A stretch of 64,000 nucleotides of DNA from Burkholderia sp. HI2500. Its GTDB lineage: Bacteria > Pseudomonadota > Gammaproteobacteria > Burkholderiales > Burkholderiaceae. Numbering within the stretch: position 1 is the stretch's first letter; each line of letters opens with the position of its first letter. Location: assembly GCF_002223055.1 (NCBI RefSeq), contig NZ_NKFL01000004.1:124001-188000 (forward strand), in the 5' to 3' direction. The position numbers and the translations under genes are program-made. The notes beneath the pieces were generated by a model that did no database searches, had not been told where the DNA came from, and saw only the letters and a program-made list of their open reading frames with translations. Positions 1-64,000 of the stretch are shown here, piece by piece.

Positions 1-1460
1 AGGCGATCGCGATGGGCACGGCGATCGCGCTCACGCACAACATGTTCGACGCGGCGCTCTGCCTCGGCATCTGCGACAAGATCGTGCCGGGTTTGCTGAT
101 CGGCGCGCTGCAGTTCGGCCACCTGCCGACGATCTTCGTGCCGGCCGGCCCGATGACGAGCGGCCTGTCGAACGACGACAAGGCGAAGATCCGCCAGCAG
201 TTCGCGACCGGCCAGGTCGGCCGCGACGCGCTGCTCGAAGCCGAATCCGCCGCCTATCACGGCCACGGCACCTGCACGTTCTACGGCACCGCGAACAGCA
301 ACCAGATGCTGATGGAGCTGATGGGGCTGCATCTGCCGGGCTCGGCATTCGTCCACCCGCACACGCCGCTGCGCACCGCGCTCACCGCCGAGGCTGCGCG
401 CCGCGTGCTCGACCTGACCGTCGAGCGCGGCCACTACACGCCGATCGGCCACGTGATCGACGAGAAGGCGATCGTCAACGGGATCGTCGCGCTGCTCGCG
501 ACGGGCGGCTCGACCAACCACACGCTGCACCTCGTCGCGATCGCGCGCGCGGCCGGCATCCTGATCGACTGGAACGATTTCGACGAACTGTCGGCCGTCG
601 TGCCGCTGCTCGCGAAGATCTACCCGAACGGCAAGGCCGACGTGAACCATTTCCACGCGGCGGGCGGCGTGGCCTTCCTGGTACGCAACCTGCTCGAAGG
701 CGGGCTGCTGCACGAGGACGTGACGACGGTCGCCGGCAAGGGTCTCGCGCACTACACGAAGGAGCCGAAGCTGATCGACGGCAAGCTGACGTGGGTCGAC
801 GGCGCGGCCGAGAGCCACGACACGAAGGTGCTGCGCGGCATCCGCGACCCGTTCCAGCCGGACGGTGGCCTGCGCCTGATGCAGGGCCGCCTCGGCCGCG
901 GCGTGATCAAGATTTCGGCGGTCGCGCCCGAGCACCGCAAGGTGACGGCGCCCGCGATCGTGTTCGATTCGCAGGAGGCCGTGCAGGAAGCATTCGATCG
1001 CGGCGAGCTGAAGCGCGATTTCGTCGCGGTGGTGCGCTTCCAGGGCGCGCGCGCGAACGGGATGCCCGAGCTGCACCGTTTGACGCCGCTGCTCGGCGTG
1101 CTGCAGGATCAGGGCTTCCACGTCGCGCTGGTTACCGACGGCCGCATGTCGGGCGCGTCGGGCAAGGTGCCGGCCGTGATCCACGTATCGCCGGAAGCGC
1201 TGCTGGCCGGCCCGCTCGGCAAGGTGAAGACGGGCGATACGCTCGTGATCGACGCGGAAGCCGGCGTGCTCGACATCGAGGTCGACGCCGCCGAGTGGCA
1301 GGCGCGCCCGGTCGCGCAGCCGCTGCACCAGGCCGAGAACGAGGTCGGTTTCGGGCGTGAACTGTTCGGCGTGTTCCGCGCGGCCGCCGCGCCGGCCGAG
1401 CAGGGCGCATCGGTTTTCGGCGCGCTGGTCGGCGAAACGGCCGCCCACGTCGCCGCATGA
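1..1460 (+). CDS. edd: Phosphogluconate dehydratase (partial, 5' end outside window)
   Basis: This is the Entner-Doudoroff dehydratase, a cytosolic [4Fe-4S] enzyme converting 6-phosphogluconate to 2-keto-3-deoxy-6-phosphogluconate (KDPG). The frame is open from the left edge, and about 485 residues are visible of a family usually near 610, so roughly 130 N-terminal residues lie outside. Features of the IlvD/Edd family can be read, including the GPMTSG stretch, [11 protein letters not shown], and the C-terminal [11 protein letters not shown] segment. The stop is followed after 19 bases by eda, so the two are almost certainly co-transcribed and make the two enzymes unique to this pathway. The nearby gluconate uptake and kinase genes support Edd over the related dihydroxy-acid dehydratase IlvD. 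Confidence 0.96.
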
Positions 1461-1479
1461 ATTTCAAGGAGCCAATTCA

Positions 1480-2106
1480 ATGAAGACGATTGCTGAAATC
1501 GTGAAGCTGGGCCCGGTCATCCCGGTGCTCGCATTCGACTCGGTCGAGCAGGGCGAACACGTGTCGCGTGCGCTGCACGCAGGCGGCGTGAAGGTGCTCG
1601 AGATCACGCTGCGCACGCCGGCCGGCCTGGAAGCGATCCAGCGCGCCAGCCAGCTCGCGGACGACATCGTCGTCGGCGTCGGCACGATCACGAAGCCCGA
1701 GCATTGCGAGCAGGCCAAGCGCGCGGGCGCGAAGTTCGGCGTGTCGCCGGGCCTGACGAAGGAGCTGCACCTCGCGTCGCTCGACGCGGGCCTGCCGCTG
1801 CTGCCGGGCGTGATGACGCCGAGCGACATCATCCAGGCGCTCGAATTCGGCTACGAGATCGTGAAGTTCTTCCCCGCGCAGCAAGCGGGCGGCGTGCCGA
1901 TGCTGCAGGCGTTCCACGGCCCGTTCCCGGCGCTGAAGTTCTGCCCGACCGGCGGCATCACCGTCGAAACCGCGCCGAATTTCCTGAAACTGCCGAACGT
2001 CGTGTGCGTCGGCGGCTCGTGGCTCACGCCGAAAGCCGCGCTCGCCGCGCAGGACTGGGCCGAAGTCACGCGCCTCGCGCAAGCCGCGAGCCAGCTTTCC
2101 CGATAA
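1480..2106 (+). CDS. eda: KDPG aldolase
   Basis: Cytosolic class I aldolase cleaving KDPG to pyruvate and glyceraldehyde 3-phosphate, the last step of the Entner-Doudoroff pathway. The 208-residue protein has the usual family length. The catalytic glutamate lies in LEITLRTP (E41) and the Schiff-base lysine in the VKFFPA motif (K129). The ATG at 1480 is preceded by AAGGAG at 1466-1471, which fixes the start; upstream in-frame codons run back into edd and are not used. It sits directly behind edd, and a probable terminator follows at 2130-2174. Confidence 0.97.
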   Translation: MKTIAEIVKLGPVIPVLAFDSVEQGEHVSRALHAGGVKVLEITLRTPAGLEAIQRASQLADDIVVGVGTITKPEHCEQAKRAGAKFGVSPGLTKELHLASLDAGLPLLPGVMTPSDIIQALEFGYEIVKFFPAQQAGGVPMLQAFHGPFPALKFCPTGGITVETAPNFLKLPNVVCVGGSWLTPKAALAAQDWAEVTRLAQAASQLSR

Positions 2107-2129
2107 GACTTGTACGAGATGACGGTTTG

Positions 2130-2174
2130 ACCCTCGGAAAGCGAGCCTTAGTGCTTGTTTTACCGAGGGTTTTT
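2130..2174 (+). terminator. Probable intrinsic terminator after eda
   Basis: ACCCTCGG at 2130-2137 pairs exactly with CCGAGGGT at 2163-2170 and is followed by a short T run. The loop is long (25 nt) but may fold further through AAGC/GCTT. It would end edd-eda transcription before the gluconate transport genes; the T run is modest, so read-through is possible. Confidence 0.5.
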
Positions 2175-2177
2175 GCT

Positions 2178-2195
2178 GATGGAACCGGTTCTATC
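2178..2195. promoter_or_regulatory. LacI-family-type operator upstream of gntP
   Basis: GATGGAACCGGTTCTATC is an 18-base palindrome with a single mismatched pair, and the core GAACCGGTTC is perfect. An AACCGGTT core with central CG is typical of LacI/GalR-family sites, and gluconate genes in other bacteria are controlled by GntR repressors of that family. It lies 130 bases before gntP. The regulator gene is not in this window, so its identity is inferred. Confidence 0.55.
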
Positions 2196-2325
2196 CGTGG
2201 ACCGTAAAGATAAGTAAAATTCAGCGTCCTGACGGGGTGGGTACCCCCCGTGTTTCGGAGACCTGCATAGCCGGGCATACTCGCAACAGCTCGCCCGGTT
2301 CGAACAATTCTAGGAGGAGTGCCAC

Positions 2326-3687
2326 ATGGGGGCTGTCCAAGGCAGCATGCTGCTCGTATTCACGCTGATCGCGATTGCCGCGCTGATCCTGATGATCGCG
2401 CGCTACAAGATCTACCCGTTCCTGGTGCTGATCATCGTGTCGCTCGGCCTCGGCCTGGCCGTCGGCATGCCGATGGACAAGATCGTCAAGTCGTTCGAGA
2501 CGGGCACCGGCGGTACGCTCGGCCACATCGCGATCGTCGTCGGCCTCGGCACGATGCTCGGCAAGATGATGGCCGAATCGGGCGGCGCCGAACGGATCGC
2601 GACCACGCTGATCGACTGGTTCGGTGAAAAGAACATCCACTGGGCGATGATGTTCGTCGCGATCATCGTCGGCCTGCCGGTGTTCTTCGAAGTCGGCTTC
2701 GTGCTGCTGATCCCGATCGCGTTCAACGTCGCGAAGCGCACCGGCAAGTCGCTGCTCGTCGTCGGCCTGCCGATGGTGGCCGGCCTGTCCGTCGTGCACG
2801 GCCTGATCCCGCCGCACCCGGCCGCGCTGCTGGCCGTTCAGCAATACGGCGCCGATATCGGCAAGACGATCGCGTTCGGCCTGATCGTCGGCGTGCCGAC
2901 CGCGATCATCGCGGGCCCGCTGTTCGCGCTGACGATCTCGAAGTTCGTGAAGCTGCCGGAGAACAACCCGCTCGCCGCGCAGTTCGTCGACTCGCGCGCG
3001 AACGGTGAAAAGCGCGAACTGCCGAGCTTCGGCATCACGCTGTTCACGATCCTGCTGCCCGTCGTGCTGATGCTCGTCGGCAGCTGGGCCGACCTGGTGT
3101 TCACGCCGAAGTCGCTGCCGAACAACCTGCTGCGCTTTGCCGGCAACTCGGACGTCGCGCTGCTGATCGCCGTGCTCGTGAGCTTCTTCACGTTCGGCAA
3201 GCTGCAGGGCTTCAACCGCGACCAGATCCAGAAGTTCTGCGGCGAATGCCTGGCACCGATCGCGGGCATCACGCTGATCGTCGGCGCGGGCGGCGGCTTC
3301 GGCGGCGTCCTGCGCGACAGCGGGATTTCGCAGCAGATCGTCGAGACCGCGAAGCACGCGCACCTGTCGCCGCTGCTGCTCGGCTGGTTCGTCGCCGCGC
3401 TGATGCGTCTCGCGACGGGTTCGGCGACGGTCGCGATGACGACGGCCTGCGGCATCGTCGCGCCGATCGCGGCGGCGTCCGGCGCGGCGGTCAGCCCGGA
3501 ACTGCTGGTGCTCGCCACCGGCTCGGGCTCGCTGATCTTCTCGCACGTGAACGACGGCGGCTTCTGGCTGATCAAGGAATACTTCGGGATGACGGTCGGT
3601 CAGACGTTCAAGACCTGGTCGTTGCTCGAAACGATCATCTCGGTGCTCGGCCTCGGCTTTACACTGCTGCTGAGCATGGTTCTGTAA
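2326..3687 (+). CDS. gntP: Gluconate:H+ symporter, GntP family
   Basis: Inner-membrane transporter expected to import gluconate with protons. The 453-residue protein is hydrophobic throughout, with about 12-14 membrane segments and the GntP-family stretches GLIPPHPAALLAVQ and SHVNDGGFWLIKEYFGM. The ATG at 2326 follows a strong AGGAGG at 2312-2317. The gluconokinase gene begins 13 bases after its stop, making import followed by phosphorylation the obvious role. GntP-family members can also carry related sugar acids such as idonate or fructuronate; here the kinase favours gluconate. Confidence 0.93.
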   Translation: MGAVQGSMLLVFTLIAIAALILMIARYKIYPFLVLIIVSLGLGLAVGMPMDKIVKSFETGTGGTLGHIAIVVGLGTMLGKMMAESGGAERIATTLIDWFGEKNIHWAMMFVAIIVGLPVFFEVGFVLLIPIAFNVAKRTGKSLLVVGLPMVAGLSVVHGLIPPHPAALLAVQQYGADIGKTIAFGLIVGVPTAIIAGPLFALTISKFVKLPENNPLAAQFVDSRANGEKRELPSFGITLFTILLPVVLMLVGSWADLVFTPKSLPNNLLRFAGNSDVALLIAVLVSFFTFGKLQGFNRDQIQKFCGECLAPIAGITLIVGAGGGFGGVLRDSGISQQIVETAKHAHLSPLLLGWFVAALMRLATGSATVAMTTACGIVAPIAAASGAAVSPELLVLATGSGSLIFSHVNDGGFWLIKEYFGMTVGQTFKTWSLLETIISVLGLGFTLLLSMVL

Positions 3688-3700
3688 CAAGGGGTAGTCA

Positions 3701-4204
3701 ATGATTCTGATCGCAATGGGCGTGTCGGGCGCCGGCAAGTCGCTGATCGGCGAAATGCTGGCGGAACGCCTGTCGTGCAGCTATACCGATGGCGACGCGT
3801 TTCACAGCGCGGCGAACAAGGAAAAGATGCACCACGGCATTCCGCTGACCGACGACGACCGCTGGCCGTGGCTGCGCACGATCCGCGCGGCCATCGAGGA
3901 AAAGCAGCGTGCCGGTGAGACGGCCGTGTTCACGTGCTCGTCGCTGAAGCGGTCGTACCGCGACGTGCTGCGCGGCACCGACACCGACGTGCGGTTCGTG
4001 TATCTGAAGGGTTCGTTCGAGGTGTTGCACGAGCGCCTGAAGAGCCGCACCGGCCATTTCTTCGATCCGTCGCTGCTGAAGAGCCAGCTGGACACGCTCG
4101 AGGAGCCGGGCCCGGACGAAGCGATCGAGGTCAGCATCGAGCTGACGCCCGAGCAGATCGTCGATCAGGTCATGCTGAAGATCGGCATCGCGCAGCAGCA
4201 CTGA
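3701..4204 (+). CDS. gntK: Gluconokinase
   Basis: Phosphorylates gluconate with ATP to give 6-phosphogluconate, the substrate of Edd. It is a 167-residue P-loop kinase with Walker A GVSGAGKS at residues 7-14, DGDAFH (substrate-binding region) near residue 30, and the CSSLKRSYRD stretch typical of GntK. Length matches the thermoresistant gluconokinase family (about 165-175). It lies 13 bases behind gntP in the same operon. A bidirectional terminator follows at 4230-4253. Confidence 0.96.
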   Translation: MILIAMGVSGAGKSLIGEMLAERLSCSYTDGDAFHSAANKEKMHHGIPLTDDDRWPWLRTIRAAIEEKQRAGETAVFTCSSLKRSYRDVLRGTDTDVRFVYLKGSFEVLHERLKSRTGHFFDPSLLKSQLDTLEEPGPDEAIEVSIELTPEQIVDQVMLKIGIAQQH

Positions 4205-4229
4205 GCGCGGTTCGCGGCAATCGTCATGG

Positions 4230-4255
4230 AAAAGGCGCCTTCGGGCGCCTTTTTC
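4230..4255. terminator. Bidirectional terminator between gntK and tetR
   Basis: AAAAGGCGCC (4230-4239), a TTCG tetraloop, and GGCGCCTTTT (4244-4253) form a perfect 10-bp stem with T runs on both strands. It serves the convergent gntK and TetR genes. Confidence 0.85.
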
Positions 4256-4281
4256 GTTGGCGGCTCGTCTTCGCGGGCCGG

Positions 4282-4929
4282 TCAGGCCGCGGGCGCCTGC
4301 TTCGCGATGCCGTCGAGCAGCACGTCGAGCATCGTGTCGTGCACGGCGGCCGGATCGAGCTGCGCATAGAGCGGGGCGGCCGCCTTGACGAGCGGATGCG
4401 CGGCGTCGGACAGCGCTGCCATTTCCGCGAGCTCGACGTCGTTCGCGGCGCGCGTGAGGCCGCCGGCTTCGGCCGCGGCCAGCCCGATCACGCTCGCATA
4501 CCAGCCGACGCACACCGACGGCAGCGCCGCGCGCGGGATGCCGGCGTCGGCCAGCGCGCGATGCACGGCCTCGATGTGCGCGAGATCGGCCGGCCCGGTG
4601 CTCATGTGCCGCTGCAGCAGCGCGAACGCCGCCGGGTAGCGCAGCGCGAGCGCGCGGTACTGGCGAGCGAGGTCGCGCAGCCGTTCGCGCCACGGCAGCG
4701 CGGCGTCGACCGGCACGAGCGAGCGCGACAGCGCGTTCGCGATCGCACGGCTCAGGCCTTCCTTCGACTTGAAGTGGTACAGCACGCTCATCGGGTCGCA
4801 GCCGACCGACTGCGCGAGCTTGCGCACGCTGAACGCGGCTTCGCCGACGTCTTCGAGCAGCGCGAGCGCGGCCGCGACGATCGCATCCTTGTCGAGGCCG
4901 CGCGGGCCCTGGGCGGGTTTGTCTTTCAT
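4282..4929 (-). CDS. TetR-family transcriptional repressor
   Basis: A 215-residue one-domain regulator with an N-terminal TetR helix-turn-helix (about residues 14-60, with ALLEDVGEAAFSVRKLAQ and the recognition segment ending VLYHFKSKEGL) and a helical ligand-binding C-terminal part rich in alanine and leucine. It is divergent from the FAD amine-oxidase-like gene at 5213. Two dyads at 4983-5019 between the genes fit TetR operators, so it probably represses that gene and itself. The inducer is not evident; the neighbour suggests an amine or gamma-glutamyl amine. Confidence 0.88.
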   Translation of the reverse strand: MKDKPAQGPRGLDKDAIVAAALALLEDVGEAAFSVRKLAQSVGCDPMSVLYHFKSKEGLSRAIANALSRSLVPVDAALPWRERLRDLARQYRALALRYPAAFALLQRHMSTGPADLAHIEAVHRALADAGIPRAALPSVCVGWYASVIGLAAAEAGGLTRAANDVELAEMAALSDAAHPLVKAAAPLYAQLDPAAVHDTMLDVLLDGIAKQAPAA

Positions 4930-4969
4930 CGATGCGGGCTGGCGAGCCGGTGCGGCACCGGCTGTAAAC

Positions 4970-4999
4970 TTGACGAAAGCTTATTCTACACTGTAGAAT
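4970..4999 (+). promoter_or_regulatory. Predicted sigma70 promoter of the FAD oxidoreductase
   Basis: TTGACG at 4970-4975, an 18-base spacer, and TAGAAT at 4994-4999. The -10 box is inside the first TetR dyad, so repressor binding would block RNA polymerase directly. Confidence 0.55.
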
Positions 5000-5019
5000 T
5001 ATTTCTGCGGTGTAGAAAT
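4983..5019. promoter_or_regulatory. Tandem operators for the TetR repressor
   Basis: ATTCTACACTGTAGAAT (4983-4999) is a perfect 17-base palindrome around a single central base. A second, imperfect copy, ATTTCTGCGGTGTAGAAAT (5001-5019), keeps the TGTAGAA half-site. Centres are 19 bases apart, which suits side-by-side dimer binding. They lie between the divergent tetR and oxidase genes and overlap the predicted -10 box and start point of the latter. Confidence 0.8.
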
Positions 5020-5212
5020 TGGGTGTCCCGGCACCTTTCAATACGTGCTTTCGCACAGTCCGGGATCCAGGCGGCACGAGCGTGCCGCCGTCAACACGGG
5101 CCATCACGCCCCTTTTCTCGTTGACACCCATGTGGAACCGGCTGCCCCACCCGCGAAGCCTCGACGCAACGAGGCCCTTCGACAGGCGGCCCAAGACCAT
5201 GCAAGTGCAATC

Positions 5213-6634
5213 ATGACTTTCAACAATCCATCCCTGATCCAGGGCGAATCGCGTTTCGAACAAACGCAACTGAACATCGAAAAAGACAACTGGAACTGGT
5301 GCGACCCGGCCCGCTACGACGGCGAGCGCCCGGCGAACTGGTATGAAGCGTCGCTGTCACGCCACGCGAACAGCGCGCCGCTCGCGCACGACGCCGTCTG
5401 CGACGTGCTCGTGATCGGCGCGGGCCTGCTCGGCGCATCGGCCGCCCTGCATCTCGCGGAAGCGGGTGTCGACACGATCCTCGTCGACAAGCACCACGTC
5501 GGCTCGGCCGCATCGGGCCGCAACGGCGGGCAGCTCACGCCCGGCCTCGCGCGCTGGGAAGCCGCCGACATGATCGACTACCTGTCCCACGACGACGCGA
5601 AGCGGCTGTGGCGCTTCGCGTCGGCCGAATCGATGGACCTGATCGATGCGATCGGCGCACGTTACGCGCTCGAGCTCGACCGCAAGCGCGGCCACATCAC
5701 CGCGGCGGTTCACCCGGGCCACATGAGCGCGCTGCTGGACGGCGCGGATGCGCGCCGTCATCTCGGCGACGCGGGCGTGACGCTCGTCGGCCGCCATCAG
5801 CTGCATGACGACTACGTGCGCTCGGGGCTGTACCACGGTGCGGCGATCGACGCGATCGGCGGACAGATTCATCCGCTCGCGCTGGTGCGCGGCCTCGTGC
5901 ACGGCTTCCGGCTGAACGGCGGCGCGCTGTTCGAGGGCACCGAGGTGCTCGAGCTCGACGAGACGCCGGAGGGCGTCGTCGCGACGACGCCGGGCGGCAC
6001 GATCACCGCGCGCCGCGGCGTCGTGCTCGCGCTGCACAACACGACGTTCCGGCTGCTCGACGACGGCGCGGCGACCACGGTGCCGTTCTTTACCTACGTG
6101 AGCGTGACGGCGCCGCTCGACGTCGACGTCGCGACGCTGATGCCGGCCGGCATGCCCGTGTACGACACGCAGTTCCAGATCGACTATTACCGGCCGGTCC
6201 GCGGCAACCGCCTGCTGTTCGGCGGGCAGGGCACCGGCACGTGCTGGGCGCAGCCCGACGTGAACGCGTACCTGCTGACGCGGCTGAACACGGTGTTCCC
6301 GCAGCACGACGGCCGTTTCGCGCTCGACTACTGCTGGAGCGGCGTCAGCGACTTCACGCTGAACGGCGCGACCGACAGCCGCAAGACCGACGGCCGTGTG
6401 CCGATGTACATGGTGCAGGGCTGGAGCGGCCACGGCGTCGCGCAGACGGTGCGGATCGGCAAGGCGATCTGCGACGATTTCGTCGGCCGTAACGACGATT
6501 TCTCGATGCTGACCGGCATCGACCATCGCGCGATTCCGCTCGGCCGCCAGTTGTCGCCGATCGCGATTCCCGCCGCGAAGGCCGCGATGAGTGTGATGAG
6601 CGCGCTCAACCCGGGGCGGATGATCTCGTTCTGA
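5213..6634 (+). CDS. FAD-dependent oxidoreductase, DAO / PuuB-OrdL type
   Basis: A 473-residue flavoprotein of the D-amino-acid-oxidase fold, closest by eye to gamma-glutamylputrescine oxidase (PuuB) and OrdL. It shows the N-terminal NWYEAS stretch seen in that group, the dinucleotide-binding motif GAGLLG at residues 69-74 followed by a beta-strand ending in D92, and the flavin-contact motif SGRNGGQ at 101-107. The C-terminal region has WSGHGVAQT, a typical FAD-domain closing motif. The ATG at 5213 is chosen because homology begins just after it; the open frame extends further upstream without support. Expected role is oxidation of an amine with FAD. It stands alone, so the substrate (polyamine conjugate or other) is open. 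Confidence 0.85.
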   Translation: MTFNNPSLIQGESRFEQTQLNIEKDNWNWCDPARYDGERPANWYEASLSRHANSAPLAHDAVCDVLVIGAGLLGASAALHLAEAGVDTILVDKHHVGSAASGRNGGQLTPGLARWEAADMIDYLSHDDAKRLWRFASAESMDLIDAIGARYALELDRKRGHITAAVHPGHMSALLDGADARRHLGDAGVTLVGRHQLHDDYVRSGLYHGAAIDAIGGQIHPLALVRGLVHGFRLNGGALFEGTEVLELDETPEGVVATTPGGTITARRGVVLALHNTTFRLLDDGAATTVPFFTYVSVTAPLDVDVATLMPAGMPVYDTQFQIDYYRPVRGNRLLFGGQGTGTCWAQPDVNAYLLTRLNTVFPQHDGRFALDYCWSGVSDFTLNGATDSRKTDGRVPMYMVQGWSGHGVAQTVRIGKAICDDFVGRNDDFSMLTGIDHRAIPLGRQLSPIAIPAAKAAMSVMSALNPGRMISF

Positions 6635-6654
6635 TGCTGCCGCGGCAGGCAACG

Positions 6655-6692
6655 AAAAAAGCCCGATGCGAGCAATCGCATCGGGCTTTTTT
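6655..6692. terminator. Bidirectional terminator between FAD oxidoreductase and purB
   Basis: A6, then GCCCGATGCGA (6661-6671), loop GCAA, TCGCATCGGGC (6676-6686), and T6. The 11-bp stem is perfect and flanked by A and T runs, so it ends both convergent genes. Confidence 0.95.
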
Positions 6693-6712
6693 ACGTGCGC
6701 AGACGGCGGCGC

Positions 6713-9382
<2,670 letters not shown>

Positions 9383-9420
9383 TCACGTACGCGATGCACG
9401 ATCGATCGCGGGCGTTCTTG

Positions 9421-9443
9421 CGCAAATCGACCGCGGATTTGCG
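9421..9443. promoter_or_regulatory. Inverted repeat upstream of gdhA, candidate operator
   Basis: CGCAAATC (9421-9428) and GATTTGCG (9436-9443) form a perfect 8-bp inverted repeat with a 7-base spacer, about 110 bases before gdhA. The geometry fits a dimeric regulator; which one is unknown. Confidence 0.45.
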
Positions 9444-9550
9444 AAAAATCGCGATCATGCAAGAAACGCATAATCGAATAAGCAAACGGCATTGGATAAA
9501 AAAAACGGGTTTTTCGACAATGTGCGCACCTGTTGACCGTTGGAGCATCC

Positions 9551-10837
9551 ATGTCTTCGCAATTGCAGTCCATCCCGTCCTACCTGCACGCCGACGATCT
9601 CGGCCCGTGGGGCAACTACCTTCAGCAAGTCGATCGCGTCGCGCCGTATCTCGGCTCGCTGTCGCGCTGGCTCGAAACGCTGAAGCGCCCGAAGCGCATC
9701 CTGATCGTCGACTGCCCCATCGAGCTCGATAACGGGACCGTCGCGCACTTCGAAGGCTATCGCGTGCAGCACAACGTGTCGCGCGGCCCGGGCAAGGGCG
9801 GCGTGCGCTACCACCAGGACGTGACGCTGTCGGAAGTGATGGCACTGTCCGCATGGATGTCGGTCAAGAACGCGGCCGTGAACGTGCCGTACGGCGGCGC
9901 GAAGGGCGGTATCCGCGTCGACCCGCGCAAGCTGTCGCGTGGTGAGCTCGAGCGCGTGACGCGCCGCTACACCAGCGAAATCGGCATCATCATCGGCCCG
10001 AACACCGACATTCCGGCGCCGGACGTCAACACCAACGAACAGGTGATGGCGTGGATGATGGACACGTACTCGATGAACCAGGGCCAGACGTCGACCGGCG
10101 TCGTGACCGGCAAGCCGATCGCGCTCGGCGGTTCGCTCGGCCGCAAGGAAGCAACGGGCCGCGGCGTGTTCGTCGTCGGCAGCGAAGCGGCGAAGAAGAA
10201 GGGCCTCGAGATCGAAGGCGCACGCATCGCGGTGCAGGGCTTCGGCAACGTCGGCGGCATCGCGGCGAAGCTGTTCCAGGAAGCGGGTGCGAAGGTGATC
10301 GCGGTGCAGGATCACACGGGCACGATCTACCAGCCGGCCGGTCTGGATTCGAACAAGCTGCTCGACCACGTCGCACGCACGGGCGGCGTCGCGGGCTTCG
10401 AAGGCGCGGAGCCGATGCCGAATGACGAGTTCTGGACGGTCGAAACCGACATCCTGATCCCGGCGGCACTGGAAAACCAGATCACCGAGAAGAACGCAGG
10501 GAAGATCCGCACGAAGATCATCGTCGAAGGCGCGAACGGCCCGACGACGACGGCGGCGGACGACATCCTGACCGCGAACGGCGTGCTGGTGATTCCGGAC
10601 GTGATCGCGAACGCGGGTGGCGTGACCGTGTCGTACTTCGAATGGGTGCAGGATTTCTCGAGCTTCTTCTGGACGGAAGACGAGATCAACCACCGTCTCG
10701 AACGCGTGATGCGCGAAGCGTTCTCCGGCGTGTGGGCGGTCGCGGAAGAGCACAAGGTGTCGGTGCGTACCGCAGCGTTCATCGTTGCGTGCAAGCGCAT
10801 CCTGATGGCGCGCGAAATGCGCGGCCTGTACCCCTGA
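9551..10837 (+). CDS. gdhA: Glutamate dehydrogenase
   Basis: Interconverts glutamate with 2-oxoglutarate and ammonia. The 428-residue protein has the substrate-binding segment [10 protein letters not shown] (80-88), the catalytic lysine in PYGGAKGG (K118), the conserved aspartate in DIPAPDV, and the nucleotide-binding GFGNVGG at 230-236. The sequence is of the NAD-preferring catabolic type (GluDH-1 group), though cofactor choice cannot be proved by eye. The ATG at 9551 has GGAG 6 bases upstream; a TTG at 9533 is possible but lacks a ribosome site. The glutamate import genes follow it, pointing to catabolic use. Confidence 0.95.
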
Positions 10838-10915
10838 TCGGCAGTTGCCGATTTCAGATCGGTTGACTACGATCAATCCATGACGCAATCCATCCGGTTG
10901 CGTGCATGAACCCTC

Positions 10916-10945
10916 GCGGGCGGTGCCGAATTCGGCATCGCCCGC
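10916..10945. repeat. Long hairpin after gdhA
   Basis: A 15-bp stem runs from 10916-10930 to 10931-10945 with one G-U pair and essentially no spacer. No T run follows. It could stabilise the gdhA 3' end or act as a weak terminator ahead of gltI. Confidence 0.45.
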
Positions 10946-11089
10946 GCGCGCATTCAGGCGCCGGAAGGGGCGCCCGAAGCCGGGAGGAAGGCTTCGCGCA
11001 GCGCGATTCGTAGTGCGGTAAACAACCAGTACTTTCAAAAATATTACTTTGATACACTGGCGCGGGTTTTAGCCAAGGAGATGACCAAA

Positions 11090-11983
11090 ATGAAATACCA
11101 AAAGGCAGTCCTGATGTTCGCGGCGCTTTGCGCGTTCGCAAGCGGCGCGCATGCTCAGGAGACGGGCACGCTGAAGAAGATCAAGGACACGGGCGTGATC
11201 GCGCTGGGGCACCGCGAATCGTCGATTCCGTTCTCCTACTACGACCAGAACCAGCAGGTAGTCGGCTATTCGCGCGAATTCCAGCTGAAGGTGGTCGACG
11301 CGGTGAAGAAGAAGCTGAACCTGCCGAACCTGCAGGTGAAGAACATTCCGGTCACGTCGCAGAACCGCATCCCGCTCGTGCAGAACGGCACGGTCGACAT
11401 CGAGTGCGGCTCGACCACCAACAACGCGGAACGCCAGCAGCAGGCCTCGTTCTCCGACACGATCTTCGTGATCGGCACGCGCCTGATGACGAAGAAGGAT
11501 TCGGGCGTCAAGGATTTCGCCGACCTGAAGGGCAAGACGGTCGTGACCACCGCCGGCACGACGTCGGAGCGCCTGCTGCGCAAGATGAACAACGACAAGC
11601 AGCTCGGCATGAACATCATCAGCGCGAAGGATCACGGCGATTCGTTCAATACGCTGGAATCGGGCCGCGCGGTCGCGTTCATGATGGATGACGCGCTGCT
11701 CGCGGGCGAACGCGCGAAGGCGAAGCAGCCGGGCGAGTGGGTGATCGTCGGCACGCCGCAATCGGAAGAGGCGTACGGCTGCATGATGCGCAAGGGCGAT
11801 GCGGACTTCAAGAAGGTCGTCGACGACGCGATCTCGCAAGTCGAGAAGTCGGGCGAAGCCGCGAAGATCTACGCGAAGTGGTTCGAGAACCCGATCCCGC
11901 CGAAGGGGCTGAACCTCAACTTCCCGCTGTCCGATTCGATGAAGAAGCTGTACGCGAACCCGAACGACAAGGCGCTCGACTGA
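11090..11983 (+). CDS. gltI: Glutamate/aspartate ABC transporter, periplasmic binding protein
   Basis: Periplasmic receptor delivering glutamate/aspartate to the GltJK permease. The 297-residue product begins with a signal peptide (hydrophobic residues 6-20, cleavage after AHA near residue 22) and continues as a family 3 solute-binding protein. Readable family stretches include IECGSTTNNAERQQQASFS and FMMDDALLAGERAKAK, characteristic of the GltI subgroup. ATG 11090 is preferred because AAGGAG at 11075-11080 is 9 bases away; the ATG at 11081 abuts that site and could not be served by it. A strong hairpin with a T run lies between it and gltJ. Confidence 0.95.
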   Translation: MKYQKAVLMFAALCAFASGAHAQETGTLKKIKDTGVIALGHRESSIPFSYYDQNQQVVGYSREFQLKVVDAVKKKLNLPNLQVKNIPVTSQNRIPLVQNGTVDIECGSTTNNAERQQQASFSDTIFVIGTRLMTKKDSGVKDFADLKGKTVVTTAGTTSERLLRKMNNDKQLGMNIISAKDHGDSFNTLESGRAVAFMMDDALLAGERAKAKQPGEWVIVGTPQSEEAYGCMMRKGDADFKKVVDDAISQVEKSGEAAKIYAKWFENPIPPKGLNLNFPLSDSMKKLYANPNDKALD

Positions 11984-12016
11984 CCGCACGGCCGTTGATG
12001 CAGAAATGACGCTAAT

Positions 12017-12052
12017 GAGACGGAAGAGGCCCCGCTTCTTCCGTCTCTTTTT
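12017..12052 (+). terminator. Intercistronic terminator/attenuator between gltI and gltJ
   Basis: GAGACGGAAGA (12017-12027) pairs perfectly with TCTTCCGTCTC (12037-12047), followed by TTTTT. It sits 15 bases before the gltJ start. Such partial terminators typically leave the binding protein in excess over the membrane parts. Confidence 0.85.
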
Positions 12053-12067
12053 GCTGGAGTCTTGCCC

Positions 12068-12808
12068 ATGTCTTACCACTGGAACTGGGGCATCTTCCTG
12101 AGCCCCGTATCGACCGGCGAGCCGACGACTTATTTCGGATGGCTGATGTCCGGCTTCTGGGTGACCATCGAAGTGTCGCTCGTCGCCTGGGTCATCGCGC
12201 TGATCGTCGGTTCGCTGTTCGGCGTGCTGCGCACCGTGCCGAACAAATGGCTGTCCGCGATCGGCACCCTGTACGTGTCGATCTTCCGGAACATTCCGCT
12301 GATCGTGCAGTTCTTCATCTGGTATCTCGTGATACCGGAGCTGCTGCCCGCGTCGATCGGCACCTGGATCAAGCAGTTGCCGCCCGCCACGCAGTTCTTT
12401 ACCGCGTCGATCATCTGTCTCGGCCTGTTCACGGGCGCGCGCGTGTGCGAACAGGTGCGCTCGGGGATCAACGCGCTGCCGAAGGGCCAGCGCGCCGCCG
12501 GTCTCGCGATGGGCTTCACGCAATGGCAGACGTACCGCTACGTGCTGCTGCCCGTTGCGTACCGGATCATCGTGCCGCCGCTCACGTCGGAATTCCTGAA
12601 CATCTTCAAGAACTCCGCCGTCGCGTCGACGATCGGCCTGCTCGACCTGTCCGCGCAGGCGCGCCAGCTCGTCGACTACACCGCGCAGACGTATGAATCG
12701 TTCATCGCGGTGACGCTCGCCTACGTGATCATCAACCTCGTCGTGATGGCGTTCATGCGCTGGATCGAAGGCCGTACGCGGCTGCCCGGCTATATCGGAG
12801 GCAAGTGA
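12068..12808 (+). CDS. gltJ: Glutamate/aspartate ABC transporter permease GltJ
   Basis: Inner-membrane permease subunit of 246 residues of the HisM/GltJ type. It has a transmembrane-domain pattern of about five helices and the ATPase-docking EAA-like loop around [23 protein letters not shown]. The ATG at 12068 is taken as start with GGAG at 12056-12059; an in-frame TTG two codons earlier is less likely. Its stop TGA overlaps the gltK start by one base, so the two are translationally coupled and probably form a heterodimer. Confidence 0.94.
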
Positions 12809-13485
12809 TGCATCAGTTCGACTGGAGTAGTATTCCCGGCGCGCTGCCGACGCTGTGGACGGGGGCGGTCGTCACGTTCCAGATCACGCTGATCGCGATC
12901 GTGGTCGGGATCGTCTGGGGCACGCTGCTCGCGCTGCTGCGGCTGTCCGGCGTGACGCCGCTCGCATGGTTCGCGAAAGCGTACGTGACGGTGTTCCGTT
13001 CGATCCCGCTCGTGATGGTGCTGCTGTGGTTCTTCCTGATCGTGCCGCAGCTGCTGCAGGGCGTGCTCGGGTTGTCGCCGACGATCGACATCCGTCTCGC
13101 CTCGGCGATGGTCGCGTTCTCGCTGTTCGAAGCCGCGTATTATTCCGAGATCATCCGCGCCGGCATCCAGGCGGTGCCGCGCGGGCAGGTGAATGCCGCG
13201 TTCGCGCTCGGCATGAACTACGCGCAGGCGATGCGCCTCGTGATCCTGCCGCAGGCGTTCCGCGCGATGGTGCCGCTGCTGCTCACGCAGGCGATCGTCC
13301 TGTTCCAGGATACGTCGCTCGTGTACGTGATCAGTCTCGCGGACTTCTTCCGCACGGCGGCCAACATCGGCGATCGCGACGGCACGACCGTCGAGATGGT
13401 CCTGTTCGCCGGCGCATGCTATTTCGTGATTTGCTCGTTGGCGTCTGCACTCGTCAAGGGTCTCCAGAAAAAGGTCACAAGATGA
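12808..13485 (+). CDS. gltK: Glutamate/aspartate ABC transporter permease GltK
   Basis: Second membrane subunit, 225 residues, same His/Glu/Gln permease family as GltJ. The docking loop reads [21 protein letters not shown], and several hydrophobic helices precede and follow it. The start overlaps the gltJ stop (TGATG) and its end overlaps gltL (ATGA), indicating one coupled operon. Role: with GltJ forms the channel for glutamate/aspartate entry. Confidence 0.94.
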
Positions 13486-14207
13486 TTTCCATCAAGAACG
13501 TTTCGAAGTGGTACGGCCAGTTTCAGGTTCTCACCGACTGCACGACCGAGGTCAAGAAAGGCGAAGTGGTCGTCGTGTGCGGCCCGTCGGGCTCGGGTAA
13601 ATCCACGCTGATCAAGACCGTGAACGGCCTCGAGCCGTTCCAGCAGGGCGAGATCCTCGTGAACGGCCAGTCGGTCGGCGACAAGAAGACGAACCTGTCG
13701 AAGCTGCGCTCGAAGGTCGGGATGGTGTTCCAGCATTTCGAGCTGTTCCCGCACCTGTCGATTACCGAGAACCTGACGCTCGCGCAGATCAAGGTGCTCG
13801 GCCGCGGCAAGGACGAGGCGAACGAGAAGGGCATGAAGCTGCTCGACCGAGTCGGCCTGAAGGCGCATGCGCACAAGTTCCCGGGCCAGCTGTCGGGCGG
13901 CCAGCAGCAGCGTGTCGCGATCGCGCGCGCGCTGTCGATGGATCCGATCGCGATGCTGTTCGACGAGCCGACGTCCGCGCTCGACCCCGAGATGATCAAC
14001 GAAGTGCTCGACGTGATGGTCGAACTCGCGCAGGAAGGGATGACGATGATGGTCGTCACGCACGAGATGGGCTTCGCGAAGAAGGTCGCGCACCGCGTGA
14101 TCTTCATGGACAAGGGCGCGATCGTCGAGGACGACCGCAAGGACGATTTCTTCTCGAATCCGAAATCGGAACGCGCGAAGGACTTCCTCGCGAAGATCCT
14201 GCACTGA
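13482..14207 (+). CDS. gltL: Glutamate/aspartate ABC transporter ATP-binding protein
   Basis: The ATPase that powers the GltJK channel, 241 residues. Walker A GPSGSGKS is at residues 34-41, the ABC signature LSGGQ at 137-141, Walker B ends with D161-E162, and the H-loop is in VVTHEMGFA. Start ATG overlaps the gltK stop by 4 bases. Sequence and length place it in the polar-amino-acid (GlnQ/GltL) group. An intrinsic terminator follows at 14249-14279. Confidence 0.96.
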
Positions 14208-14245
14208 GCGTTCGCGCGCGTCGGCGCTGCCGATGCGCCGATACG

Positions 14246-14279
14246 AAAACCGCCCGGCCGAGCGCCGGGCGGTTTTTTT
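14246..14279 (+). terminator. Intrinsic terminator after gltL
   Basis: ACCGCCCGGC (14249-14258), loop CGAGC, GCCGGGCGGT (14264-14273), then a run of T. The stem is perfect. An A run on the other side may let it also serve the convergent autotransporter gene. Confidence 0.9.
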
Positions 14280-14306
14280 CGTCCGCCGTTACGCGAGTGC
14301 GCGCCG

Positions 14307-17300
14307 TTACCAGCTGTAGCGGTAGCCGACCTGCCCGACGATGCCGCGCCGGTAGTCGCCGCCGATGTTGCGCGCGATCTTCGCGTTCGCGTACAGCTCG
14401 CCCGACTTGCCGAAGCCCGCGGTCACGCCGACGCCGAGTTCGTACCACGTGCGGCCGAGATGCGTCGCGAACGGCGTGCCGCCGACGACGGTCTGGCCCG
14501 GCGATACGAAGTCGTGCAGCACGTCGGCCGTGAAGTACGGCGTGGCGGCGCCGCCGCCCGAATCCGACTGGAGGTTCGGCCGGAAGATGCGCACGCCGAC
14601 GCGTCCGCGCAGCGCGTTCGTCGTCGTACCCGATACCGCCGAGACGTTGTCGTTGAACCCGTTCAGCTTCAAGTACTGGTACATGAGCTGCGCCTGCGGC
14701 TCGACCGCGACCGGCAGCGCGCCGATCGCGAACGGCTTGCCGACTTCCTGCGACAGTGCGATGCCGAAGCCGTTCTGCGACGCCTCGTTGCCATAGCTGT
14801 CGCGATAGCGGTTGCCGTAGTGCGTGACCTGACCGACGCTGTCGAAGTACGTGCCGTCGGACAGGTACTTCGTCCAGTAGCCGCCGATGCTCTGTGCGTG
14901 CATCTCGACCGAGCCCGTCGACGTCGACAGGTTGGCCGTCTCGGCGCGCGCCATGTCGCTGAAGCTCGCGTTCGACACGCCGATGCTGGCCGTCACGCCC
15001 GCATGCGTGCTGCCGCCGCCGTTCGGTGCCTGGTCGAGCGTCCAGTCCTTGCCGAATTGCGCGAAGAACGTGCGCTCGTCTGCCGAGAAGCGCCCCGCGT
15101 TTGCGTCGAGGCTCTGGCCGCCGATGCGCCCCCACACGCCGTCGCGATTGCCCGGCTGCTGCTTTTCGAGGTTGTAGATGTCGCCGACGCGCTCGTGCAG
15201 CTTGCCGAGTGTGGAGAAGCCGTAGTCGGCGTTGAGCAGCGGCGTGAGGGCATAGCCCGAGACCCCGGGGCGATACGCGAGCGTGCCGCCGTTGCCATTC
15301 CCGTTGTTGCCGCGGTCACCGCCGCCGGACGGGTGGATCGGGTCGCCGGGGTCCGACGGATCGAGTTGCGACCGCAGGTACCAGCCGTTCGCGTCACCTT
15401 GTCCGCCGCGATAGAGCCGGTATTCGTATGCGCCTGCCTGCACGGGGCCCGCGAGCTGGAATGCCGACGCGGTGGTCGTACCGCCGTTGGCCGTGACGAC
15501 CACCGGAATCCCGTCGCCCCTCGTCTGCGCGCCGGTGCCGGCCGTGTTGGCGATCTTCAGGCCCGTCGTGCCGCTCGCGGTGCCGCCGTTCACGATCACC
15601 CGATCGGTCGGCGAGGCATCGGCGCCGAGGAACGTGTTGAGCGCGATCGTGCCGCCGTTGCCGACGTAGCTGCCGGTGGTCAGCGTCTTGTAGCTGCCCG
15701 CGAGCGTCGGCGAACCGGTCGGTGCGGCGAATGCGACGAGGCCCGCGTTGTTCAGGCTGCTCAGGACCGAGCTGCCCGTCATGCGCCACGTGCTGGTGTT
15801 GTCGACGGACAGTGCGACCGGGTCGATCTTGCCGGTCAGCGTCGTGCCGTTCGCGAGGAACACGTTGCCGGTGCTCGACGCGTCGGAGACGATGTCGCCG
15901 GCCAGGTTCACGGCCGATGCGGTGAAGGTGGCGCGGTTGCCGTTCGACAGGTCGAGCAGCGTGCCGTTGCCAGCCGTCACGACCGTGCCGTTGCGCACGG
16001 CGATGTCGGCCGTGCCGCCGCGCACGGCGAAAGCCGGCCCGGTGACGGACGTGACGCTGCCGCCGTCGACGAGCACGGAGTTCGTTGCGCCGTTTGCGAG
16101 CGTATCGGACGTCAGCACGCCGGCCGTCGCACCCTTGAGCGCCGTGCCGGTCAGCGCGAGCACGCCGCCGCTGTCGGCGGTGGCGCCGTTGCCGGCGGCG
16201 CTGGCGATCGTCGAGCCCGTATCGCCGATGCGGCCGCCGTTTTGCGCGACGAGGCCGTCGGACGTCGCGCCCGACGTGGTGATCTTCGCGCCCGACAGCA
16301 GCGCGGTCGCGCCGCCGGTCGTCACGATCGCGGCCGAACCCGCGCCGGTCGTCGCGACGGTCGTACCGTTGGCCGCCAGCGTCGAATCCGCCCCCGACAC
16401 GAAGAAGCCGTGTGCGTTGTCGCCGCTGGTGCGGACGACGGTCGCTGCATCGGTCGCGATGCGCGCGCCGGCTCCCGTCGACGACAGGCCGTCGGCGCCA
16501 CGGCCGGTCGTGCCGATCTGCGTGCCGGCCAGCGCGATCGTCGCGTTCGTCCCCTGGTTGTCGATCCCCTTGCCCGAGCCGCCGACCGCGATCGATGTCG
16601 CGCCGGCTGCCAGCCCGCCGCCCGTCACGGTCGAGTCGATCAGCACGCCGTCGGCGCTGCCGTTCGCGATCACGGTGCCGGCGCCCGACAGCGCGACCGA
16701 TGCGCCGGCGCCCGTCAGGTGGACGCCCGCGATGCCGTCGTCGGCTTCGATCGAACCGGCGTTGGCGAGCGTTGCCGACGCCCCCTGGACGAGCGCGCCG
16801 GTGCCGTCGGATACGCGGATCGTCGACGCGTTGTTCACCGTGCCGAGCGTGCCGATCACGACGCCGGTCGAGCCGGCGCCCGTCAGCAGCACCGTGTCGC
16901 GGTTCTCGAGCGTGCCGAGGTTCTGCGCGACGAAGCCGGTGACACCGGCCGTCGATGACGTGACCGCGGCGTGGTTGGTGAGCGTCGTGGCGACCGGTGC
17001 GCCGGCATTGGCGCCGGCGAGGTCGTGCGCCTGGCCGTCGACGACGCCGGCGATCGCACCGGCCGCGTTCAGGTTGATCGTCGCGCCCGCGTCGATCGTG
17101 CCTTGTGCGCCGCCTTCGATCGCGATCGCGATGCCGTTCGCGCCGTTGACGTTGTAGGTCGCGTTGCCGGTCGACAGCACGGTGCCGGCGTCGGTCGCGA
17201 GCACGCCGTGCGCGCGCTGGCCGTTGACGTCGGTCGTCAGCGCGCCGGCCGTCGACGTGCCCGTGTAGGCCGCGCCGCCCGCGACGCGGAACAGCGTCGA

Positions 17301-19565
17301 ATCGTCGGTGTCGACGCTCAGGTGCTGCGCGGCGACGTTGATCTTCGAGCCCGCGCCATACGCGTAGAAGCCGATCTGGTTGGCGCCCGACATGAAGGCC
17401 GGCACGGCATTGGCGCCGACGTTGATCGTCGCGCCCGAGCGTGCATGCACGCCGATCGCGCCGGTGCCCGTCAGGTTGAGCGCGCCGTCGAGCGTGGCCG
17501 TGGCGCGCGGCCCTTCGGCCCACACGCCGTAGTTACGCGTGCTCGAGGCCGGATCGAGGCCGCCGGCGACGTTGATCGTGCCGCTCGACAGCGCGGACGT
17601 TGCCTGCGCACCGGTGCCGACGACCATGATGCCGATGCCGTTGACGCCATTCAGCGTGATGGTGCCGGTGTTGGTCACGGTCGCGGCCGTGTTGGCCGCG
17701 AGCATGCCGACGTTGGCGAGCGGCGTGCCGGACGCCGCGCCGTTGACGACGATCGCGCCCGCGTTGGTCAGCGTGCCGGACGCCGAGCCGATGCTCGCCA
17801 GCGCGGCGCCGTTCTGCGTCTGCGAGCCGATCACGATCGTGCCGAGGTTGCTCGCGGTGCCGGAATTGCCGAGCAGGATGCCGTATGCGTGCGCGGCGAG
17901 TGCGACGTCGCTTGCCGTTCCGCCGGGCGCGTACTGCGCCGAGCGGCCGAGGGTGATCGTGCCGCCCGCTTCGTTCGTGAAGCTGCCGCCATCGACGAGG
18001 CCGCCGATCACCTGGCTGTCGAGCGTCGTCGCATTGACGCCGACATTGATCGTGCCGGCGTTCGACGCGGTCGCGCCGCCTGTCACGGCGACCGCGTAGT
18101 TCTGCAGGTCCGGCTGGTTGCCGTCGAGCGTCCACGCGCCGACGTTCATCACGCCGTGGTTGACGAACGACGTGCCCGCGCCATTCGCAAACACGCCGTT
18201 GCCTTCGGTGTACGCGTGGTAGCCGAAGTTGTTCGGCGGCGCGCTGCCGCTCGTGTCGAAGTCGTCGCCGGACGCGTACCCGGACGAGATCACGCCGTTG
18301 TTGACGCCGCTTGCGCCGCTCAGCAGGCGCACCAGCGTGAAGTCGCCCGACAGGCGCCCGTCGTTGATGAAGTGCGCGCCGTTTTCCGCGAGGACGGCCG
18401 AGCTCGAGTCGATCGTGTTGACGCCGCGGAAGTCGATCTGGCCGTCCTTGCCGATCTGCAGTGTCGCGTTCGCGCCCGTGCCGTGCATCGCCGACAGGAA
18501 ACCGATCGGCAGCGTGTTCTTGTCGCCCGGGGACACGTTGTTCTGATACTGGAAGGATTGCTGCGAGAACGTGACGGCCTGGCCGAGCGCGCTGTCGTAG
18601 GCGGCCTGCGAGCCGAGCGCGCCGCTTTGCACCGAGCGCACGAGAAAGTCGTTGTACGCGGCGAGCGATGCGGCGTCGGTGACCTTCCACGTGCTGCCGT
18701 CGAATGCGGTGAAGGTGCCCGCGTAGGCCGGCACGTCGAGCTGGCGGCTGCCGACGGCGCCGCCGTCCGCAAGATAGTCGCCGGTGGTGAACCGGACCTG
18801 GTTGCGCGAGTTCCAGGTGACGGTGCTTTTCGCGGCGCCCGTGCCGTCCGCGAAGGTCAGGTCGGTCTGCTTCGCCGCCATCTCGATCGCGTTGCCGGCC
18901 GCATCGGGCGCGTTCGCCGCATTGCCGATCGACACGTTGAGCGTGCCGCCGGTGGCGGCGACGGTGCCGATGCGCGTGTTCACGTACTGATCGCCGTTCA
19001 CGTCGTGGTAGACGGGTACCGGGGTCGTGCCGGCCGTCGACGCGGAGAACGCGGACGAATCGTAGGTCGCGACCGACGTGCGGGTGCCGGTGATCGAGTC
19101 GGGTGTGCTGACGCTGTGCGTCTTGCCGCCGAGCGACAGCAGCGGCTGGTTCGGGTTGCCCGACACGATGGTCGTGCTGCCGATCGGCGTGAGCGTGTAG
19201 CCCGGGTCGCCGCCGGCGCCGGCCCACGCGCCCGACACGCCGATGGTGTCGCCGCCCGAGACGGTGGCGGAGCCTGCCAGGTTGTCGTTGACGGTCGGGC
19301 TGAAACTGCCGGGTGCGCAGGTGCCGCCGTTCGCGACGGCCGTGCCGCCGCAGGTCGAGGCATGCGCGGCGCCGGCCGACAGCGCGGCCAGCGCAACGCC
19401 GGCTACCGCGATGCGAAGCGAGGTCCGGCATGTTGCCGCGTGTGCGGCGCGGCGGCTCGCGCAGGAAGCGCTGCGCGAACGCTTGCCGCGCGCCCGTGTC
19501 GTTTCCGCAACCGCGACCCAGCAGCCGGTGGTCTCGCTCCATATCGATCGAAATGAATGATTCAC
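14307..19565 (-). CDS. Large autotransporter adhesin (type Va) with extended signal peptide
   Basis: A 1752-residue surface protein predicted to be exported by Sec and displayed through its own outer-membrane barrel. Residues 1-30 match an ESPR extension (MNHSFRSIWSETTGCWVAVA pattern), then a hydrophobic signal around 51-69 ending AHA. The passenger (about 70-1450) is rich in Gly, Ala, Thr and Asn with many short degenerate repeats such as LTNAGAI, VTNTGTI and SNLGTI, as in right-handed beta-helices. The last ~280 residues form the autotransporter beta-domain (VWGRIGGQS start, aromatic last residue). The start is GTG at 19565, supported by the ESPR beginning exactly there and an AGAGGGG stretch upstream. 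Function is probably adhesion or biofilm; no protease motif is seen. Confidence 0.88.
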   Translation of the reverse strand: MNHSFRSIWSETTGCWVAVAETTRARGKRSRSASCASRRAAHAATCRTSLRIAVAGVALAALSAGAAHASTCGGTAVANGGTCAPGSFSPTVNDNLAGSATVSGGDTIGVSGAWAGAGGDPGYTLTPIGSTTIVSGNPNQPLLSLGGKTHSVSTPDSITGTRTSVATYDSSAFSASTAGTTPVPVYHDVNGDQYVNTRIGTVAATGGTLNVSIGNAANAPDAAGNAIEMAAKQTDLTFADGTGAAKSTVTWNSRNQVRFTTGDYLADGGAVGSRQLDVPAYAGTFTAFDGSTWKVTDAASLAAYNDFLVRSVQSGALGSQAAYDSALGQAVTFSQQSFQYQNNVSPGDKNTLPIGFLSAMHGTGANATLQIGKDGQIDFRGVNTIDSSSAVLAENGAHFINDGRLSGDFTLVRLLSGASGVNNGVISSGYASGDDFDTSGSAPPNNFGYHAYTEGNGVFANGAGTSFVNHGVMNVGAWTLDGNQPDLQNYAVAVTGGATASNAGTINVGVNATTLDSQVIGGLVDGGSFTNEAGGTITLGRSAQYAPGGTASDVALAAHAYGILLGNSGTASNLGTIVIGSQTQNGAALASIGSASGTLTNAGAIVVNGAASGTPLANVGMLAANTAATVTNTGTITLNGVNGIGIMVVGTGAQATSALSSGTINVAGGLDPASSTRNYGVWAEGPRATATLDGALNLTGTGAIGVHARSGATINVGANAVPAFMSGANQIGFYAYGAGSKINVAAQHLSVDTDDSTLFRVAGGAAYTGTSTAGALTTDVNGQRAHGVLATDAGTVLSTGNATYNVNGANGIAIAIEGGAQGTIDAGATINLNAAGAIAGVVDGQAHDLAGANAGAPVATTLTNHAAVTSSTAGVTGFVAQNLGTLENRDTVLLTGAGSTGVVIGTLGTVNNASTIRVSDGTGALVQGASATLANAGSIEADDGIAGVHLTGAGASVALSGAGTVIANGSADGVLIDSTVTGGGLAAGATSIAVGGSGKGIDNQGTNATIALAGTQIGTTGRGADGLSSTGAGARIATDAATVVRTSGDNAHGFFVSGADSTLAANGTTVATTGAGSAAIVTTGGATALLSGAKITTSGATSDGLVAQNGGRIGDTGSTIASAAGNGATADSGGVLALTGTALKGATAGVLTSDTLANGATNSVLVDGGSVTSVTGPAFAVRGGTADIAVRNGTVVTAGNGTLLDLSNGNRATFTASAVNLAGDIVSDASSTGNVFLANGTTLTGKIDPVALSVDNTSTWRMTGSSVLSSLNNAGLVAFAAPTGSPTLAGSYKTLTTGSYVGNGGTIALNTFLGADASPTDRVIVNGGTASGTTGLKIANTAGTGAQTRGDGIPVVVTANGGTTTASAFQLAGPVQAGAYEYRLYRGGQGDANGWYLRSQLDPSDPGDPIHPSGGGDRGNNGNGNGGTLAYRPGVSGYALTPLLNADYGFSTLGKLHERVGDIYNLEKQQPGNRDGVWGRIGGQSLDANAGRFSADERTFFAQFGKDWTLDQAPNGGGSTHAGVTASIGVSNASFSDMARAETANLSTSTGSVEMHAQSIGGYWTKYLSDGTYFDSVGQVTHYGNRYRDSYGNEASQNGFGIALSQEVGKPFAIGALPVAVEPQAQLMYQYLKLNGFNDNVSAVSGTTTNALRGRVGVRIFRPNLQSDSGGGAATPYFTADVLHDFVSPGQTVVGGTPFATHLGRTWYELGVGVTAGFGKSGELYANAKIARNIGGDYRRGIVGQVGYRYSW

Positions 19566-19596
19566 GACAAGCCCCTCTCTCTTCTTTTGATGTGGT

Positions 19597-19632
19597 TTTC
19601 ACCGCGGCGCAGTGAAATCGCAATCCGCGGTG
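19597..19632. repeat. Interleaved inverted repeats in the autotransporter leader
   Basis: TTTCAC (19597-19602) pairs with GTGAAA (19612-19617), and CACCGCGG (19600-19607) pairs with CCGCGGTG (19625-19632). The two stems share bases and are mutually exclusive. They sit 32-67 bases upstream of the GTG start, in the likely 5' leader. Confidence 0.5.
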
Positions 19633-19815
19633 GAGAATGGCGTGAATGGGTGTGCGGCGGCCGTGGCCGTTTCTCCGCGAATCGCAATTCGTTACACCGA
19701 GGATGGGCGGAGTCTATTGATCGGGCGCGTGATCGATTGTCGGGAAGCTAACAAATGCGGCAATCTTGTCGATTGCATCCGCTATTTTTGTATTGTGTGA
19801 TGAATCGAACTGAAG

Positions 19816-19832
19816 GCCTTGTTGCACAAGGC
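19816..19832. repeat. Short dyad GCCTTGT-TGC-ACAAGGC
   Basis: A perfect 7-bp inverted repeat with a 3-base loop. The TTGTTGCACAA core resembles termini of some IS5-family elements, but no transposase fragment is present, so this may be coincidence. Confidence 0.3.
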
Positions 19833-20200
19833 TTTGGTGGATTTGAGCGATGCGAATCGGCGATTGCCGGCTCGGTGAGGTGGCGCACGGTGTGCGCCGG
19901 ATTGGTGCGTTAAAATGCGGTTGCCGGATTATCTGAAGTCCGGTGCCATATTTTATTTTTTTATATCTGAATTGATTTTATTGAAAATAAATTAAATCTG
20001 AATGAAGTGTTGCGCGGCGTCGCTTCGAAATGCCGGATTGTGATCCGGATGAAACGCAGTCGGCGCTGGCGTGGGCGATCTGTTCCGACGGTGAACAACA
20101 TCAACTGAATCGTGGGCGCGTGAAGCCGCCGCCGCGATCGGGCACGGCGGGCCGTCGACGTGCCGAGGTGAAAGGAGGAGGGCGCTTGCGCGCCGGACGC

Positions 20201-21112
20201 TCAGAAGTCGATCGCGTCGTCGGAATCGACTTCGGCGGCGGTGGCGAGCACCTCGCGCGTATCGCGCGGCGCCGATGCCGACGCGTCGAGCGCCGGATTG
20301 CGCAGCTTCTCGAGCACGCGTTCCGGCACCGGGATCCGCATCCGCGCGGCGACGTCGCCGCACTGGAACATGATCAGCTCGCCCGGCTCGAACGCGGTCC
20401 AGACTTCGTTGTCGGTGAGCGGCTGCGTCGCGATCACCGCGACGCGATCCTCGGGCGTCGTGTATTTCGCGAAGTCGATCGACAGGTCTTCGTCGACGAG
20501 GTGCGCGGTCGAGAACGGCCAGCGCCGCACGAGGTAGTGCAGCCGCGTCGAGCAATGCGCGAACAGCGCCTGGCCGTTCGACATCAGGAAGTTGAACACG
20601 CCGTGATCGGTGATGCCGCGCGTCAGCTCGCCGACGCGCTCGAACAGTTCGGGCAACGGCGGCTGCGCGCCGGGGAACGCTTCACGCAGCCCCTGCATCA
20701 GCACGCAGAACGCCTGTTCGCTGTCGGTCGTGCCGACCGGATGGTAGACGCTGCCGTCCATGTCCGGGGCGTAGTCCTGCAGGTCGCCGTTGTGCGCGAA
20801 GATCCAGTGCCGGCCCCACAGCTCGCGCATGAACGGATGGCTGTTCTCCAGCAGGATGTGGCCTTGCGTCGCCTTGCGGATGTGCGCGATCGTGTTCTTG
20901 GACTTGATCGGGTAGCGCTTCACCATTTCGGCGATCGGCGACGTGGCCGAGGCCTGGTGATCGATGAACAGGCGGCAGGCCTTATCTTCGAAGAACGCGA
21001 TGCCCCAGCCGTCGGCATGGTGATCGGTGAGCCCGCCCCGGGCCGCGAAACCTGTGAAGGAGAATGTGACGTCCGTCGGCGCGGCGCAGTTCATTCCTAA
21101 GAGTTGGCACAT
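20201..21112 (-). CDS. Class II glutamine amidotransferase, YafJ-like
   Basis: A 303-residue protein of the GATase-II (Ntn-hydrolase) fold. The catalytic cysteine is residue 2 (MCQLLGMNC), exposed after removal of Met. Other family hallmarks are HHADGWGIAFFED, HIRKATQG, ENSHPF and FAHNGDL. It has no synthetase domain, like E. coli YafJ, so ammonia transfer to an unknown acceptor is inferred. The start at 21112 is fixed by the catalytic cysteine. It is divergent from pyrC. Confidence 0.9.
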   Translation of the reverse strand: MCQLLGMNCAAPTDVTFSFTGFAARGGLTDHHADGWGIAFFEDKACRLFIDHQASATSPIAEMVKRYPIKSKNTIAHIRKATQGHILLENSHPFMRELWGRHWIFAHNGDLQDYAPDMDGSVYHPVGTTDSEQAFCVLMQGLREAFPGAQPPLPELFERVGELTRGITDHGVFNFLMSNGQALFAHCSTRLHYLVRRWPFSTAHLVDEDLSIDFAKYTTPEDRVAVIATQPLTDNEVWTAFEPGELIMFQCGDVAARMRIPVPERVLEKLRNPALDASASAPRDTREVLATAAEVDSDDAIDF

Positions 21113-21317
21113 TTTACTTGGGGCAGCAGGCTGAGGCGGGGGGTAACGAACCGGGCGAACCCCGGTACAATGCGGCTTCTAGCATATCACCGAGCCCTGA
21201 GCGGTAAAAAGCGGATTCCGCCGGCCGAAGGCCCCGTGTTGCGGTTTGCCGTCAGTCGGCCCGCGCACGCGCGTTCCGGCCCCGCCGATGGCCAGCCCGT
21301 TCCTCACGACGCCTCCT

Positions 21318-22382
21318 ATGACTGCCTCGAACGCTTCCTCCCCGGCGACGCTCTCGCTCGCCCGTCCCGACGACTGGCACCTTCACCTGCGCGACGGCGA
21401 CATGCTGGCCGCCGTGCTGCCGCACACCGCGCGCCAGTTCGGCCGCGCGATCGTCATGCCGAACCTGAAGCCGCCGGTGACGACCACCGCGCAGGCGCAG
21501 GCCTATCGCGAGCGCATCCTGGCCGCGCTGCCGGCCGGAATGACGTTCGAACCGCTGATGACGCTGTACCTGACCGACAACACGCCGCCCGACGAGATCC
21601 GCCGCGCGCGCGAAAGCGGCTTCGTGCACGGCGTGAAGCTGTATCCGGCGGGCGCGACGACGAATTCCGACCACGGGGTCACCGATCTCGCGAAATGCGC
21701 GAAGACGCTCGAGGCGATGCAGGAAACCGGCATGCCGCTGCTCGTGCACGGCGAGGTGACCGATGCGTCGATCGACCTGTTCGACCGCGAGAAGGTCTTC
21801 ATCGACCGCGTGATGACGCCGCTGCGCCGCGATTTCCCGGGCCTGAAGGTCGTGTTCGAGCACATCACGACGAAGGACGCGGCCGACTACGTGCGCGACG
21901 CCGACGCGGCGCCCGGCCTGCTCGGCGCGACGATCACCGCGCATCACCTGCTGTACAACCGCAACGCGTTGTTCGTCGGCGGGATTCGCCCGCATTACTA
22001 CTGCCTGCCGGTGCTGAAGCGCGAGACGCATCGCGTCGCGCTGGTCGAGGCCGCGACGTCGGGCAACCCGCGCTTCTTCCTCGGCACCGACAGCGCGCCG
22101 CATGCGCGCGACGCGAAGGAAACCGCGTGCGGCTGCGCGGGCTGCTACACGGCGCTGCACGCGCTCGAACTGTATGCGGAAGCGTTCGACACCGCCGGCG
22201 CGCTCGACAAGCTGGAAGGCTTCGCGAGCTTCTTCGGCGCCGATTTCTACGGGCTGCCGCGCAGCGCCGAGACCGTCACGCTGCGTCGCGAGGCATGGGA
22301 ACTGCCGCGCGAGATCTTCGCGGGCGATACACCCGTCGTGCCGCTGCGCGGCGGCGAGACGATCGGCTGGAAGCTGGCGTAA
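21318..22382 (+). CDS. pyrC: Dihydroorotase
   Basis: Third step of pyrimidine synthesis: reversible closure of carbamoyl-aspartate to dihydroorotate, cytosolic zinc enzyme. Metal ligands are seen in WHLHLRDG (H21, H23), the carboxylated lysine in GVKLYPAG (K108), and the LLVHGEV and ITAHHLLYN histidines, plus the [10 protein letters not shown] aspartate. At 354 residues it matches the class II PyrC type. ATG 21318 is chosen for homology to the E. coli length; ATG 21288 would add 10 residues and neither has a clear ribosome site. Confidence 0.95.
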
Positions 22383-22448
22383 GCCACCGCGCCGTCGCGC
22401 GAACCCGGCCCCATGCGGCCTGCGGCGCGCAGTGCTAGAATGCGCGTC

Positions 22449-22860
<412 letters not shown>

Positions 22861-22872
22861 GGTTCGAATGCG

Positions 22873-22912
22873 AAAGGGCCGGCGTCTCCCCGCGGAGCGC
22901 CGGCCCTTTTTT
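22873..22912 (+). terminator. Terminator of rnpB
   Basis: AAAGGGCCGGCG (22873-22884) pairs with CGCCGGCCCTTT (22898-22909), followed by T residues. It lies just before the end of the convergent OsmC gene and may serve both. Confidence 0.88.
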
Positions 22913-22932
22913 CATGCGCGCTCGCCGTGCGT

Positions 22933-23355
22933 TCAGCCGGCGACGATGTCGAACGAATGCGTGAGTTCGGCCGTCTTCGCGATCATGATCGACGCGGAGC
23001 AATACTTGTCGTGCGACAGGTTGATCGCGCGTTCGACCGTGGACGGGTTCAGGTTGCGCCCGGTGACGGTGAAGTGGAAGTGCACCTTCGTGAACACCTT
23101 CGGATCTTCGCTCGCGCGCTCGGCCTTCAGCGTGACCGAGCAGCCGCTGACTTCCTGGCGGCTCTTCTTCAGGATCAGCACGACGTCATAGGCCGTGCAG
23201 CCGCCGGTGCCGAGCAGCACCATTTCCATCGGGCGCGGCGCGAGGTTGTGGCCGCCGCCTTCGGGCGCGCCATCCATCGTGACGAGGTGGCCGCTGCCGG
23301 TCTCGGCGGAAAACGCCATGCCGTCCTGGCCCATCCAGCTTACTTTGCATTCCAT
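22933..23355 (-). CDS. OsmC/YhfA family protein
   Basis: A 140-residue OsmC-fold protein of the YhfA type. The family cysteine is in LLGTGGCTAYDVVLILKK, and a second cysteine is in SHDKYCSASIMI; in OsmC/Ohr these two reduce organic peroxides, although YhfA-like members are less well understood. ATG 23355 is preferred because GGAGT lies 8 bases upstream; the open frame extends 14 codons further without support. No partner gene is adjacent; it converges on rnpB. Confidence 0.85.
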   Translation of the reverse strand: MECKVSWMGQDGMAFSAETGSGHLVTMDGAPEGGGHNLAPRPMEMVLLGTGGCTAYDVVLILKKSRQEVSGCSVTLKAERASEDPKVFTKVHFHFTVTGRNLNPSTVERAINLSHDKYCSASIMIAKTAELTHSFDIVAG

Positions 23356-23635
23356 GCTTGCACTCCAGCGTTGCCTGATTCGGATTCGATCCGGCATTGT
23401 AGCCCGCTGCGCAACGGACGGCTGATGCGCTGCACGACGCGCAATGCCGGCGCCGCACGAGCGACGCGCCGGACAGCCATTTCCCCCTCGGATTTAGGGG
23501 TTTTGCTCTAGAAGCGGGGCGTTTTCGAGACTGCCAGACGGGATCAGGTGATTGATTTCAAAGGAAAAATGATTTTTTCAAACGAGATGCGAAATATTCC
23601 GCATTATGGTGTTTGATTTCGCAATGCAAATTTTC

Positions 23636-23664
23636 TTGTGAAGTCGGCGACGCATTCGTATAAT
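23636..23664 (+). promoter_or_regulatory. Near-consensus sigma70 promoter of a small RNA
   Basis: TTGTGA at 23636-23641, a 17-base spacer, and a perfect TATAAT at 23659-23664. Predicted start is around 23671. It stands in an AT-rich stretch (23540-23660) and has no protein gene downstream before the terminator at 23734-23762. Confidence 0.8.
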
Positions 23665-23670
23665 GAGCCT

Positions 23671-23762
23671 CATTGGTTGTCGCGCTGCGGCAACCTCCGA
23701 ATGTCTCCTCCACCCTCCTCCTATGGTGGATTGAGCCCGAACCAGCCGTTCGGGCTTTTTTT
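23671..23762 (+). ncRNA. Candidate trans-acting small RNA with anti-Shine-Dalgarno loop
   Basis: A predicted transcript of about 92 nt bounded by a strong promoter and an intrinsic terminator. Three hairpins can be drawn: 23675-23683 with 23687-23695 (9 bp, one G-U); TCCACC 23709-23714 with GGTGGA 23725-23730, displaying CTCCTCCTAT in its loop; and the terminator stem 23734-23756. A further single-stranded CCTCC lies at 23694-23698 and CTCCTCC at 23705-23711. The C-rich segments are complementary to ribosome-binding sites, as in other C-rich bacterial sRNAs. An open frame crosses the region from a GTG at 23638 but is interrupted by nothing coding-like and reads through the terminator, so I do not call a protein. 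Confidence 0.7.
23734..23762 (+). terminator. Terminator of the candidate small RNA
   Basis: AGCCCGAAC (23734-23742), loop CAGCC, GTTCGGGCT (23748-23756), then seven T. The stem is perfect. No T run follows on the minus strand, so it works in the plus direction only. Confidence 0.93.
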
Positions 23763-23814
23763 CGTCCCATGCAAACATCAGCGCGCGGCTTGCGCGCCTC
23801 GCATCCCGGCATCG

Positions 23815-24123
23815 TTATGCCGGTTGCTTTGCGTCCGACTGTGACGTCGCGCCGCCGGGCGCCGTGCCGGGCGTGCGTGTGTCAGGTGCAGGAACGTGGA
23901 CGGCCGACGCATGACCATGGCCGCGCGCGCAGAAGTGCCGGACGCGCTCGCGCACCGCGCGCAGGCGGGCGACGCGATCCTCGGCATGGGCGGCGCGGGC
24001 TTCGGTAATGCGGGTATCGAGTGCGTCGAGCTTGGCTTCGCAGTCGGTGCGGGCGGCGACGGCAGGCGCCGCGGCGGCCAGCAGCGCGGCCGCAAGGAAG
24101 GGCGTAAGTCGTTGATTCATCAT
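23815..24123 (-). CDS. Small secreted DUF1090-like protein
   Basis: A 102-residue protein with a signal peptide (hydrophobic residues about 8-23, cleavage after AVAA or nearby) and a short helical domain with two cysteines in the spacing seen in DUF1090/YqjC: CEAKLDALDTRITEA then RLRAVRERVRHFC. A low-complexity tail of about 30 residues follows. It is probably periplasmic with one disulfide. Function unknown. Two adjacent ATGs (24123, 24120) are possible starts and there is no clear ribosome site. Confidence 0.65.
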   Translation of the reverse strand: MMNQRLTPFLAAALLAAAAPAVAARTDCEAKLDALDTRITEARAAHAEDRVARLRAVRERVRHFCARGHGHASAVHVPAPDTRTPGTAPGGATSQSDAKQPA

Positions 24124-24434
24124 GCTTGTTTGTTGTTTTCCAGATTCGGCCGGTCTGGCGCGGGATGGTCATGTGCCGCGCGTCGATGGGTGCCTCCCCG
24201 GGCGCTCGGTTCGCCTGGCTTGTCGGGGCACGAACGGATTTTGGCCCATTTCGGCCGCCGTGGACACGGGAAGTGGATTCCCTTTGACCGCGTTGCCGTA
24301 TTTCCTTTATAATTCAGGGCTTTTCCGCATTCATGCCCACGGAAAAAGAACAGGGAGAGCCTGCACCGCGCCTCGAAGCGCACACAGACAAGCAGGAAGA
24401 ACACACCGGGCTAAGCAATTTTTTTGGATCGATC
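24124..24434. other. Intergenic region with the rplM promoter and leader
   Basis: No protein gene is seen. The first 150 bases should hold the promoter of the minus-strand DUF1090 gene. The second half carries the strong rplM promoter (24284-24313) and a leader of about 115 bases with a T7 run at 24420-24426 just before the ribosome-binding region. Confidence 0.6.
24284..24313 (+). promoter_or_regulatory. Promoter of rplM-rpsI
   Basis: TTGACC at 24284-24289, an 18-base spacer, and TATAAT at 24308-24313. The strength fits a ribosomal protein operon. It implies a leader of about 115 nt, long enough for autogenous control. Confidence 0.78.
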
Positions 24435-24863
24435 ATGAAGACGTTTTCCGCAAAAGCCCATGAGGTGACGCGCGAATGGTACGTGATTGACGCGACGGAT
24501 AAGGTTCTCGGCCGTGTTGCCAGCGAAGTGGCACGCCGTCTGCGCGGCAAGCACAAGCCTGAGTTCACCCCGCACGTCGACACTGGTGATTTCATCATCA
24601 TCATCAACGCAAGCAAGTTGAAGGTCACGGGCAACAAGACTCTGGACAAGAAGTACTACCGTCACTCGGGCTACCCGGGCGGTATCTATGAAACGACGTT
24701 CGGCAAGATGCAAGAACGCTTCCCGGGCCGCGCGCTCGAGAAAGCGGTCAAGGGCATGCTGCCGAAGGGCCCGCTCGGCTACGCGATGATCAAGAAGCTG
24801 AAGGTCTACGCTGAAGCTACGCATCCGCATTCGGCGCAACAGCCGAAGGCGCTCGAGATCTAA
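24435..24863 (+). CDS. rplM: Large ribosomal subunit protein L13 (uL13)
   Basis: A 142-residue early-assembly protein of the 50S subunit. Family features include the [19 protein letters not shown] start, the GDFIIIINA strand, and the [14 protein letters not shown] segment (here [14 protein letters not shown]). The ATG at 24435 gives the standard length. rpsI follows 11 bases later in the order conserved across bacteria. In E. coli L13 represses its own operon through the leader; the long leader here would allow the same, though that is inference. Confidence 0.98.
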
Positions 24864-24874
24864 GGGGAGCCCAC

Positions 24875-25267
24875 ATGATCGGTAACTGGAACTACGGTAC
24901 GGGCCGCCGCAAGAGCGCAGTCGCACGTGTCTTCATCAAGGCTGGCAAGGGCGACATCATCGTCAACGGCAAGCCCATCGCTGACTACTTCTCGCGCGAA
25001 ACGTCGCTGATGATCGTGCGTCAACCGCTGGAACTCACGAACCACGGCCAGACGTTCGACATCAAGGTCAACGTCAACGGCGGCGGCGAAACGGGTCAGG
25101 CAGGTGCAGTGCGCCACGGCATCACCCGTGCACTGATCGACTACGATGCGACGCTGAAGCCGTCGCTGTCGAACGCAGGCTTCGTCACGCGCGATGCACG
25201 TGAAGTCGAGCGTAAGAAGGTTGGTCTGCGCAAGGCACGTCGCGCAAAGCAGTTCTCGAAGCGTTAA
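24875..25267 (+). CDS. rpsI: Small ribosomal subunit protein S9 (uS9)
   Basis: A 130-residue 30S protein. It shows the [19 protein letters not shown] start, the [19 protein letters not shown] central motif, and the basic C-terminal tail [17 protein letters not shown] whose final arginine reaches the P-site tRNA. AGGGGAG precedes the ATG. Co-transcribed with rplM and ended by the terminator at 25311-25343. Confidence 0.98.
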
Positions 25268-25310
25268 TTCCGCTTCATGGCCTCGCCGCTCCCGGGCGGC
25301 GTCCGCCGGA

Positions 25311-25343
25311 AAAACCGCCAGCGTTCGCGCTGGCGGTTTTTTT
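25311..25343 (+). terminator. Terminator of rplM-rpsI
   Basis: AAAACCGCCAGCG (25311-25323), a TTCG tetraloop, CGCTGGCGGTTTT (25328-25340), then more T. A perfect 13-bp stem, one of the strongest terminators in the window. Confidence 0.95.
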
Positions 25344-25485
25344 ATGTCCGCTTCCAGGCGCGTGCCGTCGCGGCCCGCGCGGGCGAGTTTGACGAAATCG
25401 ACAAGAACCTATTGATTTCATGGACTTCAGCACGATCTTCTGATCGGCCCTACAATAGCGGCTAAAGCTTTTTGGAGAGTTCGCA

Positions 25486-25857
25486 ATGAACGCTGTTACC
25501 GAATCCGCAGCAACGACGGCCGAAATGCCGGTTCCGTTCGTCTTCACCGACGCCGCAGCCGACAAGGTCAAGCAACTGATCGACGAAGAGGGCAATCCCG
25601 ACCTGAAGCTGCGCGTGTTCGTGCAGGGCGGCGGCTGCTCCGGCTTCCAGTATGGCTTCACGTTCGACGAGGAAGTCAACGAGGACGACACCGTGATGAA
25701 CAAGAACGGCGTCCAGCTCCTGATCGACTCGATGAGCTACCAGTACCTGGTCGGCGCTGAGATCGACTACAAGGACGACCTCAACGGCGCCCAGTTCGTG
25801 ATCAAGAACCCGAACGCGAGCACCACCTGCGGGTGCGGCTCGTCGTTCTCGGTCTGA
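25486..25857 (+). CDS. erpA: A-type iron-sulfur cluster insertion protein
   Basis: A 123-residue carrier delivering Fe-S clusters to target apoproteins, essential for isoprenoid enzymes in E. coli. The three cluster-binding cysteines are present: C51 in [10 protein letters not shown] and C115, C117 in the TTCGCGSSF tail. The ErpA-type ending and the stand-alone location, away from an isc operon, favour ErpA over IscA. GGAGAG precedes the ATG. A bidirectional terminator lies between it and anmK. Confidence 0.94.
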
Positions 25858-25891
25858 GCACACGGCAGATCCGATCCGGTTCGCCGGAATG

Positions 25892-25920
25892 AAAAACGGG
25901 GCTTCATGCCCCGTTTTTTT
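25892..25920. terminator. Bidirectional terminator between erpA and anmK
   Basis: AAAAACGGGGC (25892-25902), loop TTCAT, GCCCCGTTTTT (25908-25918), with T continuing. A/T runs on both sides serve the convergent genes. Confidence 0.92.
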
Positions 25921-25970
25921 ATGCCCGTTCGCTTTGGCGATGCGGCGCCCGCCGTGCGGCAGGCGCCGCG

Positions 25971-27119
25971 TCAGCGCGGATAGAGCGCGCCCAGCACGCG
26001 ATTGCCGGCTGCGCCCGTGACCGTCGCGAGATTGCCGGGCTGGCGCGCGGTGAAGCGGTACGCGAGCCACGCGAAGGCGAGCGCCTCGACCTGCTGCGGC
26101 GGCACGCCGAGCGCGGCCGTCGTATCGACCGTGGCCGGCACGCCGGCCTCGCGCAGTGCGTTCCGGAGCGCGTCGAGCAGCACCGGATTGCGTGCGCCGC
26201 CGCCGCAGACGAACACGGCCTTGCAGCCCGCTGCGTGCTGCGCGATCTCGCGTGCGACCGACACGGCCGTGAGCGCGGTAAGGGTCGCCTGCACGTCCTC
26301 CGGCGTGATCTGCGCGAACGCGGTGAGCTTCGCGTCGAGCCATGCGGGATTGAACAGGTCGCGCCCGGTGCTTTTCGGCGGCGGTGCGGCGAAATACGGC
26401 TCGTCGAGCAGCGCGTCGAGCAGCGGCGCGTGGACGGTGCCGCGCGCGGCGAACTTGCCGCCGTCGTCGTACGGCTTGCCGAGATGGCGGGTCGCCCATT
26501 CGTCGAGCAGCGCGTTCGCGGGGCCGCAGTCGAAGCCGCGCACGTCGCCGCCTTCGCCGGGCAGGATCGTGATGTTGCTGATCCCGCCGAGATTGCAGAC
26601 GACGCGCGTTTCGCCCGGCGCGCCGAACACCGTCGCATGGAAGGCCGGCGCGAGCGGCGCGCCATGGCCGCCCGCGGCGACGTCGCGGCTGCGGAAATCG
26701 GCGATCACGTCGAGCTGGGTCAGCTCGGCGAGCAGCGCCGGGTTGTTGATCTGCCGCGTATAGCCGCGCTCGGGGCGATGGCGCACGGTCTGGCCGTGCA
26801 CGCCGATCGCGCGGATTTCGTCGCGCGACAGCCCGGCGGTGCGCTGCAATTCGTGGCAGCACACCGCATAGCGCGCGACCAGCGCGTTCGCCGCGAGCGA
26901 TTCGCGGTCGATTTCATCGTCGCCGGGCTGCTGCAGCGCGAACAGCGCGTCGCGCAGCGATTGCGCGAAGCCGACGAACGCTTCCGCGAGCACGACCGGT
27001 GCCTTGCCGGCCTCGAAACGCACGGCGACGCCATCGACGCCGTCCATGCTGGTTCCCGACATCAGCCCGAAGTAGATGCCGTCGGCCGGATGGGCATGTT
27101 GCGGCTGTCGTTGCGGCAC
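25971..27119 (-). CDS. anmK: Anhydro-N-acetylmuramic acid kinase
   Basis: Recycles cell-wall material by phosphorylating and opening 1,6-anhydro-MurNAc to MurNAc-6-phosphate. The 382-residue protein has the AnmK family start [14 protein letters not shown], then [21 protein letters not shown] and [14 protein letters not shown], and the ATP-site glycines CGGGARN near the C-terminus. The start is GTG at 27119, supported by AGGAG 8 bases upstream. It is divergent from tyrS, a common arrangement in this group. Confidence 0.95.
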
Positions 27120-27261
27120 GTTGGGTTCTCCTGGATCGTGCGACGCGGGCCGGTGCCACGCGCCTTGCGCCCGATTATCCGCGCAACGTGACGCGCCGTT
27201 AAGCGATGGGCGCGCAAGTTATGGGAAAATCCCTGTTTTTGCGACATTCTTCCTGGCACCG

Positions 27262-28503
27262 ATGAGCACCGAACCCAGTTCCAAGCCTGTTTTCCCGATC
27301 ACCGACGAAGTCCGGCATGCGCTCGCCGTCACGAAGCGCGGCGTCGACGAGCTGCTGGTCGAGGAAGAGTTCGCGCAGAAGCTCGCGCGCAGCGCGGCGA
27401 CGGGCACGCCGCTTCGCATCAAGCTCGGCCTCGACCCGACCGCGCCTGACATCCACATCGGCCACACGGTCGTGCTGAACAAGATGCGTCAGCTGCAGGA
27501 CCTCGGCCACACGGTCATCTTCCTGATCGGCGATTTCACGTCGCTGATCGGCGACCCGTCGGGCCGCAACGCGACGCGCCCGCCGCTCACGCGCGAACAG
27601 ATCGAATCGAACGCGAAGACCTACTTCGAGCAGGCCGCGCTCGTGCTCGACCGCGACAAGACCGAAATCCGCTACAACAGCGAATGGTCGATGCCGCTCG
27701 GCGCGGACGGGATGATCAAGCTCGCGTCGCGCTACACGGTCGCGCGGATCCTCGAGCGCGAGGATTTCACGAAGCGCTTCCAGGGCGGCGTGCCGATCTC
27801 GATCCACGAATTCCTGTACCCGCTGATGCAGGGCTACGACTCGGTCGCGCTGAACGCCGACCTCGAGCTCGGCGGCACCGACCAGAAATTCAACCTGCTG
27901 GTCGGCCGCGAACTGCAGAAGCAGTATGGCCAGGAACAGCAGTGCATTCTCACGATGCCGCTGCTCGAAGGCCTCGACGGCGTCGAGAAGATGTCGAAGT
28001 CGAAGGGCAACTACGTCGGCATCAGCGAGCAGCCGAACGACATGTTCGGCAAGCTGATGAGCATCTCGGACACGCTGATGTGGCGTTACTTCGAGCTGCT
28101 GTCGTTCCGTCCGATGGACGAGATCGACGGCTTCAAGCGCGAGATCGAAGGCGGCCGCAACCCGCGCGACTTCAAGGTGCTGCTCGCGCAGGAAATCGTC
28201 GCGCGCTTCCACTCGCAGGCCGACGCCGAGCGTGCGCTCGAGGACTTCAACCACCGCGCGAAGGGCGGCGTGCCGGACGACATTCCGTCGGTCACGCTCG
28301 CGGGCGCGCCGCTCGCGATCGGCCAGCTGCTGAAGCAGGCCGGCCTCGTGCCGTCGACGAGCGAGGCACTGCGCAACATCGAGCAGGGCGGCGTGAAGAT
28401 CGATGGCGCGACCGTGTCGGACAAGGGCCTGAAGGTCGACGCCGGCGAGTTCGTCGTGCAGGTCGGCAAGCGCCGCTTCGCACGCGTCACGCTGACCGCA
28501 TGA
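27262..28503 (+). CDS. tyrS: Tyrosyl-tRNA synthetase
   Basis: Charges tRNA-Tyr. The 413-residue protein is a class I synthetase with HIGH at residues 65-68 and KMSKS at 243-247, followed by a C-terminal S4 RNA-binding domain ([20 protein letters not shown]). The tyrosine-recognition segment is LGGTDQKFN. Length and KMSKS type place it in the TyrRZ group. ATG 27262 is chosen from homology; the open frame extends upstream into the divergent promoter region. Its stop overlaps the dtd start by 4 bases. Confidence 0.97.
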
Positions 28504-28958
28504 TCGCGCTGATCCAGCGCGTGAAGCGCGCCGACGTGCGCGTCGGCGATCGCACGACGGGCGAGATCGGCGCGGGCCTGCTCGCGCTGGTCTGCGCGGA
28601 GCGCGGCGACACCGACGCAGCGGCCGACAAGCTGCTCGCGAAGATGCTCGGCTACCGCGTGTTCAGCGACGCCGCCGGCAAGATGAACCTGCCGGTGTCG
28701 AATATCGACGGCGAGGGCCGCGCAGGTGGCCTGCTGCTCGTGTCGCAGTTCACGCTGGCGGCCGATACCAACAGCGGGCTGCGTCCGAGCTTCACGCCGG
28801 CCGCGCCGCCCGACGAAGGCGCGCGGCTGTTCGACTATTTCGTGGCGGCCGCGCGGGCGCGCCATCCGGTCGTCGAGACGGGCGAGTTCGGCGCCGACAT
28901 GCAGGTGTCGCTTGTCAACGACGGCCCCGTGACCTTCTGGCTGCAAGTGCGGCCCTGA
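28500..28958 (+). CDS. dtd: D-aminoacyl-tRNA deacylase
   Basis: Removes D-amino acids mischarged on tRNA. The 152-residue protein has both active-site signatures: SQFTLAAD and NSGLRPSF in the middle and the Gly-cisPro motif GPVTFWLQ at the end. The ATGA overlap with tyrS makes functional sense because TyrRS is a known source of D-Tyr-tRNA. The next gene begins 23 bases later in the same direction. Confidence 0.96.
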
Positions 28959-28981
28959 TTCTTCCCCGGAGACGCGCCGCG

Positions 28982-29644
28982 ATGGCCACCACGCAGATTC
29001 TTTTCATCCGCCATGGCGAGACGGCCTGGAATCGCATCAAGCGCATCCAGGGTCATATCGACATCCCGCTGGCCGAAACGGGCCTCGAGCAGGCACAAAA
29101 GCTGGCCGCACGGCTCGCGCGCGACGCGCGTGACGGTGCACGGCTCGACGCGATCTATTCGAGCGACCTGATGCGTGCGCAGCAGACCGCGCAGCCGTTC
29201 GCCGACGCGCTCGGGCTTGCGCCGCGGCTGCGGGAAGGGCTGCGCGAACGCTCGTACGGCCAGTTTCAGGGGCACGACAGCGCCGAGATCGAGACGCTGT
29301 TCCCCGACGCGTACGCGGCCTGGCAGACGCGCGACCCCGGCTTCGCGCCGGAGGGCGGCGAGTCGCAGCGCGAGTTCTACCACCGCGTGCTGCATGCGCT
29401 CGAACCGATCGTCGCCGAGCATCCGGGAGGCCGGATCGCGTGCGTCGCGCATGGCGGCGTGCTCGACTGCGTCTATCGTTTCGCGAACGGCATCGAGCTG
29501 TCGGCGCCGCGCAATTATCAGCTGCTCAACACGAGCATCAACGTCGTCGATTACGTCGACGGCCGCGCGCAGGTCGTGCAGTGGGCCGACGTGTCGCACC
29601 TGGACGCCGCGAGCGACGACGACGGGTACCGCAAGGTGCTCTGA
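28982..29644 (+). CDS. Histidine phosphatase, GpmB/CobC-like
   Basis: A 220-residue phosphoglycerate-mutase-fold phosphatase. The catalytic RHGE is at residues 10-13 (H11 is the phosphorylated histidine), with the downstream SSDLMRAQQTA, LRERSYGQFQG and CVAHGGVLD motifs. It is often annotated as a phosphoglycerate mutase, but lone members of this group are usually phosphatases with varied substrates. It is third in the tyrS-dtd operon; its substrate cannot be told. Confidence 0.88.
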   Translation: MATTQILFIRHGETAWNRIKRIQGHIDIPLAETGLEQAQKLAARLARDARDGARLDAIYSSDLMRAQQTAQPFADALGLAPRLREGLRERSYGQFQGHDSAEIETLFPDAYAAWQTRDPGFAPEGGESQREFYHRVLHALEPIVAEHPGGRIACVAHGGVLDCVYRFANGIELSAPRNYQLLNTSINVVDYVDGRAQVVQWADVSHLDAASDDDGYRKVL

Positions 29645-29703
29645 GCCTGCAGGCCCGTCCGGCATCGCCGGCCGGGACTTCCTTCCTGCGTGGTGCCGGC
29701 TGC

Positions 29704-30840
29704 TTACTGCGGCAGCGCGTGGCGCGTCTTGTAGTCGAGCGCGTACGCGATCTTGCCGGGCTTGTCCGCCGTGATCGGCTGGCGCAGCTTGTCGAATTCC
29801 CCCTTGTTGTATTTCTTGCCGCCGTTGATCGTGTCCGCGCGCCCGAGGTCGGCGCCCGTCTTGCCGTCGATCACCGGGTCCGTGGCCGCGACCATGCGCG
29901 TCGACGCATTCCAGACCGCGTTCAGGTAGCCGGTGTCGGCCTTTGCCGGATCCGGGTCAGTTGTGCCGGCGCGCGTCAGGTCATAGCCGGCGAGCGAGAA
30001 CGTGCCCGGTTGCGCGCGCAGCCAGTCGGCCCAGTAGAACTCGAGATAGTCGGTGGCTTGTGCGGGCTTGCTGTAGCCGATGTCGCGCGTGAAATAGACG
30101 AGCGAGCGGTAGCGGTCATTCGTCATCCCGAGTTTCAGGCCGAGCCCGGTCGGCAGTTGCGCGGTCGTGATCGCCTTGCCGTCGCCATTCTTGAGGCGCA
30201 GATAGCCGCGGCTCTGCATCTGCTGCCAGAACGCGTCGCCCGAGTAGTCGCTGAGGTTGTCCTTGACGACGACGTGCACGTGCAGCGCCGGGCCGCCGTC
30301 GGGCGTCTCGAAGTAGGTCGACAGGCCGTGGTGGCCGTCGGTCAGGTACAGCGCATCGCCGTTCGGGCCGATCACGACCGGGTTCAGCACCGAGCGGTCG
30401 CGGGCGTTCGCGTCGGTCGTCGTGCACGTGTAGCTCGCGGGCTCGCGCAGCGTCGACCTGGCTGTGTAGCCGCTCGACGCGACGCCGCCGAGGCCCTCGT
30501 CCGCGCAGAAGTCGTCGAATTTCTTGTCGGGCTGCAGTTCGTAGCGGCCGAGCTTGTAATAGATCTGGTCGTAGCCGATCGCGCCTTGCGTCGGATGGAG
30601 GTCGCCGAGCGTCACGTCGATCAGGTCGCCCGCGCGCGCGGTCTTCCACTTGCCCGGTTGCGGCGTGACGGTGGCGGGCGGCGTAGGGGCAGGCGTGGTC
30701 GGGGTGCCGCCGGACGGCGTTTGCGCGTCCGAACGCGCGACGGCAGTGACATCGTCGCCCCCGCAGGCGGTGAGGGCGAAGACGGTGGACAGGCTGGCGG
30801 CAAGGGCGAAACGGATCGGCAGGCGTGGCATCGCGGGCAT
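29704..30840 (-). CDS. Lipoprotein with ParB-like nuclease (ParBc_2) domain
   Basis: A 378-residue predicted lipoprotein: signal segment residues 6-25, lipobox LTAC with C26, then a Pro/Thr/Gly-rich linker (about 40-62) and a ParB/sulfiredoxin-like domain from about 70 to 180. The domain has the family core IDVTLGDLHPTQ and the active-site-like LTDGHHGLS (DGHH at 168-171). The rest resembles the ParB-like nuclease family found in exported proteins, not chromosome-partition ParB: no helix-turn-helix is seen. The start is ambiguous (ATG 30840 or 30831; a GTG lies at 30879). Cell location points to the periplasm or outer membrane; function is unknown. Confidence 0.75.
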   Translation of the reverse strand: MPAMPRLPIRFALAASLSTVFALTACGGDDVTAVARSDAQTPSGGTPTTPAPTPPATVTPQPGKWKTARAGDLIDVTLGDLHPTQGAIGYDQIYYKLGRYELQPDKKFDDFCADEGLGGVASSGYTARSTLREPASYTCTTTDANARDRSVLNPVVIGPNGDALYLTDGHHGLSTYFETPDGGPALHVHVVVKDNLSDYSGDAFWQQMQSRGYLRLKNGDGKAITTAQLPTGLGLKLGMTNDRYRSLVYFTRDIGYSKPAQATDYLEFYWADWLRAQPGTFSLAGYDLTRAGTTDPDPAKADTGYLNAVWNASTRMVAATDPVIDGKTGADLGRADTINGGKKYNKGEFDKLRQPITADKPGKIAYALDYKTRHALPQ

Positions 30841-30983
30841 CGGGTGTCGGTCGGGTGGGCGGGACACCGCGCGGGTCACGGACAGGCGGGACGTGCGGCA
30901 CGTGCGACCGTGCGCGGGTGCAAGCCCGTCAGCTTGTCACAGGTATTTGACAGTGAATTGAAATGATAAGAAGAAGCGAATCG

Positions 30984-31937
30984 TCAGGCAGGCGGGGTGC
31001 CGTCGGGCGGCGTCGCTGTGGCGCGGCGGCGCGCACGTTTTGACGCGCCGTTCACGAGCGCCCAGCGCAGCACGGGTGCGACGACCCGGATGCCCGGCCG
31101 GACCACCGCGCGGCGCAGCGGCGCGAACGCCGACACGCCGAGCATGCGCTGCGCCCACGGCGGCAGCAGGTCGATGCCCGCATGCATCACCAGCGACGCG
31201 GCCGGCCGCAGCGCGGGCTTCGCGACCGGCACGTTCAGCAGGATGGACATCACGTCGAACGTGCGCGGCCCGGCCTCGAGCTCGGGCTGCATGCGCGCGA
31301 GATAGGCGGCCACCTCGGCACGCGAACGGGGCACCTCGTGTGCGCCGAGCAGCTCGGCGACCAATGCCGTTTCAGCGTAGTAGCGGTCCTGCAACTCGCC
31401 CGGCAGCGCGGGATTCACATAGCGCAGGTGCGCGGCGAGGAAACTCGACACTTCCGCGACATGCACCCAGGTCAGCAACGCCGGATCGTCGGCGCGGTAC
31501 GGGCGGCCGTCCGGCGCGGTGCCCGAGATGTGCGCGTGGATCGATTTCACGCGCTCGATCAGCGCGAGGGCGTCCGCGCGACTGCCGAACGTCGTACCGG
31601 TGATGAACGTGGCGGTGCGTCGCAAGCGGCCGAGGATGTCGGTGCGGAACGACGAGTGATCCCAGACGCCCGCGAGCGCGAGCGGGTGGAGCGCCTGCAG
31701 CAGCAGCGCCGCGATGCCGCCCGTCATCATCGACGTGAAGTCGGCATGCACACGCCAGCAGACGGCCTCGGGACCGAACAGCCCCGGGTCTCCCAGCGGT
31801 GAAGAGAGGTCGAGTGACGGGCCGCCGCCACCCACGGTCAGGTGCGTGACGCCGGCCACGAGCCGCTTGCGGATCGGCTCGGCCCAGCGCGGGCCCGGTG
31901 CGGGTGCGGCGGGGCGGGAGCTGGGTGGCGTCGTCAT
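30984..31937 (-). CDS. Oxygenase MpaB-family (DUF2236) protein
   Basis: A 317-residue member of the MpaB/DUF2236 family of heme- or metal-dependent oxygenase-like proteins. Diagnostic segments are the conserved WRVHADFTSMMTGGIAALLLQALHPLALAGV stretch (given here only as its beginning WRVHADF), GTTFGS, and the HxxLTWVH-like LLTWVHVAEV. The histidines in these are the likely ligands. It ends 23 bases downstream of ruvB start-side context, being the last gene after ruvB on the same strand, but no link to recombination is known. The start ATG 31937 is the first in frame that does not overlap ruvB. Confidence 0.8.
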   Translation of the reverse strand: MTTPPSSRPAAPAPGPRWAEPIRKRLVAGVTHLTVGGGGPSLDLSSPLGDPGLFGPEAVCWRVHADFTSMMTGGIAALLLQALHPLALAGVWDHSSFRTDILGRLRRTATFITGTTFGSRADALALIERVKSIHAHISGTAPDGRPYRADDPALLTWVHVAEVSSFLAAHLRYVNPALPGELQDRYYAETALVAELLGAHEVPRSRAEVAAYLARMQPELEAGPRTFDVMSILLNVPVAKPALRPAASLVMHAGIDLLPPWAQRMLGVSAFAPLRRAVVRPGIRVVAPVLRWALVNGASKRARRRATATPPDGTPPA

Positions 31938-31960
31938 GGTGGGGCGGCTCGGGCGACGGG

Positions 31961-33031
31961 TTACTTCCCGTCGGGGGTATCCCACTCGCCGCGTTCGGCG
32001 CGGCCGGTGTCGGGCACGGAAAGCCCGAAGTGGCGATACGTGAGCAGCGTCGCGACGCGCCCGCGCGGCGTGCGCTGCAGGAAGCCCTGCTGGATCAGGT
32101 ACGGCTCGAGTACGTCCTCGATCGTGTCGCGCTCTTCGCCGATCGCCGCCGCGAGGTTGTCGATGCCGACCGGGCCGCCGTCGAACTTGTACAGGATCGC
32201 CTCGAGCAGCTTGCGGTCCATCAGGTCGAAGCCGACCGGATCGACGTCGAGCATCGCGAGCGCGGCATCGGCGACGGCCGCGGTGATCTGGCCGTCGGCC
32301 TTCACTTCCGCGAAGTCGCGCACGCGGCGCAGCAGCCGGTTCGCGATCCGCGGCGTGCCGCGCGAACGCTTCGCGATTTCGAGCGCGCCATTCGGATCGA
32401 TCTGCGCGTTCAGCAGCGACGCCGAGCGCCGCACGATGCGCGACAGTTGATCGGCATCGTAGAACTCGAGGCGTGCGACGATCCCGAAACGATCGCGCAG
32501 CGGGTTGGTCAGCATCCCGGCGCGGGTGGTGGCACCGACCAGCGTGAACGGCTGCAGGTCGAGCTTCACGCTGCGCGCGGCCGGGCCTTCGCCGATCATG
32601 ATGTCGATCTGGTAATCCTCGAGTGCCGGATACAGGATTTCCTCGACGACCGGCGACAGCCGGTGGATCTCGTCGATGAACAGCACGTCGTTCGCTTCGA
32701 GGTTCGTCAGCAGCGCGGCGAGATCGCCCGCGCGCTCGAGCACGGGGCCCGACGTCTGGCGCAGGTTCACGCCCATCTCCCGCGCGATGATGTGTGCGAG
32801 CGTCGTCTTGCCGAGGCCCGGCGGCCCGAACAGCAGCACGTGGTCGAGCGGCTCGGAGCGGCGCTTGGCGGCTTCGATGAAGATCTCGAGCTGGCCGCGC
32901 ACCTTTTCCTGGCCGACGTAGTCGTCGAGCTGGCGCGGCCGCAGCGCACGTTCGAACACCTCCTCGTGCGACGAGGCGGGCGTGGCGGCGATGATCCGCT
33001 GCTCGGTGGCGAGTTTGTCGGTTTCAATCAT
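31961..33031 (-). CDS. ruvB: Holliday junction branch-migration helicase subunit RuvB
   Basis: Hexameric AAA+ motor that drives branch migration with RuvA. The 356-residue protein has Walker A GPPGLGKT at 69-76, Walker B ending D120-E121 in LFIDEIHR, the GEGPAARSV hairpin that contacts RuvA, and a C-terminal winged helix with GRVAT. Length is normal. It lies downstream of ruvA with a gap of about 120 bases. Confidence 0.97.
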
Positions 33032-33150
33032 GCGGCCATTGTACCGCGCGCCGCAGTCCCGCCCACCTGACCGAACGGCCGACTGGCGAGCGTTGCGCGG
33101 CTGCGCGACACTGGCTTCAACGCACCGCTCGGCAGCGCGTCACGCGGGCG

Positions 33151-33732
33151 TTAGACCTTCGACAGCGCCTTCAACGCGAGCTTGATGCCTTCGGATACGC
33201 CGGTGCCGGCCGGCACGTTCTTGATCGCGGCGAGGCCTTCCTTTTCGGAATAGCCGAGCGCGAGCAGCGCGTTGAGGATGTCGGTCGCGTGGTCGGACGG
33301 CGAGGCGGCGCCGGCGAGCGCGCCGAGATCGGCGCCGAGCTTGCCCTTCAGTTCGAGCAGCAGGCGTTCGGCCGTCTTCTTGCCGATGCCGGGCAGGCGC
33401 GTGAGGCGCGCGGCGTCCTGCATCGTCACGGCCTGCGCGAGTTCCTGCACGCTCATGCCGGACAGCACGGCGAGCGCCATGCGCGCGCCGATGCCGGTGA
33501 TCTTCAGCAGCTCGCGGAAGGTCGTGCGCTCCTGCGGCGTCAGGAAGCCGTACAGCAGGTGCGCGTCCTCGCGGACGATCTGCTGCGTGAGCAGCACGAC
33601 GCGCTCGCCGGTTTGCGGCAGGTTGTAGAAGGTGCTCATCGGCACGTCGATCTCGTAGCCGACGCCGTTGCAGTCGACGAGCAGGTGGGGCGGGTTCTTT
33701 TCGACCAGGATGCCGGCGATGCGACCGATCAT
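33151..33732 (-). CDS. ruvA: Holliday junction-binding protein RuvA
   Basis: Tetramer that binds four-way junctions and loads RuvB. The 193-residue product shows the OB-fold start [12 protein letters not shown], helix-hairpin-helix repeats ([16 protein letters not shown] and [17 protein letters not shown]), and a flexible linker before the RuvB-binding C-terminal three-helix domain. It sits between ruvC and ruvB on the same strand; the ruvC-ruvA gap is 192 bases with no gene visible in it. Confidence 0.97.
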
Positions 33733-33924
33733 GGATGGCTTGATGCGAGGAAGAAAGCGCGAGTGTAGCGCACGTGCGGCGCGATGCCGATGGGCGCGGC
33801 CGTCAGGCCGAAGCGGCGCATGTCGCGGGCGTGCCGCGTGCGGGTAAAACGGTCAAGGTGGCCGGCGCAGCCAAAGGGGGCAACGCAGTCGAGCCGACGT
33901 GCCGGGTCGCGATGCGCGCCGCCG

Positions 33925-34467
33925 TCAGCCGACCAGCCGCCCGCGCCGCACGCGCAGCCCTTTCTTCGCGAGCGCCGGCGCGAGGCCGCCGAGCGTGTTG
34001 AGCGTATCGCCGCCGTGCGCGTGGCAGATCGCCATGCCGAGCGCGTCGGCCGCGTCGGAACCCGGTTGGCCGGAGAGGTTGAGCAGCCGCGTGACCATTT
34101 CCTGCATCTGCGTCTTGGTCGCGCGGCCGTAGCCGACCACGGCCTGCTTGAGCTGCAGCGCCGTGTATTCGGCGACGGGCAGGCCGCCCGCGACGAGGCC
34201 GCAGATCGCGGCGCCGCGCGCCTGGCCGAGCAGCAGCGTCGACTGCGGGTTCACGTTGACGAACACCTTTTCGATCGCGGCCTGGTCGGGGGCGTGCTCG
34301 CGCACGATGGTCGAGACGCCCTGGAAGATCGTGCCGAGCCGGGTGGCCAGGTCGGCCGTCGGCGTGCGGATTACGCCGCTCGTGACATACGCGAGCCGGT
34401 GGCCGCTGACGTCGATGACGCCGAAGCCGGTGACGCGCAGGCCGGGGTCGATGCCGAGAATTCGCAT
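33925..34467 (-). CDS. ruvC: Holliday junction endonuclease RuvC
   Basis: Resolves junctions by symmetric nicking. The 180-residue protein keeps the four acidic catalytic residues: D7 in GIDPG, E66, D138 and D141 in SDAADALG. Length is slightly above the E. coli 173. It leads the ruvC-ruvA-ruvB order and lies after a terminator that closes purH, so it should have its own promoter in 34468-34554. Confidence 0.97.
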
Positions 34468-34554
34468 GAGTGAGGAGAATGGCGTGATGCAGCGATACTA
34501 CAACGATTGGTGCGGCAAGCCGGTCGCCGGTCGTGCGCGAAGGTGCCGCGCAAT

Positions 34555-34585
34555 AAAAAACCCGGCGGGTGTGATGCCGCCGGGT
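34555..34585 (-). terminator. Terminator of purH
   Basis: On the minus strand ACCCGGCGG and CCGCCGGGT form a 9-bp stem (34577-34585 with 34560-34568) followed by six T (34555-34560). It separates purH from the ruv genes. Confidence 0.92.
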
Positions 34586-34617
34586 CGTCGTGCGGCGGCC
34601 GCGCGGGCCGCATGCGA

Positions 34618-36183
34618 TCAGTGACGGAAGTGGCGCACGCCCGTCAGGACCATCGCGATGCCGTGCTCGTCGGCCGCCGCGATCACTTCGTCGTCGCGCA
34701 TCGAGCCGCCCGGCTGGATCACGCAGGTCGCGCCGGCTGCCACGACGACGTCGAGGCCGTCGCGGAACGGGAAGAACGCATCCGATGCGACTGCCGAACC
34801 GGCCAGCGTCAGGCCGGCGTTCTGCGCCTTGATGCTCGCGATGCGCGCGGAATCGACGCGGCTCATCTGGCCTGCGCCGACGCCGAGCGTCATGCCGTTG
34901 CCGCAGAACACGATCGCGTTCGACTTCACGTACTTCGCGACGCGCCATGCGAACAGCAGGTCGTCCATTTCCTTCGCGGTGGGCTGGCGCTTCGTGACGA
35001 CGCGCAGCTCGCTCGGTTGCACGTTGCGCGAATCGAGCGACTGCACGAGCAGGCCGCCGCCCACGCGCTTCAGGTCGAATGCGTTATGGCCGTCGCCGAG
35101 TGCGATCTCGAGCAGGCGCACGTTCTGCTTAGCGGCGAACACCTGCTTCGCGGCGTCGGAGAACGACGGTGCGATCAGCACTTCGACGAACTGCTTCGCG
35201 ACGGCCTGGGCAGCCGCTTCGTCGACTTCGCGGTTGAACGCGATGATGCCGCCGAATGCCGACGTCGGGTCGGTCTGGAATGCCTTCGCATATGCGTCGG
35301 CCGAATCGTTGCCGACTGCGACGCCGCACGGGTTCGCGTGCTTGATGATCACGCAGGCCGGCGCGTCGAACGTCTTCACGCATTCCCACGCCGCGTCGGA
35401 GTCGGCGATGTTGTTGTACGACAGTTCCTTGCCCTGCAGCTGGCGGTAGTTCGCCAGCGCGCCGGCCGGCGTCGCGAGGTCGCGGTAGAACGCGGCGCTC
35501 TGGTGCGGGTTCTCGCCGTAGCGCAGGTCCTGCACCTTGTCGAACGCCAGGTTCAGCGTGGCCGGGTACGCGCTGCGCGACGCGTGCTTCAGCTCGTCGG
35601 TCAGGCTCGTCAGGTAGTTCGTGATCGCGCCGTCGTATTGCGCGGTGTGCGCGAACACCTTCGTCGCAAGGCGGAAGTTGGTCGCGTAGCCGACCGCGTT
35701 GCCGTTCGCCTTCATTTCATCGAGCACGACCGCGTAGTCGGCCGGATCGACGACGACCGTCACGTCGCGGTGGTTCTTCGCGGCCGAGCGCAGCATCGTC
35801 GGGCCGCCGATGTCGATGTTCTCGATCGCGTCGGCGAGCGTGCAGTCGTCCTTCGCGATCGTCGCGACGAACGGGTACAGGTTCACGACGAGCAGGTCGA
35901 TCGTCGGGATGCCGTGCTGTTCCAGCGCCTGCATGTGCTCGGGCAGGTCGCGGCGGGCGAGGATGCCGCCGTGCACCTTCGGGTGGAGCGTCTTCACGCG
36001 CCCATCGAGCATTTCCGGGAAGCCCGTGTAATCAGCCACTTCGGTCACGGGCAGGCCGGCGTCGGCGAGGAGTTTCGCGGTGCCGCCCGTCGACAGCAGC
36101 TTGACGCCGAGGTCGGACAGCGACTTCGCGAAGTCGACGATGCCGGTCTTGTCGGAAACGGAAATGAGCGCTTGCTTGATCAT
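34618..36183 (-). CDS. purH: Bifunctional AICAR transformylase/IMP cyclohydrolase
   Basis: Last two steps of IMP synthesis. The 521-residue protein has an N-terminal MGS-like IMP cyclohydrolase domain ([18 protein letters not shown]) and a C-terminal formyltransferase with the KHANPCG motif and the YGENPHQ segment. The terminator at 34555-34585 follows. Its substrate AICAR is made by PurB, encoded at 6.7-8.1 kb. It lies after fis with a 44-base gap, likely the same transcript. Confidence 0.97.
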
Positions 36184-36227
36184 GATGGAACCACCAATAG
36201 CCAGGGAAACGGGGACGGGACGGCCGC

Positions 36228-36461
36228 CTACAGCAGGCCGTGCTGCTGCAGCTTCTTGCGCAGCGTATTGCGATTGATGCCGAGGTACTCCGCGGCGAGC
36301 GACTGGTTGCCGCCGGCCTGTACGAGCACGACCTCGAGCATCGGCTTTTCGACGCAGGACATCACCATTTCATAGACGTCGTGCGGATTGGAGCCGTCTA
36401 GATCCCGGAAATACACGTCCAGGCTCTCGCGGACACATTGTTCGATGTTGTGCTTGCTCAT
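36228..36461 (-). CDS. fis: DNA-binding protein Fis
   Basis: A 77-residue nucleoid protein, shorter than the 98-residue enterobacterial Fis as is usual in betaproteobacteria. The helix-turn-helix occupies the C-terminus ([21 protein letters not shown], seen in parts at about 51-71). The start overlaps the dusB stop by 4 bases, the dusB-fis pairing also conserved in E. coli. It bends DNA and modulates many promoters. Confidence 0.96.
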
Positions 36462-37525
36462 GCTGCTAACTGGTTATGGTCGTCCGACTCGCCCTGGCCG
36501 TTTTCCTCTTCGTCATCGACGTAGACGAGGTGGTCCGACAGCGCCTTTTGCGCCTCGAAGAATGCATTGACGGCGGCGAGCTGCTCGCGGGTGGAATCGA
36601 GCGTGTTCATCCTGTGCCGGAACCCGTTGGCACCGGAAAGGCCGCGAGTGTACCAGCCGATGTGCTTGCGCGCAGTACGGACTCCCGTGAATTCACCATA
36701 GAAAGCGTAGTGGTCTTCCAGGTGTTCGTTCATCACGTGCTGGATCTCGTCGATCCGCGGCGGGGGCAGCAGCTCGCCGGTTTGCAGGAAATGATCGATT
36801 TCGCGGAACAGCCACGGCCGACCTTGCGCGGCACGACCGATCATCAGGGCGTCGGCGCCGGTGGCGTCGAGCACGGCCTTCGCCTTCGCGGGCGACGTGA
36901 TGTCGCCGTTCGCGACCACCGGAATCCGCACGGCCGCCTTCACGGCGGCGATGGTGTCGTATTCGGCGTCGCCGCGGTACAGGTCGGCGCGCGTGCGGCC
37001 GTGCACGGTGAGCATCGAGATGCCGGCGGCTTCGGCCAGGCGCGCAACCGTGATCGCGTTCTTGTGCTCGCGATCCCAGCCGGTGCGGATCTTCAGCGTG
37101 ACGGGCACCGCATCGGGCCCCGTGCCGACCGCCGCGACGACGGCCTCGACGATGCGCTGCACGAGCGGCTCGTTCTGCAGCAGCGCGGAGCCGGCCGCGA
37201 CGTTGCAGACCTTCTTCGCCGGGCAGCCCATGTTGATATCGATGATCTGCGCGCCGTTGTCGACGTTGTAGCGGGCCGCTTCGGCCATCATCGCCGGATC
37301 GGCGCCGGCGATCTGGACCGCAATCGGTTCCACCTCGCCTTCGTGGTTCGCGCGCCGCATCGTCTTCGCGCTTTTCCACAGCTGCGCGTTGGACGCGACC
37401 ATCTCGGACACGGCGTAACCGGCTCCCAGCCGCTTGCAGAGCTGGCGGAACGGACGATCCGTCACGCCGGCCATCGGGGCGACGAACAGGTTGTTACGCA
37501 ATACGTGAGGGCCGATAACGGGCAT
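36458..37525 (-). CDS. dusB: tRNA-dihydrouridine synthase B
   Basis: FMN enzyme that reduces specific uridines in tRNA. The 355-residue TIM-barrel protein has the start VAPMAGVTDRPFRQLC, the family motif INMGCPAKKV (catalytic cysteine C101), and the K-H-x-x-W region (RKHIGWYTRG). Together with fis it forms the conserved dusB-fis operon, with a 4-base overlap. The C-terminus carries an acidic tail (DDEEENGQGESDD). Confidence 0.96.
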   Translation of the reverse strand: MPVIGPHVLRNNLFVAPMAGVTDRPFRQLCKRLGAGYAVSEMVASNAQLWKSAKTMRRANHEGEVEPIAVQIAGADPAMMAEAARYNVDNGAQIIDINMGCPAKKVCNVAAGSALLQNEPLVQRIVEAVVAAVGTGPDAVPVTLKIRTGWDREHKNAITVARLAEAAGISMLTVHGRTRADLYRGDAEYDTIAAVKAAVRIPVVANGDITSPAKAKAVLDATGADALMIGRAAQGRPWLFREIDHFLQTGELLPPPRIDEIQHVMNEHLEDHYAFYGEFTGVRTARKHIGWYTRGLSGANGFRHRMNTLDSTREQLAAVNAFFEAQKALSDHLVYVDDEEENGQGESDDHNQLAA

Positions 37526-37649
37526 CGCAATGGCACCGCCCGCGGCGGGCGCGGGCAGGGAAAGGGCAGACGGAAACGCGCATTTTACCGTATTCCCATG
37601 CCCCGCCGATTTGACCCGGTTTGAGCGGCGCGACTGTGCGCGCCGCGGG

Positions 37650-38837
37650 TCAGTTGCGCTGGCCGAACATCATCTGTCGCGCGATCACCTTCTTGAGCGG
37701 CGGCACGAACTCGAGCGCGGTGAGTGCCGCGCCGCGCAGCAGCGGGAGCGGGCCCGAGTCGATCGTGAACAGGCGTGCCAGCGTGTCGGTCGCGCCGATC
37801 GTGAAGCGCCGGTCGAGTGCGCGGCGCGCGTTGAAGGTGGCGAGCGCGGTGGCCTCGAAGCCTTGCGCGGACAGCGTATCGACGAGCGTATGCGCATCGC
37901 GCAGCCCGAGGTTGAGCCCCTGGCCCGCGACGGGGTGCAGGGTCTGCGCGGCATTGCCGACGATCGCGACGCGGCCGTTGACGAGCGTCTGCGCGGCGGT
38001 CAGGCCGAGCGGGAACGATGCGCGCCCCGCGATCGCGACGAAGTCGCCCATGCGTTCGCCGAATGCGCGGCCGAGCTCGCGCAGGAACGCATCGTCGGGC
38101 AGCGCGGCGCGCCGCGCTGCTTCGTCGGGCGTGCAGCACCAGACGAGCGCGTACTCGGCCTGGCGCGGCCCGCCGAGCGGCAGCAGCGCGAGCGGGCCTT
38201 CGTGCGTGAAGCGTTCCCACGCGACGTTCGGGCGCGGCGCAGATACCGTGACCGTGCCGACGATCGCGGTCTGCCCGTAGTCGCGGCGATGTTTGCCGGC
38301 GTCGGCCTGCTGTTCGTGGAACAGCCCGCCTTCGGCATTGATGACGACGCGTGCGCGCAGCGTGCGCTCGCCCTGCGGGCCGTCGAGCGTCAGCGTGACG
38401 TCGTCGGCATCCTGCTGCGGCGCGCGCGCGGTGGTCGACGTGAGCCAGTCGACGCGCGTGCCGCGCACGGCGCCCGCGAGCGCCTGCACGAGCGAGCCGT
38501 AGCGCACGACGTAGCCGAGCGCGGCGACGTCGTGCTCGTCGCGGTCGATCAGCGTGCGGCCGAAATGGCCGCGCTGCGACACGTGGATATGTTCGATCGG
38601 CGTCGCGTCGGCGGGCCACGCGAGCGTGTCGAGCAGCACGCGGCTGCCGTGCGACACGGCGATCGCGCGCGGATCGTTCGCGCTGGCGGCCGGTTCGCGT
38701 GCATCGATCAGTGCGATCGATGCGTGCTGCGTGGCGCTGCGGCGCGCGAGCCAGCCGGCGAGCGCGAGCCCGACGGGGCCCGCGCCGACGATGGCGAGAT
38801 CGTAGTCCGGCGTGGCCGGGGAGGAGGCGGTCGTCAT
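37650..38837 (-). CDS. ubiH: UbiH/UbiF/VisC-family FAD hydroxylase, probably UbiH
   Basis: Flavin monooxygenase of ubiquinone biosynthesis, 395 residues. It has the dinucleotide fold at the start (AIVGAGPVGLALAGWLA), the NDPRAIAVSHGS segment and the second FAD motif GRVAIVGNAAQTLHPVAGQGLNLGLRD read in parts (GNAAQTLHP is the UbiH signature). It lies 40 bases after pepP on the same strand, the pepP-ubiH order known from E. coli, which favours UbiH. Which ring position it hydroxylates cannot be shown by sequence alone. Confidence 0.85.
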   Translation of the reverse strand: MTTASSPATPDYDLAIVGAGPVGLALAGWLARRSATQHASIALIDAREPAASANDPRAIAVSHGSRVLLDTLAWPADATPIEHIHVSQRGHFGRTLIDRDEHDVAALGYVVRYGSLVQALAGAVRGTRVDWLTSTTARAPQQDADDVTLTLDGPQGERTLRARVVINAEGGLFHEQQADAGKHRRDYGQTAIVGTVTVSAPRPNVAWERFTHEGPLALLPLGGPRQAEYALVWCCTPDEAARRAALPDDAFLRELGRAFGERMGDFVAIAGRASFPLGLTAAQTLVNGRVAIVGNAAQTLHPVAGQGLNLGLRDAHTLVDTLSAQGFEATALATFNARRALDRRFTIGATDTLARLFTIDSGPLPLLRGAALTALEFVPPLKKVIARQMMFGQRN

Positions 38838-38877
38838 CTTGATTCGTGAAACGGAGGTAACGGTCGGCGGCGGCCGG

Positions 38878-40263
38878 TCATGCGCCCGCGCGCATCAGCG
38901 CTTCGATCTCGTCCGCCGCGACGGGCACGCCGCGCGTGATCAGCTCGCAGCCGTGCTCGCGCACGATCGCGTCGTCCTCGATGCGGATGCCGATGTTCCA
39001 GTACTCGGGCGGCACGTCGTCGGCGGCGCGCACGTACAGGCCGGGCTCGATCGTCAGCGTCATGCCGGCTTTCAGCGTGCGCCACGGCAGCGCGCCGTTG
39101 CCGTCACGCTCGGCGAGCCGCTCGCGGTAGTCGCCGCAATCGTGCACGTCCATGCCGATCCAGTGGCCGGTGCGATGCATGTAGAAGCGTGCGTAGGCGC
39201 GCTCGGCGATCACGTCGTCGACGTTCGAGAAGCGCGATTTCGGGATGATGCCGGTGTCGAGCAGCCCCTGCGCGAGCACGCGCACGGCGGCGTCGTGCGG
39301 CGCCTCGAACGGCACGCCGGCGCGCGTCGCGTCGATCGCGGCCTGCTGCGCGGCGAGCACGATGTCGTACAGCGTGCGTTGCGCGGGCGAGAAGCGCCCG
39401 TTGGCCGGGAACGTGCGCGTGATGTCCGACGCGTAGCCGTCGAGTTCGCACGCGGCGTCGATCAGGATCAGGTCGCCATCTTGTGCGGTTGCGTTGCCGG
39501 CCGGGTAGTGCAGCACGCACGCGTTCGCGCCGGCCGCGACGATCGAGCCGTACGCGGGCGACTGCGCGCCGTGCTTGCGGAACACATACAGCAGCTCGGC
39601 CTCGAGTTCGTATTCGCGGATGCCGGGGCGGCACGCCTGCATCGCGCGGCGGTGCGCAAGGGCGGAGATGTGCGCGGCGCGCATCATGATCGCGAGTTCG
39701 TGCTCGTCCTTCACGAGCCGCATGTCGTCGAGCAGCGGCGTGAGGTCGAGCATCGCGTCCGGCGCGGCGACACCCGTGCGCGCCAGCGCGCGCACCGCGT
39801 CGACCCAGCCCGCGAGCCGGCGCTCGAAGTCGGCCGATGCACCGAACCGGTAGTGCACGGTGCCCGCGTCGGCGAGCAGGCGCGGCATCTCGGTATCGAT
39901 CACGTCGACCGCGAACGCCGCGTCGAAGCCGAACGCATCGCGCGCGGCTTCGGGCCCGTAATGGAAGCCTTCCCAGATTTCGCGGTCGGCGTTCTTGGCG
40001 CGGCAGAACAGGATCGACTCCGGCGCGCCGTGCGGCGCGGCCGCGTTCAGCACGAGCACGGCATCCGGCTCGCTGAAGCCTGTCAGGTAGTGGAAGTAGC
40101 TGTCGAACCGGTACGGATAGTCCGTATCGCGATTGCGCGGCACTTCGGGCGCGGTGGGGACGATGGCGACGCCGCCGCCGGCGGCACGCAGTGCGGCAAG
40201 CACGCGTTCACGGCGCTGGCGGTAGACGTCGACGGCGATGGCGGTATCGAGGGGCGCGTTCAT
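38878..40263 (-). CDS. pepP: Xaa-Pro aminopeptidase P
   Basis: Cytosolic metallopeptidase removing N-terminal residues before proline. The 461-residue protein has the N-terminal AMP_N domain and a pita-bread catalytic domain with metal ligands in LIDAACELDGYASDITRTFP (two Asp, read in halves), HRTGHWIGMDVHD (His), TIEPGLY (Glu) and IRIEDD (Glu). Length matches E. coli PepP (441). It begins the minus-strand operon that runs through ubiH. Confidence 0.95.
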   Translation of the reverse strand: MNAPLDTAIAVDVYRQRRERVLAALRAAGGGVAIVPTAPEVPRNRDTDYPYRFDSYFHYLTGFSEPDAVLVLNAAAPHGAPESILFCRAKNADREIWEGFHYGPEAARDAFGFDAAFAVDVIDTEMPRLLADAGTVHYRFGASADFERRLAGWVDAVRALARTGVAAPDAMLDLTPLLDDMRLVKDEHELAIMMRAAHISALAHRRAMQACRPGIREYELEAELLYVFRKHGAQSPAYGSIVAAGANACVLHYPAGNATAQDGDLILIDAACELDGYASDITRTFPANGRFSPAQRTLYDIVLAAQQAAIDATRAGVPFEAPHDAAVRVLAQGLLDTGIIPKSRFSNVDDVIAERAYARFYMHRTGHWIGMDVHDCGDYRERLAERDGNGALPWRTLKAGMTLTIEPGLYVRAADDVPPEYWNIGIRIEDDAIVREHGCELITRGVPVAADEIEALMRAGA

Positions 40264-40450
40264 TCGTGCGATTGTAGCGCCGCGGGACGCCGTGCGTGAG
40301 AGAGGGGGCGGGAAGCCGCCCTGGAAGGCCCGCGCGGCGGTTGTTGCAAACCATCCACAGGCCGTCCGGGCGATTTTCTGTCGCGCGACGCTGGCCGGTT
40401 ATGATCGGCGACAACGTATACTCTCGGCGGTTCCCTTAAAAAGGCAGATG

Positions 40451-41062
40451 ATGAAATTAATCGGTTCGCTCAGCAGCCCGTACGTCCGCAAGGCGCGGAT
40501 CGTGCTGGCTGAAAAGAAGATCGACTACAAGCTGGAGCTCGAGAACGTGTGGGCGCCGGAGACGGATATTCATGCCTCGAATCCGCTCGGCAAGGTCCCG
40601 TGCCTCGTGATGGAGGATGGTGCCGCGGTGTTTGATTCCCGCGTGATCTGCGAATACGTCGATACGTTGTCGCCGGTCGGCAAGCTGATTCCGCCGTCGG
40701 GCCGCGAGCGCCTCGAGGTGCGGTGCTGGGAAGCGTTGGGCGACGGCGTGATCGACGCGGCGGTCGCGATTCGCGTCGAACATACGATGCGCGACGAGGT
40801 GCAGCGCAGCGCGAGCTGGATCGCGCGCCAGCAACGCAAGATCGACGACGGCCTCGTCGCGATGTCGCAGGGCCTCGGCGGCAAGACGTGGTGTGTCGGT
40901 AATCATTACACGCTCGCCGACATCGCACTCGGCTGCGCGCTCGGCTATCTCGACTTCCGGATGCCCGAGCTCAACTGGCGCGATCGCCACCCGAACCTCG
41001 ACAAGCACTTCGCGAAGCTGCTGCAGCGGCCGTCGTTCGCCGACACGCTGCCGCAGAGCTGA
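40451..41062 (+). CDS. Glutathione S-transferase family protein
   Basis: A 203-residue protein with an N-terminal thioredoxin-like GST domain (SSPYVRKARIVLAEK, NPLGKVPCLV, DSRVICEYVD) and an all-helical C-terminal domain with TLADIALGCALGYLDFR. The SSPY serine is the likely catalytic residue. ATG 40451 has AAGG 6 bases upstream; the adjacent ATG at 40448 is possible. It transfers glutathione to an unknown electrophile. Single gene; a terminator follows. Confidence 0.88.
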   Translation: MKLIGSLSSPYVRKARIVLAEKKIDYKLELENVWAPETDIHASNPLGKVPCLVMEDGAAVFDSRVICEYVDTLSPVGKLIPPSGRERLEVRCWEALGDGVIDAAVAIRVEHTMRDEVQRSASWIARQQRKIDDGLVAMSQGLGGKTWCVGNHYTLADIALGCALGYLDFRMPELNWRDRHPNLDKHFAKLLQRPSFADTLPQS

Positions 41063-41119
41063 GCCGCACGCGACGCATTCACGCGCTTCACGCGTTTCAC
41101 GCCATTCGGCAGACAAAAG

Positions 41120-41148
41120 AAAAGCGCCCCGCGGGGCGCTTTTCTTTT
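41120..41148. terminator. Bidirectional terminator after the GST gene
   Basis: AAAAGCGCCCC-GC-GGGGCGCTTTT (41120-41143) is a perfect stem with A and T runs at both ends, between the convergent GST and FMN glutamate synthase-like genes. Confidence 0.93.
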
Positions 41149-41184
41149 TGCCGGGCCGCCCCGCGGCGGGGGCGGTCGCCCGCG

Positions 41185-42804
41185 TCATTCGATCGATGCG
41201 TACACGGCTTCGCCGAGCGTGAACGAATCGCTGCGCGCAATCGGCCACCACTTGTCGTACAGCGTAAAGCCGCAGGTGTTGCCGTCGAGCAGCGCACCGG
41301 GTTTCAGGTACTTCAGCAACTGCGACATCAGCCGCACTTCATGCGGCGCGACCCGCTGCACGATGTGATGTGCGCGCAGCTCGGACGGGTGCGCGAGGCC
41401 GGCCGCCTGCACGAGTTCCTGCAACGCATGCAGCGTATTGCGGTGGAAGTTGTACACGCGCTCGGCCTTGTCGGGCACGACGAGCGCGCGCTGGCGCACC
41501 GGGTCCTGGGTCGCGACGCCGGTCGGGCAGCGATCGGTGTGGCAGTGCTGCGCCTGGATACAGCCGACCGCGAACATGAAGCCGCGCGCCGAGTTCACCC
41601 AGTCCGCGCCGATCGCGAGCGTACGCGCGATGTCGAACGCGGTGATGATCTTGCCGCTCGCGCCGAGCTTCACGCGATCGCGCACGCCGATCCCGACGAG
41701 CGTGTTGTGCACGAGCAGCAGCCCTTCCTGCAGCGGCACGCCGACGTGGTCGGTGAATTCGAGCGGCGCCGCGCCCGTGCCGCCTTCCGCGCCGTCGACG
41801 ACGATGAAGTCCGGCACGATGCCGGTCTCGAGCATCGCCTTCGCGATCCCGAAGAATTCCCACGGATGGCCGATGCACAGCTTGAAGCCGGTCGGCTTGC
41901 CGCCCGACAGCGTGCGCAGCCGGTCGACGAATTCGAGCAGCCCGCGCGGCGTCGAGAACTCCGAGTGCGTCGCCGGCGAGATGCAGTCCTTGCCCATCGG
42001 CACGCCGCGCGTCTCGGCGATTTCCGGCGTGATCTTCGCGGCCGGCAGCACGCCGCCGTGGCCGGGCTTCGCACCCTGCGACAGCTTCACCTCGATCATC
42101 TTGACCTGCGGATCGGCGGCCTGCTTCGCGAACTTGTCGGGGTTGAAGGTGCCGTCGTCGTTGCGGCAGCCGAAGTAGCCGGACGCGATTTCCCAGATGA
42201 TGTCGCCGCCGTTTTCGCGGTGGTACTTCGACAGCGAGCCTTCGCCCGTGTCGTGCGCGAAACCGCCTTTCTTCGCACCGAGGTTCAGCGAGCGGATCGC
42301 GTTCGCGGACAGCGAGCCGAAGCTCATCGCCGAGATGTTGAAGATCGAAATGTCATACGGTTGCGCGCGGTTCGCGCCGACGCGGATGCGGAAATCGTGG
42401 TTCGGCAGCTTCGTCGGCGCGAGCGAATGGCTGATCCATTCGTGCGCGACGGCCTTCACGTTCAGCTCGGTGCCGTACGGACGATTGTCGGCGACGTTCT
42501 TCGCGCGCTGGTAGACGAGGCTGCGCTGCGCACGCGAGAACGGCTTTTCGTCGGTGTCGTCCTCGACGAAATACTGGCGGATTTCAGGTCGGATGAATTC
42601 GAACAGGAAGCGGAAGTGGCCCCAGAGCGGGTAGTTGCGCAGGATCGCGTGGCGGTCCTGCTTCAGGTCGTACAGGCCGAGCGCGACGAGCGCGGCCGGG
42701 ATCACGAGCCACAGCCACGCGATCGTGTGCCGGGCGGCGAGCGCCGCGACGGCCACGAACAGCAGGACCGCGCACCACATCGCGATATAGCGTCGGGAAA
42801 ACAT
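41185..42804 (-). CDS. Membrane-anchored FMN-binding glutamate synthase-family protein
   Basis: A 539-residue stand-alone homologue of the synthase domain of GltB. Two hydrophobic segments (about 8-24 and 28-45) anchor the N-terminus. The barrel that follows has SAMSFGSLSANAI, GEGS near 187-190, and the 3Fe-4S motif C415-x5-C421-x4-C426. The glutaminase (N-terminal cysteine) domain and GltD partner are absent. Such proteins are widespread and mostly uncharacterised; genuine glutamate synthase activity should not be assumed. It converges on the GST gene. Confidence 0.88.
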   Translation of the reverse strand: MFSRRYIAMWCAVLLFVAVAALAARHTIAWLWLVIPAALVALGLYDLKQDRHAILRNYPLWGHFRFLFEFIRPEIRQYFVEDDTDEKPFSRAQRSLVYQRAKNVADNRPYGTELNVKAVAHEWISHSLAPTKLPNHDFRIRVGANRAQPYDISIFNISAMSFGSLSANAIRSLNLGAKKGGFAHDTGEGSLSKYHRENGGDIIWEIASGYFGCRNDDGTFNPDKFAKQAADPQVKMIEVKLSQGAKPGHGGVLPAAKITPEIAETRGVPMGKDCISPATHSEFSTPRGLLEFVDRLRTLSGGKPTGFKLCIGHPWEFFGIAKAMLETGIVPDFIVVDGAEGGTGAAPLEFTDHVGVPLQEGLLLVHNTLVGIGVRDRVKLGASGKIITAFDIARTLAIGADWVNSARGFMFAVGCIQAQHCHTDRCPTGVATQDPVRQRALVVPDKAERVYNFHRNTLHALQELVQAAGLAHPSELRAHHIVQRVAPHEVRLMSQLLKYLKPGALLDGNTCGFTLYDKWWPIARSDSFTLGEAVYASIE

Positions 42805-42994
42805 GGGGACTCCATCGTAATTGTCTGGATGGCCGTCACGTCGCCAGGATCGCGCGGCGGCCGGCAGGTCGGCGCCCGAGGCATCGCGCAGGCCCGGCGG
42901 GCATGGTGCCCGTGCCGTACCCGCCGCCGCCGGCGCCCACGATGGTCGAGAGTCTACTACGGGTGTCGTGAAGCTCGCGTTGCCGAGCCGGCGG

Positions 42995-43765
42995 CTACCG
43001 GCCGGCCTCGGTCGGGCGGATGAACGGGCTGTACGCCAGGGTGCCGGGTTTCAGCCTGGCGTCGTCGTCGAAGTCCTCGTCGCGGTTGAACGGCACGCGC
43101 GGCCATGCGGGCCAGTCGCGCAGCCGCGCGCGGTAGTCGACGAGGCAGCGTGCGAGGCGCGCGTCCTGTCGTCGCGCGGCGTCGCCTGCCAGGCCGCCGC
43201 GGACGTCGTGGACCAGGTGCGGTTCGAGCACGTCGAAGCCGACGTAGCGCAGCGCGTACATGATCGGCCACAGCAGCAGGCGGGTATCGCCTTCACGGCC
43301 ATCGGACGCGCAGGCGGCGGCCGACGAGCCGGTCGTGACGCTCAGCAACGCGCGCCGCCCTTGCAGCACGCCGCGATCGTGGCGCTGCCGGCTGCTGTAA
43401 AGGCCGCCGTAGACGAACACGCGATCCATCCAGCCCTTCAGGATCGCGGGCGCGCCGAACCACCACAGCGGGAACTGCAGGATCAGCGCATCGGCTTGCT
43501 TCAGCAGGCCGACATGATGCGCGATCTCGGGCGCGAGCGTGCCGCGTTCCCAGTGATGGCGCTGCTCGCGCTGCGCGTCGAAGCAGGTGGGGTCGAGCCG
43601 ATCCGCGTAATGGCGCGGTGCCTCGCACGGGTCGAACGTCTCGCCATACAGGTTCGCGACCGTCACGGCATGGCCGCCCGCGCGCCAGGCGTCGGCCGCC
43701 GTGCCGGCGAGGGTGGCGTTGAACGACTGCGGTTCGGGATGGGCAACGACGATCAGCGCATGCAT
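42995..43765 (-). CDS. NAD(P)H oxidoreductase, flavodoxin-like (MdaB/KefF type)
   Basis: A 256-residue Flavodoxin_2 protein expected to carry FAD and reduce quinones or similar. Markers are HALIVVAHPEPQSFNATL near the start, LILQFPLWWFGAPAILKGWMDRVF, and the GRRALLSVTTGSS segment. The start ATG 43765 is chosen from homology. It is divergent from a HxlR regulator 74 bases away, the usual pairing for redox-sensing control of such reductases. Confidence 0.88.
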   Translation of the reverse strand: MHALIVVAHPEPQSFNATLAGTAADAWRAGGHAVTVANLYGETFDPCEAPRHYADRLDPTCFDAQREQRHHWERGTLAPEIAHHVGLLKQADALILQFPLWWFGAPAILKGWMDRVFVYGGLYSSRQRHDRGVLQGRRALLSVTTGSSAAACASDGREGDTRLLLWPIMYALRYVGFDVLEPHLVHDVRGGLAGDAARRQDARLARCLVDYRARLRDWPAWPRVPFNRDEDFDDDARLKPGTLAYSPFIRPTEAGR

Positions 43766-43839
43766 GGCGGGCTCCGTGAGTGTGCGACGATGATGGCCGG
43801 CGGCGGTGGGGCCGCGCAATCACGCACCCGGAGGTAACC

Positions 43840-44214
43840 ATGGCATTTCCCGGCGACGTCTACGCGGCGGACTGCTCAGCGCGCGATGCGCTCGCGCTGG
43901 TCGCCGGCAAGTGGTCGCTGCTGATCCTGCCGGCGCTGGCCGAGCGGCCGCTGCGCAATGGCGAGCTGCTCAAGCGTATCGGCGGGATTTCCCAGAAGGT
44001 GTTGACGCAGACGCTGCGCGAGCTGGAGCGCAACGGGCTGATCGAACGCATCGCGGTGGCCGCGCGGCGCGCACACGTCGAATACCGGTTGACGGCGGTG
44101 GCGGGGTCGCTCGTGGAGACGCTCGTGGCGCTCGACCGCTGGGCCGAGCGCCATTTTCCCGAGCTGGACGCGGCGCGCGAGCGCTACGACGCGTCGGTGC
44201 GGAACATGCGGTGA
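43840..44214 (+). CDS. HxlR-family transcriptional regulator
   Basis: A 124-residue winged-helix protein of the HxlR/DUF24 family. The conserved N-terminal cysteine is C12 (DCSARDALALVAGKW), which in the HypR/YodB relatives senses quinones or hypochlorite through thiol chemistry. The recognition helix lies around GISQKVLTQTLRELERNGL. GGAGGT precedes the ATG at 43840. It probably represses the divergent flavodoxin-type reductase at 42995-43765. Confidence 0.9.
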   Translation: MAFPGDVYAADCSARDALALVAGKWSLLILPALAERPLRNGELLKRIGGISQKVLTQTLRELERNGLIERIAVAARRAHVEYRLTAVAGSLVETLVALDRWAERHFPELDAARERYDASVRNMR

Positions 44215-44277
44215 GTGGCGCGGCCGCTTCCGGCCTGCTGCCGCTTGCGCGGCGCCGGCGCCGGCGCCGGCGGCGCG

Positions 44278-45426
44278 TCAGCGGGCGAGCGCGAGGGCCG
44301 GTGCTGCGTTCGCCTGCGTGTTGCCGGACAGCGCGGATTCGATGATCCCGCCGCCGAGGCAGATCTCGCCGTCGTACAGCACGGCCGACTGCCCGGGCGT
44401 GACGGCCCACTGCGCGTCGTCGAACGCGAGCGAGAAGCGCGCCTCGCCTGCCGGGCCGGGCGTGGCGGCGCCGAATGCGCACGCCGCGTCGGCCTGCCGG
44501 TAGCGCGTCTTCGCCCCGCACGCGAAACCTTCGGCCGGCGGTTCGCCGGCGACCCAGCTCACGTTGCCCGCGACCAGCTCGCGCGCCAGCAGCCACGGAT
44601 GATCGTGGCCCTGCACGACGTACAGCGTGTTCGACGCGATGTCCTTCGCGGCGACGAACCACGGATCGCCGTTGCCGGTCTTGCTGCCGCCGAGGCCGAT
44701 GCCCTTGCGCTGGCCGAACGTGTAGAACGCGAGACCGATGTGCTCGCCGACGACCTTGCCGTCCGGCGTCTTCATCGGGCCGGGTTGGGTCGGCAGATAG
44801 CGGTTCAGGAAATCGCGGAACGGCCGTTCGCCGATGAAGCAGATGCCGGTCGAATCCTTCTTCTTCGCGTTCGGCAGCCCGATCTGCGCGGCGATCTCGC
44901 GCACCTTCGTCTTCGGGATCTCACCGAGCGGGAACATCGTCTTCGACAACTGCGCCTGGTTCAGCCGGTGCAGGAAGTACGACTGGTCTTTCGTATGATC
45001 GAAGGCCTTCAGCAGTTCGAAACGCCCGTCACGCTCGCGCACGCGCGCATAGTGGCCGGTCGCGATCATTTCCGCGTCGAGCGACATCGCGTGATCGAGG
45101 AACGCCTTGAACTTGATCTCGGCGTTGCACAGCACGTCGGGGTTCGGCGTGCGGCCGGCCGAATATTCGCGCAGGAATTCGGCGAACACGCGGTCCTTGT
45201 ATTCGGCCGCGAAGTTGACGGCTTCCACGTCGATGCCGATCAGATCGGCCACCGACACGACGTCGATCCAGTCCTGGCGCGTCGAGCAGTATTCGCCGTC
45301 GTCGTCGTCTTCCCAGTTCTTCATGAACAGGCCGACCACGTCGTAACCCTGCTCCTTCAGCAGCCAAGCGGTCACCGACGAATCGACGCCGCCCGACATG
45401 CCCACCACTACACGGCGCTTGCTCAT
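44278..45426 (-). CDS. mnmA: tRNA-uridine 2-sulfurtransferase
   Basis: Thiolates U34 of Lys, Glu and Gln tRNAs. The 382-residue protein has the PP-loop SGGVDSS at residues 11-17 and the two catalytic cysteines C100 ([13 protein letters not shown]) and C196 ([10 protein letters not shown]). The start ATG overlaps the upstream NUDIX stop by 4 bases. Length is close to the E. coli 368. It is the last gene of a two-gene minus-strand unit. Confidence 0.96.
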
Positions 45427-45932
45427 TTGTTGACCGCCTGACGTTCGAATGCTTCGGGGCGCGGCGCGACCGAATGCGTGTGCACGAAATCGAGCGGAAT
45501 GCGCCGCCCGGCGAGGTAATCGTCGACGCAGCGCATCACCGCGGGCGAGCGATGGCGCTCGCCGCACGCGCGCAGCTCGTCGGCGGTCATCCACAGCGTG
45601 CGGACGATGCCGTCGTCGAGCGCGTGGCCCGCGATCGGCTCGCTGGCCGTGCCGCAGAACGTGAAGCGCAGGTAGGTCGCGCCGGCGGTGCCGGGGCGGT
45701 CGTAGTGCGCGAGATAGACGCCGACGAGCGCGTCGGGCGTGAACGGGTGCGCGGTTTCCTCGAGCGTTTCTCGGATCACGGCGTCGGCCAGCGTTTCGCC
45801 GGCTTCGAGATGGCCTGCCGGCTGGTTGATGCGCAGGCCCGACGAGGTTTCTTCCTCGATCATGAGAAAGCGGCCGGCGTGCTCGACGAGCGCGGCGACC
45901 GTCACATGCGGGGTCCAGATTTCGGGTTTCAT
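45423..45932 (-). CDS. NUDIX hydrolase
   Basis: A 169-residue phosphohydrolase with the Nudix box [20 protein letters not shown] starting at G40 and ending with the metal-binding glutamates near residue 59. The fold begins [20 protein letters not shown]. It resembles the NudJ-type enzymes that hydrolyse thiamine or nucleotide pyrophosphates. Genes for NudJ and MnmA are adjacent in E. coli too, supporting the identity, though the substrate is not proved. Its stop overlaps mnmA. Confidence 0.9.
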
Positions 45933-46206
45933 GGTTCGGCATTTTACCGGTTGCGCCCGAACGCTGCCGGTCACCTCGCTAAACGAATCCGACCCTCGCA
46001 ATTCGTCTGTCCTGCCGATGCGCGGCGACGCCGGCCGGGCTGGCGCGCCATCAGGCGCGCCCGTGCGGAGCTGCTGGTACGGCCCTCGCTTTCGCCTAAA
46101 GTGGAAGGTGAGTGTCGTCGCTCGTGAGCCGGTAGTCAGCCTGCCGGCTCGTTGCGCAGTAGAAAACGCAGGAAACGAAACACTGACGATGACGGAGGGA
46201 CCGACG

Positions 46207-47346
46207 ATGCATATTGGCGTGCCTGCCGAAACGCGGGCGAACGAGGCGCGGGTGGCTGCGACGCCGGAAACCGTGAAGAAATACGCGGCGGCCGGGCATC
46301 GGGTCAGCATCGCGAGAGGGGCCGGCGTCGCCGCGAGTTATCCCGACGGCGCCTATGCGGCCGCCGGTGCCGAACTGACCGGCCAGTCGGCCGCGTTCGA
46401 CGTCGACATCGTGCTGAAGGTCCAGGCGCCCACCGACGCCGAACTGCCGTTGCTCAAGCGCGGCTCGGTGCTGGTCGGCATGCTCGAGCCGTTCGACCGC
46501 GAGCAGGCGGCGAAGCTGGCCGCGGCCGGCGTGACGGCCTTCGCGCTCGAAGCCGCGCCGCGCACGACGCGCGCGCAGAGCCTCGACGTGCTGTCGTCGC
46601 AGGCGAACATCGCGGGCTACAAGGCCGTGCTGGTGGCCGCGGCGCTGTATCCGCGCTTCTTTCCGATGCTGATGACGGCCGCGGGCACCGTGAAGGCCGC
46701 GCGCGTGCTGATTCTCGGCGCGGGCGTCGCGGGCCTGCAGGCGATCGCGACCGCGAAGCGCCTCGGCGCGGTGATCGAGGCGTCCGACGTGCGGCCGGCC
46801 GTGAAGGAGCAGATCGAGTCGCTCGGCGCGAAATTCCTCGACGTCCCGTACGACACCGACGAAGAGCGCGACGCGGCGCAGGGCGTGGGCGGCTACGCGC
46901 GCCCGATGCCGCCGTCGTGGCTCGGCCGCCAGGCCGCGCTGGTGCACGAGCGGGCGAAGCAGGCCGACATCGTAATCACCACCGCGCTGATTCCCGGGCG
47001 CCCGGCGCCGACCTTGATCTCCGTCGAAACCGTGCAGTCGATGAAGCCGGGCTCGGTGCTCGTCGATCTCGCGGCCGGCCGCGGCCCGGAATTCGACGGC
47101 CGCAAGAGCGGCAACTGTCCGCTGACGGTCGCCGACCAGGTGATCGTGCACGACGGCGTGACGATCGCGGGCTACACGAATCTCGCGTCGATGGTCGCGG
47201 CGGACGCGTCGGCGCTGTATGCGCGCAACCTGCTCGACTTCATGAAGCTGATCGTCACGAAGGACGGCACGCTGAACATCGACCTGACCGACGACATCGT
47301 CGCCGCGACGCTCCTGTGCCGCGACAGCGAAGTCGCGCGCAAGTAA
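46207..47346 (+). CDS. pntAA: NAD(P) transhydrogenase alpha subunit, part 1
   Basis: NAD(H)-binding domain I of the proton-translocating transhydrogenase, 379 residues. It contains the AlaDh/PNT fold with GAGVAG at 171-176, the [20 protein letters not shown] segment and [23 protein letters not shown] in parts. The ATG at 46207 has GGAGG at 46194-46198, so it is preferred over the ATG at 46189. In E. coli the alpha chain is one polypeptide; here it is split into AA and AB, usual in many proteobacteria. Confidence 0.95.
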
Positions 47347-47363
47347 CCGGGGAGAAGGCGACC

Positions 47364-47690
47364 ATGGAAGTCATCAATCACACGGTGATCAACGTGATCA
47401 TCTTCGTGCTGGCCGTGTATGTCGGCTACCACGTGGTGTGGAACGTCACGCCGGCGCTGCATACGCCGCTGATGGCCGTGACCAACGCGATCTCGGCGAT
47501 CGTGATCGTCGGCGCGATGCTGGCGGCGGCGCTGACCGTCGGCACGACCGGCAAGGTGTTCGGCACGCTCGCGGTCGCGCTCGCGGCCGTCAACGTGTTC
47601 GGCGGTTTCCTCGTGACGAGGCGCATGCTCGAGATGTTCCGCAAGAAGGCGCCGAAGCCGGCCGACGGCGGCAAGGAGGGCGCGCGATGA
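47364..47690 (+). CDS. pntAB: NAD(P) transhydrogenase alpha subunit, part 2 (membrane)
   Basis: A 108-residue membrane piece of the alpha subunit with three to four hydrophobic helices ([19 protein letters not shown] region, then [11 protein letters not shown]). GGGGAGAAGG precedes the ATG. It contributes to the proton channel. The stop overlaps the pntB start by 4 bases, so the three chains are made together. Confidence 0.93.
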
Positions 47691-49141
47691 GCATGAACGT
47701 CGTCACGCTGCTGTATCTCGTCGCGTCGGTGTGCTTCATCCAGGCGCTGAAGGGCCTGTCGAACCCGAAGAGCGCGCGGCGCGGCAACCTGTTCGGGATG
47801 GCCGGGATGGCCATCGCGATCCTCACGACGGTCGCGCTGATCGTCAAGCAGGCCGAGTGGCTCGGCGCGAACCTGCCGCTCGGCATCGCGCTGGTGCTCG
47901 GCGCGCTGATCGTCGGCGGCGGCGTGGGGGCGTTCGTCGCCGCGCGCGTCGAGATGACGAAGATGCCGGAGCTCGTCGCGGCGATGCACTCGCTGATCGG
48001 TCTCGCGGCCGTGTGCATCGCGTATGCGGTGGTGTCGGAGCCGGAAGCGTTCGGGCTGGTGCCGCAGGACGCGGTGTCGTCGAACTTCATCCCGTACGGC
48101 AACCGCGTCGAGCTGTTCATCGGCACGGTCGTCGGCGCGATCACGTTCTCCGGTTCGGTGATCGCGTTCGGCAAGCTGTCGGGCAAATACAGGTTCCGGC
48201 TGTTCCAGGGCGCGCCGGTCGTGTATGCGGGCCAGCACCTGCTCAACCTGATGCTCGCGCTCGCGATGCTCGGCTTCGGCATCCTGTTCTTCATCACGCA
48301 GTCGTGGCTGCCGTTCATCATCATGACGGCGATCGCGTTCGCGCTCGGCGTGCTGATCATCATCCCGATCGGCGGCGCGGACATGCCGGTGGTCGTGTCG
48401 ATGCTGAACTCGTATTCGGGGTGGGCCGCGGCCGGCATCGGCTTCTCGCTGAACAACGCGATGCTGATCATCGCAGGCTCCCTCGTCGGCTCGTCGGGCG
48501 CGATCCTGTCGTACATCATGTGCCACGCGATGAACCGCTCGTTCTTCAACGTGCTCCTCGGCGGCTTCGGCGGCGACGCGGCGGCGGGTGGCGCAGCGGG
48601 CGCGAAGGAGCAGCGGCCGGTGAAGTCCGGTTCGGCCGAGGACGCGTCGTTCATGCTCGGCAACGCGGAGACGGTCGTGATCGTGCCGGGCTACGGGCTG
48701 GCCGTGGCCCGTGCGCAGCACGCGCTGAAGGAGCTGACCGACAAGCTGGTCGACAAGGGCATCGACGTGAAGTACGCGATCCATCCGGTCGCGGGGCGGA
48801 TGCCCGGGCACATGAACGTGCTGCTCGCGGAAGCGGAAGTGCCGTACGAGATCGTGCACGAGATGGAGGACATCAACGGCGAATTCGGCCAGGTCGACGT
48901 CGTGCTGGTGCTCGGCGCGAACGACGTCGTGAACCCGGCCGCGAAGAACGATCCGGCGTCGCCGATCGCGGGGATGCCGATCATCGAGGCGTACAAGGCG
49001 CGCACGGTGATCGTCAACAAGCGCTCGATGGCGGCCGGCTATGCGGGCCTCGACAACGACCTGTTCTACATGGACAAGACGATGATGGTGTTCGGCGATG
49101 CGAAGAAGGTCATCGAGGACATGGTGAAATCGGTCGAATGA
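47687..49141 (+). CDS. pntB: NAD(P) transhydrogenase beta subunit
   Basis: A 484-residue protein with about eight membrane helices followed by the NADP(H)-binding domain III in the last 180 residues ([46 protein letters not shown]). With PntAA and PntAB it couples NADH-to-NADP+ hydride transfer to proton entry, supplying NADPH. AAGGAGGG precedes the ATG, which overlaps the pntAB stop. A terminator follows at 49198-49230. Confidence 0.96.
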
Positions 49142-49197
49142 CGCACGCGCGAGTGACGTGGCTGCGTGCTTCGATTCATGGGCAGCGTGACCGGGCA

Positions 49198-49230
49198 GGC
49201 CCGACTGGCACCAGTCAGTCGGGCCTTTTT
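49198..49230 (+). terminator. Terminator of the pnt operon
   Basis: GGCCCGACTG (49198-49207) pairs with CAGTCGGGCC (49216-49225), followed by TTTTT. It lies at the convergent end of the LysR gene. Confidence 0.88.
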
Positions 49231-50150
49231 CATGGTGCGACGAGATGGGCGACGCACGCGGCGATCCAGTCGCGTACGCGCACGATCGCCGGGTCGCGCT
49301 GCGTGCTCGTGCGCCAGCCGATTTCGACCGGGTAGTGCGGCAAGTCGACCGGGCACGCGAGCGCACGCAGCGGGGTGGATTGCGCGATCGCGCGCGCCGC
49401 GTGCGCGGGAATCGTCGCGACCGCGTCGGAGCCGGCGAGCAGGTACGGCAGCGCGGCGAAATGCGTGGTCGACGCCGCGACGCGCCGCTTGTGGCCGAGC
49501 GTGGCCAGCGCCTCGTCGACGATCCCGATCACGCCGCCCGACGACACGAGCAGGTGGTCGCGCCGCAGGAAATCGGCGAGCGTGAGTGTGCGCGGCGGCT
49601 TCGGGCTGGCGTCCGGGTCGATCAGGCACGCATAGCCGCCCGTCGCGACCGCGCGCCGGCTGAGCCCGTTCGCCGAGAAGCCGCCCGACGCGATCGCGAG
49701 GTCGACGCCGTGTCGCAGCAGCGCGTCGCCGGCGATGCCGCTGTGCGTCTGGCGGAAGATCAGCCGGATCCCGGCGGCTTCCCGCGCGACGGCGTCGATC
49801 AGTGCGCGGCCGAGCGCGATCTCGAAGTCGTCCGACAGCCCGATCGAGATCGTGCGGCCGATGCGCTCGCCGCCGTCGGCCGCGATCGCGAGGCTTTCGC
49901 GACAGCGGTCGAGCGCGTCGGACAGGATCGGCTTCAGCTCGTCCGCGCGCGGCGTCGGCGCGAGCCCGCGGCCGGTGCGCACGAACAGCGGATCGGCATA
50001 GATCACGCGCAGCCGCGCGAGCGCCGCGCTCACCGCCGACTGCGTGAGGCCGAGCCGCAGCGCCGCGCGGCTCGCGCCGCCTTCCTCGTACAGCGCCTCG
50101 AACACTTTCAGCAGGTTCAGGTCGAGGCCGGCGATATCATCAGCATTCAT
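49230..50150 (-). CDS. LysR-family transcriptional regulator
   Basis: A 306-residue LysR-type regulator: winged helix within residues 8-66 (LDLNLLKVFEALYEEGGASRAA, LTQSAVSAALARLR in parts) and a two-lobed effector domain. The helix start pattern DLNLL resembles the NahR/NodD/LinR subgroup, whose ligands are often aromatic. It is divergent from a nitrilase gene 80 bases away and probably controls it. Putative sites are listed at 50156-50197. Confidence 0.87.
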   Translation of the reverse strand: MNADDIAGLDLNLLKVFEALYEEGGASRAALRLGLTQSAVSAALARLRVIYADPLFVRTGRGLAPTPRADELKPILSDALDRCRESLAIAADGGERIGRTISIGLSDDFEIALGRALIDAVAREAAGIRLIFRQTHSGIAGDALLRHGVDLAIASGGFSANGLSRRAVATGGYACLIDPDASPKPPRTLTLADFLRRDHLLVSSGGVIGIVDEALATLGHKRRVAASTTHFAALPYLLAGSDAVATIPAHAARAIAQSTPLRALACPVDLPHYPVEIGWRTSTQRDPAIVRVRDWIAACVAHLVAP

Positions 50151-50155
50151 GACAC

Positions 50156-50197
50156 TTATCGTTCTATCGATTTGATCGATGACATCTTATCGATAAA
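50156..50197. promoter_or_regulatory. Candidate LysR binding region upstream of nitrilase
   Basis: The 80-base gap holds ATCGAT at 50166-50171 and 50175-50180 and a palindrome TTATCGATAA at 50187-50196, plus a related TTATCG at 50156. Repeated ATC-GAT dyads fit the T-N11-A style sites of LysR proteins. Confidence 0.5.
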
Positions 50198-50230
50198 GAT
50201 GGCGTTACCCCATTTACCGGAGACGCCTTC

Positions 50231-51154
50231 ATGTCCACGTCAGTCATCGCCGCGCTGCAGATCGGCGCATCGCCCGCCGGCACGCGTGCCACGCTCGACG
50301 CGATCCTCGGCTACGAAACCGCGATCCGCGACAGCGGCGCGTCGCTCGTCGTGCTGCCCGAGGCCGTGCTCGGCGGCTATCCGAAAGGCGAGATCTTCGG
50401 CACGCGGCTCGGCTACCGGCTGCCCGAAGGCCGCGACGCGTATGCGCGCTATGCCGCGCAGGCAATCGACGTGCCGGGGCCGGAAACCGACGAACTGGCC
50501 GCGCTGTCGCAGCGCACGGGCGCGAGCCTCGTGGTCGGCGTGATCGAGCGCGGCGGCAGCACGCTGTACTGCACGGCGCTGTTCTTCGATCCGCGCGACG
50601 GGCTAGTCGCGAAGCACCGCAAGCTGATGCCGACCGGCACCGAGCGGCTGATCTGGGGGCAGGGCGACGGCTCGACGCTGCCCGTGGTCGACACGGCCGC
50701 GGGCCGCGCGGGCGCCGCGATCTGCTGGGAGAACCACATGCCGCTGCTGCGCTGCGCGATGTACGCGAAGGGCGTGCAGATCTGGTGCGCGCCGACCGTC
50801 GACGAGCGCGACGTCTGGCAGAGCTCGATGCGGCACATCGCGCACGAAGGGCGCTGCTTCGTCGTCAGCGCGTGCCAGGTGCAGCCGTCGCCGCGTGCGC
50901 TCGGCATCGACGTGCCGGGCTGGGATCCGGAGCGGCCGCTGATCCGTGGCGGTAGCGTGATCGTCGGGCCGCTCGGCGACCTGCTGACGGAGCCGCTGAT
51001 CGGCGAAGCCGGGCTCGTGACCGCGCGCATCGATACCGATGAACTCGTGCGGGCGCGCTACGACTTCGACGTGGTCGGGCATTACGCGCGGCCCGACGTG
51101 TTCTCGCTGCACGTCGACGAGCGGCCGAAGCGGACGGTGGTGTTCGGCGGGTAG
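50231..51154 (+). CDS. Nitrilase / carbon-nitrogen hydrolase
   Basis: A 307-residue nitrilase of branch 1 type, converting a nitrile to a carboxylic acid and ammonia. The catalytic triad is visible: E44 in [13 protein letters not shown]131 in [12 protein letters not shown], and C165 in [13 protein letters not shown]. The CWENHMP form is characteristic of true nitrilases rather than amidases. Length is slightly short (330-370 is common). It is divergent from a LysR regulator. The natural substrate is unknown. Confidence 0.9.
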
Positions 51155-51232
51155 GGCGGGGCGGCTAGGCGCCGCACGGCGGCCCGGAAGATGAACGGCG
51201 GCGGCGCGCATCGCACCCGCCGTCGTGCCGCG

Positions 51233-51919
51233 TCAGCGCATCGGCGCTTCCGCAATCCGCATGTAGTCGGCGATCCGCCGCCCTTCCATGTCCGGAAACT
51301 GCTCGTGCACGGTGATGTCGCCCATCCGCGCGATGTCGAAGGTCCGGAAATCGTCGCGCAGCTCGCACCACGCGCCGATCGTCCAGCGCCCGCCCCAGTA
51401 GACGAGCCCGAGCGGCCACACGCGGCGTTGCGAATGCGCGCCGAGCCGGTCGCGGTAGCCGAAGCTGACGACGTGGCGCGTGTCGATGGCCTGGTGGATC
51501 GCGTCGACTTTCGCGCAAAACGTCTCGTCGATGTGGAACGACGGCGCGAACACGGGCAGGCGGTCGAGCGCCGTGCGCTTGTCGGCCGGCATCGCCGACG
51601 CGATCTTCGCGAGCGCCGAGCGCGCGCCGCTCGCGAAGCGCGCACCGCCCCAGGTTTCGAGCATGCGTGCGCCGGTGGCGAGCGCCGCCAGCTCCTCGGC
51701 CGTGAACGTGAGCGGCGGCAGGCTCGCGTTGCGGTTCAGCCGGTAGCCGATGCCGGCTTCGCCTTCGATCGGCACCCCTGACAGTTGCAGGTCGCGCACG
51801 TCGCGGTAGACGGTGCGCGGCGACACCGACAGCCAGTCGGCCAGTTGCTGCGCGGTCGTGAGACGACGGCCGCGCAGCAGCTCGGCGATCTGGAACAGGC
51901 GGTCGGCACGGCGCGTCAT
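51233..51919 (-). CDS. YafY-type HTH/WYL-domain regulator
   Basis: A 228-residue regulator with an N-terminal HTH_11 winged helix (RADRLFQIAELLRGRR, VSPRTVYRDVRDLQLSGV in parts) and a C-terminal WYL domain (about 140-215) with VSFGYRD, RRVWPLGLVYWGGRWTIGAWC. WYL domains sense small ligands or nucleic acids. The next gene on the same strand upstream is a VOC protein 73 bases away, but no target is certain. It converges on the nitrilase. Confidence 0.87.
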   Translation of the reverse strand: MTRRADRLFQIAELLRGRRLTTAQQLADWLSVSPRTVYRDVRDLQLSGVPIEGEAGIGYRLNRNASLPPLTFTAEELAALATGARMLETWGGARFASGARSALAKIASAMPADKRTALDRLPVFAPSFHIDETFCAKVDAIHQAIDTRHVVSFGYRDRLGAHSQRRVWPLGLVYWGGRWTIGAWCELRDDFRTFDIARMGDITVHEQFPDMEGRRIADYMRIAEAPMR

Positions 51920-51992
51920 GACGGCACCTCGATTCCAACGGCAGTGGGGACTTCGCGATGATAGCGCCGCGCGGGCCCGACGGCCGCTGCGC

Positions 51993-52397
51993 TCAGTGGC
52001 ATTTCGGCGCGTGCAGGCCGACGCGGTTGCCTTCCGTGTCGATCAGGTAGCCGACGTAGCCGTAGTTGTTCGGCAGCTCGACGACCGAGCCCTGCACGAC
52101 GCCGCCCGCGCGCTTCGCGCGTTCGAGCGCCGCGACGACCGATTCGCCGGCGTTCAGGTAGACGAGCACGCCGTTCGCGCTCGGCTTCAGCTGCTGCGGA
52201 TCGAACACGATGCTGCCGCCCGTGCTCGATGCGTCGCGGTCGAACGTGGCCATCGGCACGCCGCCGATGACTGCGCGCTGCAGCGTCGTCTGCAGCACGG
52301 TTTCGTAAAAGCGGATCGCCCGGTCGAAATCGAGGGACGGAATGTCGAACCACGCAATCGCGCGTTCCACGGTGGCGGTGGCAGTTGCGGACGTCAT
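51993..52397 (-). CDS. VOC (glyoxalase/bleomycin resistance) family protein
   Basis: A 134-residue vicinal-oxygen-chelate protein made of two beta-alpha-beta-beta-beta repeats. It begins after a short leader with AIAWFDIPSLDFDRAIRFYETVL and ends with VGYLIDTEGNRVGLHAPK. Such proteins bind a metal and a small substrate; this one matches the common uncharacterised group near PhnB/YdfO types. AAGGAG precedes the ATG at 52397. It is divergent from an ArsR/SRPBCC pair with which it shares the regulatory gap. Confidence 0.85.
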   Translation of the reverse strand: MTSATATATVERAIAWFDIPSLDFDRAIRFYETVLQTTLQRAVIGGVPMATFDRDASSTGGSIVFDPQQLKPSANGVLVYLNAGESVVAALERAKRAGGVVQGSVVELPNNYGYVGYLIDTEGNRVGLHAPKCH

Positions 52398-52487
52398 GAC
52401 GAGCTCCTTGTTGCGTTGTTTGTTGTTCGGGTTCGGTGCGGAAACCGGTCTTGCATTGCGCCGGGATTGCAGTGTGATCGCGGCCTG

Positions 52488-52505
52488 CTGACACCGTATT
52501 GTCAG
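52488..52505. promoter_or_regulatory. Inverted repeat CTGACA-N6-TGTCAG
   Basis: A perfect 6-bp inverted repeat with a 6-base spacer, nearer the VOC gene. Spacer length is the same as in the ArsR dyad at 52525-52544, but the half-sites differ. It may be a second operator in the shared regulatory region. Confidence 0.45.
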
Positions 52506-52519
52506 TAGAGTTGTCACCC

Positions 52520-52547
52520 TTGACATGCAACTGATTGGTTGCATAAT
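52520..52547 (+). promoter_or_regulatory. Promoter and operator of the ArsR/SRPBCC pair
   Basis: TTGACA at 52520-52525 (perfect -35), 16-base spacer, CATAAT at 52542-52547. Between them ATGCAAC (52525-52531) and GTTGCAT (52538-52544) form a perfect 7-bp inverted repeat with a 6-base spacer. A repressor there would occupy the promoter core. Confidence 0.78.
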
Positions 52548-52570
52548 AAGGCCATTGACCCGGGAGTGGC

Positions 52571-52903
52571 ATGGATCTCGTTTTCAAGGCGCTGGCCGAC
52601 GCCACGCGCCGCCAGTTGCTTGATTTGCTGCACGCGAAAAGCGGGCAGACCCTGTCCGAGCTGTGCGACGGGCTCGCGATGAGCCGGCAGGCGGTGAGCA
52701 AGCATCTCGCGCTGCTCGAGGCCGCGAATCTCGTCGCGACGACGTGGCGCGGCCGGGAGAAGCTGCATTACCTGAATCCGGTGCCGATCCACGACATCGC
52801 GGAACGCTGGATCGGCAAGTTCGAGCGTCAGCGGCTGCAGGCGCTGGCGGATCTCAAGCGCGGGCTGGAAGCGGCCGGCGAATCGGGAGACAACGATGAG
52901 TAA
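52571..52903 (+). CDS. ArsR-family transcriptional repressor
   Basis: A 110-residue winged-helix regulator of the SmtB/ArsR family: FKALADATRRQLLDLL, LSELCDGLAMSRQAVSKHLALLE and a wing with REKLHYLNP. It lacks a clear metal-binding cysteine pair, like the group of ArsR proteins paired with SRPBCC genes. Its stop overlaps the SRPBCC gene by 8 bases. A matching dyad lies between the -35 and -10 boxes of its own promoter, so autorepression is likely. Confidence 0.9.
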   Translation: MDLVFKALADATRRQLLDLLHAKSGQTLSELCDGLAMSRQAVSKHLALLEAANLVATTWRGREKLHYLNPVPIHDIAERWIGKFERQRLQALADLKRGLEAAGESGDNDE

Positions 52904-53360
52904 TGCCGCCTTTGTGTACGTGACGTTCATTGCATCGACGCCCGAGCGTGTGTTCGATGCGCTCACCAACGCCGAGCTGACGAAGGACTACTGGGTGCGG
53001 CACCGCAACGCATCGCCCGACTGGCGACCGGGCTCGCGCTGGGAACATCAGGACTACGACGATCCGTCGCGGGTCGACATCGTCGGCGAAGTGGTCGAGA
53101 ACGATCCGCCGCACCGGCTGGTCGTCACGTGGCGTACGCCGTCAGGGGAGGGGGAGGCGTCGCGCGTGACCTATCTCGTCGAGCCGCACGAGGGCGTCGT
53201 GAAGCTGACGGTCACGCACGACGGGCTGGTGCCGGGTTCGGAGATGGATCGCGGGATTCGCGGCGGCTGGCCGGTCGTGCTGTCGAGCCTGAAGACGCTG
53301 CTCGAGACGGGGCAGGCGCTGCCGTTCACGATGGGGCGCTGGGCGTGCTCGAAGCACTGA
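52896..53360 (+). CDS. SRPBCC-fold (AHSA1-like) protein
   Basis: A 154-residue START/AHSA1 domain protein with a large hydrophobic cavity. Family features are YVTFIASTPERVFDAL, LTKDYWVRH, PGSRWEHQD and the C-terminal helix GGWPVVLSSLKTLLETG. It overlaps the ArsR gene by 8 bases, an arrangement repeated in many genomes, implying a ligand shared or sensed by the pair. Specific function unknown. Confidence 0.88.
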   Translation: MSNAAFVYVTFIASTPERVFDALTNAELTKDYWVRHRNASPDWRPGSRWEHQDYDDPSRVDIVGEVVENDPPHRLVVTWRTPSGEGEASRVTYLVEPHEGVVKLTVTHDGLVPGSEMDRGIRGGWPVVLSSLKTLLETGQALPFTMGRWACSKH

Positions 53361-53365
53361 AACGC

Positions 53366-53403
53366 AACGCCGCCGTTGCCGCGGGTGCGGTAACGGCGGC
53401 GTT
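53366..53403. repeat. Perfect hairpin between SRPBCC and rlmL genes
   Basis: AACGCCGCCGTT (53366-53377) pairs exactly with AACGGCGGCGTT (53392-53403) across a 14-base loop. There is no T run on either side, so it may be a weak bidirectional terminator of the convergent genes. Confidence 0.5.
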
Positions 53404-53456
53404 CCGGTTGTCGTAGCGGAGCCGCAGCGGCGGCCCCGTGGCGATCATGATGCCGG

Positions 53457-54758
53457 TTACGCGTCGCCTTCCGGCGTGGCCGGGCGCGCCTTCACGCTGC
53501 CGGCGATCAGGTCGAAGCGGAACAGCCGGCATTCGAGCGCGCCGTTGAACAGCGGCGTCTTCGCCGATTCGCGCAGCCGCAGCTGGCCCGGCAGCGAACG
53601 GTCGGACGTCAGCAGGAACGCCTGCCAGCCGGTGAAGCGCTGCTTCAGCGCATCGCCGAGCGCGTTGAAGAACTCGCTGTCGGGTGCGTCGGTGTGGGTG
53701 CGGCGGAAGGCGTCGTCGTTGCCGCGGTTGCGGCCCGTCTCGCGCACCTCGCCGCGCGCGCTGCGGCCGCGCACCTCGATCCGCTCGCCGTACGGCGGGT
53801 TCGCGAGGATGATGCCCGGGCCGTCGCACGGCGGCGTCATCCCGCGCGCGTCGACCTGCTTGAGCCATACCGACGGCACGCCCGCACGCTCGAGGTTCGC
53901 GCGCGCCTTCTCGAGCATGTCGCCGGAGATGTCGCTGCCGTACACGCCGAGCGCTTCGCCGCGTTTGCCGCGCGCCGCGCGCTTCGCGTCCAGCGCGGGG
54001 ACCTTCAGCCCCTGCCACGCGGTGATGTCGTACTGCTTGAGCTTCTCGAAGCCGAACCGGCGCTCGACGCCCGGCGCCACGCCGAGCGCGATCTGCGCGG
54101 CTTCCGCGAGGAACGTGCCGCTGCCGCACATCGGGTCGTACAGCGCCGTGCCGGGCGTCCAGCCCGTCAGGCGCAGGATGCCGGCCGCGAGGTTTTCGCG
54201 CAGCGGCGCCGCGCCCTTGTCGAGACGCCAGCCGCGCTTGAACAGCGGCTCGCCCGACGTGTCGAGGTACAGCGTGCACTCGTTGACGGTCAGGAACGCG
54301 AATACGCGCACGTCCGGCGCACCGGTGTCGATGCTCGGGCGCGAGCCGGTTTTCTCGCGCATCCGGTCGCAGATCGCATCCTTCACGCGCAGCGTCGCGA
54401 ATTCGAGGCTCTTCAGCGGGGACTTGATCGCGGTGATGTCGACGCGCAGCGTCTGCGTCGCCGCGAACCAGCGCTCCCACGGCTGCTCGAGCGCGAGCGC
54501 GTAGACGTCCTGCTCGTTGCGGTACGCGCGGTGCGCGATCTTCAGCAGGACCCGGCTCGCGATCCGCGAATGGAGGTTCGCGGCCATGCCGGCGGCCCAG
54601 CCGCCGCTGAAGTGGACGCCGCCCGGCACCTGCGCGCCCGCGGTGAACGGCGCGCCGTTCAGGTGGCGGCCGGCGATTTCGGCCAGCTCGGCGGCAAGCG
54701 CCGCTTCGAGGCCGCGCGGGCAGGGGGCAAAGAATTCGTACAGGGTGGGCGAGGACAT
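53457..54758 (-). CDS. rlmL: 23S rRNA (guanine-N2) methyltransferase, RlmL half
   Basis: A 433-residue SAM-dependent methyltransferase with an N-terminal THUMP domain (about 45-155) and a UPF0020 catalytic domain. SAM motif DPMCGSGTF is at 208-216 and the catalytic NPPYGER at 320-326. It matches the N-terminal half of E. coli RlmKL (702 residues), which makes m2G2445; the RlmK half is absent here. Start ATG 54758 is chosen from homology. A C-terminal basic tail is not seen. Confidence 0.88.
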   Translation of the reverse strand: MSSPTLYEFFAPCPRGLEAALAAELAEIAGRHLNGAPFTAGAQVPGGVHFSGGWAAGMAANLHSRIASRVLLKIAHRAYRNEQDVYALALEQPWERWFAATQTLRVDITAIKSPLKSLEFATLRVKDAICDRMREKTGSRPSIDTGAPDVRVFAFLTVNECTLYLDTSGEPLFKRGWRLDKGAAPLRENLAAGILRLTGWTPGTALYDPMCGSGTFLAEAAQIALGVAPGVERRFGFEKLKQYDITAWQGLKVPALDAKRAARGKRGEALGVYGSDISGDMLEKARANLERAGVPSVWLKQVDARGMTPPCDGPGIILANPPYGERIEVRGRSARGEVRETGRNRGNDDAFRRTHTDAPDSEFFNALGDALKQRFTGWQAFLLTSDRSLPGQLRLRESAKTPLFNGALECRLFRFDLIAGSVKARPATPEGDA

Positions 54759-54923
54759 AAGGCGGGTGAGGACGTGCAAAAGTCCACTATTGTACGCGGC
54801 GCGGGCGGCCGGGGCCGGCGTTGCGTCGCCTTTCGGTGCCGCGGCGCGGGCCGGGGCGTCCCACACGCGTGCCGGCAGGCCGTGCGGCTGCGCCCGGGCG
54901 GGCACCGCCATGCCGCCGCGGGC

Positions 54924-57047
54924 TCAGTGCGAGCCCGGCTGGCCGGCGCGCGCGGCTGGGCTGCTGCCCGGCCAGAACAGCGCGAGCGGATTGGACAGCA
55001 CCGTGCGGACGATCGCGGCGACGAGCGCGCGCACCTTGGTCCGGCGCAGGCTGCGCGAGCGCACGGCCATCGTGAACGCGAGCGCGAAGCTCACGAGCAC
55101 GTTGAGGATCGCCATGCTGAGCACGCCGGCGCCGGCCCACCACAGCTCGGGCGTGCCGAGCGTATCCTTGCCCAGCACGCCGAGCGCGATGCCGATCGAG
55201 CCGGCCGACAGCGTCACGTGCCGCACCTCGAACGGGAACATGAACACGGTGACGATCGCCGGAACGAGGCCGAGCATCAGGCCGAGCCCGACGTTCGCGA
55301 CCACGCCGGCCACGTTCGACCGGCAGAAGTGCGCGAGCTTCGCGGCACCGGCCTGACCGAGCGTGAGGCGCAGCCGGCGGTTGTACGTGAGCGCGTCGCC
55401 GACCCGGTGCAGCACGAACCAGTTGTCGGCCCAGCCCGCGAGCAGGCTCGACGCCCACAGCAGCACGCCGGTCAGCGCCGCGTAGAGCGGCGTCGGGCCG
55501 AGCAGCGAGAACGAGTGCAGGGTCGCGTGCGCCTTCTCCGGCGAGATCAGGTTCGCGTGCATCACGTTGCCCGCGAACAGCTGCACCAGCAGGCACACGG
55601 GCAGCACGACGAGTACGTTGCCGGAAATGGCAGCGGCCTGCGTGCGGATCAGCGCGATCACCGACGCGACGAACGCCTTCACGCCTTCCTCGTGGCCGGT
55701 GTCGTCGAGCTCGCGCGCGAGGGTCGGCGCGGTCATCGCGGGCTGCTTGGTCGCGAGCGTGAAGTGCAGGAAGTGCATCAGCATGAAGCTGGCCGCGTAG
55801 TTGACGCCCGCGAGCAGCCCTTCGAGCATCGACTGCAGGTGCGCGCCCGTGATCGCGAACTTCACGCACACGGTCACGACCGTGACGAGGCCGCCGCCCG
55901 CGGCCATCCGCAGCATCTTCAGGTACTCGGCGCGGCCGCGCGAGATGTAGTGCTCGCCGGTGTCCGCGTTGGTCTCGACGAGCTTGCGCGCGAACAGCGA
56001 GAAGTTGCTGCGCACGAGGTGCGACACGCTCTGGCTGTTGTGGTTCGCGTCGATGAGCTCGGCCGTCAGGTGCGCCATGCCGTGCAGGTCGTCGCGCGCC
56101 ATCCACGCGTTCAGCAGCATCTCGGCGCGCACGATGCGCATGCGCATCCGTTCGACCTGGAACACGATGTCGACCGACACGCCGTTGCGGTACAGGTGCG
56201 AGAACACGTCGTCGACGGCGATCCGGCACTCGTCGAGCAGCACGCGCAGGTAGTTCACCTCGTGCAGCAGCTTGCTCGGGTCGCCGCCGTCCTCGACGGC
56301 CGCATGCGCGGTCTCGACCGCGAGCATCGCGCGCGTGAGGCGGTAGAACGGCTGGGTTTCGAGCGGCTTGCGTGCGTCGTCGTCGGAGAGCCGGCTGCGC
56401 ACCGTCTGCGACAGGCCGGTCGAGCTGATCTGGCAGGTCAGGTTGTGCAGCGCGGCCAGCAGGTCGCGCGAGAACGAGCCCGGCTCGTGGCGCTCTTCGT
56501 CGGTGACGTCGAACGAGATCAGCTCGGCGAGGCGCGTGAGGAGATCGTCGGGCAGCGCGTCGATCCATTGCGCGTCTTCCGGCGTCGGGAATATCAGCGT
56601 GAACAGCGCGGACAGCTCGCGGCGGTTCGGCGCGGGCGGGATCAGCGACGCGTCGATCCGCTCGAACAGCGCGCCGAAGAAGCCCGAGTGCACGGGCATG
56701 CCGGCGTCGCACAGGAGCGAGATGCCGTCGCACTCGCGCAGGATGCCGCGCAGGATGCGCGCGGCGTGGGTTTTCCACGCGGGATTGCGATCGAGCACGT
56801 GGAACAGGTAGCGCAACCGCGCATGGGCCGGATACGCGCGCGCATCGGCGTCGCGATCGGCCGGCGCGTCGGGTGCGGCCTGCATCGTGCCGGTGCGGCG
56901 CAGCCAGTGCGCGAGCTCGATCAGCCATTCGCTGCGCTCGGCGTACGACGCATCGGCGTCGGCGTGCGCGAGCAGCGCATCGAGCTGGTGACCGGCATTG
57001 CGCGACGCGCGCCACTTCTTGATCAGGGTCGTCAGGGAACGAAACAT
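54924..57047 (-). CDS. Gcr-type 'site-specific recombinase' membrane protein
   Basis: A 707-residue protein of the family annotated as site-specific recombinase (Gcr, SpecificRecomb). The N-terminal 350 residues are helical and hydrophilic; the remainder has several clear hydrophobic segments (near AAGGGLVTVVTVCVKFAI, NVLVVLPVCLLVQLFAG, GVVANVGLGLMLGLVPAIV, GVLSMAILNVLVSFALAF). No catalytic Ser, Tyr or DDE recombinase motif can be read. The name comes from an early report and membrane architecture makes it doubtful. ATG 57047 is chosen; the frame is open upstream but without homology. Confidence 0.78.
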   Translation of the reverse strand: MFRSLTTLIKKWRASRNAGHQLDALLAHADADASYAERSEWLIELAHWLRRTGTMQAAPDAPADRDADARAYPAHARLRYLFHVLDRNPAWKTHAARILRGILRECDGISLLCDAGMPVHSGFFGALFERIDASLIPPAPNRRELSALFTLIFPTPEDAQWIDALPDDLLTRLAELISFDVTDEERHEPGSFSRDLLAALHNLTCQISSTGLSQTVRSRLSDDDARKPLETQPFYRLTRAMLAVETAHAAVEDGGDPSKLLHEVNYLRVLLDECRIAVDDVFSHLYRNGVSVDIVFQVERMRMRIVRAEMLLNAWMARDDLHGMAHLTAELIDANHNSQSVSHLVRSNFSLFARKLVETNADTGEHYISRGRAEYLKMLRMAAGGGLVTVVTVCVKFAITGAHLQSMLEGLLAGVNYAASFMLMHFLHFTLATKQPAMTAPTLARELDDTGHEEGVKAFVASVIALIRTQAAAISGNVLVVLPVCLLVQLFAGNVMHANLISPEKAHATLHSFSLLGPTPLYAALTGVLLWASSLLAGWADNWFVLHRVGDALTYNRRLRLTLGQAGAAKLAHFCRSNVAGVVANVGLGLMLGLVPAIVTVFMFPFEVRHVTLSAGSIGIALGVLGKDTLGTPELWWAGAGVLSMAILNVLVSFALAFTMAVRSRSLRRTKVRALVAAIVRTVLSNPLALFWPGSSPAARAGQPGSH

Positions 57048-57520
57048 AAACGGAATAACGAAAGCCCTCGGCGGGCGGGTTCGGATTGCCGGCCGGGGAA
57101 ACGGCGCGGCGCCGGGGAGAACGGGTGAGACGGGGCCGGTTGCCGGACGATGCGCGGCGACCCGCGATGCGGCTGCCCCGCTGCGGTGCACGCCGATCGC
57201 GTGCAGGCGCCGGGAGGCACGGCGGTCGGGCCGAACGCGGCCCGGCGCCGCTGGCTGGCGCGCACGACGAACGGCGCGAGCCGGAAAGTGCGTAGGATCG
57301 TCAATCGGGCCGGAAAACGCAAGCCGACCGTGTCGCATGGCGCCGGTTCCGGCCGACTTTGACAAACAATGCAAAGAGGCCGTTTGGCCGATGAGCGTGA
57401 CGGGAGGCGGGCGGCGCCGCAACGCCGACGGCGGCCAGCGCGTCGTCGACGATCCCGGTCACGCCGCCCGAAACCGCGCGGGCGAGCACGCCGTCGAGCG
57501 CTCGCCTGCGCGCCGCCCGC
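57048..57520. other. 473-base intergenic region, nothing recognised
   Basis: Very GC-rich, with open frames in several readings simply because stop codons are rare. I see no convincing gene, RNA or strong terminator. It should contain the promoter of the Gcr-type gene on the minus strand. An inverted-repeat-rich GC composition gives no clear operator. Confidence 0.55.
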
Positions 57521-58249
57521 TTACGCGCCGGACTTGCCCGTCGCGCCGGCGTCGCCGCCGGAGGTCGGGTTGGCCGGGCACGGCACGACCGGCGCGGCGG
57601 CCGTCTTGCTGCCGGCAGCGGGCGCCGTGGCAGTCGCCGTGCCGCGGCGCGCGGCCATCGCGCGCACGCCGGCCGCGGCTTGCGTGGCAATCACGTCGAG
57701 CGCGCGCCGGTGGCCGGCGACGAGCGCGTCGTAGCCGTCGGCGACCGGTTCCGCGACGCTCGTGCGGCAGGTCATCACGGCCTGCGTGGCGAGCGAGCGC
57801 ACGCTCCACACGGCGTCGACCGCCGCGCGTTTGCCGGGCCACGACTCGAAGCGCTGCACGTTCACGCTGATCCGGTACACCGGCACGCCGGGCGGGGTCG
57901 CGGAGTTCGCGACGTCGATCGTGCCGAGCTGCGCGGCGAGATCGTCCGACAGCGCGCGACGGATCTCGTCGGCGGGCGGCGACGCCCAGCGTTCCTGCTC
58001 GAGCACGTCGACCTGCGCGGCGTTCTTCTGCACGACCAGCTGGTTCTTCGCGACCTGCTCGGGCACGCCGACGGACGGCACCTCGATCAGGAACGCCGGG
58101 TTGGCCGGCGCGGTGCGCAGCGGTGCCGCGGCATCGGCCGGGCTGAGCGTGTAGAACCGCGCGGGCGGCGAGCTGCACGCGGCGAGCGCGAGGGCGGCGA
58201 CAGCTGCCGCCGCGCCGCTCGCGAAACCGTTCACGCGTGTCGTCGTCAT
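57521..58249 (-). CDS. pqiC: Intermembrane transport lipoprotein PqiC
   Basis: A 242-residue lipoprotein with lipobox LAAC (C25) and an ABC-type auxiliary domain (DUF330): FYTLSPADA, FLIEVPSVGVPEQVAKNQLVV and RWASPPADEIRRALSDDLAAQLG in parts. It sits at the outer membrane and receives lipids from PqiB. The C-terminal 45 residues are Ala/Thr/Pro-rich. Its start overlaps the pqiB stop by 4 bases. Confidence 0.9.
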   Translation of the reverse strand: MTTTRVNGFASGAAAAVAALALAACSSPPARFYTLSPADAAAPLRTAPANPAFLIEVPSVGVPEQVAKNQLVVQKNAAQVDVLEQERWASPPADEIRRALSDDLAAQLGTIDVANSATPPGVPVYRISVNVQRFESWPGKRAAVDAVWSVRSLATQAVMTCRTSVAEPVADGYDALVAGHRRALDVIATQAAAGVRAMAARRGTATATAPAAGSKTAAAPVVPCPANPTSGGDAGATGKSGA

Positions 58250-59865
58250 TGTTTATCTCCTGGCTTGCCCTTGAGCAGCGATTCGGGGTGGCGCTCCAGA
58301 TAGTCGGCGAGCGCGTTCAGCGATTGCAGCGTGCGCGTGAGCTCCTTCAGCGCACCGCGCACGTCGGACTGCAGCGGCGAATCCTGCTGCAGCGTCGCTT
58401 CGGCGGTCGAGAAGGTCTGCTTCGCGGCCGACAGCGTGTCGCGCGCTTCCGGCGCGACCTGCGTGTCGAGCTGCTTGAACAGCTTGTCGGCGTTCGACAG
58501 CGCGCTGTTCAGGTTCGCGCCGATCTGGTCGAACGGCACCTTGTCGAGCTTCTTCGCGATGTCGGCGACCTGCAGCTGCAGCTCGTCGAGCGTGTTCGGC
58601 ACGGTCGGCAGCTCGAGCGGCTGGCGCGCCGTGTCGATCTTCACGGCCGGCGCCTTCGGGAAGAAGTCGAGCGCGACGTACAGCTGGCTCGTCAGCAGGT
58701 TGCCGGTGCGCAGCTGGCCGCGCAGCCCGTGCTGGACGAGCCGCTCGACGATCTCGCGGCGGGCCGGTTCGCCCTTGCTCTCGATCGTTTCGCGGAAGCG
58801 GCGGCCGAGGCGTTCCGGATACACGTTCATCGTCACCGGCATCAGGAAGTTCTTCGTCTTCGGATCGAAGTCGATGCCGATGTTCGTCACTTCGCCGAGC
58901 ACGATGCCGCGGAAGTCGACCGTCGCGCCGACCGCGAGCCCGCGCAGCGACTGGTTGAAGTTCATCACGACCTGCAGTGGCTGGCCGTCCGGGTCGCGCA
59001 TCGCGTCGCCCTCGTCGGACGCGAGGCGGAACGTCGTGTTGTTCGGCGCGGTCGCGCCGGAGCCCTGGTTCGGTGGCGTCTGGAACGCGATGCCGCCGAG
59101 GATCACCGTCGCGAGCGACTGCGTGTTCAGCTTCAGGCCGCTCGAGTCGAGCCGCAGGTCCACGCCGCTTGCCTGCCACCAGCGCGAATTCACGCCGACG
59201 TACTGGTTGTACGGCGCATTGACGAACACGTTGAACGTGACGCCGGTGCCGTCCTTGTCGAGCGAGAAGCCGACTACCTGGCCGACCTGCACGCGGCGGT
59301 AGTAGACCGGCGAGCCGATGTCGACCGAGCCGAGCGAATCGCCGCGCAGCACGTACTGCGTGCCTTTCTGGTCGCCCGTGACGGCGGGCGGTGACTCGAG
59401 TCCCGTGAAGTCGGTCAGCGTATCCTCCGAGCGCCCGGCGTCGACGCCGATGTACGCGCCCGACAGCAGCGTGCCGAGCCCCGACACGCCGGTCGCGCCG
59501 ACGCGCGGCCGCACGATCCAGAAGCGCGAGCCCTTGACCGCGAAATCCTCCGCTTCCTTCTTGAGCTGCACCTGGACGAGCACGCGCGACAGGTCTTTCG
59601 ACAGCTTGATCGTCTTGACCATGCCGATCTCGACGTCCTTGTACTTGACCTGGGTCTTGCCCGGCTCGAGCCCTTCGGCGCTGTGGAAGCTGATCGTGAT
59701 TTCCGGGCCGCGCTCGCGTACGGACTTGATCACGAGGCCGATGCCGATCAGCGCGGCGATCAGCGGCACGAGCCAGACGAGCGACGGCAGCCAGCCGCTT
59801 TTCGTCGAGATCGTCGGATCGGGCGGCCGGGGCGCGTCGTGCTGCGGGCCTTGTGGACTATTCAT
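58246..59865 (-). CDS. pqiB: Intermembrane transport protein PqiB (MCE)
   Basis: A 539-residue single-pass membrane protein: hydrophobic segment at about 25-45, then three MCE domains (starts near EITISFHSAEGLEPGKTQVKYK, GSPVYYRRVQVGQVVGF, and QSLRGLAVGATVDFRGIVLGEV, each read in part) and a long C-terminal helical region. In E. coli PqiB forms a periplasm-spanning needle that moves lipids between membranes. It overlaps the pqiA half-gene by 8 bases and pqiC by 4. Confidence 0.94.
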   Translation of the reverse strand: MNSPQGPQHDAPRPPDPTISTKSGWLPSLVWLVPLIAALIGIGLVIKSVRERGPEITISFHSAEGLEPGKTQVKYKDVEIGMVKTIKLSKDLSRVLVQVQLKKEAEDFAVKGSRFWIVRPRVGATGVSGLGTLLSGAYIGVDAGRSEDTLTDFTGLESPPAVTGDQKGTQYVLRGDSLGSVDIGSPVYYRRVQVGQVVGFSLDKDGTGVTFNVFVNAPYNQYVGVNSRWWQASGVDLRLDSSGLKLNTQSLATVILGGIAFQTPPNQGSGATAPNNTTFRLASDEGDAMRDPDGQPLQVVMNFNQSLRGLAVGATVDFRGIVLGEVTNIGIDFDPKTKNFLMPVTMNVYPERLGRRFRETIESKGEPARREIVERLVQHGLRGQLRTGNLLTSQLYVALDFFPKAPAVKIDTARQPLELPTVPNTLDELQLQVADIAKKLDKVPFDQIGANLNSALSNADKLFKQLDTQVAPEARDTLSAAKQTFSTAEATLQQDSPLQSDVRGALKELTRTLQSLNALADYLERHPESLLKGKPGDKQ

Positions 59866-60487
59866 GGTGATTCCCTGAGGTTTCGACTGGATCCCAGATC
59901 AGGCGGGGATCGAACTGCATCGATGCGAGCATCGTCAGGATCACGACGGAACCGAACGCGAGCGCGCCGGGGCCGGCCGTGATGACGGCGAGCGAACGAA
60001 AATGGACGAGCGCGACGGTCAGCGTCACGACGAAGATGTCGAGCATCGACCAGCGGCCGATGCGTTCGACGATCCGGTAGAGGCGCGTGCGCTGCAGCGG
60101 CCGCCAGGCGGCGCGGCGCTGCGCGCTGATCACGAGGATCAGCAGCACGCCGAGCTTGAGCATCGGCACGAGGATGCTGGCGACGAACACGACGACGGCG
60201 AGCGGCCAGTCGCCGGACGTCCAGAAATAGATGACGCCGCTCATGATCGTGTCTTCCTGGGAGCCGACGATCGACGACGTGCGCATGATCGGCAGCAGGT
60301 TCGCCGGGATATACAGGATCGCGGCCGCGAGCAGCAGCGCCCACGTGCGCATGATGCTGTTCGGCGTGCGCACGTGCAGCGCGCTGCCGCAGCGCGCGCA
60401 ATGCGCGTGCGGTTGGTCGAGCGTCTGCACGAGCCCGCACGCGTGGCAGCTGACGTAGCCCTCGCGGGCGGCGGTCGGCGTCGTCAT
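59858..60487 (-). CDS. pqiA: PqiA-like membrane protein, C-terminal half type
   Basis: A 209-residue membrane protein corresponding to one half of E. coli PqiA. It begins with a zinc-ribbon-like CHACG-x17-CARCG and has four hydrophobic segments after residue 45 (LLPIMRTSSI marks the family). It starts in a 4-base overlap with the upstream PqiA-like gene and overlaps pqiB by 8. The pair probably form the inner-membrane part of the PqiABC lipid system. Confidence 0.9.
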   Translation of the reverse strand: MTTPTAAREGYVSCHACGLVQTLDQPHAHCARCGSALHVRTPNSIMRTWALLLAAAILYIPANLLPIMRTSSIVGSQEDTIMSGVIYFWTSGDWPLAVVVFVASILVPMLKLGVLLILVISAQRRAAWRPLQRTRLYRIVERIGRWSMLDIFVVTLTVALVHFRSLAVITAGPGALAFGSVVILTMLASMQFDPRLIWDPVETSGNHHE

Positions 60488-61149
60488 CGGCGGGGCGCTT
60501 CCGGCAGCGCCGCCGCGGTGTCGGGCCCCGCGGGCGAGCGGCCGGCGCGCAGGTCGTCGGCGATGTCCCACACCGTGCGCGGGTCGAACATCAGCACGAC
60601 GGCGATCATCAGCGTGAGCGCGCCGAACGCGAACAGCGCCGCGTCGGGCACGACGCGCGCGAGGCTCACCATCTTCACGATCGTGACCACGATGCCGAGC
60701 ATGAACACCTCGATCATCCCCCACGGCCGCACGAGCTGGATCGTGCGCAGCACGAGGTTCAGGCCCGGCGGCACGACGCCGCGGCGGATCGGCAGCAGCA
60801 CGTAAAGCAGCGCGGCCATCTCGACGAGCGGGAACAGCACGGTCGAGCAGAACACCATCACGCCGACGACCGCCATGTCCTGATGCCACAGCGTGTCGAT
60901 CGCGCCGATCAGCGTCGTCTGCACGCGCGTGCCGTTCAGGTCCATTTCGAGGATCGGGAACGTCTGCGCGATGATGAACGTGACGAGCGCCGCGACCGCG
61001 AGCGCGGTGATGCGCTCGATCTGCGTGGTGCTGTTGCGATAGAGCAGCGCGTCGCAGCGCGGACAGCGCGCGATCTCGCGGCCGCTCAGGCGCGGTTTAT
61101 GCAACAGTGCGTCGCATTCGTGGCAGGCAATCAGGTCGTATCGTTGCAT
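60484..61149 (-). CDS. pqiA: PqiA-like membrane protein, N-terminal half type
   Basis: A 221-residue protein with an N-terminal zinc-ribbon (CHECD then CPRCD) and four membrane segments, ending with the conserved FDPRTVWD stretch. With the following gene it equals one full-length PqiA (about 417 residues in E. coli) split in two. ATG 61149 is chosen because the zinc motif begins 8 residues later; no clear ribosome site is seen. It is the first gene of the pqi operon. Confidence 0.9.
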   Translation of the reverse strand: MQRYDLIACHECDALLHKPRLSGREIARCPRCDALLYRNSTTQIERITALAVAALVTFIIAQTFPILEMDLNGTRVQTTLIGAIDTLWHQDMAVVGVMVFCSTVLFPLVEMAALLYVLLPIRRGVVPPGLNLVLRTIQLVRPWGMIEVFMLGIVVTIVKMVSLARVVPDAALFAFGALTLMIAVVLMFDPRTVWDIADDLRAGRSPAGPDTAAALPEAPRR

Positions 61150-61407
61150 GGAAAAGGCAGTGGTGCGACGGCTGGGGAGACGCGTCGACGGGGCCGGAAC
61201 CCGCGCCAATCTTACCAAAAGGCCTTTTTCGGTGTGTCAACGATCGCCAGTTCTGTGACTGATCGGTAACATGACGGGAAGCTGTCAGCCGGCTGGCGGG
61301 CCTGTCTTCAGAGTCCGCGCGCGTCAAAAGGTTGCGGTAGCATGGCGCCCTTGACAAGCGTCGGACGTATGGCCGGCGCGGCCGTTCGCTGAACTGAGGA
61401 ATCCAAG

Positions 61408-61968
61408 ATGGCATCGAAATCGCTGCCGGCCAGGCCGGTACGCTATACGCAGACGGCGATCGCGCTGCACTGGCTGATCGCGCTGCTGATCGTCTGCGCG
61501 TTCGCGCTGGGCTGGGTGATGACCGACATCCCCGGCTTCACGCCGACCAAGCTGAAGTACTTCTCGTGGCACAAGTGGATCGGCGTGACGGTATTCGCGC
61601 TGGCCGTCGCGCGCGTGCTGTGGCGTGCGACCCACGTGCCGCCGGCGCTGCCGGGCGGCACGCCCGCGTGGCAGCGTGCGGCGTCGCACGGCGTGCACAT
61701 CCTGCTGTACCTGCTGATGATCGTGATTCCGGTGACGGGCTACCTGTACAGCTCGGCGTCGAACATCCCGGTCGTCTACCTCGGCATCGTGCCGCTGCCG
61801 CGGCTGATCGACCCCGATCCGGTGCTGAAGGAAACCTTCAAGACGCTTCACGTGTCATTGAATTACATTCTGCTTGCGCTCGTTTCGCTGCACGTGGTCG
61901 CGGCGCTCAAGCACCAGTTGTTGGACCGCGACGGCCTGCTGTCGCGGATGCTTCCCTTTGCCAAATGA
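61408..61968 (+). CDS. Cytochrome b561 family protein
   Basis: A 186-residue four-helix membrane protein carrying two b hemes. Histidines at ALHWLIALLIV (near residue 21), SWHKWIG, SHGVHILLYL and SLHVVAALKH are the expected ligands. It resembles YodB/CybB-type electron-transfer proteins. The YceI gene begins 8 bases later, the arrangement known as the yodB-yceI operon, so it may serve the same pathway of isoprenoid or quinone redox chemistry. Confidence 0.9.
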   Translation: MASKSLPARPVRYTQTAIALHWLIALLIVCAFALGWVMTDIPGFTPTKLKYFSWHKWIGVTVFALAVARVLWRATHVPPALPGGTPAWQRAASHGVHILLYLLMIVIPVTGYLYSSASNIPVVYLGIVPLPRLIDPDPVLKETFKTLHVSLNYILLALVSLHVVAALKHQLLDRDGLLSRMLPFAK

Positions 61969-61976
61969 AGGATTCC

Positions 61977-62537
61977 ATGAAAGTGTCTTTCTCCCGCTCC
62001 ATGCTGACCGCGTTCGCCGCGGCGTCACTTGTCGCGTCGGGCGCGGCGCTCGCCGATGTCGATCTCGCGAAGAGCAAGGTGTCCGCCGTGTCGAAGCAGA
62101 TGAACGTGCCGACCGAAGGCGCGTTCAAGAAGTTTTCCGCGCAGGTGAAGTTCGACCCGGCGAAAGCCGCGCAGGGCAGCGCCCAGATGACGATCGACGT
62201 CGCCAGCTATGACCTCGGCGACAAGATGTACAACGACCAGGTCGCCGGCAAGGACTGGTTCGACGCGAAGGCGTATCCGCAGGCCACGTTCGTGTCGTCG
62301 GCGATCGCGCCGGCGGGCGGCAACAAGTACAACGTGACCGGCAAGCTGACGATCAAGGGCAAGTCCGAGAACGTCACGGTGCCCGTCACGGTCACGCAGA
62401 GCGGCGCGACGCAGACCTTCGACGGCGTGCTGCCGATCAAGCGCTCGGCGTTCAACGTCGGCACCGGCGAGTGGAAGGACACGTCGGTCGTCGCGGACGA
62501 AGTGCAGATCAAGTTCCATCTCGTCGCCACCAAGTAA
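61977..62537 (+). CDS. YceI-family periplasmic protein 1
   Basis: A 186-residue YceI-like lipocalin-fold protein with a signal peptide (cleavage after ALA near residue 26). The usual N-terminal strand is present but the histidine-rich signature of typical YceI is weak. It probably binds a long isoprenoid chain in a beta-barrel. ATG 61977 is the start; ATG 61965, overlapping the b561 stop, would lengthen the leader by four residues. It is followed by a second YceI gene. Confidence 0.85.
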
Positions 62538-62602
62538 GCGGCGCACTGTCGCCTCACCCGAATGCCGCGCGAGGGCGCGGCGCTGTTCCAAGGAGAAAAG
62601 GT

Positions 62603-63184
62603 TTGAAAAAGCAACTGATCATCGCCGCAGGCGCGCTGGCAGCGTCGCTGTCGTTCTCGGCATTCGCCGAAAGCGTCACGTACCAGTTCGACCCGAGCCA
62701 CACGTACCCGAGCTTCGAGGCTGACCACATGGGCGGCCTGTCGGTCTGGCGCGGCAAGTTCGACAAGTCGAGCGGCTCCGTGACGCTCGACCGCGCGGCG
62801 AAGACCGGTACGGTCGACGTGACGACCGACATCGCGTCGATCCACACCGGCAGCACGAAGCTCGACGAGCATCTGCAGACGGCCGAGTTCTTCGACGTCG
62901 CCAAGTTCCCGCAGGCGAACTACAAGGGCGCGATCAAGTTCGACGGCGACAAGCCGGTATCGGTGGTCGGCAACCTGACGCTGCATGGCGTCACGAAGCC
63001 GGTGACGCTGAAGATCGACTCGTTCAAGTGCATGCCGCACCCGATGCTCAAGCGTGAAGTGTGCGGCGTCGACGCAGTCGGCGAATTCGACCGCAGCGAT
63101 TTCGGCCTCGACTACGGCAAGCAGTACGGCTTCAAGATGAAGACGAAGCTGCTGATCACGGCCGAAGCGCTCAAGCAGCAGTAA
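62603..63184 (+). CDS. YceI-family periplasmic protein 2 (TTG start)
   Basis: A 193-residue YceI protein with signal peptide [24 protein letters not shown] cleavage after AFA near residue 22. It has the classical YceI motifs [37 protein letters not shown] and [12 protein letters not shown]. The start is TTG at 62603, with AAGGAG 7 bases upstream and a signal peptide beginning exactly there; no ATG fits. The use of a rare start may lower expression relative to the first copy. Confidence 0.92.
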
Positions 63185-63229
63185 GCCCGCCGGTCGGGCC
63201 GGCCTTCGCGCCGGCCCGTCGCGAGCCCG

Positions 63230-63264
63230 CCGCCGCGTTCCCGTCAGGGGGCGCGGCGGTTTTT
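63230..63264 (+). terminator. Probable terminator after the YceI pair
   Basis: CCGCCGCG (63230-63237) pairs with CGCGGCGG (63252-63259) across a 14-base loop, followed by TTTTT. The stem is short but GC only. Confidence 0.6.
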
Positions 63265-63369
63265 ATTTGCGCGCCTATAATCGCCCGAGCGCCGTACCCG
63301 GCGCCGGGCAGGCCGACGGCGCGCGAGCGGCCGCCTCGAACAGAACGTACAACGACAAGGAGATCGCCG

Positions 63370-64000
63370 ATGCATGCCGTCACGCAGTCCCGTTCCATTG
63401 CCTCGTCGCCGCGCGTGTGGCGCGCGGTGGTCGCCGCGTCGATCGGCAATGCGCTCGAGTGGTTCGATCTCGTCGTCTACGGCTTCTTCGCGGTGACGAT
63501 CTCGAAGCTGTTCTTCCCGGCCGGCAACGACACCGTGTCGCTGCTGCTCACGCTCGGCACGTTCGGCGTGTCGTTCTTCATGCGCCCGCTCGGCGCGATC
63601 GTGCTCGGCGCGTATGCCGACCGCGCCGGCCGCAAGGCCGCGCTCACGCTGTCCATCCTGCTGATGATGGGCGGCACGCTGATCATCGCGGTGCTGCCGA
63701 CCTACGAGACGATCGGCGTCGCGGCGCCGGTGATCCTCGTCGCCGCGCGGCTGATGCAGGGTTTCTCGGCCGGCGGCGAGTTCGGCAGCGCGACCGCGTT
63801 CCTCGCCGAGCACGTGCCGGGCCGGCGCGGCTTCTTCGCGAGCTGGCAGGTCGCGAGCCAGGGGCTCACGACGCTGCTCGCCGCCGGCTTCGGCACCGTG
63901 CTGAACGCGCAGCTCACGGCCGCGCAGATGGCGTCGTGGGGCTGGCGCGTGCCGTTCTTCTTCGGCCTGCTGCTCGGGCCGGTCGCGTACTACATCCGCA
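63370..64000 (+). CDS. MFS transporter, metabolite:H+ symporter (MHS) family (partial)
   Basis: About 210 residues of the N-terminal half are visible before the window ends. Features of the MHS family (ProP, KgtP, citrate carriers) include the entry helix ending IGNALEWFDLVVYGFF, the intracellular loop motif GAYADRAGRKAAL, and the fifth-helix motif RLMQGFSAGGEFG with the following ATAFLAEHVPGRRGF. AAGGAG precedes the ATG at 63370 by 6 bases. The stretch matches carriers of citrate/tricarballylate or other carboxylates; the substrate cannot be settled. Confidence 0.9.
   Translation, partial: MHAVTQSRSIASSPRVWRAVVAASIGNALEWFDLVVYGFFAVTISKLFFPAGNDTVSLLLTLGTFGVSFFMRPLGAIVLGAYADRAGRKAALTLSILLMMGGTLIIAVLPTYETIGVAAPVILVAARLMQGFSAGGEFGSATAFLAEHVPGRRGFFASWQVASQGLTTLLAAGFGTVLNAQLTAAQMASWGWRVPFFFGLLLGPVAYYIR

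Follow-up and report, generated by a model that had tools for sequence, protein, structure and literature searches.

The locus and its predicted transcript

The window, the whole 64,000-nucleotide stretch of Burkholderia sp. HI2500 that we analysed, carries a short intergenic element between an osmC-like gene and rplM-rpsI: a candidate promoter, a predicted three-hairpin RNA and an intrinsic terminator (Table 1). TATAAT with TTGTGA at 17-base spacing, as reported in the initial annotation, is present at this place, and the promoter gives 10 of 12 matches. The 2.5-kb region contains four promoter-like sites; 50 shuffles gave 0.3 on average. An opposite-strand promoter-like site (TTTGCA-16-CATAAT, window 23630-23603, minus strand) is directed at the osmC-like gene, so that a single AT-rich stretch may drive the sRNA and osmC in opposite directions. 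The span from the predicted +1 to the end of the T7 run, first put at about 92 nt, is exactly 92 nt.

Table 1. Coordinates of features at the sRNA locus, numbered from the first nucleotide of the window
Feature	Position	Strand	Basis and remarks
osmC-like gene, upstream neighbour	22933..23397	-	Pfam PF02566, 63.3 bits; in 65/65 genus loci
-35 element TTGTGA	23636..23641	+	AT-rich, mostly conserved stretch; divergence 0.131 over 23626-23641 (orthologue alignment)
-10 element TATAAT	23659..23664	+	Pairwise divergence 0.016 vs 0.364 in spacer (64 distinct sequences)
ncS27-type sRNA, predicted primary transcript, 92 nt	23671..23762	+	Sequence and fold, both ends inferred; length equals published ncS27
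Hairpin 1	23675..23695	+	Fold; unmatched in the three best paralogues of the same genome (alignments compared)
Double-hairpin core (RF02278 match)	23702..23763	+	73.4 bits, gathering score 50; approximately the published processed short form
Anti-Shine-Dalgarno stretch 1, UGUCUCC, single-stranded	23702..23708	+	Fold; 64 distinct sequences without variation
Hairpin 2, UCCACC/GGUGGA	23709..23730	+	Fold; pair counts in genus and wide alignments
Anti-Shine-Dalgarno stretch 2, CUCCUCC, loop 2	23715..23721	+	Fold, conservation; with the next base contains CCUCCU
Intrinsic terminator (23733-23757) and T7 tail	23733..23762	+	Sequence, fold, wide-set covariation
102-aa ORF between sRNA and rplM	23815..24123	-	DUF1090, 24.2 bits, just under cut-off 24.4; in 51/65 genus loci
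rplM (ribosomal protein L13), start of rplM-rpsI	24435..24863	+	Pfam PF00572; neighbour in 64/65 genus loci
rpsI (ribosomal protein S9)	24875..25267	+	Pfam PF00380

Folding of nucleotides 23671-23763 (93 nt) recovered the three-hairpin RNA that had been proposed, at -38.7 kcal/mol and a z-score of -5.25, with none of 200 shuffles as good. Hairpin 2 has the described stem and loop (CUCCUCCUAU), and the terminator with its T7 tail lies where it had been placed; its stem has 10 pairs, the outermost a G.U, and two T's of the tail (23756-23762) are paired. Two stretches that had been called single-stranded are so in part: the first four bases of CTCCTCC (23705-23711) are free and the last three are paired in stem 2, and the last three bases of CCTCC (23694-23698) are free and the first two close hairpin 1.

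The sole genus locus without rplM as a neighbour (L080) stops at a contig edge. The 102-residue ORF is 59-91% identical in 50 other genus loci; it was not found in 13 more divergent genus loci, where rplM lies closer, or in one genus locus cut by a contig edge. rplM has a promoter-like site of its own, TTGACC-18-TATAAT, at 24284-24313. A class A bacterial RNase P RNA (window 22451-22862, plus strand, 292 bits) lies near the osmC-like gene.

Match to RF02278 and probable identity with ncS27

At gathering scores, Rfam has two matches in the whole window: the RNase P RNA and RF02278, 'Betaproteobacteria toxic small RNA', which matches the core over its full length (model positions 1-64). The sRNA had been presented as unannotated; it is already in Rfam and has been characterised in B. 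cenocepacia as ncS27. The proposed sRNA, independent, rich in C and with anti-Shine-Dalgarno stretches, is in line with what has been published on this orthologue. Membership of the window copy in the Neisseria family RF02877 (NmsRb) was rejected (26.9 bits, gathering score 52).

The family comparisons draw on published work (PMC4603805, PMC5688073, PMC7011215, PMC11722255, PMC10987360, PMC5362039, PMC9973317, PMC4211561). Four RF02278 RNAs have been published for B. cenocepacia J2315: ncS03, ncS05, ncS27 and ncS62 (Sass et al. 2015, 2017). ncS27 is 92 nt long, with an MFE of -37.8 and a z-score of -5.1, and maps to the complement of 3666557-3666648 on J2315 chromosome 1 (Sass et al. 2015, 2017). 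It is independently transcribed, with a 3' end confirmed by RACE, is processed to a short form resembling its three homologues, and lies among neighbours in alternating orientation (-> <- ->) (Sass et al.). Planktonic cultures grow more slowly when ncS27 is over-expressed, and antisense silencing increases their growth; neither treatment had a significant effect on biofilms (Sass et al.). For the double-hairpin RNAs, 55-80% of predicted interactions fall at ribosome-binding sites, with which the CU-rich stretches of ncS27 are predicted to pair (Sass et al.). According to a review that covers Sass et al. 2019, cells that over-express ncS27 grow more slowly on phenylalanine, tyrosine, glycerol and galactose, and the RNA has a role in carbon-source use and in metabolic shutdown upon nutrient loss. 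For the toxic small RNAs taken together, Northern blots in four strains have been cited, and RF02278 RNAs are reported to inhibit growth when cloned in E. coli (Kimelman et al. 2012, via citing papers).

The window copy shares with ncS27 the length of 92 nt, the extra 5' hairpin ahead of the double-hairpin core, the two CU-rich stretches, the orientation of the neighbours and the Rfam family; compared by published description rather than by sequence alignment, the two show no separating difference. The RF02278 model covers the 64-nt core alone, whereas the window copy additionally has hairpin 1. Orthology is assigned here from length, position, orientation and fold, not from a direct alignment with the J2315 sequence. 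The gene order osmC(-), sRNA(+), 102-residue ORF(-) equals the ncS27 orientation order after reversal. BCAL3349 is presumably the osmC homologue, and we take bdhR1 to be a name of ncS27. bdhR1 is given as an RF02278 RNA in a preprint (PMC11722255).

Anatomy, family membership, conservation, covariation and synteny are observations on the window and its relatives. With these and the published work, we consider it highly probable that the feature is the ncS27 orthologue, an RF02278 double-hairpin RNA with its own promoter that is processed and acts as an anti-Shine-Dalgarno brake on translation. An intergenic stretch of the window would then gain an annotation as a named and studied regulator.

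The HI2500 genome has five RF02278 matches, four of them over the gathering score. One copy (L004) lies near a LuxI-type autoinducer-synthase gene (PF00765) and in this resembles ncS62 of J2315, which is located near cepI (Sass et al. 2017). A 93-nt model (R2) gives the window copy 118.4 bits and the other four copies 18.3-42.3 bits, a preference that arises by construction because R2 was built from orthologues of the window copy and that copy itself. The fifth match (L005 1501-1569, plus strand; 42.5 bits, under the gathering score) looks degenerate, and its fold is weaker (z -2.5, 3 of 200 shuffles as good).

Conservation and relatives

The 128 bp spanning promoter and RNA are present in 65 of 65 genus genomes, HI2500 included. 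Among 64 distinct sequences (of 66, from the 65 genus loci and locus L011), mean pairwise divergence in both UGUCUCC and the loop CUCCUCC is 0.000; stem 2 has 0.00-0.01, hairpin 1 0.048 and the terminator 0.064, and the values for the promoter spacer and the discriminator are 0.364 and 0.411. This is the pattern expected if the CCUCC-type stretches are kept under selection, as for a trans-acting anti-Shine-Dalgarno sRNA. Conservation of the hairpins and the C-rich loop in related genomes, named at the outset as a check, was seen in the genus loci.

Within the genus, hairpin 1 and the terminator show modest covariation; stem 2 is invariant. Among 33 distinct RNA sequences, 99.1% of cells pair. 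Hairpin 1 and the terminator each contain one pair in which both partners have changed, and 33 of 500 shuffles attain this total of two. In stem 2 four of the six pairs never vary and none has changed in both partners, so genus covariation neither proves nor refutes it.

RF02278 was searched in draws of genomes that each included HI2500, with 0 of 14 control genomes matching each time. At E <= 0.001 the family draw gave 137 matching genomes of 150, the order draw 99 of 150 and the class draw 83 of 274; of these, 133, 59 and three, respectively, exceeded the gathering score. The other 191 of the 274 class genomes gave no match at this E-value. Because the three are HI2500 and two genomes of the same order, the 80 class genomes of other orders all lie under the gathering score; we take these orders to be the gammaproteobacteria proper. 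The phylum draw gave matches in 20 of 249 genomes. Only three of these are class genomes from other orders, with four rows at 29.6-34.3 bits; four genomes outside the class, at 29.6-32.5 bits, were taken as background. The element is patchy and its weakest class rows are indistinguishable from background by score. Position rather than score carries the argument for a wider family.

The class set comprises 86 loci in 80 genomes of 56 families; L272 re-covers the place of L058, and three tandem copies lay inside regions already included. The L13 gene rplM follows the match on the same strand in 54 of the 80 genomes, from 41 families, at a distance of 90-691 nt, and 59 of the 80 have rplM/rpsI, osmC or coq7 in the flanks (coq7 in 27, osmC in 9); these are lower bounds, because the flanks were 1.5 or 2.5 kb and less at contig ends. 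There was no match beside rplM in 26 of the 80 genomes, and 21 had none of rplM/rpsI, osmC and coq7 beside it. By arithmetic, rplM would be expected by chance in a 3-5 kb neighbourhood in well below one of 80 genomes of about 3 Mb. The rplM-linked core reads CUCCUCCAUCCUCCUUUGGUGG with few changes and is followed by a GC-rich terminator. Rfam at gathering score gave no sRNA match in the 19 of the 86 class loci that were tested.

At E <= 0.001 a model built from 24 sequences of the window's order (R1) matched 66 of 252 class genomes, including three from that order; this is a repeat and not an independent test, since R1 and RF02278 rest on related sequences and the genomes are largely the same. 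For the R1 alignment we used 95 loci (86 class loci, of which 84 matched, and 9 of 20 NmsRb loci), which gave 101 matches. In this wide alignment (A4, 95 distinct rows), 91.4% of cells pair, 13 of 15 pairs are changed on both sides, and doubly changed cells number 226, compared with 43.2 in shuffles and 25-37 in slid controls; this covariation is favoured because A4 was fitted to the structure, towards which it leans, and A4 contains some probable chance rows. Of the 80 rows with letters at the outermost pair of stem 2, 37 cannot form it. An earlier wide MAFFT alignment misplaced stem 2 and was left out of the counts, for which the R1 model alignment was used.

The rplM-linked extension is strong as conserved sequence and position; as an RNA it is predicted. 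As far as our literature searches reach, we found no published rplM-linked branch outside the order, and the family has been described as exclusive to betaproteobacteria (PMC7011215).

Two characterised RNAs resemble the window copy. S17 of Bordetella pertussis has a CU-rich 5' end and a CU-rich loop, as has the window copy; its long form is cut by RNase E to a short form of 67 nt, its action is Hfq-dependent and its targets, among them the directly repressed BP2158, are bound at ribosome-binding sites (PMC11722255). It differs in its longer 5' part (190 nt in all), is activated by BvgA~P, and leaves exponential growth of E. coli unimpaired (PMC11722255). Its gene adjoins coq7, the gene likewise seen in flanks at class level. 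NmsRA and NmsRB of Neisseria (NgncR_162/163, RF02877) share with the window copy a 5' hairpin, two anti-Shine-Dalgarno motifs and a terminator; they form a tandem pair, unlike the single window copy. NmsR is reported to control central metabolism in Neisseria and to carry anti-Shine-Dalgarno motifs, which in an NmsR-type locus that we folded (L182) lie in the linker and loop 2.

The NmsRb model matched 24 of 150 genomes of the order. Compared by eye, at least 23 of the 30 NmsRb matches listed overlap RF02278 matches in register, and 5 of the 30 have no overlap among the RF02278 matches listed; of 13 over the gathering score, at least 11 overlap RF02278 matches listed. Single sites match both models: G500:C11 with 61.3 bits for NmsRb and 46.2 for RF02278, and G562:C35 with 48.5 and 78.9 bits, respectively. 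R1 in turn matched 9 of 9 NmsRb-type loci at E <= 0.01 (26.0-55.7 bits). None of rplM/rpsI, osmC and coq7 was found in the flanks of the ten NmsRb-type loci L178-L187, and short CU-rich cores with terminators could converge; both points speak against the link to NmsR. A structural similarity of the double-hairpin RNAs to the NmsRs was noted by Sass et al. (2017); Burkholderia is unmentioned in the main text of two Neisseria NmsR papers, as is Neisseria in the S17 preprint (PMC11722255).

Taken across orders, the RF02278 and NmsRb matches suggest one old beta/gammaproteobacterial family. We lean slightly towards the view that the window site is ancestral, beside rplM-rpsI with coq7 and osmC near, that it predates the split of the betaproteobacteria and was often lost, and that the paralogues, S17 and NmsR descend from it. 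If so, a mimic of the ribosomal anti-Shine-Dalgarno sequence would have been inherited beside ribosomal-protein genes across many families as a general brake on translation, and a family called exclusive to betaproteobacteria would belong to a much larger group. Rfam would then split one family in two, as neither RF02278 nor RF02877 carries a clan, and its gathering scores would leave the branch in other orders undetected. Separate studies of Burkholderia carbon use, the Bordetella virulent phase and the Neisseria metabolic switch would all deal with one regulator and its conserved pairing core.

Two minor observations concern the class-level loci. L218, L267 and L272 contain two or three tandem RF02278-like units about 130-150 bp apart, recalling the NmsR pair. 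In 12 of 25 orientable loci (of 27; L049-L051, L053-L055, L064 and L068-L072), the sRNA is followed on its own strand by a tRNA-Gln(CTG) gene at a distance of about 1.1-1.4 kb; in the two loci with both genes read, this gene comes after rplM-rpsI.

Proposed mode of action and alternatives

Pairing with ribosome-binding sites is the obvious reading of a core that would present the 16S anti-Shine-Dalgarno sequence twice, in its 5' tail and in loop 2; it fits the 55-80% of target predictions at such sites, the repression of BP2158 by S17 and the anti-Shine-Dalgarno motifs of NmsR. In the mechanism that we propose, a sigma-70 promoter of its own would give rise to the 92-nt RNA, which, by analogy with ncS27 and S17, would be cut near 23701/23702 to a stable core of about 61 nt. 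Through its two anti-Shine-Dalgarno copies, and probably with the help of Hfq, the core would pair with ribosome-binding sites in a group of mRNAs and block their translation. The net effect under nutrient shortage would be a brake on the uptake and breakdown of amino acids and sugars, and strong over-expression would slow growth. For HI2500, these steps are expected from what has been published on related RNAs: ncS27 for the transcript, its processing and the growth effect, ncS27 (as reviewed) and S17 for target effects, and S17 only for Hfq dependence. Since S17 did not impair exponential growth of E. coli, 'toxic' is not a general description of these RNAs.

The position upstream of L13 in 54 class genomes outside the order would also suit a leader or attenuator of rplM-rpsI, with the terminator controlling read-through rather than ending a free regulator. 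We judge this very unlikely for the window, where an opposite-strand ORF separates the sRNA from rplM and rplM carries its own promoter-like site; moreover, the paralogues are located elsewhere in the genome, and published work describes ncS27 as an sRNA with transcription of its own, whose 3' end was confirmed by RACE.

That the span encodes a small protein, either as a short gene or as part of a dual-function RNA, is less probable still. Open frames do traverse the region, and in Bordetella the long S17 form contains a potential frame of 32 residues (PMC11722255). The ORFs that cross the span are unlikely to be genes, because 33 distinct orthologues show one-base length differences inside it, in stem 2 and in the terminator loop, in keeping with the original description of a span without a protein gene. 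The RNA motifs are invariant in 64 distinct sequences and the stems covary in the wider set, and a coding gene was rejected on the length differences and the covariation.

Membership in the alphaproteobacterial ar14/cuckoo kind has next to no probability. CCUCC-type stretches in a three-hairpin RNA are common to both, and the ar14 model (RF02344) aligns over its full length, but weakly, at 17.4 bits against a gathering score of 58.8; RF02278 gives 73.4 bits. On this score the likeness drawn at the outset stands only as an analogy. The Burkholderia double-hairpin RNAs, Bordetella S17 and Neisseria NmsR are better relatives than ar14.
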